A stretch of 51,422 nt of DNA, taken from contig NZ_JAPCID010000053.1 in NCBI RefSeq assembly GCF_027587175.1, positions 1 through 51,422 on the forward strand, read 5' to 3'. A model generated the notes under the pieces. It was not told the DNA's origin. It worked only from the letters and a program-made list of their open reading frames with translations, and did no database searches. The position numbers and the translations under genes are program-made. Position 1 is the first letter of the stretch, and each line of letters starts with the position of its first letter. This document shows, in pieces, positions 1-51,422 of the stretch. Source of the DNA: Solirubrobacter deserti (GTDB lineage: Bacteria > Actinomycetota > Thermoleophilia > Solirubrobacterales > Solirubrobacteraceae).

Positions 1-687
1 CCCGAACACGCCCTGCGGGACCCCGACGGGGCCTGGCCCGTCCCCCCGGCCCGGGCGCCCGCCGTGACGCCGCGCCGCGGGGCGGAGCCGCGGCCACGCG
101 CTCGCCGCGCGTGGCGCCGCCGCCCGGCCGCCGTCGCCGCGGCGGCGCTCCTCGCCCTCGCCGGCGGGACCCTCGCGGTGCCGGAGGCGCGCTCGACGGT
201 GTTCGACTGGCTGGGGATCGAGTCGGTCGAGATCCGGCGCGCAGAGCCGAACGCGACGCCGGGCGCCTCGCTCAACCTCGGCCTGCCCTCGACGATCGAG
301 CGCCTTGGCGTCCCCGTCCTGCAACCGCGCGGGCTCGGCGAGCCCGGCGTGTACGCGACGACGCTCCCGGACGGCACGCGCGCCGCCACGCTGGTCTATG
401 ACGGGCCGGTCCTCGTCCAGACGTTCCGCGCGCAGGCGTCGCCGTTCATCGACAAGACGGTCGGCACGGGCGCGACGGTGACGCGGCTGATCGTCGACGG
501 CGCGACGGCGTTCTGGATCGCCGGCGCACACGGGTTCGCGTACCAGTCCGAGGCCGGCTTCGGCTTCGAGGACCAGCGCATCGCGGGCAGCACGCTGCTG
601 GTGGAGCGGCGCGACGGGCTGCTGCTGCGGATCGAGGGCGTCCGCGACCGCGACCGCGCGCTCGCGATCGCCCGCTCAGTTCAGTGA
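1..687 (+). CDS. Anti-sigma-like membrane protein, 5' end outside the window
   Basis: The reading frame is open to the first base of the window, so the start probably lies upstream. A GTG at 64 would give 207 residues but would remove the N-terminal region expected in this kind of protein. An Arg-rich stretch is followed by one transmembrane segment (about residues 24-40 counted from the GTG), then STVFDWLGIESVEIRR and an extracellular beta-rich domain. This layout resembles anti-sigma-like proteins encoded beside ECF sigma factors in Thermoleophilia; the family assignment is from pattern recognition only. A second protein of similar layout lies at 22425-23132. The last 12 bp overlap the end of the convergent UPF0301 gene. 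Any sigma factor partner would be just outside the window. Confidence 0.6.
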   Translation, partial: PEHALRDPDGAWPVPPARAPAVTPRRGAEPRPRARRAWRRRPAAVAAAALLALAGGTLAVPEARSTVFDWLGIESVEIRRAEPNATPGASLNLGLPSTIERLGVPVLQPRGLGEPGVYATTLPDGTRAATLVYDGPVLVQTFRAQASPFIDKTVGTGATVTRLIVDGATAFWIAGAHGFAYQSEAGFGFEDQRIAGSTLLVERRDGLLLRIEGVRDRDRALAIARSVQ

Positions 688-1227
688 CGGGTCCTCGGGC
701 ATCGTCGACAGCAGCGCGTAGCGGTGGCCCTTGCGGCGCAGGACGGCCGCCCACAGCTCGTCGGGGTCGGCGGTGAAGATCTCGTCGCGCGTCGGCGGCT
801 CGATGATCCACGCCTCCTCGGCGAGCTCGTCCTCGAGCTGGCCGGGGCCCCAGCCGGCGTGCCCCGCGAACACCCGCGCGCGCCGGATCGCGCCGCTCAG
901 GTGCTCGGGATCGTCCGCGTCGGCGCCGATGAAGCCGAGGTCGGTGTCCACGAGCGCGCCCGCCAGCTCCGGCCGGTCGAACTCCGCCAGCACGATCACG
1001 GCGGTCTCGGCGACCGGCCCGCCGACGTAGACCGGCTCCTCGTCCCCCGCGAGCCAGGCGAGGTCGGGGACGGCGTCGCCGACCGTCGAGCCGGTCGGCC
1101 GGTTGAGCACCAGGCCCATCGCTCCCTCGTCCGTGTGCTCGGCGATGAGCACGACGGTGCGCACGAAGTTCGGGTCCTTCAGGACCGGCGACGCGAGGAT
1201 CAGCTTGCCGCGCAGGGAGTCGGCCAT
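676..1227 (-). CDS. UPF0301/AlgH (YqgE) family protein
   Basis: The 183-residue protein begins MADSLRGKLILASPVL and carries the family hallmarks NFVRTVVLI, GAMGLVLNRPTG and YVGGPV, followed by VFAGHAGWGPGQLEDEL. Length and motifs match full-length AlgH/YqgE proteins, which are cytoplasmic. The molecular function is not settled; AlgH was named for a role in alginate regulation in Pseudomonas. The frame stays open upstream, but the ATG at 1227 is the natural start because the family begins with this sequence. It lies 11 bp downstream of the secreted metalloprotease gene on the same strand and is probably co-transcribed with it. Its stop lies inside the end of the convergent anti-sigma-like gene. 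Confidence 0.9.
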   Translation of the reverse strand: MADSLRGKLILASPVLKDPNFVRTVVLIAEHTDEGAMGLVLNRPTGSTVGDAVPDLAWLAGDEEPVYVGGPVAETAVIVLAEFDRPELAGALVDTDLGFIGADADDPEHLSGAIRRARVFAGHAGWGPGQLEDELAEEAWIIEPPTRDEIFTADPDELWAAVLRRKGHRYALLSTMPEDPSLN

Positions 1228-1238
1228 CCCTGCAATTG

Positions 1239-2759
1239 TTACCGCTTCGAGCGCTTCGTCTTCGTCTTGGCCTTCGACTTGTTCTTGGAAGCCTTCTTGG
1301 CCGACGCCTTCTTCTTCTTGGTCGAGGTCTTGGCCTTGACCGACGTCTTCTTCTTGGTCTTCTTGGACGTCTTCGAGGCGGCCCGGTTGACGCCCGCGGC
1401 GCCGACCGGGGACGTCGGGTTCGACGCGGCCGCGGCCGAGCCGTCCGGGTTGGTGGCGACGACGGTCACGCGCAGGCGGCGGCCGAGATCGTCGCTGGTG
1501 ACGGTGTACGTCGGGTCGGTCTCGGCGTCGATGTCCTCCCAGCCGGCGACGGCGAGGCGCTGCCACTGGTACTGGAAGCGGGTCGGGCCGTTGGTCCAGG
1601 CGCCGGCGCCCGCGTTGAGCGTCGAGCCGCGGCGGGTGGCGCCGGAGACCGTCGGCGGGGACGTCGCGGCCGGGCTCTGCGGCACCCAGTTCGCGCCGCC
1701 GCCGCACGCCGGGGCGATCTCACCGCACGGGGCGAGGAAGACGGACTCGTAGGTGTTCCAGTGCGTCGCCAGGTAGCTGCCGGGTGCCGGAGCCGGGTTG
1801 AAGTAGTCGTCGCGGCCGCAGTCGTAGTTCTGCGCGATCGCGCCCGGGATGCCGGAGCAGTCGACCTGCATCGCGTGCGCGGCGCCCGCGTCCTCGACGT
1901 AGCACATGACGTCGGCGCCCTGCCAGCAGTGGCCGTAGTTCGGCGCCGAGCCGCCGCGCGGCTGCGTCGAGTGCGGCGCGCCCCACTGGACGGCGCCCAG
2001 GTTGTGCGTCATCTCGTGCAGGAAGCCCTCGGGCCACCAGCCCCAGCGCGCGGCGCCGGGCGCCGCCGCGCCGTCACGGGAGAAGAGGATGGAGGTGAGC
2101 CCGCCGCGGTTGTGGACGTTCGCGCTGCCCGGCTTCTCCCCGGAGGCGCCCATGATCGTCTCTCCCAGGCCGTACTCCTGTGTGCCGCCGGCGAGGCCGT
2201 CGGCGATCACGATCGCGTTGCGCGGGCCGCCGGCGGTGCCGAGCGCGCGCTGGACGGCGCCGGAGATCGCGCCGAAGTTGTCGGCGTACTGGGCGCGCGT
2301 GCCGGGCAGCGGGACGATCTGGATGTCCACGTAGCCCGCCCCGCAGCTGGTGCCCATGTCGAAGCGGATGGCCTTGGTGCCGCCGCCCTGGGCGCTGAGG
2401 AAGCGCTGGACGATCGCGACGTTGGCCTGGATCGCGTCGCGCCAGCCGGCGAAGCGGTTCGGGCGGTCGGCCGCGAAGGCGTACACGACCTTGAACTGCG
2501 GCTTGCTCGGGGGCGTGACGGCGTTGGCCGTGTTGTCGCTCGTGCGGTCCTCGCCGCACCACGCGGTCGGAAGGCCGTCGCCGCCGTCGGCCGCGGCCTG
2601 GGCGGTCACGACGACCTCGGCGAGGTTGACGTCCTGCAGCTGGCCGCGCGTGTCGAGATGGGTGAGCTTGTCCTTGTCCGCCTGCGGCAGTGCGAACGTC
2701 GGTAGCGCGAGGGTTGCGAGCGCGAAGACGGCGGCGCCGATGGTGTTGAGGCGGATCAT
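1239..2759 (-). CDS. Secreted zinc metalloprotease with Ig-like domain and lysine-rich tail
   Basis: The 506-residue protein starts with a signal peptide (about residues 1-24). The catalytic region holds HEMTHNLGAVQWGAPHS (H248, E249, H252), a zinc-protease HExxH motif, followed by GHCW and a Met-turn-like DVMCY. The canonical third metzincin ligand position is Gln258; H263 or the later GHC histidine may bind zinc instead. Several cysteines suggest disulfides. After residue ~370 comes an Ig-like repeat (PTVSGATRRGSTLNAG, then FQYQWQR and TYTVTSDDLGRRLRVTV) of a kind frequent in actinobacterial surface proteins. The final ~50 residues are almost only Lys, Ala, Ser and Thr, like a histone-H1 or HupB tail. 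It probably shares an operon with the upstream aldo/keto reductase and the downstream UPF0301 gene. Confidence 0.85.
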   Translation of the reverse strand: MIRLNTIGAAVFALATLALPTFALPQADKDKLTHLDTRGQLQDVNLAEVVVTAQAAADGGDGLPTAWCGEDRTSDNTANAVTPPSKPQFKVVYAFAADRPNRFAGWRDAIQANVAIVQRFLSAQGGGTKAIRFDMGTSCGAGYVDIQIVPLPGTRAQYADNFGAISGAVQRALGTAGGPRNAIVIADGLAGGTQEYGLGETIMGASGEKPGSANVHNRGGLTSILFSRDGAAAPGAARWGWWPEGFLHEMTHNLGAVQWGAPHSTQPRGGSAPNYGHCWQGADVMCYVEDAGAAHAMQVDCSGIPGAIAQNYDCGRDDYFNPAPAPGSYLATHWNTYESVFLAPCGEIAPACGGGANWVPQSPAATSPPTVSGATRRGSTLNAGAGAWTNGPTRFQYQWQRLAVAGWEDIDAETDPTYTVTSDDLGRRLRVTVVATNPDGSAAAASNPTSPVGAAGVNRAASKTSKKTKKKTSVKAKTSTKKKKASAKKASKNKSKAKTKTKRSKR

Positions 2760-2793
2760 CTCGCCTGGGTCATCGGCCCGGGCGAGCGCTTCC

Positions 2794-3921
2794 TTAAGCC
2801 GCTTTTGCCAGGTCGCGGGCGGGTTCGATGCCCCACCGGCCCGCCAGCTCGGCCAGATGCGGGGAGATCGCCCAGCGGTCGGGCAGCGGCTCGTCGCCCT
2901 CGAAGTCGGGCGTCGCGCCCTTGAGCAGCATCGAGCCCGTGTTGTCGCCGATCGCGCGCAGCTCGGCGACCTCCTCGGCGCTCAGCACGGACGGGCCCGT
3001 GACCGCCGCCAGCTCGGCCCGCTTGTCCTCGATGGTCTTCGAGCTGCCGGGCTCCTCGATCAGCGTCGGCGCCACGACGTGCACCGGCGCGTGCGCGAGG
3101 TTCCAGTGACAGGCGAGCTGCAGCGGCGTCAGCCCGTGCTTTTCCGCGATCGGGCGCATCCGCTCGAGCTTCTCGCGCCCGGCCTCGACCCAGCCTGCGG
3201 GCCGGAAGCCGCGGTGGTCGTAGCGCGGGAAGGCGTGGCCCGGGAGGACGTCGTCGTGGAAGAGCCCGCCGTAGTCGACGACGCGGGTGATGAGCTTGAC
3301 GCCGTGACGCTCGGCCGCGCCCAGCACGAGCTCGCCCGGCCACGGCTCCATCGGGTTCAGGATCACCATCGCCCAGTCGATGCGGTCGCCGAAGCGCTCC
3401 AGGCAGTCGATGACGTCGAGCGTGAAGCCGTTGGCGGGCCCGGGCGCGACACCCAGCGAACGCGTCAGCCCGTCCGCGCGCACCGCCTCCAACGCGTCCC
3501 ACACGGCTTCGCTCGTGTAGCCGATGTGGTCGGGGTTGTGCAGGAGCAACACGTCGAAGGCGTCCACGCCGCAGCGCTCGAGGCTGCGCTCTGTCGCCAT
3601 TCGGACATATTCGGCGTACTGCTCCGGGCCGCGCAGCCGCGGATCGGTGAAGCGCGGGAAGCCCTTGGCGCCTTCGCGCTCGCCCTCGTAGAAGTCGTGC
3701 CCGATCGCCCCGACGAGGGTGTATTCAGGGCGCGAAACTCCGGCAAGCGCCCGCCCTAGCAGACGATCGGCCTCCCCTGCGCCATAAGCGTCCGCCGAGA
3801 TGACGGTCGCGATACCCTGACCAGGGCGCAGGAGGGCAGCGAGCCGGTCGTCGTCGACGGGTTCACCGAAGTGCATGAAGCGGCCGCCGCTCCATGTCCC
3901 GATGGCGGCACTTGTCAGCAC
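2794..3921 (-). CDS. Aldo/keto reductase family oxidoreductase
   Basis: The protein (375 residues from a GTG at 3921) has a TIM-barrel aldo/keto reductase pattern: IGTWSGGRF at the N-terminus, DAYGAGEADRLLGRAL (Asp-x3-Gly-xx-Glu with a downstream strand), DVLLLHNPD, LGVAPG and a C-terminal TIEDKRAEL region. These enzymes reduce aldehydes or ketones with NAD(P)H in the cytoplasm. The substrate cannot be told. The GTG is chosen because AAGGGAAG lies about 11 nt upstream on the coding strand and because the barrel begins immediately; the frame is open much further but runs antisense through the neighbouring subtilase. The gene is divergent from the subtilase at 3967, with an inverted repeat in the short gap. 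A short gap of 34 bp to the metalloprotease suggests an operon. Confidence 0.85.
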   Translation of the reverse strand: MLTSAAIGTWSGGRFMHFGEPVDDDRLAALLRPGQGIATVISADAYGAGEADRLLGRALAGVSRPEYTLVGAIGHDFYEGEREGAKGFPRFTDPRLRGPEQYAEYVRMATERSLERCGVDAFDVLLLHNPDHIGYTSEAVWDALEAVRADGLTRSLGVAPGPANGFTLDVIDCLERFGDRIDWAMVILNPMEPWPGELVLGAAERHGVKLITRVVDYGGLFHDDVLPGHAFPRYDHRGFRPAGWVEAGREKLERMRPIAEKHGLTPLQLACHWNLAHAPVHVVAPTLIEEPGSSKTIEDKRAELAAVTGPSVLSAEEVAELRAIGDNTGSMLLKGATPDFEGDEPLPDRWAISPHLAELAGRWGIEPARDLAKAA

Positions 3922-3937
3922 CGGCCAACTTTCTTCC

Positions 3938-3955
3938 CTTAAGTGTTCACTCAAG
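3938..3955. promoter_or_regulatory. Inverted repeat between divergent genes, possible operator
   Basis: CTTAAGTG and CACTCAAG are separated by TT and match as inverted repeats at 7 of 8 positions. The repeat sits between the divergent aldo/keto reductase (start 3921) and subtilase (start about 3967) genes, where a repressor could cover both promoters. The core TGTTCACT recurs at 10295-10302, in front of the second subtilase. Binding is an inference from symmetry and position only. Confidence 0.35.
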
Positions 3956-3966
3956 GCCCCCACGCA

Positions 3967-5823
3967 ATGGCCGATGATACGAGGGTGACGCATTCGCGAT
4001 CGGGTCTCGCGTGCGCGATGGTGCTGCTCGCCGCCGTCTGCTGCCTGCTGCCGGGGGTGGCCGCCGCGCAGGGGGAACCCGTGCCCACGGTGACGCCGAC
4101 GCCCGTGCCCACGCCGACGGGCCCGGACATCACGTGGCCGCTGCTCGTCACCAACGACGCCGACGTCGACGCCGCCGAGGCGTGGGACATCTCGATGGGC
4201 GCGGACGTCACCGTCGGCGTCATCGATCAGCGGATCTTCGCCGGCCACAGCAAGTTCGCCGGGCGCATCGACACCGAGGAGAACGTCGTGCTGCCCGGTG
4301 AGGAGTGCGGCGCCGCCGCGCCGACCCTCACGGCCGATCACGGGACGCTGATCGCGGGCCTGATCGTCGCGCAGGGCGGCGACCCGGACGCGACGGGGAA
4401 CATCGCGGTGCGCAAGCTGTCCGGGCTGGCGCCGGAGGCGCGGGTCCGCCCGATCCGTGCCGTCAACCACTGCGGCAGCGCCACCCGCCGCGCCATCACG
4501 GCCGCCATCCGGTACGCCGGGGCGGCCGACCTGCCGATCGCGGTCGTGTCGTTGGCGACTGATCCACTGCTCCCGGTCTCCGAGCAGGAGAAGACCGCCG
4601 AGGAGCTCGAGGCCGCGTTCGCGGACTCGCCCGACACGCTCTTCGTCGTCGCCGCCGGCAACCACGGCAACGACAACGACGTGCCCGGCCGTCAGGTGTA
4701 CCCCTGCTCGAGCGAGGCGCCGAACGTCGTCTGCGTCGGCATGACGGGGGACCCGGTCACCAGCGTGCCGGGCGGCGTCTACACCGACGCGCCGGTGTGC
4801 TGGGGCAACGTCGGCGCGACCTCCGTGGATCTGTTCGCCCCGGGCCTGGCCATCTCCTCGACGGCGCGCGGGGCTGAGGGCGGGTCCGCGTACGCCGTCC
4901 GGCCCGGCACCTCGATGGCGGCGCCGCTCGTCGCCGCCGCGGGGGCGCTGATCGAGGCGGTGGATCCGCTCACCTTCGAAGGGCCCGCCAAGCTCAAGGA
5001 GCTGCTGCTCGACGGCGGCGACTGGCACACCGAGCTGGACCCGATCTCGGTCAGCGGCCGCCGGCTCAACGCCGCCCGCTCGCTCGGCTCCCAGGCGCGG
5101 CTCGGCCGGCCGCCCGCGAGCAAGGCGTGGCAGAGCTGCGACCCCGACCACGACGAGGTCCGCGGCGCCGAGGAGGACTGCCCCAACGAGCCCGGCACGC
5201 TCGCGGACCGCGGCTGCCCCGACACCGACAAGGACGGGAAGGTCGACCGCCTGGACAACTGCCCGCGGTTCGCCAACGCGAACCAGGCCGACACGGACCG
5301 CGACGGCCTCGGCGACGGGTGCGATCCGACCGAGCGCGGCCCCAACACGGACGGCGACCAGCTCCCGGACATGGACGACGCGTGCCCGCTGCAGTCTGCG
5401 CTGACCGCGGACGGTTGCCCGGTCATCGTCCAGCCCACGCCCACCCCCACGCCCCGGCCGCCCGATGACGACGACGGCAACGTGAACCCGGGCACGCCGA
5501 CGCCCGTGCCAACCCCGACGCCGGCGCCGACGGTCGTGCCCGACCCGGGGCTGCAGATCACCGTCCTGAAGGCCGAGCCGACGCGCAGCAAGGCCGTCAA
5601 GGTCACCATCCGGCTCTCGCGCACGGCGAAGGTGGCGCTCAAGGTCGAGCGCAAGATCGGGCGCAAGTGGCGCCGGGTGACCACGAAGTCGGTCACGGCG
5701 TCGATCAGCCTCAAGAGCCTCACGCTGCGCGCCGCCAAGGGGAAGAAGCTCTCGCGCGGCAGCTACCGGGTGACCGCCACCGTCGGTCGGCTGACCAAGA
5801 GCGCGCAGTTCAAGGTGAAGTGA
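3967..5823 (+). CDS. Secreted S8 subtilase with calcium-binding Asp-rich repeats
   Basis: From the ATG at 3967 (AAGG 10 nt upstream) the protein has 618 residues; a GTG at 3943 is an alternative start. A signal peptide ends near AAAQ and a Pro-Thr linker follows. The subtilisin triad is visible: D87 in VGVIDQ, H125 in DHGTLIAG and S316 in PGTSMAAP, with the oxyanion Asn in AAGNHG. The region after the first Asp is DQR rather than the usual DTG. Residues ~385-480 carry thrombospondin type 3-like Asp repeats (DTDKDGKVDRLDNCP, DTDRDGLGDGCDP) that normally bind calcium. A second Pro-Thr linker leads to a basic beta-sandwich tail rich in Lys and Arg. It is presumably an extracellular or wall-attached endopeptidase. 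The stop overlaps the GTG of the next gene by 4 bp. Confidence 0.88.
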   Translation: MADDTRVTHSRSGLACAMVLLAAVCCLLPGVAAAQGEPVPTVTPTPVPTPTGPDITWPLLVTNDADVDAAEAWDISMGADVTVGVIDQRIFAGHSKFAGRIDTEENVVLPGEECGAAAPTLTADHGTLIAGLIVAQGGDPDATGNIAVRKLSGLAPEARVRPIRAVNHCGSATRRAITAAIRYAGAADLPIAVVSLATDPLLPVSEQEKTAEELEAAFADSPDTLFVVAAGNHGNDNDVPGRQVYPCSSEAPNVVCVGMTGDPVTSVPGGVYTDAPVCWGNVGATSVDLFAPGLAISSTARGAEGGSAYAVRPGTSMAAPLVAAAGALIEAVDPLTFEGPAKLKELLLDGGDWHTELDPISVSGRRLNAARSLGSQARLGRPPASKAWQSCDPDHDEVRGAEEDCPNEPGTLADRGCPDTDKDGKVDRLDNCPRFANANQADTDRDGLGDGCDPTERGPNTDGDQLPDMDDACPLQSALTADGCPVIVQPTPTPTPRPPDDDDGNVNPGTPTPVPTPTPAPTVVPDPGLQITVLKAEPTRSKAVKVTIRLSRTAKVALKVERKIGRKWRRVTTKSVTASISLKSLTLRAAKGKKLSRGSYRVTATVGRLTKSAQFKVK

Positions 5824-6560
5824 ACGCGGGCGTTCTCGCCTTCGGCGACTCGATCACCAACGGTGGCGGGGAGCTGCAGTGGGGCGTCGCGCTGCAGTCG
5901 TGGGCGCTGTGGACGGCCCGCGGGCTCGGGCTGCCGTACACGGGCTACGCCGTCGACGGCGCGCGGGTCGGGGACGTCGCGGACATGCAGGTGCCGGCGT
6001 TCCTGGAGCGCACGGCGCTGCCTGAAGCCCGGTACGCGGTCGGCTGTCTGTACGCGGGCGTCAACGACGTGCGGGTGCCCGGCTTCGACGCGGCGGCGTT
6101 CGAGGCCGCGTACGCGTCGGTCGCTACGTTCCTCGCGCAGCGGTGCGAGCGGGTGTTGGTGGTGACGATCCCGGACGGGCTCGGACTTCCGCGCGCGGGC
6201 GGGATCGCGGCCGGCAACGCGGCGATCCTGCGCGTGGCCGCGGACGTTGGCGCGCTCGTGCTCGACCTACGCGACTTCGGCGCGCGCAACCACGTGATGG
6301 CCGACCGCGTGCACCCGACGGCGTTCGGTCAGGTGGCGATCGCCGAGCGTGCGCTGGCGGTGCTCGCGGCGGACGGGATGGCCGTGCGCGTGCGGCCCTC
6401 GGCCCTGATCGCGCCAAGCGAGCGCACGCGGCTGCGCACGCTGCAGGGCGACTGGAGCTACGTGTACCGGACGCTCAAGGGGCTGGCTCGGGCTTCGGGT
6501 GCCGCGGGTCGGGTGCGCCGAGCTGTTCGAGCCGCTTCGGGACGTAGCGGTAGCCGATGA
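5820..6560 (+). CDS. SGNH/GDSL family hydrolase
   Basis: The 246-residue protein has the SGNH blocks: FGDSITNGGG (nucleophile Ser), YAGVNDVR (Gly-x-Asn-Asp) and DRVHPTAFGQ (catalytic Asp and His). Such enzymes are serine esterases or lipases acting on acyl or acetyl esters. No signal peptide is seen, so it is probably cytoplasmic. It starts at a GTG overlapping the subtilase stop by 4 bp (GTGA), which implies translational coupling. The C-terminal ~28 residues are Ala/Arg/Ser-rich and are encoded in the region that overlaps the convergent DUF3159 gene by 86 bp. The substrate is not predictable from the sequence. Confidence 0.85.
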   Translation: MNAGVLAFGDSITNGGGELQWGVALQSWALWTARGLGLPYTGYAVDGARVGDVADMQVPAFLERTALPEARYAVGCLYAGVNDVRVPGFDAAAFEAAYASVATFLAQRCERVLVVTIPDGLGLPRAGGIAAGNAAILRVAADVGALVLDLRDFGARNHVMADRVHPTAFGQVAIAERALAVLAADGMAVRVRPSALIAPSERTRLRTLQGDWSYVYRTLKGLARASGAAGRVRRAVRAASGRSGSR

Positions 6561-7125
6561 ACAGCAGCAGGCCGAATGCGGGCAGGCCCATCGCGATCGA
6601 CGCGACGCCGAGCGCCTCGACGTTGCCGATGTAGATCAGGTAGGCGTAGATGGCGGCGCGCAGGCCGAACAGCGCGGCCCAGGCGAGGGTGTACTCGGTC
6701 ATCACGCGGCGCACGGCGGGCTGCTGCGGCCACCCCGGCTCGGCGCGGTAGAGCGTCGCGACGATGAAGCCCGCGAGCGGGCGCCGGATCAGTGCCGAGC
6801 CGGCGAAGATCACGCACAGCCCGAGCTGCTGGAGCATCTTCGGGACGAAGTAGCCCTCGGCCTGGCCGCTGCGGACGGCGATGAATGCGGCCAGGCCGGT
6901 GCCGAGCAGGCCGCCGACGGCGTTCATCACCGACTTGCGGCGCACGAGCCGCTCGACGAACAGGGCGATCCCGATGCCGACCGCCACGGCCGCCGCCAGG
7001 TTGACCTCCTTGGTGATCGTGTAGACGATCACGAACGCCAGCGGCGCCAGCGCGGTGTCCGCCAGCGCCCGCCGGTCGCGCAGCATGTCGAACGGGCCGG
7101 GCGGGTGCTGGTCGGGTGGCGTCAC
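6475..7125 (-). CDS. DUF3159 family integral membrane protein
   Basis: The 216-residue protein has about six hydrophobic segments, including TALAPLAFVIVYTITKE, LAAAVAVGIGIALFVERLVRRK and AIYAYLIYIGNVEALGVASI. The region VGGLLGTGLAAFIAVRSGQAEG, with the following LIRRPLAGFI, matches the actinobacterial DUF3159 pattern. Function is unknown. The GTG at 7125 overlaps the stop of the methyltransferase gene (GTGA), so the two are likely translationally coupled. It is the last gene of a four-gene minus-strand run that begins with the second subtilase. Its 3' end is antisense to the end of the GDSL hydrolase gene over 86 bp. Confidence 0.8.
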   Translation of the reverse strand: MTPPDQHPPGPFDMLRDRRALADTALAPLAFVIVYTITKEVNLAAAVAVGIGIALFVERLVRRKSVMNAVGGLLGTGLAAFIAVRSGQAEGYFVPKMLQQLGLCVIFAGSALIRRPLAGFIVATLYRAEPGWPQQPAVRRVMTEYTLAWAALFGLRAAIYAYLIYIGNVEALGVASIAMGLPAFGLLLFIGYRYVPKRLEQLGAPDPRHPKPEPAP

Positions 7126-8030
7126 GCGCGTTTGCGGGCCGCGAGCATGAGGTTGTAGAACAGCTGCGGCGGCAGGCGGGGCTCGAGCAGCGAGCGGTCC
7201 ACGCGCTGGAGCAGGATGTAGCCCTTGTAGGCGTACTGGATCCAGCCCCACGGGACGTCCTTGGGCTCGGCGCTCGCCTCGAGCGTGCGGTTGAACCAGC
7301 CGAACCAGTTCGCGAGCAGCTCCTCGCCGCGGACCTCGACGTCGGTGAAGCCGCCGGCGGCCGCGTGCCGCTTGAGGTCGGCCGGGACGAAGGCGTGTAC
7401 GTCGACGACGGCCTCCAGCGCGTGTTCGTCCTCGTCGGCGCCCTGGTGCTGCGGCGCGGGGCGCGCCTTGACCGCGCGGCGCCACAGCGGGGCGGCCTTG
7501 ACCGCGGCCCGCTTCGGGATCGCGGCGAGCTTGTCGCCCTGGCGGGACGGCTCGCCGGCGAAGAACAGCGTGCCGCCCGGTTTCAGGACGCGGTGGAACT
7601 CGCGGAACGCCTGGTCGAGGTCCGGCAGATGGTGCAGGACGGCGTGACCCAGGACGAGGTCGAAGGACGCATCCTCGAACGGGAGTTGCGTCGCGTCGCA
7701 CGCCGCGGTCTCGACCTCGAGGCCGAGCTCGTGCGCGTTGTGCTCGAGCGTGGCGAGCATGCCCGGGCTGATGTCCGTGCAGGTGGCCTGCTCGATCACG
7801 CCGGTCTGCAGCAGGTTGAGGCTGAAGTACCCGGTGCCGGCGCCGATCTCGAGCGAGTGCGCGAACGGCCCGGGGTTCGGGCCCAGCAGCTTCGCCAGCT
7901 TGCCGAGCACCTGCTGGTGGCCGATCTCGCCGAAGGAGATGCCCCACTTGGAGTCGTACGTCTCGGCCGCCACGTCGTGGTAGCGGCGGTTGACGTCGAG
8001 GATCTCGTGCTCTGTGGGCGGGGCGGCCAT
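7122..8030 (-). CDS. Class I SAM-dependent methyltransferase
   Basis: The 302-residue protein contains a Rossmann-fold methyltransferase core: motif I LEIGAGTGYFSLNLL, an acidic residue in CTDISPGML, ACDATQLPFEDASFDLVLG, and the post-motif HHLPDLDQAFREFHRVLKPG, typical of the Methyltransf_11/UbiE-like group. It transfers a methyl group from S-adenosylmethionine to an unknown acceptor. The C-terminal third (ADLKRHAAAGGFTDVEVRG, then WGWIQYAYKGYILLQ) may form the acceptor pocket. The start is the ATG at 8030; the frame extends upstream without good motifs. It lies 19 bp after the PstS-like gene and overlaps the DUF3159 gene by 4 bp, suggesting an operon. Confidence 0.87.
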   Translation of the reverse strand: MAAPPTEHEILDVNRRYHDVAAETYDSKWGISFGEIGHQQVLGKLAKLLGPNPGPFAHSLEIGAGTGYFSLNLLQTGVIEQATCTDISPGMLATLEHNAHELGLEVETAACDATQLPFEDASFDLVLGHAVLHHLPDLDQAFREFHRVLKPGGTLFFAGEPSRQGDKLAAIPKRAAVKAAPLWRRAVKARPAPQHQGADEDEHALEAVVDVHAFVPADLKRHAAAGGFTDVEVRGEELLANWFGWFNRTLEASAEPKDVPWGWIQYAYKGYILLQRVDRSLLEPRLPPQLFYNLMLAARKRA

Positions 8031-8049
8031 ACGCGGCCACTGAGCGTAG

Positions 8050-8925
8050 CTACGGGACCACGTAGCGGGACGCGATGACGCGCCGGGCCGTGGCGTCCGT
8101 CCTGATCCAGGCGAGGAACCGGGCGAGCGCGCCGGCCGGGCGCCCGCGCGTGACGAACCCGAGCGTGCGCCGCGCGGGATAGGAGCCGTCGGCCACGGTC
8201 GCGCGCGTGCACGGGACGCCCTCATAGGGCACGGCGTGCAGGCGGCGCGCGAACTCGAGGTCGACGTACCCGAAGGCGGCCGGGGTCGCGGCGATGTGGT
8301 CGCGGACCTGGGCCGAGGCGGTGTAGGTGGTGGCGGGCGCGAGCGGCGTCGCGAGGTCGACGAACGTCGTCAGGAACACGTTGCGGGCCGCGGAGGTGAC
8401 GTCGAAGGTGACCCGCTCGATCGCGTCCCGGCGCGGCGCGCCGGCGATCTGCGCCCAGCTCGTCGTCGCGCCGGAGACGAGCGGCTGCAGCTGCGCGCGC
8501 GTGAGGTTGGGCACGCGGTTGGCCGGGTTCGTGACCAGGCAGATCGCCGACCGCGCGAGCGGCGTGAACGTGAGCCCGGGCGGGTCCCCGGGCTCGAGCC
8601 CACGCCCCGACAGGCCCGCGTCGACGATTCCGCGCGCCGCGTCCGCGATCCCGATGCCGGTCCCGCCGCCCACGAGCGAGAACCGCGGCGCGTCGGCTCG
8701 CTCGCGCCGGTAGAAGTAGGCGAGGTCGGCCACGACGGCCTGCGCCGGGCTCGCCCCGCTCATCGTGATCGTGCGCGCCGCGCCGGGCGCCGGCGACGGC
8801 GTGAGGAGGAGAGATGCAACCGTCGCCGCACCCAGCAGCCGGCGCGCACGTTTGAGGGCGGCGCCGCGGCCGCGGGCCGGGCCGGGCGAGGGGGCCGCGC
8901 CGCTCGCGCCGCTCAGCCCACCCAT
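8050..8925 (-). CDS. PstS-like extracytoplasmic solute-binding protein
   Basis: The 291-residue protein starts MGGLSGASG, passes an Arg-rich n-region and has a hydrophobic signal segment (LLGAATVASLLLTPSPAPGA). The mature part begins TITMSGASPAQ and includes LVGGGTGIGIADAARGIVDAG, LVTNPANRVPNLTRAQL and DLEFARRLHAVPYEG, a layout typical of PstS-type phosphate-binding proteins. The binding motif seems diverged, so phosphate as ligand is not certain. The start overlaps the end of the upstream subtilase by 13 bp, consistent with co-transcription. No Pst permease or ATPase gene is nearby. Confidence 0.7.
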   Translation of the reverse strand: MGGLSGASGAAPSPGPARGRGAALKRARRLLGAATVASLLLTPSPAPGAARTITMSGASPAQAVVADLAYFYRRERADAPRFSLVGGGTGIGIADAARGIVDAGLSGRGLEPGDPPGLTFTPLARSAICLVTNPANRVPNLTRAQLQPLVSGATTSWAQIAGAPRRDAIERVTFDVTSAARNVFLTTFVDLATPLAPATTYTASAQVRDHIAATPAAFGYVDLEFARRLHAVPYEGVPCTRATVADGSYPARRTLGFVTRGRPAGALARFLAWIRTDATARRVIASRYVVP

Positions 8926-10289
8926 ACCGCGCCTCCGATCCCGCCGCCCGTGCCCACGTGGCGCTTGCCGGAGCGCAGCGTCCGGACGCGGGCGCTGGCC
9001 CGGGACAGGCGGCGGCCGTCGGCGGCGAGGGCGTAGACCGCGAGGCGGCGGCCGGCGCGATTGCGCAGGCGCACGTTGAGCACCGTGCGGCCGCCGCGCA
9101 GCTGGGCGACGCGGCGGCCGTCGAGGCGCAGCTCGATGCGGGCGACGCTTCCGGCCGCGCCGAGCACGGCGAGCTGGGCCTGGGTCGTGCGGCCCTTGCG
9201 GGTCGCGCTCAGCACGCGCAGCGACGGCGGCTGGCTGCGGTCGTAGCTCGCGGTTCCACTGGCGGCGAGCACCGCGCCGAGCGCGTCGACGTAGCCCGCG
9301 CTGACCGGGACGGACCCGCGCGTGGCGTGCTGGAGCAGCTGCGCGCGCAGCTCCGCCGCCGGCAGGTGGGGCGCGACCGACGCCATCAGCGCGGCGACGC
9401 CCGCCACGTGCGGCGCCGCCATCGACGTGCCGGACTTGAATTCGTAGCCGCCCGACTTGGAGGTCGAGATCACCTCGACGCCGGGAGCGGCGACGGGGAC
9501 GGTCAGGCGGCCGTAGTTGGAGAAGTCGGGCAGCGAACGGCCCTGGTCGGGCTCGGTCGCGGCGACGCCGACCACGTTCGAGGCGGGGATGGCGACCGGG
9601 TAGACGGGCTGCTGGTCGACGTTGACGCCGCTGTTGCCGGCCGAGCACACGATCAGCGCGTTCGCGGCCGCGGCGGCTTCGATCGCGGTGCGCATGCGCG
9701 GGTCGTCGACGTTGCCCTCGAGGCTGAGGTTGATGATCCGCGCGCCCATCGCCGCTGCGTAGCGGATGCCCTCGGCGACGCCGCCGGTGGTCCCGCCGCC
9801 CTGGTCGTCCAGGACCTTGACGGTCATGATCTTCGCCCGGTAGGCCACGCCGACCACGCCGCGCCCGTTCGCGGCCGCCGCGATCGTCCCGGCCACGTGC
9901 GTGCCGTGCCCGTATCCGTCGTGGAGGTCCTGCGCGGCGCCCTTGGTCGTGAGGTCGACGCCGTGGACGTCGTCGACATAGCCGTTGGCGTCGTCGTCGA
10001 CGTTGTTGCCCGGTACCTCGGCGAAGTTCGTCCACGCGTTCGGGGCGAGGTCGGCGTGGTCGAGGCGGGTGCCGGAGTCCACGACCGCGACGGTCACCCC
10101 GGCGCCTGCGGCCAGCGCCCAGGCGCCCGGGAGGTCGAAGACGGTTCCGGGTGCGACGGCCCACTGCTCGCCCTGCAGCGCGTCGGTCGGGGCGGCCGAC
10201 GCCGGAGCAGTCGCGAGCGCGAAGGCAACAACCAAGCTTGCGGTCCGGCCGGGAATGGGGCACCTCCTGCTCAGCGCGAGCCTACCCAT
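8913..10289 (-). CDS. Secreted S8 subtilisin-like serine protease
   Basis: The 458-residue protein has an N-terminal signal peptide (hydrophobic LVVAFALATAPASA). The catalytic triad is complete: D71 in VAVVDSG, H128 in GHGTHVAGTI and S289 in SGTSMAAPHVAG, with the oxyanion Asn in CSAGNSG. The segment NVDDDANGYVDDVHGVD is a usual calcium-binding part of this subfamily. After residue ~345 a basic beta-rich domain (LRVLSATRKGRTTQAQLAV onward) ends in an Arg-rich tail. It lacks a recognisable prodomain, since the catalytic core starts soon after the signal. It is the first gene of a minus-strand run with the PstS-like protein, methyltransferase and DUF3159 genes. It diverges from the OpuAC-like gene across only 37 bp. 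Confidence 0.9.
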   Translation of the reverse strand: MGRLALSRRCPIPGRTASLVVAFALATAPASAAPTDALQGEQWAVAPGTVFDLPGAWALAAGAGVTVAVVDSGTRLDHADLAPNAWTNFAEVPGNNVDDDANGYVDDVHGVDLTTKGAAQDLHDGYGHGTHVAGTIAAAANGRGVVGVAYRAKIMTVKVLDDQGGGTTGGVAEGIRYAAAMGARIINLSLEGNVDDPRMRTAIEAAAAANALIVCSAGNSGVNVDQQPVYPVAIPASNVVGVAATEPDQGRSLPDFSNYGRLTVPVAAPGVEVISTSKSGGYEFKSGTSMAAPHVAGVAALMASVAPHLPAAELRAQLLQHATRGSVPVSAGYVDALGAVLAASGTASYDRSQPPSLRVLSATRKGRTTQAQLAVLGAAGSVARIELRLDGRRVAQLRGGRTVLNVRLRNRAGRRLAVYALAADGRRLSRASARVRTLRSGKRHVGTGGGIGGAVWVG

Positions 10290-10326
10290 CTAGATGTTCA
10301 CTATGTCAACCGTTTAGGGTTGGGGC

Positions 10327-11238
10327 ATGCGGTGCTCGGTATTGCTCGTCGCGTTCGGGATCTGGCTCTGCTCCACGCCCGCGCAGGCGCAGCAGGTGCG
10401 CCTCGCAGCGCCCGCCGACTGCCTCACCAACTCGGGCTGCGCGGTGGGCCTGCGGTCCGTATACGGACTTGACGTGCGTTCAGTGTTGGTTCCGCTGACC
10501 GTCGCCGACGCCGGCATCTCCGCGCTCGACGACGGCCGCGCCGAGGTGGCGATCGCGTTCTCGTCCAACCCGCAGGTGTCCCGGCCCGACATCGTCACGC
10601 TGCGCGACGACCGCTCGATGATCTACGACGACCACGTCGTCCCGGTCATCCGCCGCCAGCTGCTGCGCGATTACGGCGCGCGCGCCGCGCGAGCGCTGCG
10701 CCGGCGGCTGAACGCGGCGTCCGCAGTGCTCACGACGCTCGCGCTGCGCGGGCTCAACCAGCACGTCATCGACGGCCGCATGCCGGAGGCGGTGGGCGGC
10801 GAGTTCATCGACGCGAACGGCCTGGGCGGAAGCGCCGCGCGGCGCCCCGGCAAGCGGATCGTCGTCGGCTACATGGCGTTCGACGAGAACGAGACGCTCG
10901 CGCACCTGTACGCCGAGGCGCTGCGCGCGGGCGGCTTCCGCGTCGTCGTGCGCGCCGTCGGCGGGCTGCGCCCCGAGGCCGTGCGCAAGCTGCGCCGGGA
11001 CCAGATCGACCTGTATCCGGCCTATAGCGGCTCGCTGCTGCGCTACCTGGTCGGGACGAAGCCGGAGCGGCTGCGGGCGGGCCTGCGTCGGACGCTCGCC
11101 CGCATCGACGTCGAGCCGCTGCGCGCCTCCCGCGCGCAGGACCGCAACGTATTCGTGACCAAGACCGACACCGCGAGCCGGCTCGGCCTCGCGAGCATCT
11201 CCGACCTCAGGCGTTACTGGCAGACTGCCGGTTCGTGA
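10327..11238 (+). CDS. OpuAC/ProX-like glycine betaine-type binding protein, lobes in swapped order
   Basis: The 303-residue protein has a signal peptide ending near AQAQ. The first half (ALDDGRAEVAIAFSSNPQ, then DDRSMIYDDHVVPVIRRQLL and GLNQHVIDG) matches what is usually the C-terminal part of glycine betaine/choline binding proteins. The second half (VVGYMAFDENETLAHLYAEA, IDLYPAYSGSLLRYLVGT, TDTASRLGLASISDLRR) matches what is usually the N-terminal part. The lobes thus appear in permuted order; domain dislocation has been described among compatible-solute binding proteins. No permease or ATPase is adjacent. The gene overlaps the following YjbR-like gene by 4 bp. The ligand may be a quaternary amine, but this is not shown. 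Confidence 0.75.
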   Translation: MRCSVLLVAFGIWLCSTPAQAQQVRLAAPADCLTNSGCAVGLRSVYGLDVRSVLVPLTVADAGISALDDGRAEVAIAFSSNPQVSRPDIVTLRDDRSMIYDDHVVPVIRRQLLRDYGARAARALRRRLNAASAVLTTLALRGLNQHVIDGRMPEAVGGEFIDANGLGGSAARRPGKRIVVGYMAFDENETLAHLYAEALRAGGFRVVVRAVGGLRPEAVRKLRRDQIDLYPAYSGSLLRYLVGTKPERLRAGLRRTLARIDVEPLRASRAQDRNVFVTKTDTASRLGLASISDLRRYWQTAGS

Positions 11239-11603
11239 GCTCGGAGCTCGACCGCGTCCGCGAGATCTGCCTGGCGCTCCCCGAGGTGACGGAGCGGCTC
11301 AGCCACGGCCATCCGACGTGGTTCGTGCGCGACAAGAAGACGTTCGTCTCCTTCCACGACAACCACCACCACGACGGGCGGCTCGCGCTCTGGTGCGCCG
11401 CGCCGGAAGGGATGCAGGAGACGCTCGTCGCCGGCGAGCCTCGCCACTACTTCCGGCCGCCGTACGTCGGCCACCGCGGCTGGATCGGCGTGAACCTGGA
11501 CAGCGGGCTCGACTGGAACGAGATCGCGGGCGCGATCGAGGACGCGTACGCCGAGATCGCGCCTAAGTCGCTGGTCGAGCGCGCTGCTCGAAGATCGCAG
11601 TGA
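11235..11603 (+). CDS. MmcQ/YjbR family protein
   Basis: The 122-residue protein shows the compact MmcQ/YjbR fold signature: an N-terminal helix with REICLALPEVTE, HGHPTWFVRDKKTFVSFHD, a central strand RLALWCAAPEG, then the PYVGHRGWIGVNLD region and a C-terminal helix beginning WNEIAGAIEDAY. Members are small cytoplasmic proteins often annotated as DNA-binding, although most have no proven role. The GTG start overlaps the OpuAC-like gene stop (GTGA). The last 41 bp overlap the convergent metallophosphoesterase gene. Confidence 0.87.
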   Translation: MSSELDRVREICLALPEVTERLSHGHPTWFVRDKKTFVSFHDNHHHDGRLALWCAAPEGMQETLVAGEPRHYFRPPYVGHRGWIGVNLDSGLDWNEIAGAIEDAYAEIAPKSLVERAARRSQ

Positions 11604-12273
11604 TCTCGTCGGGTGCGACGGGCTCCACGAGCGCCGCGTCCACCGATATCACGTCCGGCCAGATCGCTCGCATCCGCCGGCCCGCCGCAGCCGCGTCGTA
11701 CGCGGTGCCCCGCAGCTCGGGAACGCCGTCCGCGACCCACAGCCAGCGCGCGGCGCCGTCGCCCTCGTACGGGAGACCGACGCTGCCGGCGTTGATGAAG
11801 CGTGTGCCGCCGACGGTGCGGTCGTGCTGCTGGTGCGTGTGGCCGGCGACCACCAGCGGCCCGGCTCCGGCCAGCGCCTCGGCGTAGCGCTCGTCCGGGC
11901 TGATGCGCGTGAGCATCTCCTCGTCACTGCGCGGCGTGGCGTGGCAGTAGAGGACGCCGTCGATCTCGGTCGTGAGCGGGAGCTCGCCGAGCGGCTGCGC
12001 GCGGTCGCCGAGCTCGTCGGCGCTGCGCCGCGCGGTCACGGCGGCCAGGTCTTCGGGCGCCGGAGCCGCGGGCGCGTTCGCCGTCTCGCGCTCGCCGTTC
12101 CCGCGCACCCAGCGCGTGGGCAGCTGCGCGAGCCGGTCGAGCGTCGCGGCGGCGAACGGGCCCGGGACCGCGTCGCCGCCGACGAGCACCAGGTCGAAGT
12201 CCGGCGCGGCCGCCAGCACGGCCTCGAGCGCGTCGATGTTGCCGTGGATGTCGTACAGCGCGAGGACGTTCAC
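11563..12273 (-). CDS. Metallophosphoesterase, YfcE/MJ0936-like
   Basis: The 236-residue protein from a GTG at 12273 has the full set of calcineurin-like phosphoesterase motifs: ALYDIHGNIDALEAVL (Asp-x-His), LVGGDAVPGP (Gly-Asp), VRGNGERE (Gly-Asn-x-Glu in place of Gly-Asn-His-Glu), YCHATP and AGHTHQQHDR. The family hydrolyses phosphomonoesters or phosphodiesters with two metal ions, usually Mn. The GNGE variant changes the motif III histidine to glycine, which may alter activity. The protein appears cytoplasmic. The gene diverges from the small secreted-protein gene at 12338, and its end overlaps the YjbR-like gene by 41 bp. Confidence 0.87.
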   Translation of the reverse strand: MNVLALYDIHGNIDALEAVLAAAPDFDLVLVGGDAVPGPFAAATLDRLAQLPTRWVRGNGERETANAPAAPAPEDLAAVTARRSADELGDRAQPLGELPLTTEIDGVLYCHATPRSDEEMLTRISPDERYAEALAGAGPLVVAGHTHQQHDRTVGGTRFINAGSVGLPYEGDGAARWLWVADGVPELRGTAYDAAAAGRRMRAIWPDVISVDAALVEPVAPDEITAIFEQRARPAT

Positions 12274-12337
12274 GGCGCGATCGTACCGCAACCGCACGGT
12301 TGCGGGAACCGAATCCGTCGCGCGGTGTACAAGCGGT

Positions 12338-12727
12338 ATGCGGGTCATCGCCGCGACCATCCTCGCGCTGCTGCTCTTCGCGCCCGCCGCGACTGCGAAG
12401 GAGGGCGTCCGGGCGCGCCTCGAGAGCCGCCTCGACCTGAACGCCCGGGCCGGCAGCGAGATCACGGTCAAGTGGCGCCTCTACATCCGCGACAGCGGCC
12501 GGCCGTTCGACGCCGGTGAGCTGTTCGTGCGGCTGCGCAGCAAGGGCTCCGGCGCGCCGACCCGCGCCTACGGCAAGGGCGACCGCGGCCGCTACACGGC
12601 GCGCGTGCGGGTCCCGCGCGGCGGCCTCGGCGGCATCCGCTTCGGGCTGATGGGCTACCGCTCGTTCCCCGGCGGCGAGTCCGAGCCCGCGCCCGTCTTC
12701 TTCCCGCTCGACAACGACCCGTTCTAA
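12338..12727 (+). CDS. Small secreted protein of unknown function
   Basis: The 129-residue protein has a clear signal peptide (MRVIAATILALLLFAPAATA) with cleavage near ATAKE. The mature part of about 109 residues looks like a single beta-sandwich: ITVKWRLYIRDSGRPFDAGE, FVRLRSKGSG, RYTARVRVPRGGLGGIRFGL. I do not recognise a family. It is followed 42 bp later by the PP2C phosphatase gene, which has its own promoter-like sequence. The start is the first ATG and fits the signal peptide. Confidence 0.8.
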   Translation: MRVIAATILALLLFAPAATAKEGVRARLESRLDLNARAGSEITVKWRLYIRDSGRPFDAGELFVRLRSKGSGAPTRAYGKGDRGRYTARVRVPRGGLGGIRFGLMGYRSFPGGESEPAPVFFPLDNDPF

Positions 12728-12734
12728 AGGCGCG

Positions 12735-12763
12735 CTGACAACTGACGCCGGCAGGGTTACGAT
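12735..12763 (+). promoter_or_regulatory. Promoter of the PP2C phosphatase gene
   Basis: CTGACA at 12735-12740 and TACGAT at 12758-12763 are separated by 17 bp, a good match to a housekeeping sigma promoter. The -10 element ends 6 bp before the ATG at 12770, so the transcript would start at or next to the A of the start codon and be leaderless. No Shine-Dalgarno sequence could fit in that space. Confidence 0.6.
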
Positions 12764-12769
12764 GCCGCC

Positions 12770-13540
12770 ATGCCGGCCTTGGCGCTCGAATGCGCCGCCC
12801 GTAATGACATCGGGCGACGGGCGAACAACGAAGATGCCGTCTACACGAGCTCGAAGCTCGCGGCGGTCGCGGACGGCGTCGGCGGCGCCGCGGCCGGTGA
12901 GGTCGCGAGCCAGCGGATCGTCAACTCCCTCGCCCACTTCGACACGAGCCGGCTGGACATTCCGCTCGACGCCGCCCTCGAGAACGCGATCACGATGGGC
13001 AACGAGTCGATCGGCTTCATGGCCGGCGCCCGCCCCCAGATGCAGGGCATGAGCACGACCCTGACCGCGGTCGCCCTGTCCAACGACGGCACCTACGTGA
13101 TCGCCAACATCGGCGACTCGCGCACCTACCTGTTGCGCGCCGGCGAGTTCACGCAGCTGTCGCGCGACGACAGCCTCGTCCAGGACCTGATCGACGCCGG
13201 CCACCTCACGCCCGAGCAGGCCAGGCGCCACCCGGCCCGCAACGTCGTCATGCACGCCCTGGACGGCGACCCGGAGCGCCGCCCGTCCACCCAACTGCTG
13301 CCCGCGATGTTCGGCGACCGCCTGCTGCTGTGCTCGGACGGCCTGTCCGACGTGGTCGACTTCGACACCCTGCGAGAGCTGCTGCTCCGCCACGCCGACC
13401 GCGGCGAGTGCGCGGACCGGCTGATCGCGCTCGCGCTCGAGTCGGGCGCGCGGGACAACATCTCCGCGATCGTGTGCGACGTCGTGATCCGGGAGGACCC
13501 GGCCACCGCGTGGCAGGCGCCGCTCGTCCACGAGCGCTGA
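12770..13540 (+). CDS. PP2C-family protein serine/threonine phosphatase
   Basis: The 256-residue protein is a single bacterial PP2C (PPM) catalytic domain without a membrane segment, unlike PstP, which has one. Motifs in order are GRRANNEDAVYT (Arg and Asp), VADGVGGAAAGE (metal Asp), GMSTTLTAVAL, ANIGDSRTYLLR, LCSDGLSDVV (metal Asp) and ARDNISAIVCDV (metal Asp). It dephosphorylates Ser/Thr residues using Mn or Mg. No Ser/Thr kinase gene lies in the window, so its partner is unknown. It appears to be expressed from a leaderless promoter and ends at a hairpin shared with malQ. Confidence 0.93.
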   Translation: MPALALECAARNDIGRRANNEDAVYTSSKLAAVADGVGGAAAGEVASQRIVNSLAHFDTSRLDIPLDAALENAITMGNESIGFMAGARPQMQGMSTTLTAVALSNDGTYVIANIGDSRTYLLRAGEFTQLSRDDSLVQDLIDAGHLTPEQARRHPARNVVMHALDGDPERRPSTQLLPAMFGDRLLLCSDGLSDVVDFDTLRELLLRHADRGECADRLIALALESGARDNISAIVCDVVIREDPATAWQAPLVHER

Positions 13541-13580
13541 TCGGTCACTTGACCACCTATACGGGGGTCAACTGACCGAT
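13540..13580. terminator. Bidirectional hairpin between the PP2C and malQ genes
   Basis: Two 15-base arms (13540-13554 and 13566-13580) pair with a single mismatch around an 11-base loop. The hairpin sits exactly between two convergent stop codons and covers the malQ stop. Position and symmetry favour a bidirectional terminator; no T-run follows, as is usual in GC-rich actinobacteria. Confidence 0.6.
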
Positions 13581-14791
13581 CGGCCGGCGGCCTCCGTCGC
13601 GGCGCGGAGCCGCCGCGCCAGATCCGCAGACGGGAGCTCGTCGAGCTTCCAGCCCCACCCGCCCGCGGTGCCCGGCTGGTTCATGCGTCCCTCGTTGCCG
13701 AGCCCGAGCACGTCCTGCAGCTGCACCATCGCCAGCCGGGCCGGGGAGGCGAGCGCCAACCGGATCATTCCCCAGTGCGGCTCGTCCTCGGAGATCCCGT
13801 ACTCGTCCCACGCCTCCTGCACCAGCGCGAGCTGCTCGGGGCCGAGGCCGTCGTACCACCCGCGGATCGTGTCGTTGTCGTGCGTGCCGGTGTAGACGAC
13901 CTGGTTCTCCTCGTGGTTCGAGCACACGTGCTGGGTGTCGCGCTCACCCGGCGTGAAGCCGAACTGCAGCACGGCCATGCCCGGCAGGCCCAGCGACTCC
14001 CGCAGCGCCTTGACCGGCGGCGTGATCACGCCGAGGTCCTCCGCGATCACCGGCAGCCCGCCCAGCGCCTCGCGGGCGGCGAGCAGCGGCGCGGCGCCCG
14101 GGCCGCGCTTCCAGGTGCCCGCCGACGCGACCGGCGAGTCCTCCGGCACCGCCCAGTAGGCGGTGAAGGCACGGAAGTGGTCGATCCGCACGAGGTCGAA
14201 GAGCTCGAAGATCCTCCGCAGCCGTGCGATCCACCACGAGTAGCCGCGCCGCTGCAGCGCCGGCCAGTCGTAGACCGGGTTGCCCCAGAGCTGGCCGTCC
14301 TCGGTGAAGGCGTCCGGCGGGACGCCCGCGACGAAGCCGGGCTTGAAGATCTCGGGGTGGGCGCGCTCGTCGGCGGAATCGGGCGCGACGTAGATCGGGA
14401 CGTCGCCGATCAGACGGACGCCACGGTCAGCGGCATAGCGGCGAAGCTCGGCCCACTCGCGGTCGAAGCGGACCTGATCGTCCAACGCGGACTCGCCCGC
14501 GAACGCGATCCAGTCCTCGATCCAGTCCGAGGCCTTGGCGCGGAACGCGTCCCGCTCGGCGTCGGTGACGGGCGCGTCGGGCTCGGCGAGCAACGCGGGT
14601 GAGGCGGCGAACGCGGACGCGCTCTTGTACGGCGAGCCGTGCTTGTCGGGCGGGGACAGCGGCAGCATCTGCCACCACGTCTGACCGGCTGCAGCCAGCC
14701 AGTCGACCCAGGCGAAGGCCTCCGGACCGAGACGTCCGGACGGCAGTGAGGTCGGGTGCAGCAGCACCCCGGATGTACGAGGAAGGTTCAT
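13568..14791 (-). CDS. malQ: 4-alpha-glucanotransferase (amylomaltase, GH77), compact form
   Basis: The 407-residue enzyme transfers alpha-1,4-glucan segments between malto-oligosaccharides. GH77 landmarks are present: GVLLHPTSLPS at the N-terminus, WWQMLPLSPPDKHGSPYKS, LIGDVPIYVAPDSAD, FDLVRIDHFRAF (nucleophile Asp), VIAEDLG (acid/base Glu), VVYTGTHDNDT (third Asp) and a C-terminal LGNEGRMNQPGT. Typical GH77 enzymes have 500 or more residues. Here the segment between SPYKSASAF and the DREWAELRRYA helix is some 90 residues shorter than usual. The start is the ATG at 14791 with AAGG 7 nt upstream. It diverges from glgE across 32 bp. Confidence 0.92.
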   Translation of the reverse strand: MNLPRTSGVLLHPTSLPSGRLGPEAFAWVDWLAAAGQTWWQMLPLSPPDKHGSPYKSASAFAASPALLAEPDAPVTDAERDAFRAKASDWIEDWIAFAGESALDDQVRFDREWAELRRYAADRGVRLIGDVPIYVAPDSADERAHPEIFKPGFVAGVPPDAFTEDGQLWGNPVYDWPALQRRGYSWWIARLRRIFELFDLVRIDHFRAFTAYWAVPEDSPVASAGTWKRGPGAAPLLAAREALGGLPVIAEDLGVITPPVKALRESLGLPGMAVLQFGFTPGERDTQHVCSNHEENQVVYTGTHDNDTIRGWYDGLGPEQLALVQEAWDEYGISEDEPHWGMIRLALASPARLAMVQLQDVLGLGNEGRMNQPGTAGGWGWKLDELPSADLARRLRAATEAAGRSVS

Positions 14792-14823
14792 GTGATCGCC
14801 TTGTCGGATACTCCGCGACTGAG

Positions 14824-16764
14824 ATGCCCGCACCGAAGCGCAGTGAACGCCCGCGCCGGATCAGGATCGCAAAGCCGGCGCCGGTCCTCGACAACGGGCG
14901 GTACGCCGTCAAGCGCACCGTAGGCGACACGGTCGCCGTTTCCGCCGACGTCTTCCGCGACGGACACGAGAAGATCAAGGCCGTCGTGAAATACAAGGCG
15001 CCGGGCGGTCGGCGCTGGCTGGAGACGGAGATGCGCGCGGTCGACGCGCACGTCTCCGGGGTCCGCTGGGCGGCGGAGTTCACCGTCGAGACGCCCGGCA
15101 CCTGGCAGTGGACGGTGGAGGCGTGGACCGACCGCTGGGCCACCTGGCACGACGAGCTGCGCCGCAAGGTGGCCGCGGACCTCGACGAGGACCTGACGTC
15201 CGAGCTGTCCGAGGGGGTGATCTTCCTCAAGCGCGCGCTGGAGAAGGCGAAGGATGAGGCCAAGTCGAGCATCGAGTACGCGATCGGCGTCCTCGAGTCC
15301 GACGCCGAGATCCATCAGAAGTTCGACGTCGCGCTCGGCCCGGAGCTCTTCCAGGCCATGGAGGAGGCCCAGGAGCGCGAGGGCGCGGCCAGCCTCGAGA
15401 AGCCGATCGTCGTCGAGGTCGACCGGGTCCGCGCCCGCTTCTCCGCCTGGTACGAGCTGTTCCCGCGCAGCTGGGGCGGCTTCAAGGCCGTCGAGGCGAT
15501 CGTGCCCGACATCGCCGACCTCGGCTTCGACGTCCTGTACCTGCTGCCGTTCCACCCGATCGGCGTCAACAAGCGCAAGGGCCGCAACAACTCGCTCGTC
15601 GCCGGCCCGGACGACCCCGGCAGCCCGTACGCGATCGGCGGCAAGGAGGGCGGTCACTTCGCCGTCCACCCCGAGCTGGGCACCGAGCAGGACGTCCGCG
15701 ACCTGTGCGCCACCGCGCACAAGCACGGCATGGACGTCGCGCTCGACATCGCGCTCAACGCCTCCGCCGACCACCCGTGGCTCACCGAGCACCCCGAGTG
15801 GTTCCAGCAGCGCCCGGACGGCACGCTCAAGTACGCCGAGAACCCGCCCAAGCGCTACCAGGACATCTACAACTTCAACTGGGACAGCGAGGACTGGCAG
15901 TCGCTGTGGGAGGCGTGGCGCGACGTCTTCCTGCACTGGGTGGACGTGGGCATCAAGTGCTACCGCGTGGACAACCCGCACACGAAGCCGTTCGCGTTCT
16001 GGGAGTACATCATCAAGGAGGTCCACAAGGTCGACCGCGACGTGGTCTTCCTGAGCGAGGCCTTCACGCGCCGCGCCGTGATGCGCGAGCTGGCCAAGCT
16101 CGGCTTCACCCAGGGCTACACGTACTTCACGTGGAAGAACTCGCGCCACGAGATGCTCGAGTACTTCAACGAGCTCGCCTGGGGTGAGGAGAAGGAGTAC
16201 TTCCGGCCGAACTTCTTCCCGGTCACGCCGGACATCCTGCACGCCTATCTCGTGCACGGCGGGCCGCCCGCGTTCGTCACCCGCCTCGTCCTCGCCGGCA
16301 CGCTGTCGCCGAGCTACGGCATCTACTCCGGCTACGAGCACTTCGAGAACGTGCCGGTCCGTGAGGGCAGCGAGGAGTACCTGAACTCCGAGAAGTACGA
16401 GATCAAGGACCGCAAGCTCGACGGCCCGCTGTTGCCGATGATGCGCCGGCTCAACGAGATCCGGCACGAGAACGTCGCCCTGCAGCACCTGAGCAACGTC
16501 TTCTGGCTGGACGCGCAGAACGACCAGATCTTCGCCTACGCCAAGCAGGAGCCCGGGAACACGATCATCACGGTCACGAACCTGGACCCCCACAACCAGC
16601 AGTCCGGGCTGGTCACGATCCCGGCGCTCCTCGGCCTACCGCCGGTCTTCGTGGTCGAGGATCAGTTCACCGGCAACCACTACGACTGGCGGATCGGCCA
16701 GAACTACGTGGAACTGAACCCGCACGTGGTCGGGAAGCAGTTCCACCTGTTCAAGGTGCTTTAG
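14824..16764 (+). CDS. glgE: Alpha-1,4-glucan:maltose-1-phosphate maltosyltransferase
   Basis: The 646-residue GH13_3 enzyme adds maltosyl units from alpha-maltose 1-phosphate to the non-reducing end of glucan. An N-terminal beta domain (about 1-100) and helical insert precede the barrel. Diagnostic pieces are FSAWYELFPRSWGGFK, LPFHPIGVNKRKGRNN, DIALNASADHPWL, DIYNFNWDSEDW, YRVDNPHTKPF (nucleophile D383) and VVFLSEAFTRR (acid/base E412). The 11-residue offset from Streptomyces coelicolor GlgE (D394/E423) supports the assignment. The length is slightly below the family's ~660-700. The start is ATG 14824, as no other start codon fits the frame nearby. The substrate would come from TreS and Mak encoded at 18778-21839. 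The stop overlaps that of the next, convergent gene by 4 bp. Confidence 0.96.
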   Translation: MPAPKRSERPRRIRIAKPAPVLDNGRYAVKRTVGDTVAVSADVFRDGHEKIKAVVKYKAPGGRRWLETEMRAVDAHVSGVRWAAEFTVETPGTWQWTVEAWTDRWATWHDELRRKVAADLDEDLTSELSEGVIFLKRALEKAKDEAKSSIEYAIGVLESDAEIHQKFDVALGPELFQAMEEAQEREGAASLEKPIVVEVDRVRARFSAWYELFPRSWGGFKAVEAIVPDIADLGFDVLYLLPFHPIGVNKRKGRNNSLVAGPDDPGSPYAIGGKEGGHFAVHPELGTEQDVRDLCATAHKHGMDVALDIALNASADHPWLTEHPEWFQQRPDGTLKYAENPPKRYQDIYNFNWDSEDWQSLWEAWRDVFLHWVDVGIKCYRVDNPHTKPFAFWEYIIKEVHKVDRDVVFLSEAFTRRAVMRELAKLGFTQGYTYFTWKNSRHEMLEYFNELAWGEEKEYFRPNFFPVTPDILHAYLVHGGPPAFVTRLVLAGTLSPSYGIYSGYEHFENVPVREGSEEYLNSEKYEIKDRKLDGPLLPMMRRLNEIRHENVALQHLSNVFWLDAQNDQIFAYAKQEPGNTIITVTNLDPHNQQSGLVTIPALLGLPPVFVVEDQFTGNHYDWRIGQNYVELNPHVVGKQFHLFKVL

Positions 16765-18731
16765 CGCACGAGCTGTACGACGACGCGACGGTTGAGCGCG
16801 CGGCCCATCGGGGTCGCGTTGCTCGCCGCCGGCGCGGTCGCGCCCTTGGAGGCCGTCTTGAAGGTCGCCTTCACGCCGCGTGTCTTGAGGAAGGCGCAGA
16901 CGACCTTGGCCCGCTCGATCCCGAGCTTGCGGTCATAGCGCGCGCCGGAGAGCGACGGCTCGGTGTGCCCGACGCAGGTGACGCGCTTGGCGCCCTTCGC
17001 CTGCTGGGCGAGCGTGGCCAGCGAGCGCTTGGTGGCGGCGGTGAGCTTCGCGCTGTCGATCGCGAAGCGCGCCGCCACGGACGACGTGTCACCCGGGACG
17101 AGCCGCGCGCTGCGGGTCGCCTCGAACGCCGCGCCCGTGCTCGGGCGGCCGGTGATCTTCACCTGGATCGCGAGCCCGCGCGGGGAGCGGCGCAGCAGCG
17201 CGCGACCCGTGGCGTTGAGCTCGACGCGGACCTCGAGGGCGCCCGTGGCCTTGTCCGGCGCGGCCGTGCCGGTGCCGATCAGCACGACGCTCGCGGCCGT
17301 CGCGACGCCGCGGCGCGCCTCGGCGTACAGGTCGACCTTGCAGGACTTCAGGACCGTGCCCGTGACCTTGCAGCCGACGTCCACGCCACCGGCGGAAGCG
17401 GCGACCGTCGCGGTCTTGGCCGTGTCACCCGCGTCGCCGACGCTGACCGTGAACTTCGGCGGCGCGACCGGGGTCGGCGTGACGACCGGCGCGGGCGGCT
17501 CCGGCGTGGCCGTCGGGGTCGGCGCGGGCGGCTCGGGCGTGGGCGTCGGGGTCGGCGCGGGCGGCTCGGGCGTGGGGGTGGGCGCCGGCGGGGTCGGGGT
17601 CGGGGTCGGGGTGGGAGCGGCGCTGACGACGGCCGTCGCGGCGGAGTCCGCATCCACGCCGGCGGCGGTCTCGCGCAGACGGAGCGTGGAGCCGAGGTCG
17701 CCGGCGGTCGCCGTATAGGTCAGCGCGTTCGCGCCCGCGATCGGCGAGCAGTTCGCGCCCGCCCCGTCACACCGCAGCCAGGCGTAGCCGTAGCTCGTCA
17801 GCGGCGGCGCGGTCCACGTGCCGGGGGTCCCGGTCAGCGTGTGCCCGACTTCGGCCGTGCCCGCGACGCTCGGCGCGACGGTGTTGACCGGCGCGGCGGC
17901 GGAGGCCAGCGTGGACTTGATCGCCAGCTCGCGTACCTCGCCCGGATCGAGCGTGAGCGCGTGGGCGAGATCGCGGCCCCAGGTCCAGCGGACCTCGTTG
18001 TCGCTGTCAAGGGTGGCGCCGGCGAGCACGGGGATGAACGGGGTCGCGGGGGCCGAGCCGTAGTCGGCGACGTCGAGCATGTCGGGCGAGATGCCGCCCG
18101 GGAGGTTGGCCGTCCAGCTCGCGCGCAGGGTCGGTGCGCCCTGGTCGTTGTCCTCGAGGGTGAAGGTCGGGAACGTCGGGTCGAGGAAACGCGCGCCGCC
18201 CGTGCCCACCGCGCTGCCACCGGCCGGCGTGAAGACCGGCCCGTCGTCGGTGTTGAGCAGGAAGTCGATCGTGGTCCGCGCGCCCAGCTTGAGCGGCGAC
18301 CCGCCGGTGTTGGTGAGGCGCAGCGTGAAGGTCACGGACGAGTCCGCGGCGGTCGTGCCGGTGACCACCGCGTCCTGCTCGACGCCGAGCGAGTCCGCGC
18401 CGGTGACGGCGAAGCTCTGGCGCACGCCGTTCGGGATCGCCGAGACGGTGACCGCGTACGGCGAGCTCGCCTGAGCGGCGAGCACATAGTCGGCGTCGGT
18501 CGTGTATGAGTGGACCAGGTTGCGGGCGCCGTAGCCGCCGTAGGTCAGGTACTTGCCGGCTCCGTCCGGGTGGTTGGCGCCGGTGACGGCGCCGAACTGC
18601 CCGTTGGAGTTGACCTGCACCGTGTAGATGCCGTTGGTGTGGGAGTTGGCGACGGCGGCGTGCGCGGACGACGCGCCGACGAGGCTCGCGCCGGTCGCGA
18701 GCGCGATCGCGGCGAGTCGTGTAGGGGCCAT
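16761..18731 (-). CDS. Secreted surface protein with Ig-like repeat, Pro-Thr linker and OmpA-like domain
   Basis: The 656-residue protein has a signal peptide ending at AHA. Residues ~25-310 form a large beta-rich region (FTLRLTNTGGSPLKLG, PTFPTFTLEDNDQG) of unknown family. An Ig-like repeat follows (APSVAGTAEVGHTLTG, YGYAWLRCDG, LTYTATAGDLGSTLRLRE). Next comes a low-complexity Pro/Thr/Glu linker and a beta domain with two cysteines. The C-terminal ~110 residues match the OmpA-like fold: RFAIDSAKLT, VTCVGHTEPSLSGARYDRKL, IERAKVVCAFLKTRGVK and ALNRRVVVQLV. OmpA domains normally bind peptidoglycan, so the protein may be anchored to the wall. It interrupts the maltosyl gene set (glgE and treS). 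Confidence 0.82.
   Translation of the reverse strand: MAPTRLAAIALATGASLVGASSAHAAVANSHTNGIYTVQVNSNGQFGAVTGANHPDGAGKYLTYGGYGARNLVHSYTTDADYVLAAQASSPYAVTVSAIPNGVRQSFAVTGADSLGVEQDAVVTGTTAADSSVTFTLRLTNTGGSPLKLGARTTIDFLLNTDDGPVFTPAGGSAVGTGGARFLDPTFPTFTLEDNDQGAPTLRASWTANLPGGISPDMLDVADYGSAPATPFIPVLAGATLDSDNEVRWTWGRDLAHALTLDPGEVRELAIKSTLASAAAPVNTVAPSVAGTAEVGHTLTGTPGTWTAPPLTSYGYAWLRCDGAGANCSPIAGANALTYTATAGDLGSTLRLRETAAGVDADSAATAVVSAAPTPTPTPTPPAPTPTPEPPAPTPTPTPEPPAPTPTATPEPPAPVVTPTPVAPPKFTVSVGDAGDTAKTATVAASAGGVDVGCKVTGTVLKSCKVDLYAEARRGVATAASVVLIGTGTAAPDKATGALEVRVELNATGRALLRRSPRGLAIQVKITGRPSTGAAFEATRSARLVPGDTSSVAARFAIDSAKLTAATKRSLATLAQQAKGAKRVTCVGHTEPSLSGARYDRKLGIERAKVVCAFLKTRGVKATFKTASKGATAPAASNATPMGRALNRRVVVQLVR
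17488..17586 (-). repeat. 33-bp tandem repeats encoding a Pro-Thr-Glu linker
   Basis: About three copies of a 33-bp unit (starting near 17488, 17521 and 17554; the last is incomplete) encode PTPTPEPPAP-type sequence in the linker of the OmpA-domain protein. This is a low-complexity spacer rather than a mobile repeat. Confidence 0.7.
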
Positions 18732-18777
18732 GCCCCCGTACTCGGACGGACTCGTCCACCTTTGAGCTGACCGACAG

Positions 18778-20496
18778 ATGCAGGCCAGGTTTGCCAGGAT
18801 CGCGTTCGGTGCAACCGTGACCCCAGTGTCCCGTAACGATCCCGGCCAGTGGTTCGAGGCCCAGCCGCTGTGGTTCAAGACCGCGGTCTTCTACGAGATC
18901 CACACCCGCGCGTTCTTCGACGCCAACGGCGACGGTTCCGGCGACTTCCGCGGCCTGACCGAGAAGCTCGACTACCTGCAGTGGCTCGGCGTCGACTGCA
19001 TCTGGTTGCTGCCGTTCTTCCGCTCTCCGCTCAGGGACGGCGGCTACGACATCAGCGACTTCTTCCAGATCCAGCCGGACTACGGCACGGTCGACGACGT
19101 CCGTGACTTCATCGAGGCGGCGCACCAGCGCGGGATCCGCGTGATCGCCGACCTGGTGATGAACCACACGTCCTCCGACCACCCGTGGTTCCAGGAGTCG
19201 CGCTCGAGCCCGGACTCCCCCAAGCGCGACTGGTACGTGTGGTCCGACGATCCCACCCGCTACAGCGAGGCGCGGATCATCTTCACCGACACCGAGTCCT
19301 CCAACTGGAGCTGGGACGACGAGGCCGGCGCCTACTACTGGCACCGCTTCTTCTCCCATCAACCCGACCTGAACTTCGACAACCCCGAGGTGCAGGAGGC
19401 GATGCTCGAGGTCCTGCGCTTCTGGCTGGACCTGGGCATGGACGGCTTCCGCCTGGACGCCGTCCCGTATTTGTACGAGCGCGACGGCACCAACGGCGAG
19501 AACCTCCCGGAGACGCACCAGTACCTCAAGCGGGTGCGCGAGGAGGTCGACCGGCTCTACCCGGACCGCGTCCTGCTGGCCGAGGCCAACCAGTGGCCGG
19601 CCGACGTCGTCGAGTACTTCGGCGACGGCGACGAGTGCCACATGGCGTTCCACTTCCCGGTGATGCCGCGCATGTTCATGGCGGTGCGCCGCGAGGAGGC
19701 CAACCCGATCTACGAGATCCTGGCCCAGACGCCCGACATCCCGGACAACTGCCAGTGGGGGCTGTTCCTGCGCAACCACGACGAGCTCACGCTCGAGATG
19801 GTGACCGACGAGGAACGCGACTACATGTACGCGGAGTACGCCAAGGACCCGCGCATGAAGATCAACGTCGGCATCCGGCGCCGGCTCGCGCCGCTGCTCG
19901 AGGGCGGCCGCGACGAGATCGAGCTGCTGCACGCGATCCTCTTCAGCCTGCCGGGCTCGCCCGTCCTGTACTACGGCGACGAGATCATGATGGGCGACAA
20001 CGTCTATCTGGGCGACCGCGACGGCGTCCGCACTCCGATGCAGTGGAGCGGCGACCGCAACGGCGGCTTCTCGCGCGCGGACTTCGCGCAGCTCTACGCG
20101 CCCCCGCTGATGGACCCGGTGTACGGCTTCCAGGCCGTCAACGTCGAGGCCCAGATGCGCACGCCGTACTCGCTGCTGCGCTGGCTGCGGCGCTTCGTCG
20201 CCCTGCGCAAGGAGCACCCCGTCTTCGGCCTGGGCACCTACGAGCCGCTGCAGCCGTCGAACCCGAGGATCTTCGCCCACATCCGCACCTACGAGGAGGA
20301 CGTGATGCTCTGCGTCCACAACCTCGCCCGCTCGGCCCAGGCCGTGGAGCTGGACCTGTCGGCCCACAAAGGCCGCCATCCGACTGAGATCTTCGGCCGC
20401 TCGCGCTTCCCGCGCATCGGCGAGCTGCCGTACCTGCTCACGCTCGCCCCGCGCGGTTTCTATTGGTTCCAACTGGTGAAGGATGAGCCGGAATGA
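18778..20496 (+). CDS. treS: Trehalose synthase (maltose alpha-D-glucosyltransferase)
   Basis: The GH13_16 enzyme interconverts trehalose and maltose by intramolecular glucosyl transfer. From ATG 18778 it has 572 residues; a GTG at 18817 would also fit, because the conserved part begins [17 protein letters not shown]. Motifs are [50 protein letters not shown] (nucleophile D227), [10 protein letters not shown] (acid/base Glu), [13 protein letters not shown] (third Asp) and [13 protein letters not shown]. It overlaps the maltokinase gene by 4 bp (ATGA); the two are separate here, not fused as in some actinobacteria. Together they make maltose 1-phosphate for GlgE. Confidence 0.95.
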
Positions 20497-21839
20497 CCAG
20501 CGACCTCACCTTCATCGACGAACAGGTGCTCAACGACTGGGTCGTCGCCCAGCGCTGGTTCGCGTCCAAGACGCGTGAGGTGTCGGGCGTGGAGGTCGTC
20601 GACTCGGTCGCGCTGTCCGAGCAGCTCGTGCTGGCGCTGATCGAGGCGCGCTTCCCGGTCGGCACGCACGAGACCTACCAGGTGCCGCTGGCTCTACGCC
20701 CGAGCGGGGACGGCGAGCCGATCTTCGAGAAGGGCGGCCAGGCCGTCTACGACGCACTGGCGGATCCCGAGACGGGTCGCGAGCTGCTGCGGGCGATGGC
20801 GGCCAACCGTGATGCCGGCGACTTCGCCTTCCGCTGGACCGCGGACCACGCGCCCGACGACAGCTTCCACGTCCGCCCCGTCGGCGTCGAGCAGTCCAAC
20901 ACCTCGATCGTGTTCGGCGACCAGCTGATCATGAAGGCGATCCGCAGGATCGAGCCGGGCGTGAACCCCGAGCTCGAGCTGCTGCGCTTCCTCTCGGCGC
21001 GCGAGTTCCCGCACATCGCGGCGTTGCACGGCTGGTACGAGGTCGACGGCCGCCACGTGTCCGCGACGCTCGGGATCCTGCAGGAGTTCCTGGCCGGCGC
21101 GAAGGACGGCTGGGAGATGACGCTGGACGAGCTCGCGAGCGACCCGGACGGGCTGCTGGGCAAGATCGAGGCGCTCGGCGTCGTGATCGGCGAGCTGCAC
21201 AGCGCGCTCGGCTCCGACAACTCCGATCCGGACTTCGCGCCCGTCGAGCCGTCCGCGGAGTCGCTCTCGATCCTGTACGCCGACGTCGACGAGCAGATCG
21301 AGCGCGTCTTCCTCGACCTGCCCGACAGCGAGGCGACCGCCCCGATCGCGGGCCGTGGCCAGGACGTGCGCGAGAAGCTCTCGCTGCTCGCGCACGCGAC
21401 GGTCGGCGGGCGCGTGATCCGCACCCACGGCGACCTGCACCTGGGCCAGACGATGTACTCGGCGCAAGGTTGGAAGGTGCTCGACTTCGAGGGTGAGCCG
21501 GCCCGGCCGTTGCCGGAGCGGCGGCTCAAGCGCTCGCCGCTGCGCGACGTGGCGGGGATGCTGCGGTCGTTCTCCTATGCCACCGCGGGGTCCCACCTGC
21601 TGCGCGGTCGTGAGGCGCCGGCCGACTGGGAGGAACGTGCGCGTGAGCGCTTCCTGGCCGGCTACCACCGGGCCGTGGACAACAGCTTGCTGCCGCCCGG
21701 GCAGCAGGCCACGGAGCAGCTGCTGGCGGTGTTCGAGCTCGAGAAGGCCGTGTACGAGCTGCGCTACGAGCTCAACAACCGGCCGGACTGGGTCGCGATC
21801 CCGGTCGCCGGGATCGTGCGCCTGCTCGAAACCGAGTGA
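20493..21839 (+). CDS. mak: Maltokinase
   Basis: The 448-residue enzyme phosphorylates maltose with ATP to alpha-maltose 1-phosphate, the GlgE donor. It has the maltokinase N-terminal cap ([20 protein letters not shown]) and an aminoglycoside phosphotransferase-like kinase domain with [34 protein letters not shown] (catalytic Asp314) and [14 protein letters not shown] (metal-binding Asp-Phe-Glu). [17 protein letters not shown] is also characteristic. The length matches mycobacterial Mak/Pep2 (about 455). The start overlaps the treS stop. No hairpin is obvious before the ECF sigma gene. Confidence 0.95.
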
Positions 21840-21847
21840 CACAGACG

Positions 21848-21867
21848 CTCGGCGTGCGGCATAGGGC
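21848..21867 (+). promoter_or_regulatory. Possible promoter with 12-base element shared with the PAD gene
   Basis: The 12-mer GCGGCATAGGGC at 21856-21867 lies 3 bp before the sigma factor GTG. The same 12-mer is found at 23136-23147, 4 bp before the PAD-like gene. If CATAGG is a -10 element, both genes would be leaderless. A weak -35-like GTGACA lies about 18 bp upstream of CATAGG here. Regulation by the sigma factor itself is a hypothesis. Confidence 0.35.
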
Positions 21868-21870
21868 CCT

Positions 21871-22428
21871 GTGAGCCCGACCGACGCCGAGCTGCTGCGC
21901 CGCTCCAAGCGCGACCCCGACGCCTTCGTGGCGGTCTACGACCGCTGGGCGGCGGACGTGCAGGCGTGGTTGGCGGCGCGCTGCGGCGACGCGGTGGTGG
22001 CAACCGACCTCACGGCGGAGACGTTCGCGCAGGCGCTGCGTCACGCCGGGCGCTTCCGCGACGAGACGGACGGGTCCGCCGGGCCGTGGCTGTTCGGCAT
22101 CGCGTCCAACCTCCTGCACCGCTACTGGCGGCGGCAGAAGGTCGACGTGTCCGCGCGGCGCAAGCTCGGCATGCGGCTCACGCCGTGGGTCGAGGACCAC
22201 GCCGAGGAGGTGGCGGAGCGGCTCGCGGTCGAGGGCGCCGGGCGGCTGCTGCACGCGGCGCTCAACCGGCTCCCGCCCGAGCAGCGCGAGGCGATCGCGC
22301 TGCGGGTGCTCGAAGGGCTCGGCTACGACGAGATCGCGCTGCGGCTCGCCGTCTCCGAGCAGGCCGCCCGCTCGCGCGTGTCGCGCGGCCTGAAATCGCT
22401 GCGAACCGAGATGGAGGGCCGCGTATGA
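21871..22428 (+). CDS. ECF-type RNA polymerase sigma factor
   Basis: The 185-residue protein has a region 2 domain (FVAVYDRWAADVQAWLAAR, DLTAETFAQALRHAGRF, PWLFGIASNLLHRYWRRQK) and a region 4 helix-turn-helix (LNRLPPEQREAIALRVLEG, YDEIALRLAVSEQAARSRVS). It lacks region 3, as expected of ECF sigmas. It would direct RNA polymerase to a small regulon, controlled by the membrane protein encoded immediately after it with an ATGA overlap. The start is a GTG with no strong Shine-Dalgarno sequence, so a leaderless transcript is possible. Confidence 0.92.
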   Translation: MSPTDAELLRRSKRDPDAFVAVYDRWAADVQAWLAARCGDAVVATDLTAETFAQALRHAGRFRDETDGSAGPWLFGIASNLLHRYWRRQKVDVSARRKLGMRLTPWVEDHAEEVAERLAVEGAGRLLHAALNRLPPEQREAIALRVLEGLGYDEIALRLAVSEQAARSRVSRGLKSLRTEMEGRV

Positions 22429-23132
22429 CCCCGCTCCCGCCCGAGCTCGCGCTGCTGCGCGAGGACCTGGCCGCCGCGGCCCGCCGGCGTGCGCGCCGCC
22501 GCCGCTGGCCGCGTGTCCTCGTCGTCTCGGGGTTCGTCACGCTCACGTTCGGCACGGCCGCCGTCGGCACCGGCCTCGTCGAGTCGCCCTTCTCGGGCGA
22601 CGAGCGCACCGTGACCGTCGAGGGTGAGCGCATCCCCTGCACGCGGACTGCGCGCGGGGAGCTGTGCCGGTTCCGTCCCGGCGAGGGTGTGGGCCCGGCG
22701 CAGCTCGCGCGGGCACTGCGCGCACGGGGCGCCGAGTTCGGCGTCACGGAGACCCGGAGCGCGAACGCGTACAACCGCACCGGCATCCGCGTGGGCGAGC
22801 GCCCCGCGGGCCGGGGCGGCTACCGCAGCACCGGCCCGCTGACGGTCACGATCACGGTCGACGGCGGCGCACCGGTGACGTGCGGCCGCACGGGCCCCAT
22901 CTGCCGTGCGTACCGCGAGGACACGCGGCGTGGCGACTTCCAGCCGCTGCTGCGCACCCTCGACGCGCGCCGGATCGTGATCGAGACCACGAGCCGCTGC
23001 CGGCTGGCAAAGCGCTACGAGTGTGAGGGCGCGCCCCGCGAGCGCGCGATCCGGCTCTCGCGCGACCCGCAGGCGATCCCCGAGCCGAGCACGACCTACA
23101 GCTACGCGAGATTGACCGTCACACGCCGCTGA
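22425..23132 (+). CDS. Putative membrane-anchored anti-sigma protein with Cys-rich outer domain
   Basis: The 235-residue protein has a short cytoplasmic N-terminus (LALLREDLAAAARRRARRRR), a transmembrane segment around residues 28-50, and an exported domain with six cysteines in three close groups (IPCTRTARGELCRF, TCGRTGPICRAY, CRLAKRYECEG). This suggests disulfides. I find no zinc-type anti-sigma motif, so the role is inferred from overlap with the sigma gene and from layout. The exported domain may sense an extracellular signal. It ends 19 bp before the PAD-like gene. Confidence 0.65.
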   Translation: MTPLPPELALLREDLAAAARRRARRRRWPRVLVVSGFVTLTFGTAAVGTGLVESPFSGDERTVTVEGERIPCTRTARGELCRFRPGEGVGPAQLARALRARGAEFGVTETRSANAYNRTGIRVGERPAGRGGYRSTGPLTVTITVDGGAPVTCGRTGPICRAYREDTRRGDFQPLLRTLDARRIVIETTSRCRLAKRYECEGAPRERAIRLSRDPQAIPEPSTTYSYARLTVTRR

Positions 23133-23135
23133 GCC

Positions 23136-23147
23136 GCGGCATAGGGC
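23136..23147 (+). promoter_or_regulatory. Copy of the 12-base upstream element before the PAD-like gene
   Basis: GCGGCATAGGGC here is identical to 21856-21867 upstream of the ECF sigma gene, and the spacing to the start codon is 4 bp versus 3 bp. It may be part of a -10 region. Upstream TTGACC (near 23112) does not have ideal spacing to it. Confidence 0.35.
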
Positions 23148-23151
23148 AGCG

Positions 23152-24864
23152 ATGCGAATCCTGCCCATGACCGCGTTGCTGGTGCTCGCAACGACCGCAA
23201 ACGCGACAGCTGTTGCTAAAGAGGGACAGTCCCTCTTCAGGAAAGCAGCGCCCGTCGCCGACCTGCAGGCCGACGCGCCGCTGCGCTTCCTTCCCAACGT
23301 CGACGACGACTCCGGCCGCTGCGCCGGCCCGCTCGCCCAGCTGGTCAAGACCGGCTTCGCCCCGGACGAGCCGGCGAAGTGCCACGACGCGGCCGACACG
23401 GTCGTCAATGGCCCCGAGGACGCGGCCGACCTGACCCCGCTGCGGGTCGCCGCGTGGCCGCAGGCACCCGACGACGCGACGGCCACCGTGACCGTCGCCG
23501 GCAACGCGCGCCTGATGCGCGACGGTGCGCAGTTCGCGGGCACGCTGACCGCCGCCGAACTGCGCGCCGGCGTCGAGCTCGGGATCGAAGGGCTGGACGT
23601 CGCCCGCGCGCCCGGCACCGGCGGCGCGGCCTTCACGCTCACGGTCGCGAGCGGCGGGGAGACGGCCACGAACACGCTCACCGGCGAGGTCGCGCCCGTC
23701 CTGTTCCCCGACGCCCGGCAGGCGCCGCAGACGCTCTACGCCCGCCGCGCGCCCACCGAGAAGGAGGTGCGGGCGCGCATCGACGAGGCCAAGTCGGTGT
23801 GGGCGCGCATCCGGCGCGAGATGAAGACCAAGCCGGCCGAGGTGCTCAAGGGCCTGCCCTCGCTCAAGCGCTACCGCCAGGACCCTGAGGGCCTCAAGCG
23901 CTTCGCGGAGCAGGAGATCGAGGCCGCCGGCGACGGCGAGCGCGCGTGGCAGCGCTTCGCCCGCGCCTACAAGAAGACGCTGCAGAAGGCCGCGCCCGTG
24001 CGCGACTTCGAGGGCGCGGTGTTCGCCCAAGACGCGTTCGAGACCGGCATCGCGGCCACGCCGCGCGGGTCGATCCGCGTGTCCGTGCTCGCGCCCGGCG
24101 TCCAGAGCCCGCGCCTGACCGGCCGGCTCGCCGCCGGCGCGGCGTGGCCGTACCAGGAGCTGCGCGGCCGCGACAAGGGCGTGGTGGCGGGTGACTACGA
24201 CGCCACGGGCGACCTCGAGCCGACGCCGCCGGCGCCCGGCGCGCCGCTCGGCAAGCTGCTCGTCGGCAGCGACCCCGGCGACGCGTGGTCGAAGTTCCTG
24301 GCCGCCCAGGGCCAGCAGCCCGTGGTGGAGATCGACACCTCCGCGCTCGCGGTCGGCCACGTCGACGAGATCGTGGCGGTCATCCCGACGACCACCGGCA
24401 AGGGCTGGGTGCTCGCCGTGGCCGACCCGGGCGGGGCGCTGAAACTCGTGCCCAAGGGCGAGCGGCTGGAGCGCGGCGTCGCCCGCGGCAGCCGCACGAT
24501 GGCGCCCGGGCTGGACGCGCTCGCGGCGCGGCTGAAGACCGAGCTCGACGCCGACGTCGTCCGCTTCCCGGTGCTGTTCGGCCCGGGCGACGGCGGGCTC
24601 TACGCCGCCACCGGCAACCCCGTCAACGGGGTGGCCGTCGGCAATCGGACGTTCCTGGCCGCGGACCCGCACGGCCCCGAGCGCGGCGGAAAGGACGTCT
24701 TCAAGGCCGCCATCGCCCATGCCCTCAAGGGGCGCGGAGTCAACCTGCGCTGGGTCGACACGCTGCCGTTCCCGCACGTGCGGCTCGGTGAGACCCACTG
24801 CTACACCAACGCCGTCCGCGACCCGGGCGCGCTCAGACGGTGGTGGGAGGCCGCCGGAGCGTAG
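23152..24864 (+). CDS. Secreted protein-arginine deiminase (PAD) homologue
   Basis: The 570-residue protein has a signal peptide (hydrophobic MTALLVLATTANATAVA). Its C-terminal half matches the PAD catalytic fold that converts protein arginine to citrulline. Visible active-site residues are D294 (in VFAQDAFETGI; PAD4 D350), H403 and D405 (in AVGHVDEIVAVIP; PAD4 H471/D473) and C550 (in GETHCYTNAVR; PAD4 C645). GDLEPTPP with LGKLLVGSDPG aligns with the human GNLEVSPP region. E297 and the Glu of GDLEP could keep the Ca1 site, while the PAD4 E351 position is Ala. A central Ig-like region (about 90-180) fits the PAD middle domain. Residues ~195-280 are helical and basic. It follows an ECF sigma/anti-sigma pair. 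Family membership is strong; the target proteins are unknown. Confidence 0.85.
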   Translation: MRILPMTALLVLATTANATAVAKEGQSLFRKAAPVADLQADAPLRFLPNVDDDSGRCAGPLAQLVKTGFAPDEPAKCHDAADTVVNGPEDAADLTPLRVAAWPQAPDDATATVTVAGNARLMRDGAQFAGTLTAAELRAGVELGIEGLDVARAPGTGGAAFTLTVASGGETATNTLTGEVAPVLFPDARQAPQTLYARRAPTEKEVRARIDEAKSVWARIRREMKTKPAEVLKGLPSLKRYRQDPEGLKRFAEQEIEAAGDGERAWQRFARAYKKTLQKAAPVRDFEGAVFAQDAFETGIAATPRGSIRVSVLAPGVQSPRLTGRLAAGAAWPYQELRGRDKGVVAGDYDATGDLEPTPPAPGAPLGKLLVGSDPGDAWSKFLAAQGQQPVVEIDTSALAVGHVDEIVAVIPTTTGKGWVLAVADPGGALKLVPKGERLERGVARGSRTMAPGLDALAARLKTELDADVVRFPVLFGPGDGGLYAATGNPVNGVAVGNRTFLAADPHGPERGGKDVFKAAIAHALKGRGVNLRWVDTLPFPHVRLGETHCYTNAVRDPGALRRWWEAAGA

Positions 24865-24930
24865 ACTCGCGCGCCGACGGCCAACTTCGGGCTTGCGAGC
24901 CCGCCGTACAGGGAAGGCAACCGAGCGACC

Positions 24931-27111
<2,181 letters not shown>

Positions 27112-27127
27112 TGGGGTGATCTGCGCG

Positions 27128-27152
27128 GTGGTGTCGCTGCCTGCGACACCAC
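27128..27152 (+). terminator. Hairpin after glgB
   Basis: A 9-bp stem (27128-27136 with 27144-27152) encloses a 7-base loop, with further pairing possible after one bulge. It lies 17 bp after the glgB stop within a 168-bp gap. No T-run follows. Confidence 0.5.
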
Positions 27153-27279
27153 GCGGCCCTCCGTGTGGAGAACGCTTTCCGCCAGCAAACGGCCCACGGC
27201 CAAGGATTCCGGGTACGACGGGCGGGCGCGGGAGCGCGGGCGCGTCAAGACGGCGGGCACCGGGCCGATGTAACGAGGT

Positions 27280-28251
27280 GTGGAAGAAGAACGCCGCCTC
27301 ATGGGTCCGGTCTCCGGGCTGCTCTGGCTCGCCGCGACGGTCGTCGCGGTGGTGTGCCGCTTCGTGCCCGGCGCACCCGACGGTCATGACGCGCTGTTCT
27401 GGGGCCTCGCCGGCTTCACGGCGGCCTACTCCGTCGCCTGCATCACGCGGCTGATCCCCTGGCACAGGGTCTCCATCGAAGGCCACGCGATCACGGTCGT
27501 GGCCTGCCAGCCGCTCGTCGCGACGGCCCTCTACGTCACGGGTGGCGCCGACGCCTACCTCGGCCCGGTGCTCGTGCTGCCGATGCTCTACGTCGCCTAC
27601 TTCTTCCCGCTGCGCTACGCGGTCCCGCTCGGCGCCGTCGAGATCCTCACCTACGCCTCCCCGCTGCTGGCCGGTGACCAGGGCCACATGCTCGTGCACC
27701 GCACGATCTCGTACGCGGTCGCCTACGTCGGCCTGGTCGCCACGATCCAGTTCCTCAAGCGCCGCCTGGTCGCGGCGGAGCGCCACCAGCACCGGATCGC
27801 GCGCGTGGACCCGCTGACCGGGCTCGCGAACCGGCGCGCATTCGACGAGGCGCTGGACGCCGCCTTCGCGGACGACCGTACGTTCACCGCCGCGCTGGTC
27901 GACATCGACTACTTCAAGCAGATCAACGACCGCTTCGGCCACACCACGGGCGACCGCGTCCTGCGCGAGCTGGCCGCGCACGCCTCGGCCGCGGTGCGCT
28001 CCGGTGATTGCCTGGCCCGCATCGGCGGCGACGAGTTCGCGCTCGTGGCCCCGGGCGCGGGCGCCGAGACCGCCGAGCGGCTCAGCGAGACCCTGCGCGC
28101 CGCCGGTCTGCGCGTGGACGCCGGCGACGGCCCGGTCTCACTCACCGTCGTCGCCGCCGTCCATCCCACCGACGGCGAGGACCGCGCCACGCTGTTGCGC
28201 GCCCTCGACCGCCGGCTGCACGACATCAAGGACGCGCGCGCTTCACGCTGA
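27280..28251 (+). CDS. Membrane diguanylate cyclase (GGDEF protein)
   Basis: The 323-residue protein (GTG 27280; ATG 27301 is an alternative start) has five or six hydrophobic segments in its first ~160 residues, for example LLWLAATVVAVVCRFV and VAYVGLVATIQFL. It then has a GGDEF domain with DPLTGLANRRAFDEALD, VDIDYFKQINDRFGHTTGD and an intact GGDEF at 249-253. An RxxD inhibitory site (RSGD) sits five residues before GGDEF. It should make cyclic di-GMP from GTP and be feedback inhibited. No EAL or HD-GYP domain is encoded nearby. Its 3' end overlaps the convergent fibronectin-type repeat gene by 26 bp. Confidence 0.9.
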   Translation: MEEERRLMGPVSGLLWLAATVVAVVCRFVPGAPDGHDALFWGLAGFTAAYSVACITRLIPWHRVSIEGHAITVVACQPLVATALYVTGGADAYLGPVLVLPMLYVAYFFPLRYAVPLGAVEILTYASPLLAGDQGHMLVHRTISYAVAYVGLVATIQFLKRRLVAAERHQHRIARVDPLTGLANRRAFDEALDAAFADDRTFTAALVDIDYFKQINDRFGHTTGDRVLRELAAHASAAVRSGDCLARIGGDEFALVAPGAGAETAERLSETLRAAGLRVDAGDGPVSLTVVAAVHPTDGEDRATLLRALDRRLHDIKDARASR

Positions 28252-29452
28252 CGACGCGGCTCGTACCGGACACGTGCAGGCCGTTGTCGCGCGGGTTCAC
28301 GACGACGCGGTAGTTCATGGTGCGGCTGCGCGAGCGCGTGAACGTGAAGGTGTAGCGGGAGCGGTCGCCGGACAGCGCGGACACGTTCGTCCGCGTCACC
28401 GGGATCCAGCGACCGCTCCGCGACTGGCGCTGGAGCGAGGCCCGGCCACTGGGCACCGATGGCCAGATCGTGCCCGTCACCCGGGTACGGCGGGTGGAGA
28501 CACGGCTCGTCTTCAGCCCCACTTTGACGGCCACGTTGATGGTGGAGACGCCGCTGGTGACCACGTTCGGGGTGCGTGTGGCGACGCGCAGGCGCGTGGT
28601 GGCGAACAGCGGCGGGACGGTCAGGGTGAAGGCGCCCGAGCTGCTGGAGTTGGCCGTCGCAACGGGAATCCAGGCGCCCTGGAACGGGAAGTCGAGCTTC
28701 TCCACGGCGACCGGTGTCGTGCCGGAGCCGCTCACCGTGCCGGTGATCGTGAGGCCGCTGCCCCAGGTCGGCCGGACGGTCGACGGCGTGATCGCGACGC
28801 CGGTCGGCACGCGCGGCGTCGTGAACGTGCGGTTGCTCGTGCGCGCCACGCCGGCGGCGCTCGTGGCCACGGCGCGGAAGTTGTAGCGGGTGTTCGGCCG
28901 CAGGCCGCCGATCGCGGCGCTCACCGAGACGGTCGAGGTGCCCGCGCCGATCGCCTGCGGCGGCGTGCGGGTGCCGTAGGACGTCGAGGTCCCGTACTCG
29001 AAGTAGACGTTCGTCGCCAGCCCGCGCGGGTTCACGCCCGCGTTGAGCGTGGCCGTGGTGCCGGTCACGGCCGTGGCGGCACGGCTGGACATCGACGGCA
29101 GCGAAGGCGCGCTCGCGGTGCGGAAGGTGCGGTCCCCACCGGTCACGGGGGTGCCGCCGGCCTGGTTGGCCACGATCCGGTAGTGGTAGGTGGTGTTCGC
29201 CGACAACCCGCTGAGCTGCGCCCGGGCGGGGACGTCGGCGCTGCCGCTGCCGGCGTCCACGTCGGGCGTGGTCAGGCCGTAGGAGGTCGAGGTCCCGTAC
29301 TCGAAGCGGTAGGTCGTCGCCGCTCCGTTCGGGTTCACGACGCCGGTGAGCGCGGCCGAGCCCGTGGTCACGGACTCCGCCGCGCCGGTGGACGCGGTCG
29401 GGGCGGCCTGCGCGGCGAAAAGGGCGCTGACGAGAAGGGCGGCGATCTGCAT
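28226..29452 (-). CDS. Secreted protein with two fibronectin type III-like repeats
   Basis: The 408-residue protein has a signal peptide (MQIAALLVSALFAAQAAPTA). Two Fn3-like repeats follow, each with the typical VNPNGAATTYRFEYGTSTSY pattern (first about 25-120, second about 122-215; the second has VNPRGLATNVYFEYG). The C-terminal half contains further beta domains (GSGLTITGTVSGSG, then RVTGTIWPSVPSGRASLQRQ) that look like structural surface modules. No catalytic motif is seen. An adhesive or structural extracellular role is likely but not proven. It diverges from the nucleoside hydrolase gene across 40 bp containing a perfect inverted repeat. Confidence 0.8.
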   Translation of the reverse strand: MQIAALLVSALFAAQAAPTASTGAAESVTTGSAALTGVVNPNGAATTYRFEYGTSTSYGLTTPDVDAGSGSADVPARAQLSGLSANTTYHYRIVANQAGGTPVTGGDRTFRTASAPSLPSMSSRAATAVTGTTATLNAGVNPRGLATNVYFEYGTSTSYGTRTPPQAIGAGTSTVSVSAAIGGLRPNTRYNFRAVATSAAGVARTSNRTFTTPRVPTGVAITPSTVRPTWGSGLTITGTVSGSGTTPVAVEKLDFPFQGAWIPVATANSSSSGAFTLTVPPLFATTRLRVATRTPNVVTSGVSTINVAVKVGLKTSRVSTRRTRVTGTIWPSVPSGRASLQRQSRSGRWIPVTRTNVSALSGDRSRYTFTFTRSRSRTMNYRVVVNPRDNGLHVSGTSRVVSVKRARP

Positions 29453-29457
29453 GGCAG

Positions 29458-29471
29458 GCGTGTGAACACGC
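29458..29471. promoter_or_regulatory. Perfect inverted repeat between divergent genes
   Basis: GCGTGT and ACACGC are separated by GA in the 40-bp gap between the fibronectin-repeat gene and the nucleoside hydrolase operon. The element begins 6 bp upstream of the minus-strand ATG. It could be an operator for the divergent pair; the evidence is symmetry alone. Confidence 0.3.
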
Positions 29472-29492
29472 GGCCCGCTTGAATGATGCGCC

Positions 29493-30422
29493 ATGCCGAA
29501 GACGCCGGTCATCATCGATTGCGACCCGGGCCACGACGACGCGATGGCCCTGCTGCTCGCGCTCGCGAGCGAAGAGCTGGAGGTCGTGGCGGTCACGACC
29601 GTGGCCGGGAACCAGACGCTCGACAAGGTCACGGCGAACGCCATCCGTGTCCTCGACGTCGCCGAGGCCGACCACATCCCGGTCGCCGCGGGTGCCGACC
29701 GCCCGCTCGTGCACGACACGGCCCGCGTGGCCGATGAAGTGCACGGCGAGACGGGTCTCGACGGTCCCGACCTCCCGCCGCCGTCACGCGCGCCGGAGCC
29801 GCTGCACGCGGTCGAGCTGATGGCGCGCGAGCTGCGCGAGCGTCCGCTGACGATCGTCGCCGTCGGCCCGCTGACGAACGTCGCGCTGCTGATCGCGATG
29901 TACCCCGAGCTGGTCGAGAGCATCGAGGACATCGTCGTCATGGGCGGTGCGATCGGGCTCGGCAACGTCACGCCCAGCGCGGAGTTCAATATCTGGTGCG
30001 ACCCGGAGGCGGCCAAGCGCGTCTTCGAGTCCGACGCCGACGTGACGATGATCGGCCTCGACGTCACGCATCGGGCCATGCTGAGCGCGGCGCGCGCGGA
30101 GCAACTGCGCTCCACCGGCCGCGCGGGCGCGGTCGTCGCCGATCTGCACGCGTTCTACCGACGGTTCCATCTCGAGGTCTATGGGCATGACGACACCCCA
30201 GTGCACGATGCCCTCGCCGTCGCCCACGTGATCGACCCCCAGATCCTGCGCACCGCGCAGCTCAGCGTCGAGCTCGACGTCACCCAAGGCCCCTGCCGCG
30301 GGCGGACCGTCGTCGACCAGCTGCGCCGCACGGACCGCCCCGCCAACGCGCACGTCGCCGTCGACGTCGACGCGGACCGCTTCATCGACCTGTTGACCGG
30401 ACGGATCGGCTCGCTGGCGTGA
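29493..30422 (+). CDS. Nucleoside hydrolase (IUNH family)
   Basis: The 309-residue enzyme hydrolyses the N-glycosidic bond of ribonucleosides to give base and ribose. The calcium-binding Asp cluster is present in IIDCDPGHDDAMALLLAL. Further motifs are TVAGNQTLDKVTANA, VGPLTNVALLI, VVMGGAIGLGNVTP with AEFNIWCDPEAA, and TPVHDALAVAHVID with the active-site His-Asp. Length matches the ~310-residue family. It overlaps treZ by 4 bp (GTGA), making it the first gene of a nucleoside hydrolase-treZ-glgX-treY operon, an unexpected partner for glucan genes. The exact nucleoside preference cannot be read from the sequence. Confidence 0.92.
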   Translation: MPKTPVIIDCDPGHDDAMALLLALASEELEVVAVTTVAGNQTLDKVTANAIRVLDVAEADHIPVAAGADRPLVHDTARVADEVHGETGLDGPDLPPPSRAPEPLHAVELMARELRERPLTIVAVGPLTNVALLIAMYPELVESIEDIVVMGGAIGLGNVTPSAEFNIWCDPEAAKRVFESDADVTMIGLDVTHRAMLSAARAEQLRSTGRAGAVVADLHAFYRRFHLEVYGHDDTPVHDALAVAHVIDPQILRTAQLSVELDVTQGPCRGRTVVDQLRRTDRPANAHVAVDVDADRFIDLLTGRIGSLA

Positions 30423-32145
30423 GCGCCGACTACCCCTTCCTGCGCCGGCTCGGCGCGTTCCCGGGCCGCCACGGCCGCACGGAGTTCCGCGTCTGGGCGC
30501 CGGACCCGACCGAGGTCCTGCTGCGTGCGGCCGGTGCCGATCACGCGCTCGACCTGGTCGGGCACGGCATCTACGAGGCCGTCCTGGACGTCCCCGCCGG
30601 TACGGACTACGAGTACGTGATCGACGGCGAGCCGCTGCCGGACCCGTGCTCGCGCTGGCAGCCACAGGGCCTGCGCGGCCCGTCGCGCGTCTTGGACCCG
30701 GAGGCGTTCGAGTGGACCGACAACGCGTTCCGCACGCCCGGACTGCACGACGCCGTCATCTACGAGCTGCACGTGGGCACGTTCTCGCCCGAGGGGACGT
30801 TCGCGGGCGCGATCCCGTACCTGCAGGGCCTGGCCGAGCTGGGCGTGACCGTGCTCGAGCTGATGCCCGTGGCCGAGTTCCCGGGCGCGCGCGGCTGGAG
30901 CTACGACGGCGTCTACTTGAGCGCCGCCCAGTCCTCCTACGGCGGCCCGGAACAGCTGCAGAAGCTGATCGACGCCGCGCACGCCGCGGGCCTGGCCGTG
31001 ATCCTGGACGTCGTCTACAACCACATCGGCGCCTCCGGCAACAAGGCCGTGCTCGCCTACGGCCCGTACTTCACGCACAAGCACGAGACGCCCTGGGGCG
31101 CTTCCCTCAACGTCGACGGCGAGCACTCCGACGCCGTCCGCGAGTGGGTGTGCCAGAGCGCGGAGCAGTGGATCCGCGACTTCCACTTCGACGGCCTGCG
31201 CCTGGACGCGATCCACGCCATCGTGGACTCCAGCCCCGAGCACCTCGTGGCCGAGGTCACCCGCCGCGTGCATGCGATCAACCCGGGCGCGCTCGTGATC
31301 GCCGAGTCCGGCATGAACGACCCGAAGGTCATGCGCGTCCCGGAGCTCGGCGGCTACGGCTGCGACGCCGCCTGGGCGGACGACTTCCACCACGCGCTGC
31401 GCGTCCTGCTCACGGGCGAGACGCAGGGCTGGTATGAGGAGTTCGACTCGATGGAGCTCCTCGCCAAGGCCTTCCGGCGCCCGCACGTCCACGACGGCAA
31501 CTACTCGACGTTCCGCAAGCGCCGCTTCGGGGCGCCGGCCTTCGATGTGGGCCCGGAGCACTTCGTCGTCTTCTCCGCCGATCACGACCAGGTCGGCAAC
31601 CGCGCGTTCGGCGACCGCCTGCCCGTGGAGACGCGCCCGCTCGCGGCGTTCTGCACGCTTTTGTCACCCTTCACGCCGATGCTCTTCCAGGGCGAGGAAT
31701 ACGGCGAGCGGGCGCCGTTCCAGTTCTTCACGGACCACATCGACCCGGAGATCGCCGACGCCACGCGCGAGGGGCGCCGGCGCGAGTTCGCCTCCTTCGC
31801 CGCGTTCGCCGGCGAGGAGGTGCCCGACCCGCAGGACCCGGAGACCTTCCAGCGTTCCAAGCTGACGCGCGAAGGCGAGCCCGCGGGCCTGCTGGAGCTG
31901 CACCGCGAGCTGCTGCGCGTCCGGCGCGAGCTGCCCGCGGGCGATGTCGAAGACGTGACCTTTGACGAGCGGGCCGGCTGGCTCGCCGTCAAGCGCGGTG
32001 ACTACACGCTGCTGGCGAACTTCGCCCGCGCGACCGTGCATGTGCCCCGAGAGCAGACCGAGGAACTAGTGCTAGCCACCCACGAGCCCACGCTCGAACC
32101 AGGATTCGTCGTCCTCCCGCCGTTGTCCGGAGCGCTGGTCCGCTG

Positions 32146-32146
<1 letters not shown>
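30419..32146 (+). CDS. treZ: Malto-oligosyltrehalose trehalohydrolase
   Basis: The 575-residue GH13_10 enzyme releases trehalose from maltooligosyltrehalose made by TreY. An N-terminal beta domain (EFRVWAPDPTEVLLRA) is followed by the barrel: IYELHVGTFSPEGTF, GVTVLELMPVAEFPGARGWS, VILDVVYNHIGASGN, FDGLRLDAIHAIVDSSPEHL (nucleophile Asp), LVIAESGMNDPKV (acid/base Glu) and FSADHDQVGNRAFGDRL (third Asp). FQGEEYGERAPFQFFTDH is a TreZ hallmark. The length matches the family (about 560-600). It overlaps the nucleoside hydrolase gene upstream and shares one base with glgX downstream. Confidence 0.95.
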
Positions 32147-34262
<2,116 letters not shown>

Positions 34263-34266
<4 letters not shown>

Positions 34267-36194
34267 CCGAGCTGCGCGCGACCTACCGACTGCAGCTCGC
34301 CGGCGACTTCGGGTTCGCCGCCGCGCGCGAGCTCGTCCCGTACCTGGCGGAGCTCGGCGTCTCGCACGTGTACCTGCCGCCGTCGTTCCAGGCTCGCGAG
34401 GGCTCGATGCACGGCTACGACGTCGTCGATCCGGGCTCGATCTCGAACGAGCTGGGCGGCGAGGCCGAGTTCATGGCCCTGGTCGAGGCCGCGCGCGAGC
34501 ACGGGCTGGGCGTGATCCTCGACATCGTCCCGAACCACATGGCGACGGACGAGAAGAACCGCTACTGGAGCGATCCGGAGCTCAAGACCAAGTTCTTCGA
34601 CATCGACGAGCAGACGGGCCGGCACCGGCGCTTCTTCGACATCGACCACCTCGCGGCGGTCCGCCAAGAGGACCCGGAGGTGTTCGAGGAGACGCACCGG
34701 CTGGCGCTGCAGCTGGTCCGCGACGGCGTTGTCGACGGGCTGCGGATCGACCACCCGGACGGGCTCGCCGACCCCGCCGGGTACCTGGAGCGGCTGCGCG
34801 AGGGCGGCGCCGAGCACGTGTGGGTGGAGAAGATCCTCGACCCGGGCGAGCCGCTGCGCGACTGGCCGATCGAGGGGACCGTCGGCTACGAGTTCCTCAA
34901 CGACGTCGCCGCGCTGTTCGTCGACCCGGCCGGCGAGGCGCCGCTCACGGACCTGTGGGTGGAAGTGAGCGGGGACGACCGCCGCTTCGGTGAGCTCGCG
35001 TTCGAGGCCAAGCTCGAGCAGGCGCGGACGGCGTTCGCGCCGGAGGTCGAGCGGCTGCTGCGCGAGGCGCCGGAGCGCGTGGCCGGGCTCGAGCGCGCGC
35101 TCGCCTCGCTGCCGGTGTACCGGACCTACGTGGAGCCGTGGTCGGGGAAGGTGACCGACGAGGACCGGCACGCGGTCGCCGAGGCCGGGCTGCCCGCGTC
35201 GCTGGCCTCGAAGCTGCTGCTCGAGGTGCCGGGCTGGGAGGCGTTCGTGACGCGCTTCCAGCAGACGACGCCGCCCGTGATGGCCAAGGGCGTCGAGGAC
35301 ACGGCGTTCTACCGCTACGCGCGGCTGCTGGCGCTCAACGACGTCGGCGGCGACCCGTCGCGCTTCAACGTGAGTGTCTCGGACTTCCACCGCGGCAACG
35401 CGGAGCGGGCCGCGCGCTTCCCGAACAACCTCCTGGTCACCCAGACGCACGACACCAAGCGCTCCGGCGACGTGCGCGCGCGGATCGGCGCGCTGGCGGG
35501 GATGGCGGATGAGTTCGCCTCGCACGTGCAGAACTGGCTGTCGGTCTGCCGCTCTTTGACGTCCGGCGGCGCGCCGACCCCGGTCGAGCAGCTGTTCATC
35601 TTCCAGACGCTGCTGGGCGTGTGGCCGATCTCCGAGGAGCGCCTGGAGCAGTACCTCGAGAAGGCGATGCGCGAGGCCAAGCAGCACACGACCTGGGTGG
35701 AGGTCGACTCCGAGCACGAGGCGGCGGTCCAGCAGTTCGCCCGCGCGCTGCTCACGCACCGCGACTTCCTGCGCACGTTCCTTCCGTTCCAGGAGCAGGT
35801 GGCCGAGGCCGGCGACCGCGCCGCGCTGGGCCAGCTGGCGCTCAAGCTGACCGTTCCGGGCGTGCCCGACATCTACCAGGGCGACGAGCTGCTGTGCCTG
35901 TCGCTGGTCGACCCCGACAACCGCCGGCCGGTCGACTGGGACGAGCGCCGCGCGGCGCTGGCGAGCGAGACGCCGCCGGCGAAGCTCGAGCTGATCCGCT
36001 CCGCGCTCGCGTTGCGTGCGCGGCGCGCCGAGGCGTTCGCGGGCGCGTACGAGCCGGTCGAGGCGGGCGAGGACGTGGTCGCGTTCACCCGCGGCGGCGA
36101 GGTCTTCGTGGCCGCGCGGCTGCGTGGGGAAGGCGAGCTGCCGCGCCCGGACGGCGCGTGGACCGAGGTCTTCAGCCGCGACGGGCTGTTGCTT

Positions 36195-36209
<15 letters not shown>
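34263..36209 (+). CDS. treY: Maltooligosyltrehalose synthase
   Basis: The 648-residue GH13_26 enzyme converts the reducing-end linkage of malto-oligosaccharides to a trehalose linkage. Hallmarks are ATYRLQLAGDFGFAAARELV, YLAELGVSHVYLPPSFQA, GSMHGYDVVDPGSISNELGG, VDGLRIDHPDGLADPAGYL (nucleophile Asp), VWVEKILDPGEPL (acid/base Glu), GTVGYEFLNDVAALFVDP and LLVTQTHDTKRSGDVRARI. Many TreY proteins have 700-780 residues, so this is a compact version with the core complete. The GTG start overlaps the glgX stop. The last 15 bp overlap the convergent VCBS-repeat gene. Confidence 0.94.
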
Positions 36210-38297
<2,088 letters not shown>

Positions 38298-38342
38298 CGA
38301 CGCGCGACGCTAATCCATGGCGCGCGCGGGCGTCAAGGCGCG

Positions 38343-39446
38343 CTACGCGGCCGTGATCGTGGCCTCGTAGCGCAGCGAGTTGCGGCCGACCGAGTAGAGC
38401 CCGTACGTGCGCAGGGTCGTGTCGCCGTTGGCGTCGAACCCATAGGTGCCGAGCACGCTCTGGCGGTTCTGGACGGTCGGCAGCCAGCCGAGCAGCCCGG
38501 CGCGTGTGCCGCCGCTCGCGTTGAGCCCGTCGAGGATCAGCTTCATCGCCTCGTAGCCGTACACGTAGTACGGGTCGCGGTTCCCGAAAGCGGCGGGCGG
38601 GGGCACGGTCGCGACGGTGACGAACGTGCGGCGCTCGACGCTGCGCGGCAGCGGGTCGACGAAGCCGGACTCGGCGACGCCGTCGGAGCCGAACAGCTGC
38701 ATCCCGCGCAGCGCGCTGGAGCGGAACAGCCGCACGGCGCCGTTGGCGGTGATGCCGGTGTAGGCCATGCAGTCGGCCTTCGCGCGGCGGATCGCCGTCG
38801 GGGCGCCGCGGCTGATGCGGCGGTTGGCGACGACAGGCAGGCCGAGCCGCGCCGCGGTGGCGACGACGTCCGCGTTCATGCCCTGGCCATACACCTCGCC
38901 GTCGTGCACGAGCCCGAGCGCCTTGCACCCGCGGTCGCGCATGGCGGTGACCAGCGCGGCGGCCTGCACGTGGTCGTTGGGCACGATGCGGAAGTAGGTG
39001 CGGACGCCCGTGGGGTAGTACTTGCCCGGCTCGCCGCGCTCGATCGGCGTCGTCAGGCCGTTGTAGGTGTTCGACGGGCTCACCTGCGGGATGCCGGCCC
39101 GGTTGAGGATCGGGATCGAGAGCTTGCTCCCGCCGGAGTTGAACTCGCCGATGTAGGCGACGGTGGACGCGTCGCGGGCGGCGCGCCGGGCGTTCGCGCG
39201 CGTGCGGCCGACGGTCCACGAGCCGGCGCGGGCCGTCGCGTTGTTGAGCGTCGTGAGCCGCACCGGCTTGCCCGCGGCGGTCCCGCCGGCCTCGCGCAGC
39301 GCCCGGCGGGCGCCGTCGTTGACCGCCGTGGTCTGCACACGCGAGGCACCGCTCAAGGGCAGGCTCGAGTACACCGTCAGCTCCTGCGCCGACGCTGCGG
39401 AGGGGAACGCGCCAACGATGAAGAACGCCGCAATGATCCGCTTCAT
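38343..39446 (-). CDS. LivJ-like (type I) ABC substrate-binding protein
   Basis: The 367-residue protein has a signal peptide (MKRIIAAFFIVGAFPSAASA). The mature part is a type I periplasmic binding protein like the branched-chain amino acid receptors: LTVYSSLPLSGASR, TTAVNDGARRALREAGG, VAYIGEFNSGGSKLSIPILN, GIPQVSPSNTYNGLT, YYPTGVRTYFRIVPNDHVQA and ALGLVHDGEVYGQGM. A later DPYYVYGYEAMKLILDGLN segment is also typical. The ligand could be an amino acid or another small solute. No permease or ATPase gene is nearby. It probably shares an operon with the VCBS-repeat gene downstream. Confidence 0.87.
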   Translation of the reverse strand: MKRIIAAFFIVGAFPSAASAQELTVYSSLPLSGASRVQTTAVNDGARRALREAGGTAAGKPVRLTTLNNATARAGSWTVGRTRANARRAARDASTVAYIGEFNSGGSKLSIPILNRAGIPQVSPSNTYNGLTTPIERGEPGKYYPTGVRTYFRIVPNDHVQAAALVTAMRDRGCKALGLVHDGEVYGQGMNADVVATAARLGLPVVANRRISRGAPTAIRRAKADCMAYTGITANGAVRLFRSSALRGMQLFGSDGVAESGFVDPLPRSVERRTFVTVATVPPPAAFGNRDPYYVYGYEAMKLILDGLNASGGTRAGLLGWLPTVQNRQSVLGTYGFDANGDTTLRTYGLYSVGRNSLRYEATITAA

Positions 39447-39474
39447 GGTGCGCACGCTCGTACCCGCGCGCTCG

Positions 39475-39480
39475 TACAAT
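39475..39480 (+). promoter_or_regulatory. -10 element TACAAT before the 39489 gene
   Basis: TACAAT is a near-consensus -10 hexamer, 8 bp before the ATG at 39489. Transcription from it would begin within about one or two bases of the start codon. No convincing -35 sequence is seen. Confidence 0.4.
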
Positions 39481-39488
39481 GGAACGCG

Positions 39489-39950
39489 ATGGACCGCAGT
39501 GCCGCGGAACGCCTGGTCAAAAAGGATCTCGACGCCGCGACCGGGCTGGGAAAGCCGATCTCGAGCCGTGCCCGGCTGTCGCAACGCTCGGTCGAGTCCT
39601 ACCTGAAGGCGGGCGTCAAGCCCCGCTGGATGGAGCGGATCGCCGAAATCGACAATGCGATCGCCCACCAGAGGCGGCGCTTCGCGCGCGCCCACAAGCA
39701 CCTGCGCGAGGAGTCCGAAGGCGACGAGGCCGCGTTCGCGCAGCGCTGGACGGAGTTCGCACAGCGCGCCCGCTTCGACGAGCTCAACGAGCTCATCCAG
39801 CAGCACAACGACTGGTACCCGATCGAGCGCGACCTGCCGATGGACCTGCGGACCCGCGACTACGTGCTCGTCGGCGGCCGCAACTACCGGCGAGAGCCGC
39901 TCTCGGCCGAGTGGGTCCTCCAGCAGTTCCCGGCTAGTCTCCACGACTAG
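39489..39950 (+). CDS. Hypothetical cytoplasmic protein, co-transcribed with a glycosyltransferase
   Basis: The 153-residue protein is soluble, charged and mostly helical (AAERLVKKDLDAATGLGKPI, IAEIDNAIAHQRRRFARAHK). It ends with a segment containing YPIERDLPMDLRTRDYVLVG. I do not recognise a family. It has no signal peptide or membrane segment. Its stop shares one base with the GTG of the GT4 gene, so the two are likely translationally coupled, which suggests a link to glucan synthesis. A leaderless start is likely given the TACAAT 8 bp upstream. Confidence 0.75.
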   Translation: MDRSAAERLVKKDLDAATGLGKPISSRARLSQRSVESYLKAGVKPRWMERIAEIDNAIAHQRRRFARAHKHLREESEGDEAAFAQRWTEFAQRARFDELNELIQQHNDWYPIERDLPMDLRTRDYVLVGGRNYRREPLSAEWVLQQFPASLHD

Positions 39951-41134
39951 TGCGGATTCTCACCCTCTCCTGGGAATACCCACCCATCGTGGAGGGCGGC
40001 CTCGCGCGCCACGTGCGCAAGTTGTCCGAGCAGCTGGTGCGCGACGGGCACGAGGTGCACGTCGTCACGCGCGGCGGGGGTCGGCTGGCCGAGCATGAGG
40101 AACGTCACGGGGTGCACGTGCACCGCGTGCGCGAGCCCGAGTTCCCCAAGGACGACTTGGACGCGTTCATCGCCTGGGTCGACCGCATGAACGAGGACAT
40201 GCTGGCCGCGGGCGCCGAGCTCGGCAGCGGGTCCGATCTCGTCCACTCGCACGACTGGCTGGTCGCCGCCGCGGCCCGGCAGCTCGCGCGCAGGCGCCGC
40301 ATCCCGTGGCTGGTCACCATCCACGCCACCGAGTACGGCCGCCACCAGGGCTGGGTGAACAAGCACCCGCAGTCCTACATCCACGGCGTCGAGAAGCGCA
40401 TGGCGCGGGGTGCCGACCGCCTGATCACCTGCTCGGCGTTCATGCGCGCGCAGGTGGCGGAGATCTACGGCGTGCCGCGCACCAAGGTCACCGCGATCCC
40501 GAACGGCATCGACCCGACCGACCTGCAACCGGTCTCCGACCTTCCGCGCCTGCGCGCGATGTTCGCCGCGCCGGACGAGAAGCTCGTGATCCTCGTCGGC
40601 CGGCTCGTCCACGAGAAGGGCTTCCACCTCGCGCTGGACGCGCTCCCGGGCCTGATCCGGCGGGTCGGCAAGGTCCGCTTCCTGATCGCCGGCTCCGGCA
40701 CGGCGGAGGCCGAGCTCAAGGAGCAGGCCGAGCGGCTCGGGCTGATGGAGCACGGCACGTTCATCGGCTGGACGGGCGACGATGTGCTGCACTCGCTCTA
40801 CCGGATCGCGGACCTGTGCCTGGTGCCGTCGATCTACGAGCCGTTCGGGCTGGTCGCGCTGGAGGCGATGGCGAGCGGCTGCCCGACGATCGTCGCCGAC
40901 ACGGGCGGGCTGCGCGAGGTCGTCCCGCGCGGACGGCGTGCCGGGCTACGCTTCCGCGCCTCGTCCGTGCGCTCGCTGGAGCGCATGGCCCAGCAGCTGC
41001 TCACCGACGACGAGCTGCGCGACCGGCTCGTCGCGGAGGCGAGCGAGCACGTGCTGCGCTTCGACTGGGCCGACGTCGCGCGCCAGACGGCTGCGGTCTA
41101 CGAGCGGCTCGTCGCGTCGCGCACGACGGCGTAG
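39950..41134 (+). CDS. GT4 glycosyltransferase, glycogen synthase-like
   Basis: The 394-residue GT-B enzyme starts MRILTLSWEYPPIVEGGLAR, with the Gly-Gly-Leu donor-binding motif of starch/glycogen synthases. It continues with LVHSHDWLVAAAARQ, VTIHATEYGRHQGW, KVTAIPNGIDPTDL, ILVGRLVHEKGF and the E-x7-E motif in IYEPFGLVALEAMAS. This fits GT4 enzymes that elongate glucan or make maltose 1-phosphate from ADP-glucose (GlgM type). I cannot separate the two activities by eye; its place beside the glgE-tre genes fits either. The GTG start shares one base with the preceding stop. Its 3' end overlaps the convergent beta-helix gene by 37 bp. Confidence 0.85.
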   Translation: MRILTLSWEYPPIVEGGLARHVRKLSEQLVRDGHEVHVVTRGGGRLAEHEERHGVHVHRVREPEFPKDDLDAFIAWVDRMNEDMLAAGAELGSGSDLVHSHDWLVAAAARQLARRRRIPWLVTIHATEYGRHQGWVNKHPQSYIHGVEKRMARGADRLITCSAFMRAQVAEIYGVPRTKVTAIPNGIDPTDLQPVSDLPRLRAMFAAPDEKLVILVGRLVHEKGFHLALDALPGLIRRVGKVRFLIAGSGTAEAELKEQAERLGLMEHGTFIGWTGDDVLHSLYRIADLCLVPSIYEPFGLVALEAMASGCPTIVADTGGLREVVPRGRRAGLRFRASSVRSLERMAQQLLTDDELRDRLVAEASEHVLRFDWADVARQTAAVYERLVASRTTA

Positions 41135-41532
41135 GGCTCCACCGTCGCCCCCGCGGGGATGTCCGCCCCCGCGCAGAGCACGGCGTGCATGCCGATCCTC
41201 GCGCGCGCGCCCACGCGCACGAGCGCCTTGAACTGCGGCTGGGCGTTGACCGGCCGCTCGACGTCGGCGAACGTCGGCGCCGAGCCCTCGATCGCCGCCC
41301 AGTCGCCGATCAGCGCTCCCTCGCCGATCTCCACGCCCGCGTGGGAGACGACCACGGCGCGCTCGCCCACGCGCGCGCCCGCGCCGACCTTGACCGTCCC
41401 GGCGTGCGCCGAGATCCGCGCTTCGGGTCCGATCTCGACGCCCGGCCCGAGGACCACGCGCGCGCCGCGCGCGACCTCGATCCGCGCCGTGCGATGGATG
41501 CGGGCTCCGGGACCTACGGAGACCCTTCGCAC
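41098..41532 (-). CDS. Left-handed beta-helix (hexapeptide-repeat) protein
   Basis: The 144-residue protein from a GTG at 41532 is almost entirely hexapeptide repeat: VSVGPGARIHRTARIEVARG, VVLGPGVEIGPEARI, VGAGARVGERAVV, VEIGEGALIGDWAAI, and after a loop VRVGARARIGMHAVLCAGAD. This fold is used by acyl- or acetyltransferases and gamma-type carbonic anhydrases. Several histidines occur (GTVKV preceded by SAHA, VSHAG, GMHAV), but I cannot confirm an active site. It is short, so it may be a small acetyltransferase or a partial relative. The gene diverges from the STAS gene and ends inside the GT4 gene. Confidence 0.78.
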   Translation of the reverse strand: MRRVSVGPGARIHRTARIEVARGARVVLGPGVEIGPEARISAHAGTVKVGAGARVGERAVVVSHAGVEIGEGALIGDWAAIEGSAPTFADVERPVNAQPQFKALVRVGARARIGMHAVLCAGADIPAGATVEPYAVVRDATSRS

Positions 41533-41541
41533 CGCGCTACC

Positions 41542-41856
41542 TTGTCCGGCATCGAAGGCTTGAGGACTGCAGAGAAGCACGTCGGCGAGACCACGCTCGT
41601 AGAAGTGCACGGCGAGCTGGACTGCTCCACGGTCCCCTCGCTGGAGGGCCGGATGGACGCCGTCCTGCACGACGGCCACGGTCCCGTCGTGCTGGATCTG
41701 CGCGAGCTGCGCTTCATGGACGTCTCCGGGCTGCGCCTCGCCGTGCGGCTCGAGGCGCGCGCGCAGCTGCACGGCGTGCCGTTCTCGATGCTCGAGGGGC
41801 ACGGGCCGGTCGCCCGCGTCTTCGAGCTCACCGGGATGCGGCGCTTCGTCGGCTGA
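41542..41856 (+). CDS. STAS-domain protein, anti-sigma factor antagonist-like
   Basis: The protein (104 residues from TTG 41542; TTG 41560 or ATG 41494 are possible) has a STAS fold: TTLVEVHGELDCSTVPSLEG, VVLDLRELRFMDVSGLRLA and a final helix VARVFELTGMRRFVG. The Ser in FMDVSGL is where SpoIIAA/RsbV proteins are phosphorylated. It would bind an anti-sigma kinase or take part in a partner-switching system, but no such kinase is encoded here. The start is uncertain because a true ATG would overlap the divergent beta-helix gene. A hairpin follows. Confidence 0.85.
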   Translation: MSGIEGLRTAEKHVGETTLVEVHGELDCSTVPSLEGRMDAVLHDGHGPVVLDLRELRFMDVSGLRLAVRLEARAQLHGVPFSMLEGHGPVARVFELTGMRRFVG

Positions 41857-41879
41857 ACCGGCACCTGCCTGACCTTACC

Positions 41880-41901
41880 GGCGTGGATTTGCATCCACGC
41901 C
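41880..41901 (+). terminator. Hairpin after the STAS gene
   Basis: A perfect 9-bp stem (GGCGTGGAT with ATCCACGCC) closes a 4-base loop 23 bp after the STAS stop. No T-run follows. The rest of the 160-bp gap to the M6 protease shows no clear promoter. Confidence 0.6.
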
Positions 41902-42018
41902 CATTGACTTCTCAAGCGCCCTTAAAGAGCATGCGAGGCCGCCAGTGTTCCGCGGTCACGGGTATGGGGTGAGGGTTCCGGAGGGACGGTGCCGCGGCCG
42001 TCCTGAGTGGAGGGGCAG

Positions 42019-44550
42019 TTGATCAAGAAAGCAATGCTCGCCGCGGCGGTGGCCGCGGCGACGGTGGTTGCGGCTTCGCCCGCGACCGCGGCGCCGCCTG
42101 CGCCGCTGGACCCGCAGAAGTGGTCCTTTCAGGACAACCTGACGTGGGCCGACTACAAGCCGCTCCCGGGCCCGAACTACGCGGACCCGAGCATCCAGCC
42201 GACGGTCAAGAAGTGGCGCGTCGCGCTGCTCATGTTCGACTATCCCGACAAGTCGTTCACGATCTCCGAGCCGGCGGGCTCCACCATCTATGGCACGCCT
42301 TCCGCGCTCGCGCACAGCATCCCGCGCGCCGAGGTGCCGAAGTTCTACGGCGACTTCTTCAACACGCCTTCGGCGCTGAACAACTTCCAGACCATCAACC
42401 GGTACTGGATGGAGAACTCCTACGGCAAGTACGGCGTCGAGCTCGTGCCGTTCGGCCCGTTCAAGCTGCCCAAGAAGTCCTACCAGTACCACCTCGGCAG
42501 CGGCTTCCAGCAGCCCGCCGACTGCCCGAACCCGACCAACGACCCGGCCGAGCGCTGCTACTCGTCGTTCCTGCCCGGGCAGACGCAGGGCCGTGCCGAG
42601 TTCGACTACTTCACGGCGGCGCGCACGGCGTGGGAGCAGAACGTCCCGGCGGCCACGCGCGCGACGTTCGACAACGCCTACTTCGTCTCGGCCGGCCAGG
42701 ACGAGAGCGCGACGTGGCAGGAGTTCGGCGAGATGCGCTTCACCGGCCCCGAGGCCGTGACCGACCCGTTCGGGCCCAAGCACATCGATCCGCTGCACGC
42801 GCGCGGCAACTGGGCCTCGACGCGCTACATCCCGTGGACCTCGTGGGCGGCCGCCTCCAACATCTGGCCCTCCGCGAACCAGAACGTCTCCACCGAGGCC
42901 GAGTCCTCGGGTATGGCGGTGTTCGCGCACGAGCTCTCGCACAACCTGGGCCTGCCGGACAACTACAACAACCCGTTCCAGGCGGTCCCGCAGCGCACCG
43001 CGGGCGGCATGTGGGACATGATGAGCCGCGGCTCGTTCAACGGTCCGGGCGGTCAGCACACCCGCTGGATGATCCCGCCGACGCAGGGCGCCGCGCTCGG
43101 CGCGCAGCACGGCATCCGCAACAAGCAGAAGCTCAACTTCGTCGCGCCCGACGACGTGCTGACGCTTAACCGCGGCGGCCTGGCCCAAACCGGCACGATG
43201 GTGGCCGAGGTCAAGGCGCGTGAGGTCGCGCCGGGCGACGACCTCGCGGGCGTGCGCGTCGTGCTCAACGACGGCGGCGACAAGAACCCGGTGTGCCGCT
43301 ACCAGGAGAACCCGATGTGCGAGGGGCCCTGGTACACGATCCAGAACGGCCAGGAGCGGATCACCCCGGGCTTCGACGACTACACCGTCGAGGTCGTCCA
43401 GCAGATCGGCTCGGACTCCTTCACGGGCGGCTCCGGCGTGCTGATCGGCAAGAACAAGACGCAGAGCTCGTCCTGCGGCTCGCCGAACTTCAACTGCCAG
43501 ACCTGGTACATCGACGCCAACCCGCAGGACATCAACCAGGTCGACTACGTCAAGGCCGACGGGACCGTGGTCAAGGCCACGCTCGGCGACGAGCGCCAGA
43601 CCAACGACGGCACCTTCCACGCGGGCGTGAACTCCGGCTCCGAGTACGAGTTCAAGGCCTCCAACAACCAGCTGCACTTCTACATCCTCGACAAGCGCGT
43701 GGATGCGGAGGGCGTCAACCGCTACAAGATCGGGATCCGCTCGCTGGCCGGGACCGGCCCGCAGACGCGCGGCGTGTCGCTCTCGCCGGCGACCAAGGGC
43801 ACGGCCGAGGGCCTGCCGACCTGCACGTTCTCGCTCAAGAACACGGGCACCGCGGCCGATCTGCCGGCCGGCGTGCACCCGACGGCGGAAGTCGCCAAGT
43901 ACTTCAACAGCGATATCTACCGCCTGACCGCGACCTCGAACACCACCGGCTGGACCGCGCACCTCAAGAACGCGCTGGCCACGGCCGAGTTCGGCCAGTC
44001 GGTCGACGTCCCGGTCTACATCGACAAGGTCGCGGGCGCCCCGGCCAACGGCTCGGTCACCCTCACGGCCACGTCGGAGAGCGACCCGTCGAAGACCATG
44101 TCGACGACCTGCGCGTTCGGTGCGGGCGACACCGTGGGCGGCACCGTCCCGGCGACGCTGGCGCTGAACCTCGGCACGGCGGACTTCGAGCCGTTCACGC
44201 CGGGCATGCAGAAGGACTACTACGCCTCGACGGACGCCAAGGTCACGTCGACCGCCGGCGACGCGACGCTGAGCGTCGCCGACCCGAGCACGACCGCCGC
44301 CGGCCACCTGGTCAACGGCGCGTTCGTGATGCCGGAGAAGCTGCAGGTCAACGCCGTTCGCGGCGCGACCTCGAGCGACGTGTACGCGCCGCTCGGCAGC
44401 GCAGCGACGTCCCTGCTGAGCTGGGACAACCCGGTCTCCAACGACGAGGTGACGGTCGGCTTCAAGCAGCCGGTCAAGGCCAACGACGCGCTGCGTACGG
44501 GCACGTACGCCAAGACGTTGACCTTCACGCTCTCGACGACCAACCCGTAG
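42019..44550 (+). CDS. Secreted M6-family (InhA-like) metalloprotease
   Basis: A TTG at 42019 follows GGAGG by 5 nt and gives an 843-residue preprotein; a GTG at 42007 is the alternative. A signal peptide (IKKAMLAAAVAAATVVAASP ATAA region) leads to a large catalytic domain. The zinc motif is FAHELSHNLGLPDNYN (HExxHxxGxxD), as in M6 immune-inhibitor-A-like proteases; MWDMMSRGSF serves as the Met-turn region. WRVALLMFDYPDKSF near the N-terminus is also typical of M6. The C-terminal ~300 residues are beta-rich domains (TCTFSLKNTGTAADLPAGVH onward), probably for binding. Many Cys pairs suggest disulfides. It likely degrades proteins outside the cell. A strong hairpin follows the stop. Confidence 0.88.
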   Translation: MIKKAMLAAAVAAATVVAASPATAAPPAPLDPQKWSFQDNLTWADYKPLPGPNYADPSIQPTVKKWRVALLMFDYPDKSFTISEPAGSTIYGTPSALAHSIPRAEVPKFYGDFFNTPSALNNFQTINRYWMENSYGKYGVELVPFGPFKLPKKSYQYHLGSGFQQPADCPNPTNDPAERCYSSFLPGQTQGRAEFDYFTAARTAWEQNVPAATRATFDNAYFVSAGQDESATWQEFGEMRFTGPEAVTDPFGPKHIDPLHARGNWASTRYIPWTSWAAASNIWPSANQNVSTEAESSGMAVFAHELSHNLGLPDNYNNPFQAVPQRTAGGMWDMMSRGSFNGPGGQHTRWMIPPTQGAALGAQHGIRNKQKLNFVAPDDVLTLNRGGLAQTGTMVAEVKAREVAPGDDLAGVRVVLNDGGDKNPVCRYQENPMCEGPWYTIQNGQERITPGFDDYTVEVVQQIGSDSFTGGSGVLIGKNKTQSSSCGSPNFNCQTWYIDANPQDINQVDYVKADGTVVKATLGDERQTNDGTFHAGVNSGSEYEFKASNNQLHFYILDKRVDAEGVNRYKIGIRSLAGTGPQTRGVSLSPATKGTAEGLPTCTFSLKNTGTAADLPAGVHPTAEVAKYFNSDIYRLTATSNTTGWTAHLKNALATAEFGQSVDVPVYIDKVAGAPANGSVTLTATSESDPSKTMSTTCAFGAGDTVGGTVPATLALNLGTADFEPFTPGMQKDYYASTDAKVTSTAGDATLSVADPSTTAAGHLVNGAFVMPEKLQVNAVRGATSSDVYAPLGSAATSLLSWDNPVSNDEVTVGFKQPVKANDALRTGTYAKTLTFTLSTTNP

Positions 44551-44562
44551 ACGGGTGAGGGT

Positions 44563-44588
44563 GGGCCCCGGCGTGCGCGCCGGGGCCC
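44563..44588. terminator. Strong bidirectional hairpin after the M6 protease
   Basis: An 11-bp perfect GC stem (GGGCCCCGGCG with CGCCGGGGCCC) and a 4-base loop lie 12 bp after the protease stop and 7 bp before the end of the convergent DsbA-like gene. It could stop transcription from both sides. Confidence 0.75.
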
Positions 44589-44595
44589 GCTCGTG

Positions 44596-45465
44596 CTAGG
44601 CGGCGATCCAGAGCGCGTCGTGGCCGAATGCCACGCGCGAGGCCAGGCCGTCGCCGGCGGCGGTGATCAGCGCGTCCTCGACCTCGTCCGGCTTGGGCGG
44701 GAACTTGTCCTCGGCGCACACCATGGCCACCTCGGCGGTGGTCAGGCCGTCCGGGAACGCCTTCAGGACCTCGACGACGTCGGTCGCGGGGGCGCGACGG
44801 GTGAGGCTCGTGTCCAGGTTCGCCACCAGGACGTCGTAGGCCTCGAACGACTGGTAGCCGCCCGCCTCGAGCGTCGTGGAGCCGTTGGAGAGCTTCAGGC
44901 TCGGCGCGGTGTAGCGAACGCGGCCGTCGGTGTTGGCGTGCTTGTCCTGGAACTCGGTGGGCGAGCCGGCGGCGGTGCGCGCCTCGTCCTTGTCCTGTTC
45001 GAAGAGGGTCTCGGTCTCCGGGGCCTGCGCGGCGGCGATGATCGCGTCGGGGTCGATCCCGGGCACCCAGTCGATCGCGGCCCGCAGCGCGCCGTAGTCC
45101 TCCAGGAAGAGGTTGGAGGTGAACTGCGCGAGCTGCAGCGCGCGGAACACGGCGTACTCACGGTCCGGGTTCAGCCGGCGCGTGGCGACGACGACGCGGC
45201 ACATCGGCCACGTCCCGTGCACGCGCTCGCGCGGCTCGGTGGAGAACGGCATCCCGCGCCAGCGGAAGTTCCGGAACCCGCGCGCCTGGCCGGGCCCCGT
45301 GTAGCCGCGCTCCTCATAGACGGAGCCGGCCTCAGTGAGGCCGATCATGACGTGGCGCCATTCGAGCTGGTCGCCGTAGCGCCACTTCAGCGCGGCGAGG
45401 GCGGGAGAGGCCGACCAGGCCCACGGGCAGCCGGGGTCGGAGAAATGGGTGACTTGGAGCGACAC
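44596..45465 (-). CDS. DsbA-family (FrnE-like) oxidoreductase with a single active-site Cys
   Basis: The 289-residue protein begins LQVTHFSDPGCPWAWSASPA and has the DsbA thioredoxin-like fold with a large helical insert. The active-site motif is C13-P-W-A, so the second Cys of CxxC is missing. Later parts include YGDQLEWRHVMIGLTE, FRALQLAQFTSNLFLEDYGA and LEAGGYQSFEAYDVLVANLD. FrnE-like proteins are cytoplasmic oxidoreductases or isomerases. Without the second Cys it cannot do a normal dithiol exchange and may work as a glutathione-transferase-like or chaperone-type member. It lies 10 bp after the DyP peroxidase gene and is likely co-transcribed. Confidence 0.8.
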   Translation of the reverse strand: MSLQVTHFSDPGCPWAWSASPALAALKWRYGDQLEWRHVMIGLTEAGSVYEERGYTGPGQARGFRNFRWRGMPFSTEPRERVHGTWPMCRVVVATRRLNPDREYAVFRALQLAQFTSNLFLEDYGALRAAIDWVPGIDPDAIIAAAQAPETETLFEQDKDEARTAAGSPTEFQDKHANTDGRVRYTAPSLKLSNGSTTLEAGGYQSFEAYDVLVANLDTSLTRRAPATDVVEVLKAFPDGLTTAEVAMVCAEDKFPPKPDEVEDALITAAGDGLASRVAFGHDALWIAA

Positions 45466-45475
45466 CTACGAAAGG

Positions 45476-46411
45476 TTAGTCGAGGAGTGGTTGCGCGATG
45501 AATGAGTTGCGCTGCGCGCCCGGCGGGATGGCGAAGATGGCGCTGCCGCGGTGCTGCGTGTGGGCGTGCAGCGCGTCGTGCTCGGCGAGCCGCTGCATGA
45601 GCGGCGTGAACTGGCGCCGCGGGTCAGCCATGAACGCGAGGAACAGCAGACCCTCGGGCGTGTCGTAGCCGCGCCGCAGGATCGCGACGTGGGCGGTGCG
45701 CGGCGCGGCGACGCGGATGTGGGCGTCGGGCGGAAGCTGGTCGAGGATCGGCGCGTCGAAGAGGCGCGTGCCGGTGAGCGGCGCCCCCGTGCGCTTGTCG
45801 CGGCCGATGATCTGCTCCTGCTCGCCGTCTTTGAGCGTGTGCCAAGTCGGCTGGACGTGGATGTCGCGGACGACCAGATACGTGCCGCCGACCATGCCGG
45901 TGTGGTCGTTGCCCGTCACCCACACGTGCCGGTCGAAGTCCCGCGGGCGCTTAAGGTTGAGCGTGCCGTCGTGGAATCCGAGCGCGCCTCTTCCGCGGCG
46001 GGCGCCGCGCCGCTGCCAGCGTGGCCTGAGGCCTTCGAGCGGCTCGGGCGGGTCGTCGGCCTGGATCAGGACGGCGAGGTCGCCGCCGCAGCGACGCGGG
46101 TCGAGGGCGTCGCCGTGGAAGTGGGGAAGCGGCTTCAGGCGCGGGCTCGGCAACACGGCCGGGCCGAGGCCGAGCGTCACCGTCTGGCCCTGGGCGTGCC
46201 GGGTCTCGGCCTCCTTCGTCCAGTGCTCGAGGACCTCCCGCGGGTCGGCGCCGTCCAGGTCGTACGCGGTGAGGAGCGCGTGCGTCAGGTGCGGCGTGAC
46301 GATGCCTGGCTGGTGGGGGCCGTAGACGCTCGGCGGAGCGTCGTCCGGGCGGTACGTCCAGCCCGGGCCTCGTTGCGCGATCGGCACGCCCTTGCCCCAA
46401 CGTCGCTGCAC
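45476..46411 (-). CDS. DyP-type heme peroxidase
   Basis: The 311-residue protein shows DyP family motifs: LGLGPAVLPSPRLKPLPHFH, GDLAVLIQADDP, ALGFHDGTLN (a GxxDG motif whose Asp acts as acid in peroxide cleavage), QEQIIGRDKRTGAPLTGTRL, HVAILRRGYDTPEGLLFLAF, DPRRQFTPLMQRLAEHDALH, and GSAIFAIPPG. It lacks a Tat signal and is short, so it appears cytoplasmic. The heme-binding His cannot be fixed without alignment. The GTG at 46411 is the assumed start. It precedes the DsbA-like gene and diverges from the helicase gene. No encapsulin gene is nearby. Confidence 0.88.
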   Translation of the reverse strand: MQRRWGKGVPIAQRGPGWTYRPDDAPPSVYGPHQPGIVTPHLTHALLTAYDLDGADPREVLEHWTKEAETRHAQGQTVTLGLGPAVLPSPRLKPLPHFHGDALDPRRCGGDLAVLIQADDPPEPLEGLRPRWQRRGARRGRGALGFHDGTLNLKRPRDFDRHVWVTGNDHTGMVGGTYLVVRDIHVQPTWHTLKDGEQEQIIGRDKRTGAPLTGTRLFDAPILDQLPPDAHIRVAAPRTAHVAILRRGYDTPEGLLFLAFMADPRRQFTPLMQRLAEHDALHAHTQHRGSAIFAIPPGAQRNSFIAQPLLD

Positions 46412-46483
46412 GGTTCCATGGTGGCGCGCAACTCCCGCTCGTAGCGAAAATCCGCGCGATCGCCGTCCGACGCGGCCCCTATC

Positions 46484-48157
46484 GTGGCGCCTCCCGTGAC
46501 GTACGAGATCGACGCTCCCCCTCGCCCTGTGGCGAGCCGCTCCCTGCCGTCCTGGCCCACCACCCGACCGTTGCGCAAGTGGCAGCAGGCCGCGGCCGCG
46601 CAGGTATTCGAAAGCTCCAACGAAGCGTTCCTGGCGTCCGCGACGCCCGCCGCCGGGAAGACGACGTTCGGCCTGCACGTCGCGCACCGGATGCTGTCGG
46701 AGGGGCGCGTCTCGCGTGTGGCGGTGGTCGCGCCGACCACGCACATCTGCCGCCAGTGGGCGCTGGACGCGGCGCGCTACGGGATCAAGCTCGAGCCCAA
46801 CCGGCCCAACAGCGCGGGGCCGGAGCCGCGGGACCGGCACGGGATCAGCGTCACCTACGCGACCGTCGCGGCGGGGAGCGAGGTCCACCGGCGGCGCTGC
46901 GCGGAGCGGCCGACGCTGCTGATCGCGGACGAGCCGCACCACATGGGCGAGGACGCCTCGTGGGGGCAGTCCACGGTGAACGCGTTCCGGGACGCGCGCT
47001 TCCGGCTGCTGCTCTCGGGCACGCCGTTCCGCTCGGACAACTCGCCGATCCCCTGGGTCACGTACGACGACGAGGGCGTCTCCTCCGCCGACTACGACTA
47101 CGGGTACACGCAGGCGCTGATCGACAACGTCTGCCGCCCAGTCACGTTCCACACCTACGGCGGCGAGATGGAGTGGGTCAGCGACGGGAAGGTCCGGCGG
47201 GCCGGGTTCGACGTCGTGCTGCCCGCGCCGGAGGCCGCGCGCCGGCTGCGCACGGCGCTGGACGCCGACGGCGACTGGATCACGCACGTGCTGCGCGACG
47301 CGAACGACGAGCTGCTGAAGATCCGTGCGGGCGACCATCCGAACGCGGGCGGGCTCGTGGTCGCGATGGACAAGGAGCACGCGGACAAGCTCGCAGGCCG
47401 GCTGGCGCGGATCACGGGCGAGCGGCCGGACGTCGTGCACTCGGACGCGGCGGACGCGTCACAGCGGATCGCGCGCTTCTCCGCGGGCAGCGAACCGTGG
47501 CTCGTGAGCGTGCTGATGGTCTCCGAGGGCGTGGACGTCCCGCGCCTGCGCGTCGGCGTCTACGCGACCAACTCGCGTACCGAGCTGTTCTTCCGCCAGG
47601 TGATCGGGCGCTTCATCCGCCGCACGCCCGAGCCCAAGGACCAGATGGCGCACGTGTTCCTGCCGTCGGACCCGCGCCTGAAGCGGCTCGCGATCGCGAT
47701 CGAGGAGGAGCGCAACCACGCGCTGGTCTTCGAGTCCAAGAGCGGCGAGGAGGTCGAGCGCGGCGAGCGGTCCGAGACCAAGGAGCCGTTCAAGGCGCTG
47801 TGGTCGAGCGCCCGGCGCGACGACGAGGTGCTGCAGACCACGAAGCCCGGCGAGGCGCTGCAGCTGTTCGCCGACCCCGAGCCGGAGATCTCACCTGCGC
47901 TGGCCGCCTTCACGCGTACGCCGATGGTGGCCGCCGCGCCGCCGGAGCCGGAGACCTCGTTCGAGCGTCGCGAGCGGCTGCGCGCGGAACGCCACAACCT
48001 GGTGGCGCTGATCGCGCGGCGCGACAATGAGCCTCACAGCAAGGTCAACGCGTGGGTGAACCGCGAGGTCGGGGTCAAGTCGGTGGACAAGGCGACGGAC
48101 GAGCAGCTCGAGAGGGCCAACAAGCTGCTGGAGCGCGAGCTCAACCGCAAGAAGTGA
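46484..48157 (+). CDS. Superfamily 2 DExH-box helicase
   Basis: The 557-residue protein has the SF2 motifs in order: TPAAGKTTF (Walker A, residues ~54-61), VAVVAPTTHICRQWALD (Ia), LLIADEPHHMGEDASWG (DExH motif II), FRLLLSGTPFRSDN (III), SVLMVSEGVDVPRLRVGVYA (V) and FFRQVIGRFIRRTPEPKDQM (VI). It resembles Ssl2/RAD25- or UvsW-like proteins that act on nucleic acid. The last ~150 residues are charged and helical. Its start is the GTG at 46484 (another GTG lies at 46496). It shares one base with the next gene's start, suggesting an operon with the PNPOx-like and HAD genes. The role could be DNA repair or RNA remodelling. Confidence 0.88.
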   Translation: MAPPVTYEIDAPPRPVASRSLPSWPTTRPLRKWQQAAAAQVFESSNEAFLASATPAAGKTTFGLHVAHRMLSEGRVSRVAVVAPTTHICRQWALDAARYGIKLEPNRPNSAGPEPRDRHGISVTYATVAAGSEVHRRRCAERPTLLIADEPHHMGEDASWGQSTVNAFRDARFRLLLSGTPFRSDNSPIPWVTYDDEGVSSADYDYGYTQALIDNVCRPVTFHTYGGEMEWVSDGKVRRAGFDVVLPAPEAARRLRTALDADGDWITHVLRDANDELLKIRAGDHPNAGGLVVAMDKEHADKLAGRLARITGERPDVVHSDAADASQRIARFSAGSEPWLVSVLMVSEGVDVPRLRVGVYATNSRTELFFRQVIGRFIRRTPEPKDQMAHVFLPSDPRLKRLAIAIEEERNHALVFESKSGEEVERGERSETKEPFKALWSSARRDDEVLQTTKPGEALQLFADPEPEISPALAAFTRTPMVAAAPPEPETSFERRERLRAERHNLVALIARRDNEPHSKVNAWVNREVGVKSVDKATDEQLERANKLLERELNRKK

Positions 48158-48543
48158 TGCAAGCGCTCCCGGACTGGCCGGAGAAGACGGTCACGGTGCT
48201 GTCGACCGGGTCGGGAGCGCCGCACGCCATCCCGGTCTCGACGGCCGTCCGGCGCGGCCCGCGCGAGCTGGCGTTCGCGCTCGCCCTACGGCGGGAGTCG
48301 CTGGCGCGGCTGCGCGAGGACGCGCGCTGTGCCGTGACCATTCTCGCCCAGGGCCTCTCGATCACCGTGCACGGCCGCGCGACCGTGGAGCGCGAGCTCG
48401 AACGCATCGCCGTGGTCCGCGTGGACGTGGAGTCCATCCAGGACCACGCGAGCCCGCGGTTCGAGATCGACGCGGGCGTCGCCTGGCACTGGACGTCGGA
48501 GGAGGCCGCTCAGGGCGACGAGGAGACGCGCAACGCGCTGTGA
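48157..48543 (+). CDS. PNPOx-like split-barrel protein
   Basis: The 128-residue protein resembles small pyridoxamine 5'-phosphate oxidase-like, flavin-binding split-barrel proteins: VTVLSTGSGAPHAIPVSTAV, ELAFALALRRESLARLREDA, CAVTILAQGLSITVHGRATV. These often bind FMN or F420 and have varied roles. Strict F420 motifs are not seen. The start (ATG) shares one base with the helicase stop, and the stop overlaps the HAD gene by 4 bp, so the three genes form a tight cluster. Confidence 0.75.
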   Translation: MQALPDWPEKTVTVLSTGSGAPHAIPVSTAVRRGPRELAFALALRRESLARLREDARCAVTILAQGLSITVHGRATVERELERIAVVRVDVESIQDHASPRFEIDAGVAWHWTSEEAAQGDEETRNAL

Positions 48544-49190
48544 TCCGGGCCGCCGTGTTCGACTTCGGCGAGACGCTGCTCAGCGAGGAGCGCGCGTGGG
48601 GCGTGTGGGCCGAGTGGGTCGGCGTCACCAAGCAGGAGCTGTTCGCGGCGATCGGGGCGACGATCGAGCTACGGGCGCCGCACGTGCACGCGCTGGAGCT
48701 GTGCAAGCCGGGGTTCGACCTCGGCCAGGCGTTGGCGGAGCGCGAGGCGCTCGGCATCCCGCGCCACGAGGAGCTCTACGACGTCTACCCGGACGCCGAG
48801 GCGGCGCTGGACCGGCTGCGCGCGGCCGGCCTGCGCGTGGGGGTCGCGGGCAACCAGCCGTCGGGCGCGGAAGCCGCGCTGGGCGCGATCGTGATCGGCC
48901 CGCGCGACTTCATCGCCACCTCGACCGACTGGGGCGTGTCCAAGCCGTCGCCGGCGTTCTTCGAGCGGCTCGCCTACGAGCTGGGGTTCCCGGCGGAGGA
49001 GATCGCGTACATCGGCGACCGCGTGGACAACGACGTCGTGCCCGCCGCGGCGGCCGGCATGTTCGCCGTGCACCTGCGCCGCGGGCCGTGGGGGATCGTC
49101 CAGGCGGCGTGGCCCGAGGCGGCGAGGGCGCGCGCTTCGGCCGCGAACCTCGGCGAGGCCGTGGACGCGATTCTCAGCCCTGGGCGGTAG
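48540..49190 (+). CDS. HAD-superfamily hydrolase
   Basis: The 216-residue protein begins AAVFDFGETLLSEERA. D8 is the nucleophile position of the HAD fold, but the acid/base Asp two residues later is Gly10, so it may be a dehalogenase-like or otherwise unusual member. Later motifs are LRVGVAGNQPSG (motif II, with Asn where Ser/Thr is common), WGVSKPSPAFFERL (motif III Lys) and YIGDRVDNDVVPAAAAGM (motif IV). The substrate is unknown. The GTG start overlaps the PNPOx-like gene and its 3' end overlaps the convergent SDR gene by 17 bp. Confidence 0.87.
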   Translation: MIRAAVFDFGETLLSEERAWGVWAEWVGVTKQELFAAIGATIELRAPHVHALELCKPGFDLGQALAEREALGIPRHEELYDVYPDAEAALDRLRAAGLRVGVAGNQPSGAEAALGAIVIGPRDFIATSTDWGVSKPSPAFFERLAYELGFPAEEIAYIGDRVDNDVVPAAAAGMFAVHLRRGPWGIVQAAWPEAARARASAANLGEAVDAILSPGR

Positions 49191-49905
49191 GCACGACGAC
49201 CAGCTCGGCGAGGTTGACGTGCGCGGGCGCGGCCGCCGCGTAGAGGATCGCCTCGGCGATGTCGCCCGCTTCGAGCGTCTTCATCTCGCGCAGCCGCTCG
49301 AGCTCGGCGATGCCGGCCGGGTGGCTCATGTCGGCGCCGAGCTCGGTCGTCACGATGCCCGGCTCGACCGTCTTCACGCGCACGCCCCGCGGGCCGTACT
49401 CGGCGCGCAGGTTGCGGGTGAGCTGGGCGACGGCGGCCTTGGTCGCGCCGTACACGGCCCAGTTCGGGAACAAGAGGTGGCTGGCCACCGAGCCGACGTG
49501 GATCAGGTCCGCCCGCCCACCTTCCGCGGCGGCGGCGAGCAGGTCGTCGGCGAACACCCGGCCGGTCCGTACCAAACCGCGGAAGTTGAGGTCGATCATC
49601 CGCTCGAACTCGTCCTCCTCGGCCTCCTCGAACGGCGCGCCGAGCATCACGCCCGCGTTGGCGACGACGAGGTCCACGCGGCCGAGCTGCTCGTGGACCG
49701 TGTCCGCGACGCGCTGCGCCGCCTGCGGGTCCGACAGGTCGGCGGTGACGGCGAGCGCGCCGTCGAGCTGCTCGAGCCGGTCCGCGCGGCGTGCGACGGC
49801 GGCGACCTTCGCGCCCGCCTGGACGAAGCGCTGCGCGGTGGCGGCGCCGATCCCGCTGCTGGCTCCGGTGACGACGGCGATGCGGCCTTCAAGTGACTTG
49901 GTCAT
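49174..49905 (-). CDS. Short-chain dehydrogenase/reductase
   Basis: The 243-residue classical SDR has the nucleotide-binding motif AVVTGASSGIGAATA (T13-G-x3-G-x-G), VVANAGVMLGAPFEE, HVGSVASHLLFPNWAVYGAT (catalytic Ser, Tyr and Lys in YGATK) and VEPGIVTTELGADMSHP. It reduces or oxidises an unknown alcohol/ketone with NAD(P). The start is the ATG at 49905. It diverges from the MmyB-type regulator (here frameshifted). Such SDR-MmyB divergent pairs are widespread in actinobacteria, and a palindrome lies in the shared gap. Confidence 0.92.
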   Translation of the reverse strand: MTKSLEGRIAVVTGASSGIGAATAQRFVQAGAKVAAVARRADRLEQLDGALAVTADLSDPQAAQRVADTVHEQLGRVDLVVANAGVMLGAPFEEAEEDEFERMIDLNFRGLVRTGRVFADDLLAAAAEGGRADLIHVGSVASHLLFPNWAVYGATKAAVAQLTRNLRAEYGPRGVRVKTVEPGIVTTELGADMSHPAGIAELERLREMKTLEAGDIAEAILYAAAAPAHVNLAELVVVPTAQG

Positions 49906-49953
49906 GGCGATCAAGGTGCTGCCGCGCCCGCCGCTTAGCCAGAGCCCCGGCGA

Positions 49954-49970
49954 CCCTGGTAGTGCCAGGG
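49954..49970. promoter_or_regulatory. Palindromic operator between the SDR and MmyB genes
   Basis: CCCTGG and CCAGGG form a perfect inverted repeat with a 5-base centre (TAGTG), 48 bp upstream of the SDR start. A palindrome of this kind would fit the binding site of the divergently encoded MmyB regulator. The assignment rests on symmetry and position. Confidence 0.5.
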
Positions 49971-50008
49971 CCACCCTCGCCGGCGTGGAGCGCGCTAGGT
50001 TCGAAGCC

Positions 50009-50871
50009 GTGTCGGAGAACCGCATCGGCGACTTCCTGCGAGCGAGGCGCGAGCTGGTCCGGCCCGAGGACGTCGGGCTCGAGCCCGGCGCCCGCCGCCG
50101 CGTTCCCGGCCTGCGCCGCGAGGAGCTGGCGCTGCTGGCCGGCGTGAGCGCGGACTCTACGTGCGGCTCGAGCAGGGCCGCGACCGCCACCCGTCCGAGC
50201 AGGTGCTCGAGGCCCTGGCCCGCGCCCTCCAGCTCGACGACGACGCCACTGCGCACCTCCACGACCTCGCCCGCCGCGACGGTCCCCGCCGCCGCGCGCG
50301 ACCCCGCGTGGAGCGCGTCCGGCCGGGCCTGCTGCGGATGATGGACGCCTGGCCGAACTCGCCCGCGTTCGTCATCGGCCGCCGCATGGACGTGCTGGCC
50401 GCCAACCGGCTCGCCGGCGCGTTGAACCCGGTGTGCGCCGCTGGCGGCAACATGGTCCGCACGCTCTTCCTGGACCCGGAGAGCCGCGAGCTGTACCCGC
50501 ACTTCGACAAGGTCGCGGACGAGACCGTCGCCTCGCTGCGCGCCTCCGCCGGCGCCGACACCGACGACCCCGCCCTGTTCGAGCTCGTCGGCGAGCTCTC
50601 CTTGAAGAGCGCCCACTTCCGGCGCCTGTGGGCCCGCCACGAGGTGCGTGCCAAGACCAGCGGCGAGAAGGTCATGCGCCACCCGCTCGTGGGCGAGCTG
50701 ACGGTGACCTACGAGACCCTGACGGTCAACGGCGCCGCCGGCCAGCAGCTCGTCGTCTACCACGCCGAGCCGGGCAGCGCCAGCGAACGCGCGTTGCGGT
50801 TGCTCGCGACGATGACCGCCGAGGCGCCGCGAACACCCGCGCCGAGGGTGCGCCGCGCGGCGGAGCGGTGA
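50009..50871 (+). pseudogene. MmyB-like XRE-family regulator, single-base frameshift
   Basis: The first frame encodes GTG-started SENRIGDFLRARRELVRPED, GARRRVPGLRREELALLAGV and ends the HTH at SAD. The second frame resumes with RLEQGRDRHPSEQVLEALA and the MmyB-type ligand-binding domain (LLRMMDAWPNSPAFVIGRRM through LVGELTVTYETLTVNG). Intact relatives read SADYYVRLEQG at the join. Here one base is missing just after 50156 (GACTCTACG where GACTACTACG is expected). Restoring it gives one frame from 50009 to 50871, about 287 residues. It may be a real pseudogene or a sequencing error. A start at the GTG 50161 would give only the ligand-binding part without most of the HTH. Confidence 0.8.
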
Positions 50872-50921
50872 CGAACCTCGCCCGTGGAGCGAGGTGCGTC
50901 GCGCGCGCTCGGGTCGCGAGC

Positions 50922-50949
50922 GGCGCCCGCCGCCGACACGGCGGGCGCC
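50922..50949. terminator. Hairpin between the MmyB pseudogene and the PA-rich gene
   Basis: A perfect 11-bp stem (GGCGCCCGCCG with CGGCGGGCGCC) and a 6-base loop lie 50 bp after the MmyB frame and 21 bp before the end of the convergent minus-strand gene. It could serve both. Confidence 0.65.
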
Positions 50950-50970
50950 TGACCTCACGGACCGAGTTGA

Positions 50971-51422
50971 TTAGCCGACCGGCGCGGCGGCGGGAGCCTC
51001 GGCGGCGGGGGCCGGCGTCTCCGCGGCCGGCTCGGGCTCGGGGGCGGTCTCAACCGGGGCTTCGGCGGCCGGCTCGGGCGTGGGCGCGGTCTCGGCGGGG
51101 GACTCGGCGGCCGGGGCTTCATCGGCCGGCTCGGGGGCCGGGGCGGTCTCGACCGGAGCCTCGGCGGCCGGGGCCTCGGCGGCCGGGTCGGGCGTGGACG
51201 CGGTCTCGGCGGGGGCTTCGGCGGCCGGCTCGGGCGTCGGCGCTGTCTCGACCGGGGCTTCGGCGGCCGGCTCGGGCGCGGGCGCCGTCTCGACCGGAGC
51301 CTCGGCGGTCGGGGCTGCGGCGGCCGGCTCGGGCGTGGGCGCGGTCTCGACCGGGGCTTCGGCGGCCGGCTCGGGCGTGGGCGCGGTCTCGACCGGGGCT
51401 TCGGCGGCCGGCTCGGGCGTGG
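50971..51422 (-). CDS. C-terminal end of an Ala/Pro/Glu-rich repeat protein, start outside the window
   Basis: A minus-strand frame stays open from the window end to a TAA at 50971-50973 and encodes about 150 residues of repeats with the unit PTPEPAAEAPVETA. The C-terminus reads PAPAAEAPAAAPVG. The sequence is disordered and acidic, like the linkers or C-terminal tails of cell-envelope proteins or of nucleoid and division proteins. No domain is visible in the window, so its function is unknown. No start codon lies in this part. The frame was read by hand from the bases, and codon choice is consistent across the repeats. Confidence 0.7.
   Translation of the reverse strand, partial: TPEPAAEAPVETAPTPEPAAEAPVETAPTPEPAAAAPTAEAPVETAPAPEPAAEAPVETAPTPEPAAEAPAETASTPDPAAEAPAAEAPVETAPAPEPADEAPAAESPAETAPTPEPAAEAPVETAPEPEPAAETPAPAAEAPAAAPVG
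51022..51422 (-). repeat. Tandem 42-bp repeat array
   Basis: A 42-bp unit (14 codons) recurs about nine times, some copies with an extra 14-17 bp stretch (GCCTCGGCGGCCGGG type) and single-base changes. It encodes the Ala/Pro/Glu-rich tail of the gene at 50971. The array runs to the window edge, so its full length is not known. It is not a CRISPR array because there are no unique spacers. Confidence 0.85.

What the first reader, a model, noticed from the sequence alone, without database searches (positions are those of the whole stretch)
23152..24864. Secreted bacterial protein-arginine deiminase homologue with complete active site
The protein has the PAD catalytic residues at matching positions: D294, H403, D405 and C550, within VFAQDAFETGI, VGHVDEIVAVIP and GETHCYTNAVR. 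It also has a signal peptide. PADs are best known from vertebrates, with relatives described in cyanobacteria and a few other bacteria. A secreted actinobacterial copy beside glycogen genes would mean citrullination of envelope or extracellular proteins. The Ala at the PAD4 E351 position suggests altered calcium dependence.
Basis: partly seen in the sequence, partly recalled or inferred. Interest (0 to 1): 0.85.

Follow-up and report, generated by a model that had tools for sequence, protein, structure and literature searches.

The report
Secreted bacterial citrullination enzyme in operon
A soil bacterium carries a probably secreted relative of the animal enzymes that turn arginine into citrulline in proteins, next to a gene-switch protein and an arginine-rich membrane protein that may be its partner or target.

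Summary
ORF 23152-24864 (570 aa) is a protein-arginine deiminase (PAD) homologue: Pfam PF03068, 102.9 bits against a cut-off of 25. D294, H403, D405 and C550 align with the PAD catalytic residues. A signal peptide is plausible by eye. An actinobacterial PAD is not new in kind: Cummings et al. 2021 count PADs in 136 actinobacterial species, two-domain type without PAD_N. The Ala at the PAD4 E351 position is ordinary: 0 of 7 two-domain PADs aligned here have Glu. This copy is divergent, and PADs are rare around it (4 of 232 genomes of the order, two of them this species). The new part is the surroundings: a 3-kb block with an ECF-type sigma factor and an arginine- and cysteine-rich single-span membrane protein, between maltokinase and glgB. 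A homologue of the membrane protein lies directly upstream of the closest PAD relative. A 12-base motif found only twice in the genome precedes the sigma and PAD start codons. Best reading: a co-regulated secreted PAD, substrate unknown. Boldest reading: its target is the arginine-rich partner. No usable structure model was obtained.

The parts
23152..24864 (+). Probably secreted two-domain-type PAD homologue, 570 aa
23152..23217 (+). Probable signal peptide, residues 1-22 (AVA|K)
   Evidence: read by eye; no predictor run
23296..23430 (+). Residues 49-93, PAD_M-like acidic loop (N49, D51-D53, D79, D82, N86, D90, D93) with Cys57 and Cys77, invariant in 7 of 7 two-domain PADs aligned
24031..24033 (+). 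Codon of D294 (PAD4 D350)
   Evidence: PAD4 number recalled
24034..24036 (+). Codon of A295 (PAD4 E351 position, calcium site 2)
24358..24366 (+). Codons of H403 and D405 (PAD4 H471, D473) in GHVDE
24799..24801 (+). Codon of nucleophile C550 (PAD4 C645) in GETHCYTN
22425..23132 (+). Single-span membrane protein, 235 aa, Arg-rich (42 Arg, 1 Lys), 6 Cys after the span; ATGA overlap with the sigma gene; homologue directly upstream of the closest PAD relative
21871..22428 (+). ECF-type sigma factor (Sigma70_r2 and r4_2), GTG start
21856..21867 (+). GCGGCATAGGGC, 3 nt before the sigma GTG
23136..23147 (+). GCGGCATAGGGC, 4 nt before the PAD ATG; the only other copy in the 7.09-Mb genome
20493..21839 (+). 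Maltokinase (mak), left flank of the block
24931..27111 (+). glgB, right flank of the block

Best explanation
The gene encodes an exported protein-arginine deiminase of the bacterial two-domain kind. Cys550 attacks the guanidinium of a peptidyl arginine held by D294 and D405, H403 assists, ammonia leaves, and hydrolysis gives citrulline (mechanism of PADs, recalled). It was acquired, or kept in this species alone among the congeners searched, as part of a three-gene block: ECF-type sigma factor, Arg/Cys-rich single-span membrane protein, PAD. The sigma and PAD genes probably share a promoter element, so the enzyme is made when the sigma-membrane-protein pair is activated, and it acts outside the membrane on arginine-rich proteins or peptides. 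Shown: homology, residue conservation, gene order, absence from five congeners, the repeated motif, and the partner's homologue beside the closest PAD relative. Inferred: enzyme activity, export, co-regulation, substrate. Calcium control is probably reduced or different, not necessarily absent.
For: PF03068 at 102.9 bits, cut-off 25. Family profile aligned to PAD1/PAD3 at E about 1e-70. Catalytic residues invariant in 7 of 7 rows. Two Cys (57, 77) invariant in 7 of 7 two-domain rows and absent from the one three-domain row aligned fit an exported protein. The membrane-protein frame is coding (GC3 0.936; the only positive codon score of six frames) and a homologue precedes the sister PAD (Smith-Waterman 80 against a maximum of 77 in 2000 shuffles). 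In a class-wide profile search strong partner matches occur in 3 of 399 genomes, the same three that carry the window-type PAD; these include the query rows themselves and two assemblies of one species. The 12-mer occurs exactly twice in the genome, at the sigma and PAD starts. Window and G216 PADs form a clade at 100/100.
Against: The protein is divergent: about 33 residues of the C-terminal domain and the DxDxDG-like loop are missing, the PAD4 W347 position is Phe, and an Arg present in the other six two-domain rows (column of residue 313) is Leu. The Arg proposed for peptide binding (R321) is not secure: Arg in 7 of 7 rows of one alignment but 5 of 7 of the other, and its column meets Arg in PAD1 but not in PAD3. 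The two assemblies of this species are identical over 13.7 kb, so selection could not be tested. No usable structure. The membrane protein has no anti-sigma domain. The 12-mer was noticed by eye and then searched; its reversed control occurs once. The sigma gene cannot be checked in G216 because the contig ends. The link of membrane protein and PAD rests on two independent loci.
Confidence: 0.6

Rival explanations
1. Envelope-stress effector: the sigma factor and membrane protein sense arginine-rich antimicrobial peptides or proteins from competitors, and the secreted PAD neutralises them by removing positive charge.
For: A sigma factor with a coupled single-span membrane protein is a common layout in this genome: 9 of the other 29 sigma loci examined have it. 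Export and loss of charge fit. A Streptomyces plasmid PAD sits between response-regulator and histidine-kinase genes.
Against: No resistance-type gene in the block; no direct evidence of sensing. It does not explain the high Arg content of the partner.
Confidence: 0.2
2. Catalytically dead or decaying PAD, retained as a binding protein or on the way to loss.
For: Deletions, loss of the calcium loop and patchy distribution: 4 of 232 genomes of the order have any PAD.
Against: All four catalytic residues are kept, the frame is intact with the codon signal of a real gene (0.747, the only positive frame), and the partner is linked in two genera.
Confidence: 0.15
3. A deiminase of small guanidino compounds (free arginine or agmatine) rather than of proteins.
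For: The wider superfamily includes such enzymes (PMC8826395, passage seen). The peptide-binding Arg is not securely aligned.
Against: The matches are to protein-arginine deiminases: no PAD_porph match at E up to 1, the only other Pfam line being DUF6818 at E 0.32, below its cut-off; PDB hits are PADs only. Likely export makes free-arginine metabolism less likely.
Confidence: 0.1

Closest known systems
Two-domain PADs of actinobacteria and fungi (Cummings et al. 2021, PMC8826395)
   Same: Same catalytic set, no PAD_N, calcium site 2 ligands lost, acidic PAD_M-like loop with conserved Cys pair, hydrophobic N-terminal export-like segment (by eye) in all seven rows aligned here
   Different: DxDxDG-like loop missing (also missing in L009), short C-terminal domain, an insert of some 60-80 residues before the QD motif shared with the G216 PAD (L011 has a partly overlapping insert), no His in the linker, sigma/membrane-protein block
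Animal and cyanobacterial three-domain PADs (PAD1-4, cyanoPADI)
   Same: Catalytic domain and residues; calcium site 1 side-chain ligands Q293, E297 and E356 kept (site assignment recalled)
   Different: No PAD_N, no Pfam PAD_M match, calcium site 2 lost, export-like N-terminus
Porphyromonas gingivalis PPAD (PAD_porph, PF04371)
   Same: Secreted bacterial enzyme of the same superfamily (secretion recalled; relation in a passage of PMC8826395)
   Different: Different Pfam family; no PF04371 match for the window protein at E up to 1
ECF sigma factor with membrane-anchored partner (anti-sigma type layout)
   Same: Sigma70 r2 and r4 domains, 4-nt overlap with a single-span membrane protein
   Different: Partner has no known anti-sigma domain, an N-terminal tail of only about 30 residues, and an Arg-rich, Cys-rich part after the span

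Membership tests
PAD catalytic family (PF03068) | Profile match above the curated cut-off | tested here: met
   102.9 bits, cut-off 25
PAD catalytic family (PF03068) | Catalytic Asp, His, Asp, Cys | tested here: met
   D294, H403, D405, C550 invariant in 7 of 7 rows of two alignments
PAD catalytic family (PF03068) | Catalytic residues cluster in a PAD fold | tested here: inconclusive
   Single-sequence model pLDDT 38, unusable
PAD catalytic family (PF03068) | Deiminates peptidyl arginine | not testable with these tools
   needs a biochemical assay
Three-domain animal/cyanobacterial PAD | PAD_N domain | tested here: not met
   No Pfam match; the aligned part begins with the PAD_M-like loop soon after the signal peptide
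Three-domain animal/cyanobacterial PAD | PAD_M (PF08527) | tested here: not met
   No match at E up to 1, while the G134 PAD matches at 62.1 bits
Three-domain animal/cyanobacterial PAD | Calcium site 2 (E351 and neighbours) | tested here: not met
   A295 at the E351 column; Leu and Ala where the three-domain row has Asp and Ser
Two-domain actinobacterial/fungal PAD | Divergent PAD_M-like domain with conserved acidic loop, no PAD_N | tested here: met
   N49, D51-53, C57, C77, D79, D82, N86, D90, D93 invariant in 7 of 7
Two-domain actinobacterial/fungal PAD | His-rich linker between the domains (triple-His motif of Cummings 2021) | tested here: not met
   Window linker VAPVLFPDARQ has no His, nor have L007 and L006; L012 has QHH, L005 HDH, L011 and L009 QHD. 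No row of the seven has three His in a row, so the motif does not define the group here
ECF sigma factor (21871-22428) | Sigma70 regions 2 and 4 | tested here: met
   PF04542 43.9 bits, PF08281 61.3 bits, both above cut-off
Anti-sigma factor (22425-23132) | Recognised anti-sigma domain | tested here: not met
   No Pfam match above cut-off; only INV_N at 15.4 bits, cut-off 27.8. Not filed as an anti-sigma factor

The most novel reading that the evidence does not exclude
The block is a bacterial citrullination switch: the secreted PAD deiminates the arginine-rich outer domain of the neighbouring membrane protein and thereby sets the activity of the ECF-type sigma factor, which in turn drives its own and the PAD promoter. 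It would be an irreversible post-translational memory on a transmembrane signalling protein.
Probability: 0.13. Interest if true: 0.88.

Novelty: new variant of a known kind. Interest (0 to 1): 0.52.

Why it matters
What bacterial PADs do is open: the passages of Cummings 2021 that I saw name no natural substrate of a bacterial PAD. A compact block that pairs a probably secreted PAD with a sigma factor and an arginine-rich membrane protein names a candidate regulator and a candidate substrate, so the question can be tested in one strain. The protein also shows how far the calcium apparatus can be stripped from a PAD that keeps its catalytic residues.

Tried and rejected
Structure test: single-sequence AlphaFold gave pLDDT 38, too poor for a fold search, so none was run. 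Three viral-contig scans for relatives found none. The one genome-contig scan, with this protein alone, returned only the same species.

General-promoter idea: CATAGGG followed within 2-7 bases by RTG is not enriched in the genome (15 matches, 19 for the reversed control), so the motif is not a common start-codon element. Whether it is a promoter was not tested.

Link to glycogen metabolism not favoured: the block is absent from the mak-glgB junction in 5 of 5 congeners. In three (G001, G003, G004) only 4-9 bases separate mak and glgB; G002 has 137 bases; G005 has a different 1415-base stretch with a secreted-looking ORF. Because G000, G002 and G005 share a GGGCTTG...AGGGAAGGCA leader before glgB that the three short junctions lack, I do not claim which state is ancestral.

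Phage or defence origin: no PHROGs match for the PAD and membrane protein, no PADLOC match for all three proteins. No Rfam match at E up to 0.1 in 21000-27500.

Other partner hits: seven further genomes gave weak, partial matches (9 matches, E 1.4e-5 to 0.0085). The two best cover the N-terminal tail and span; the others lie in various parts. None of the nine loci shows either PAD motif in its fetched flank (two flanks are cut short). They were not counted as partners.

A first partner query was in the wrong frame; its partner results are void. The right frame was used from then on.

Full report
What is there. The ORF at 23152-24864 is as described: 570 aa, ATG start, coding signal in frame. 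The window is contig C73 of a 7.09-Mb genome and agrees with Solirubrobacter sp. CPCC 204708 without a base difference over 13.7 kb, so the organism is a Solirubrobacter (Actinomycetota, Thermoleophilia).

Family. Pfam gives PF03068 at 102.9 bits in two stretches; the only other line is DUF6818 at E 0.32, below its cut-off. phmmer against PDB chains finds PAD1, 2, 3, 4 and 6 only, best E 3.7e-17. The profile of seven actinobacterial PADs (A2) reaches PAD1 and PAD3 at E about 1e-70. NCBIfam gives nothing at E up to 0.001. Catalytic residues D294, H403, D405 and C550 are invariant in all rows of two alignments of seven. The fold test failed for want of an alignment that the tool may take.

Type. 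Cummings et al. 2021 (PMC8826395; passages, section 7) divide PADs into a three-domain type (animals, late cyanobacteria) and a two-domain type (fungi, actinobacteria, other bacteria) and count 136 actinobacterial species with a PAD. The window protein is of the second kind: no PAD_N, no Pfam PAD_M, but the acidic loop N49...D93 with Cys57 and Cys77 that is invariant in 7 of 7 two-domain rows. All seven rows begin with a hydrophobic export-like segment (by eye). A search of that paper's main text for words beginning 'secret' finds none.

Calcium. At the PAD4 E351 position the seven two-domain rows read A, Q, F, Y, Q, A, Y, so the Ala is ordinary. Site 1 side chains Q293, E297 and E356 are kept. 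The DxDxDG-like loop present in L007, L012, L005, L011 and L006 is missing in the window protein and in L009. Where the three-domain row has the Asp of site 2, six of the seven two-domain rows have Arg and the window protein has Leu. PAD4 site names are recalled; the columns are. The likely result is weaker or different calcium control. The protein also lacks about 33 residues of the C-terminal domain (compare L007). R321 is Arg in 7 of 7 rows of A2 but in 5 of 7 of A1, and its column meets Arg in PAD1, not in PAD3, so I do not lean on it as the peptide-binding Arg; on re-checking this I lowered the best explanation from 0.62 to 0.60 and raised the small-substrate rival from 0.08 to 0.10.

Distribution. 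PF03068 is found in 1 of 61 relatives, 6 of 399 genomes drawn from the class, 4 of 396 from the phylum, 4 of 146 of the family and 4 of 232 of the order. These counts include the window's own genome, and its second assembly too. The nearest relative is the PAD of G216 (46% identity over 505 columns; clade support 100/100 in an 11-row tree in which 5 of 8 inner branches are unresolved). Four Streptomycetaceae plasmids also carry PADs, 26-34% identical, two of them annotated as such.

Surroundings. Upstream lie an ECF-type sigma factor (21871-22428) and, with an ATGA overlap, a 235-aa single-span protein (22425-23132). The block fills the junction between mak and glgB and is absent there in 5 of 5 congeners, none of which has a PF03068 match anywhere. 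The string GCGGCATAGGGC occurs twice in the genome, 3 nt before the sigma GTG and 4 nt before the PAD ATG (reversed control 1 occurrence). I noticed it by eye before searching. The looser form is not enriched before start codons.

The membrane protein. Arg makes up 42 of 235 residues and Lys 1; the 185 residues from 51 on hold 33 Arg and 6 Cys. In a crude gene set of 282 proteins from 400 kb of the same species the mean Arg fraction is 0.083 (SD 0.031) and 3 reach 0.179; of 59 with an N-terminal span none reaches 0.178 after residue 50 (highest 0.174). Stretches of 185 residues as Arg-rich do occur in 13 of the 282. I examined 30 of the 150 sigma region-4 matches of the genome, the best-scoring ones, this block included. 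Nine of the other 29 are followed by an overlapping gene for a protein with a span (by hydropathy) starting at residue 29-50: L065, L066, L073, L075, L076, L077, L080, L087 and L091. Their Arg fraction after the span is 0.039-0.107, against 0.177 here. Five of the 30 have no such neighbour gene and the rest have other kinds; among those L070 has 0.139, and L082, L083 and L085, with only 9-54 residues after the span, have 0.167-0.353. The high Arg content is not an out-of-frame artefact: GC3 is 0.936 and this is the only one of six frames with a positive codon score.

The link. Directly upstream of the G216 PAD, at the contig end, lie the C-terminal 115 residues of a homologue: Smith-Waterman 80, shuffle mean 37.5, SD 6.7, maximum 77 of 2000, with four Cys aligned; 18 Arg, no Lys. 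BLAST alone gives E 0.16, and a single-sequence search of the family found only this species (2 of 146). With a two-row profile, strong matches occur in 3 of 399 class genomes, the three with the window-type PAD; two of these are the same species, and the matches are the query rows themselves or their copy. Seven other genomes give weak partial matches. Beside the other PADs (L029-L034) I found no homologue, but the evidence is uneven: the single-sequence search of these loci had no significant hit and also missed the true G216 homologue; G134 had no match to the profile and G086 and G097 are not among its matches; G525 lies outside that class and was only searched. Neighbour lists by eye show nothing alike.

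Function. The most economical reading is a secreted deiminase made on command of the sigma factor. The partner is the obvious candidate substrate or sensor, but nothing here shows which. Searches of the open-access library for bacterial PADs with horizontal transfer, actinobacteria, Streptomyces, secretion, sigma factors, calcium independence or Solirubrobacter (capped listings, only PMC8826395 opened) showed no paper on such a block among the titles and abstract beginnings listed.

Verdict. The PAD call is right but known in kind. The combination with an ECF-type sigma factor and an arginine-rich membrane protein is the part worth following.

Noticed in passing
L004 and L034 (G134, same family), PAD ORF at L034 7790-9781: A PAD of the animal/cyanobacterial kind in a Solirubrobacteraceae genome: PF03068 401.9 bits, PAD_M 62.1 bits, aligned to PAD2 102-686 and PAD4 118-664 at E 1e-109 to 1e-108, Glu at the E351 column, on a 722-kb contig. 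Cummings 2021 places three-domain PADs only in animals and late cyanobacteria. PAD_N itself did not match in Pfam.
   Followed up: partly
L030, L031, L032 (G086, same class): One genome carries three divergent two-domain PADs on three contigs.
   Followed up: no
L060 (Streptomyces sp. NBC_00984 plasmid), 4712-9802: A plasmid-borne PAD lies between response-regulator and histidine-kinase genes, with transposases nearby. G216 also has what look by eye like a response regulator and a kinase next to its PAD.
   Followed up: no
window 24864-24930; L026, L027: A leader with GGGCTTG...AGGGAAGGCA before glgB is shared by G000, G005 and G002 but missing where glgB abuts mak (G001, G003, G004); no Rfam match.
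   Followed up: partly
L026 (G005) mak-glgB junction: A different insert of 1415 bases with an ORF for a secreted-looking protein occupies the same junction, so the site is variable in the genus.
   Followed up: partly
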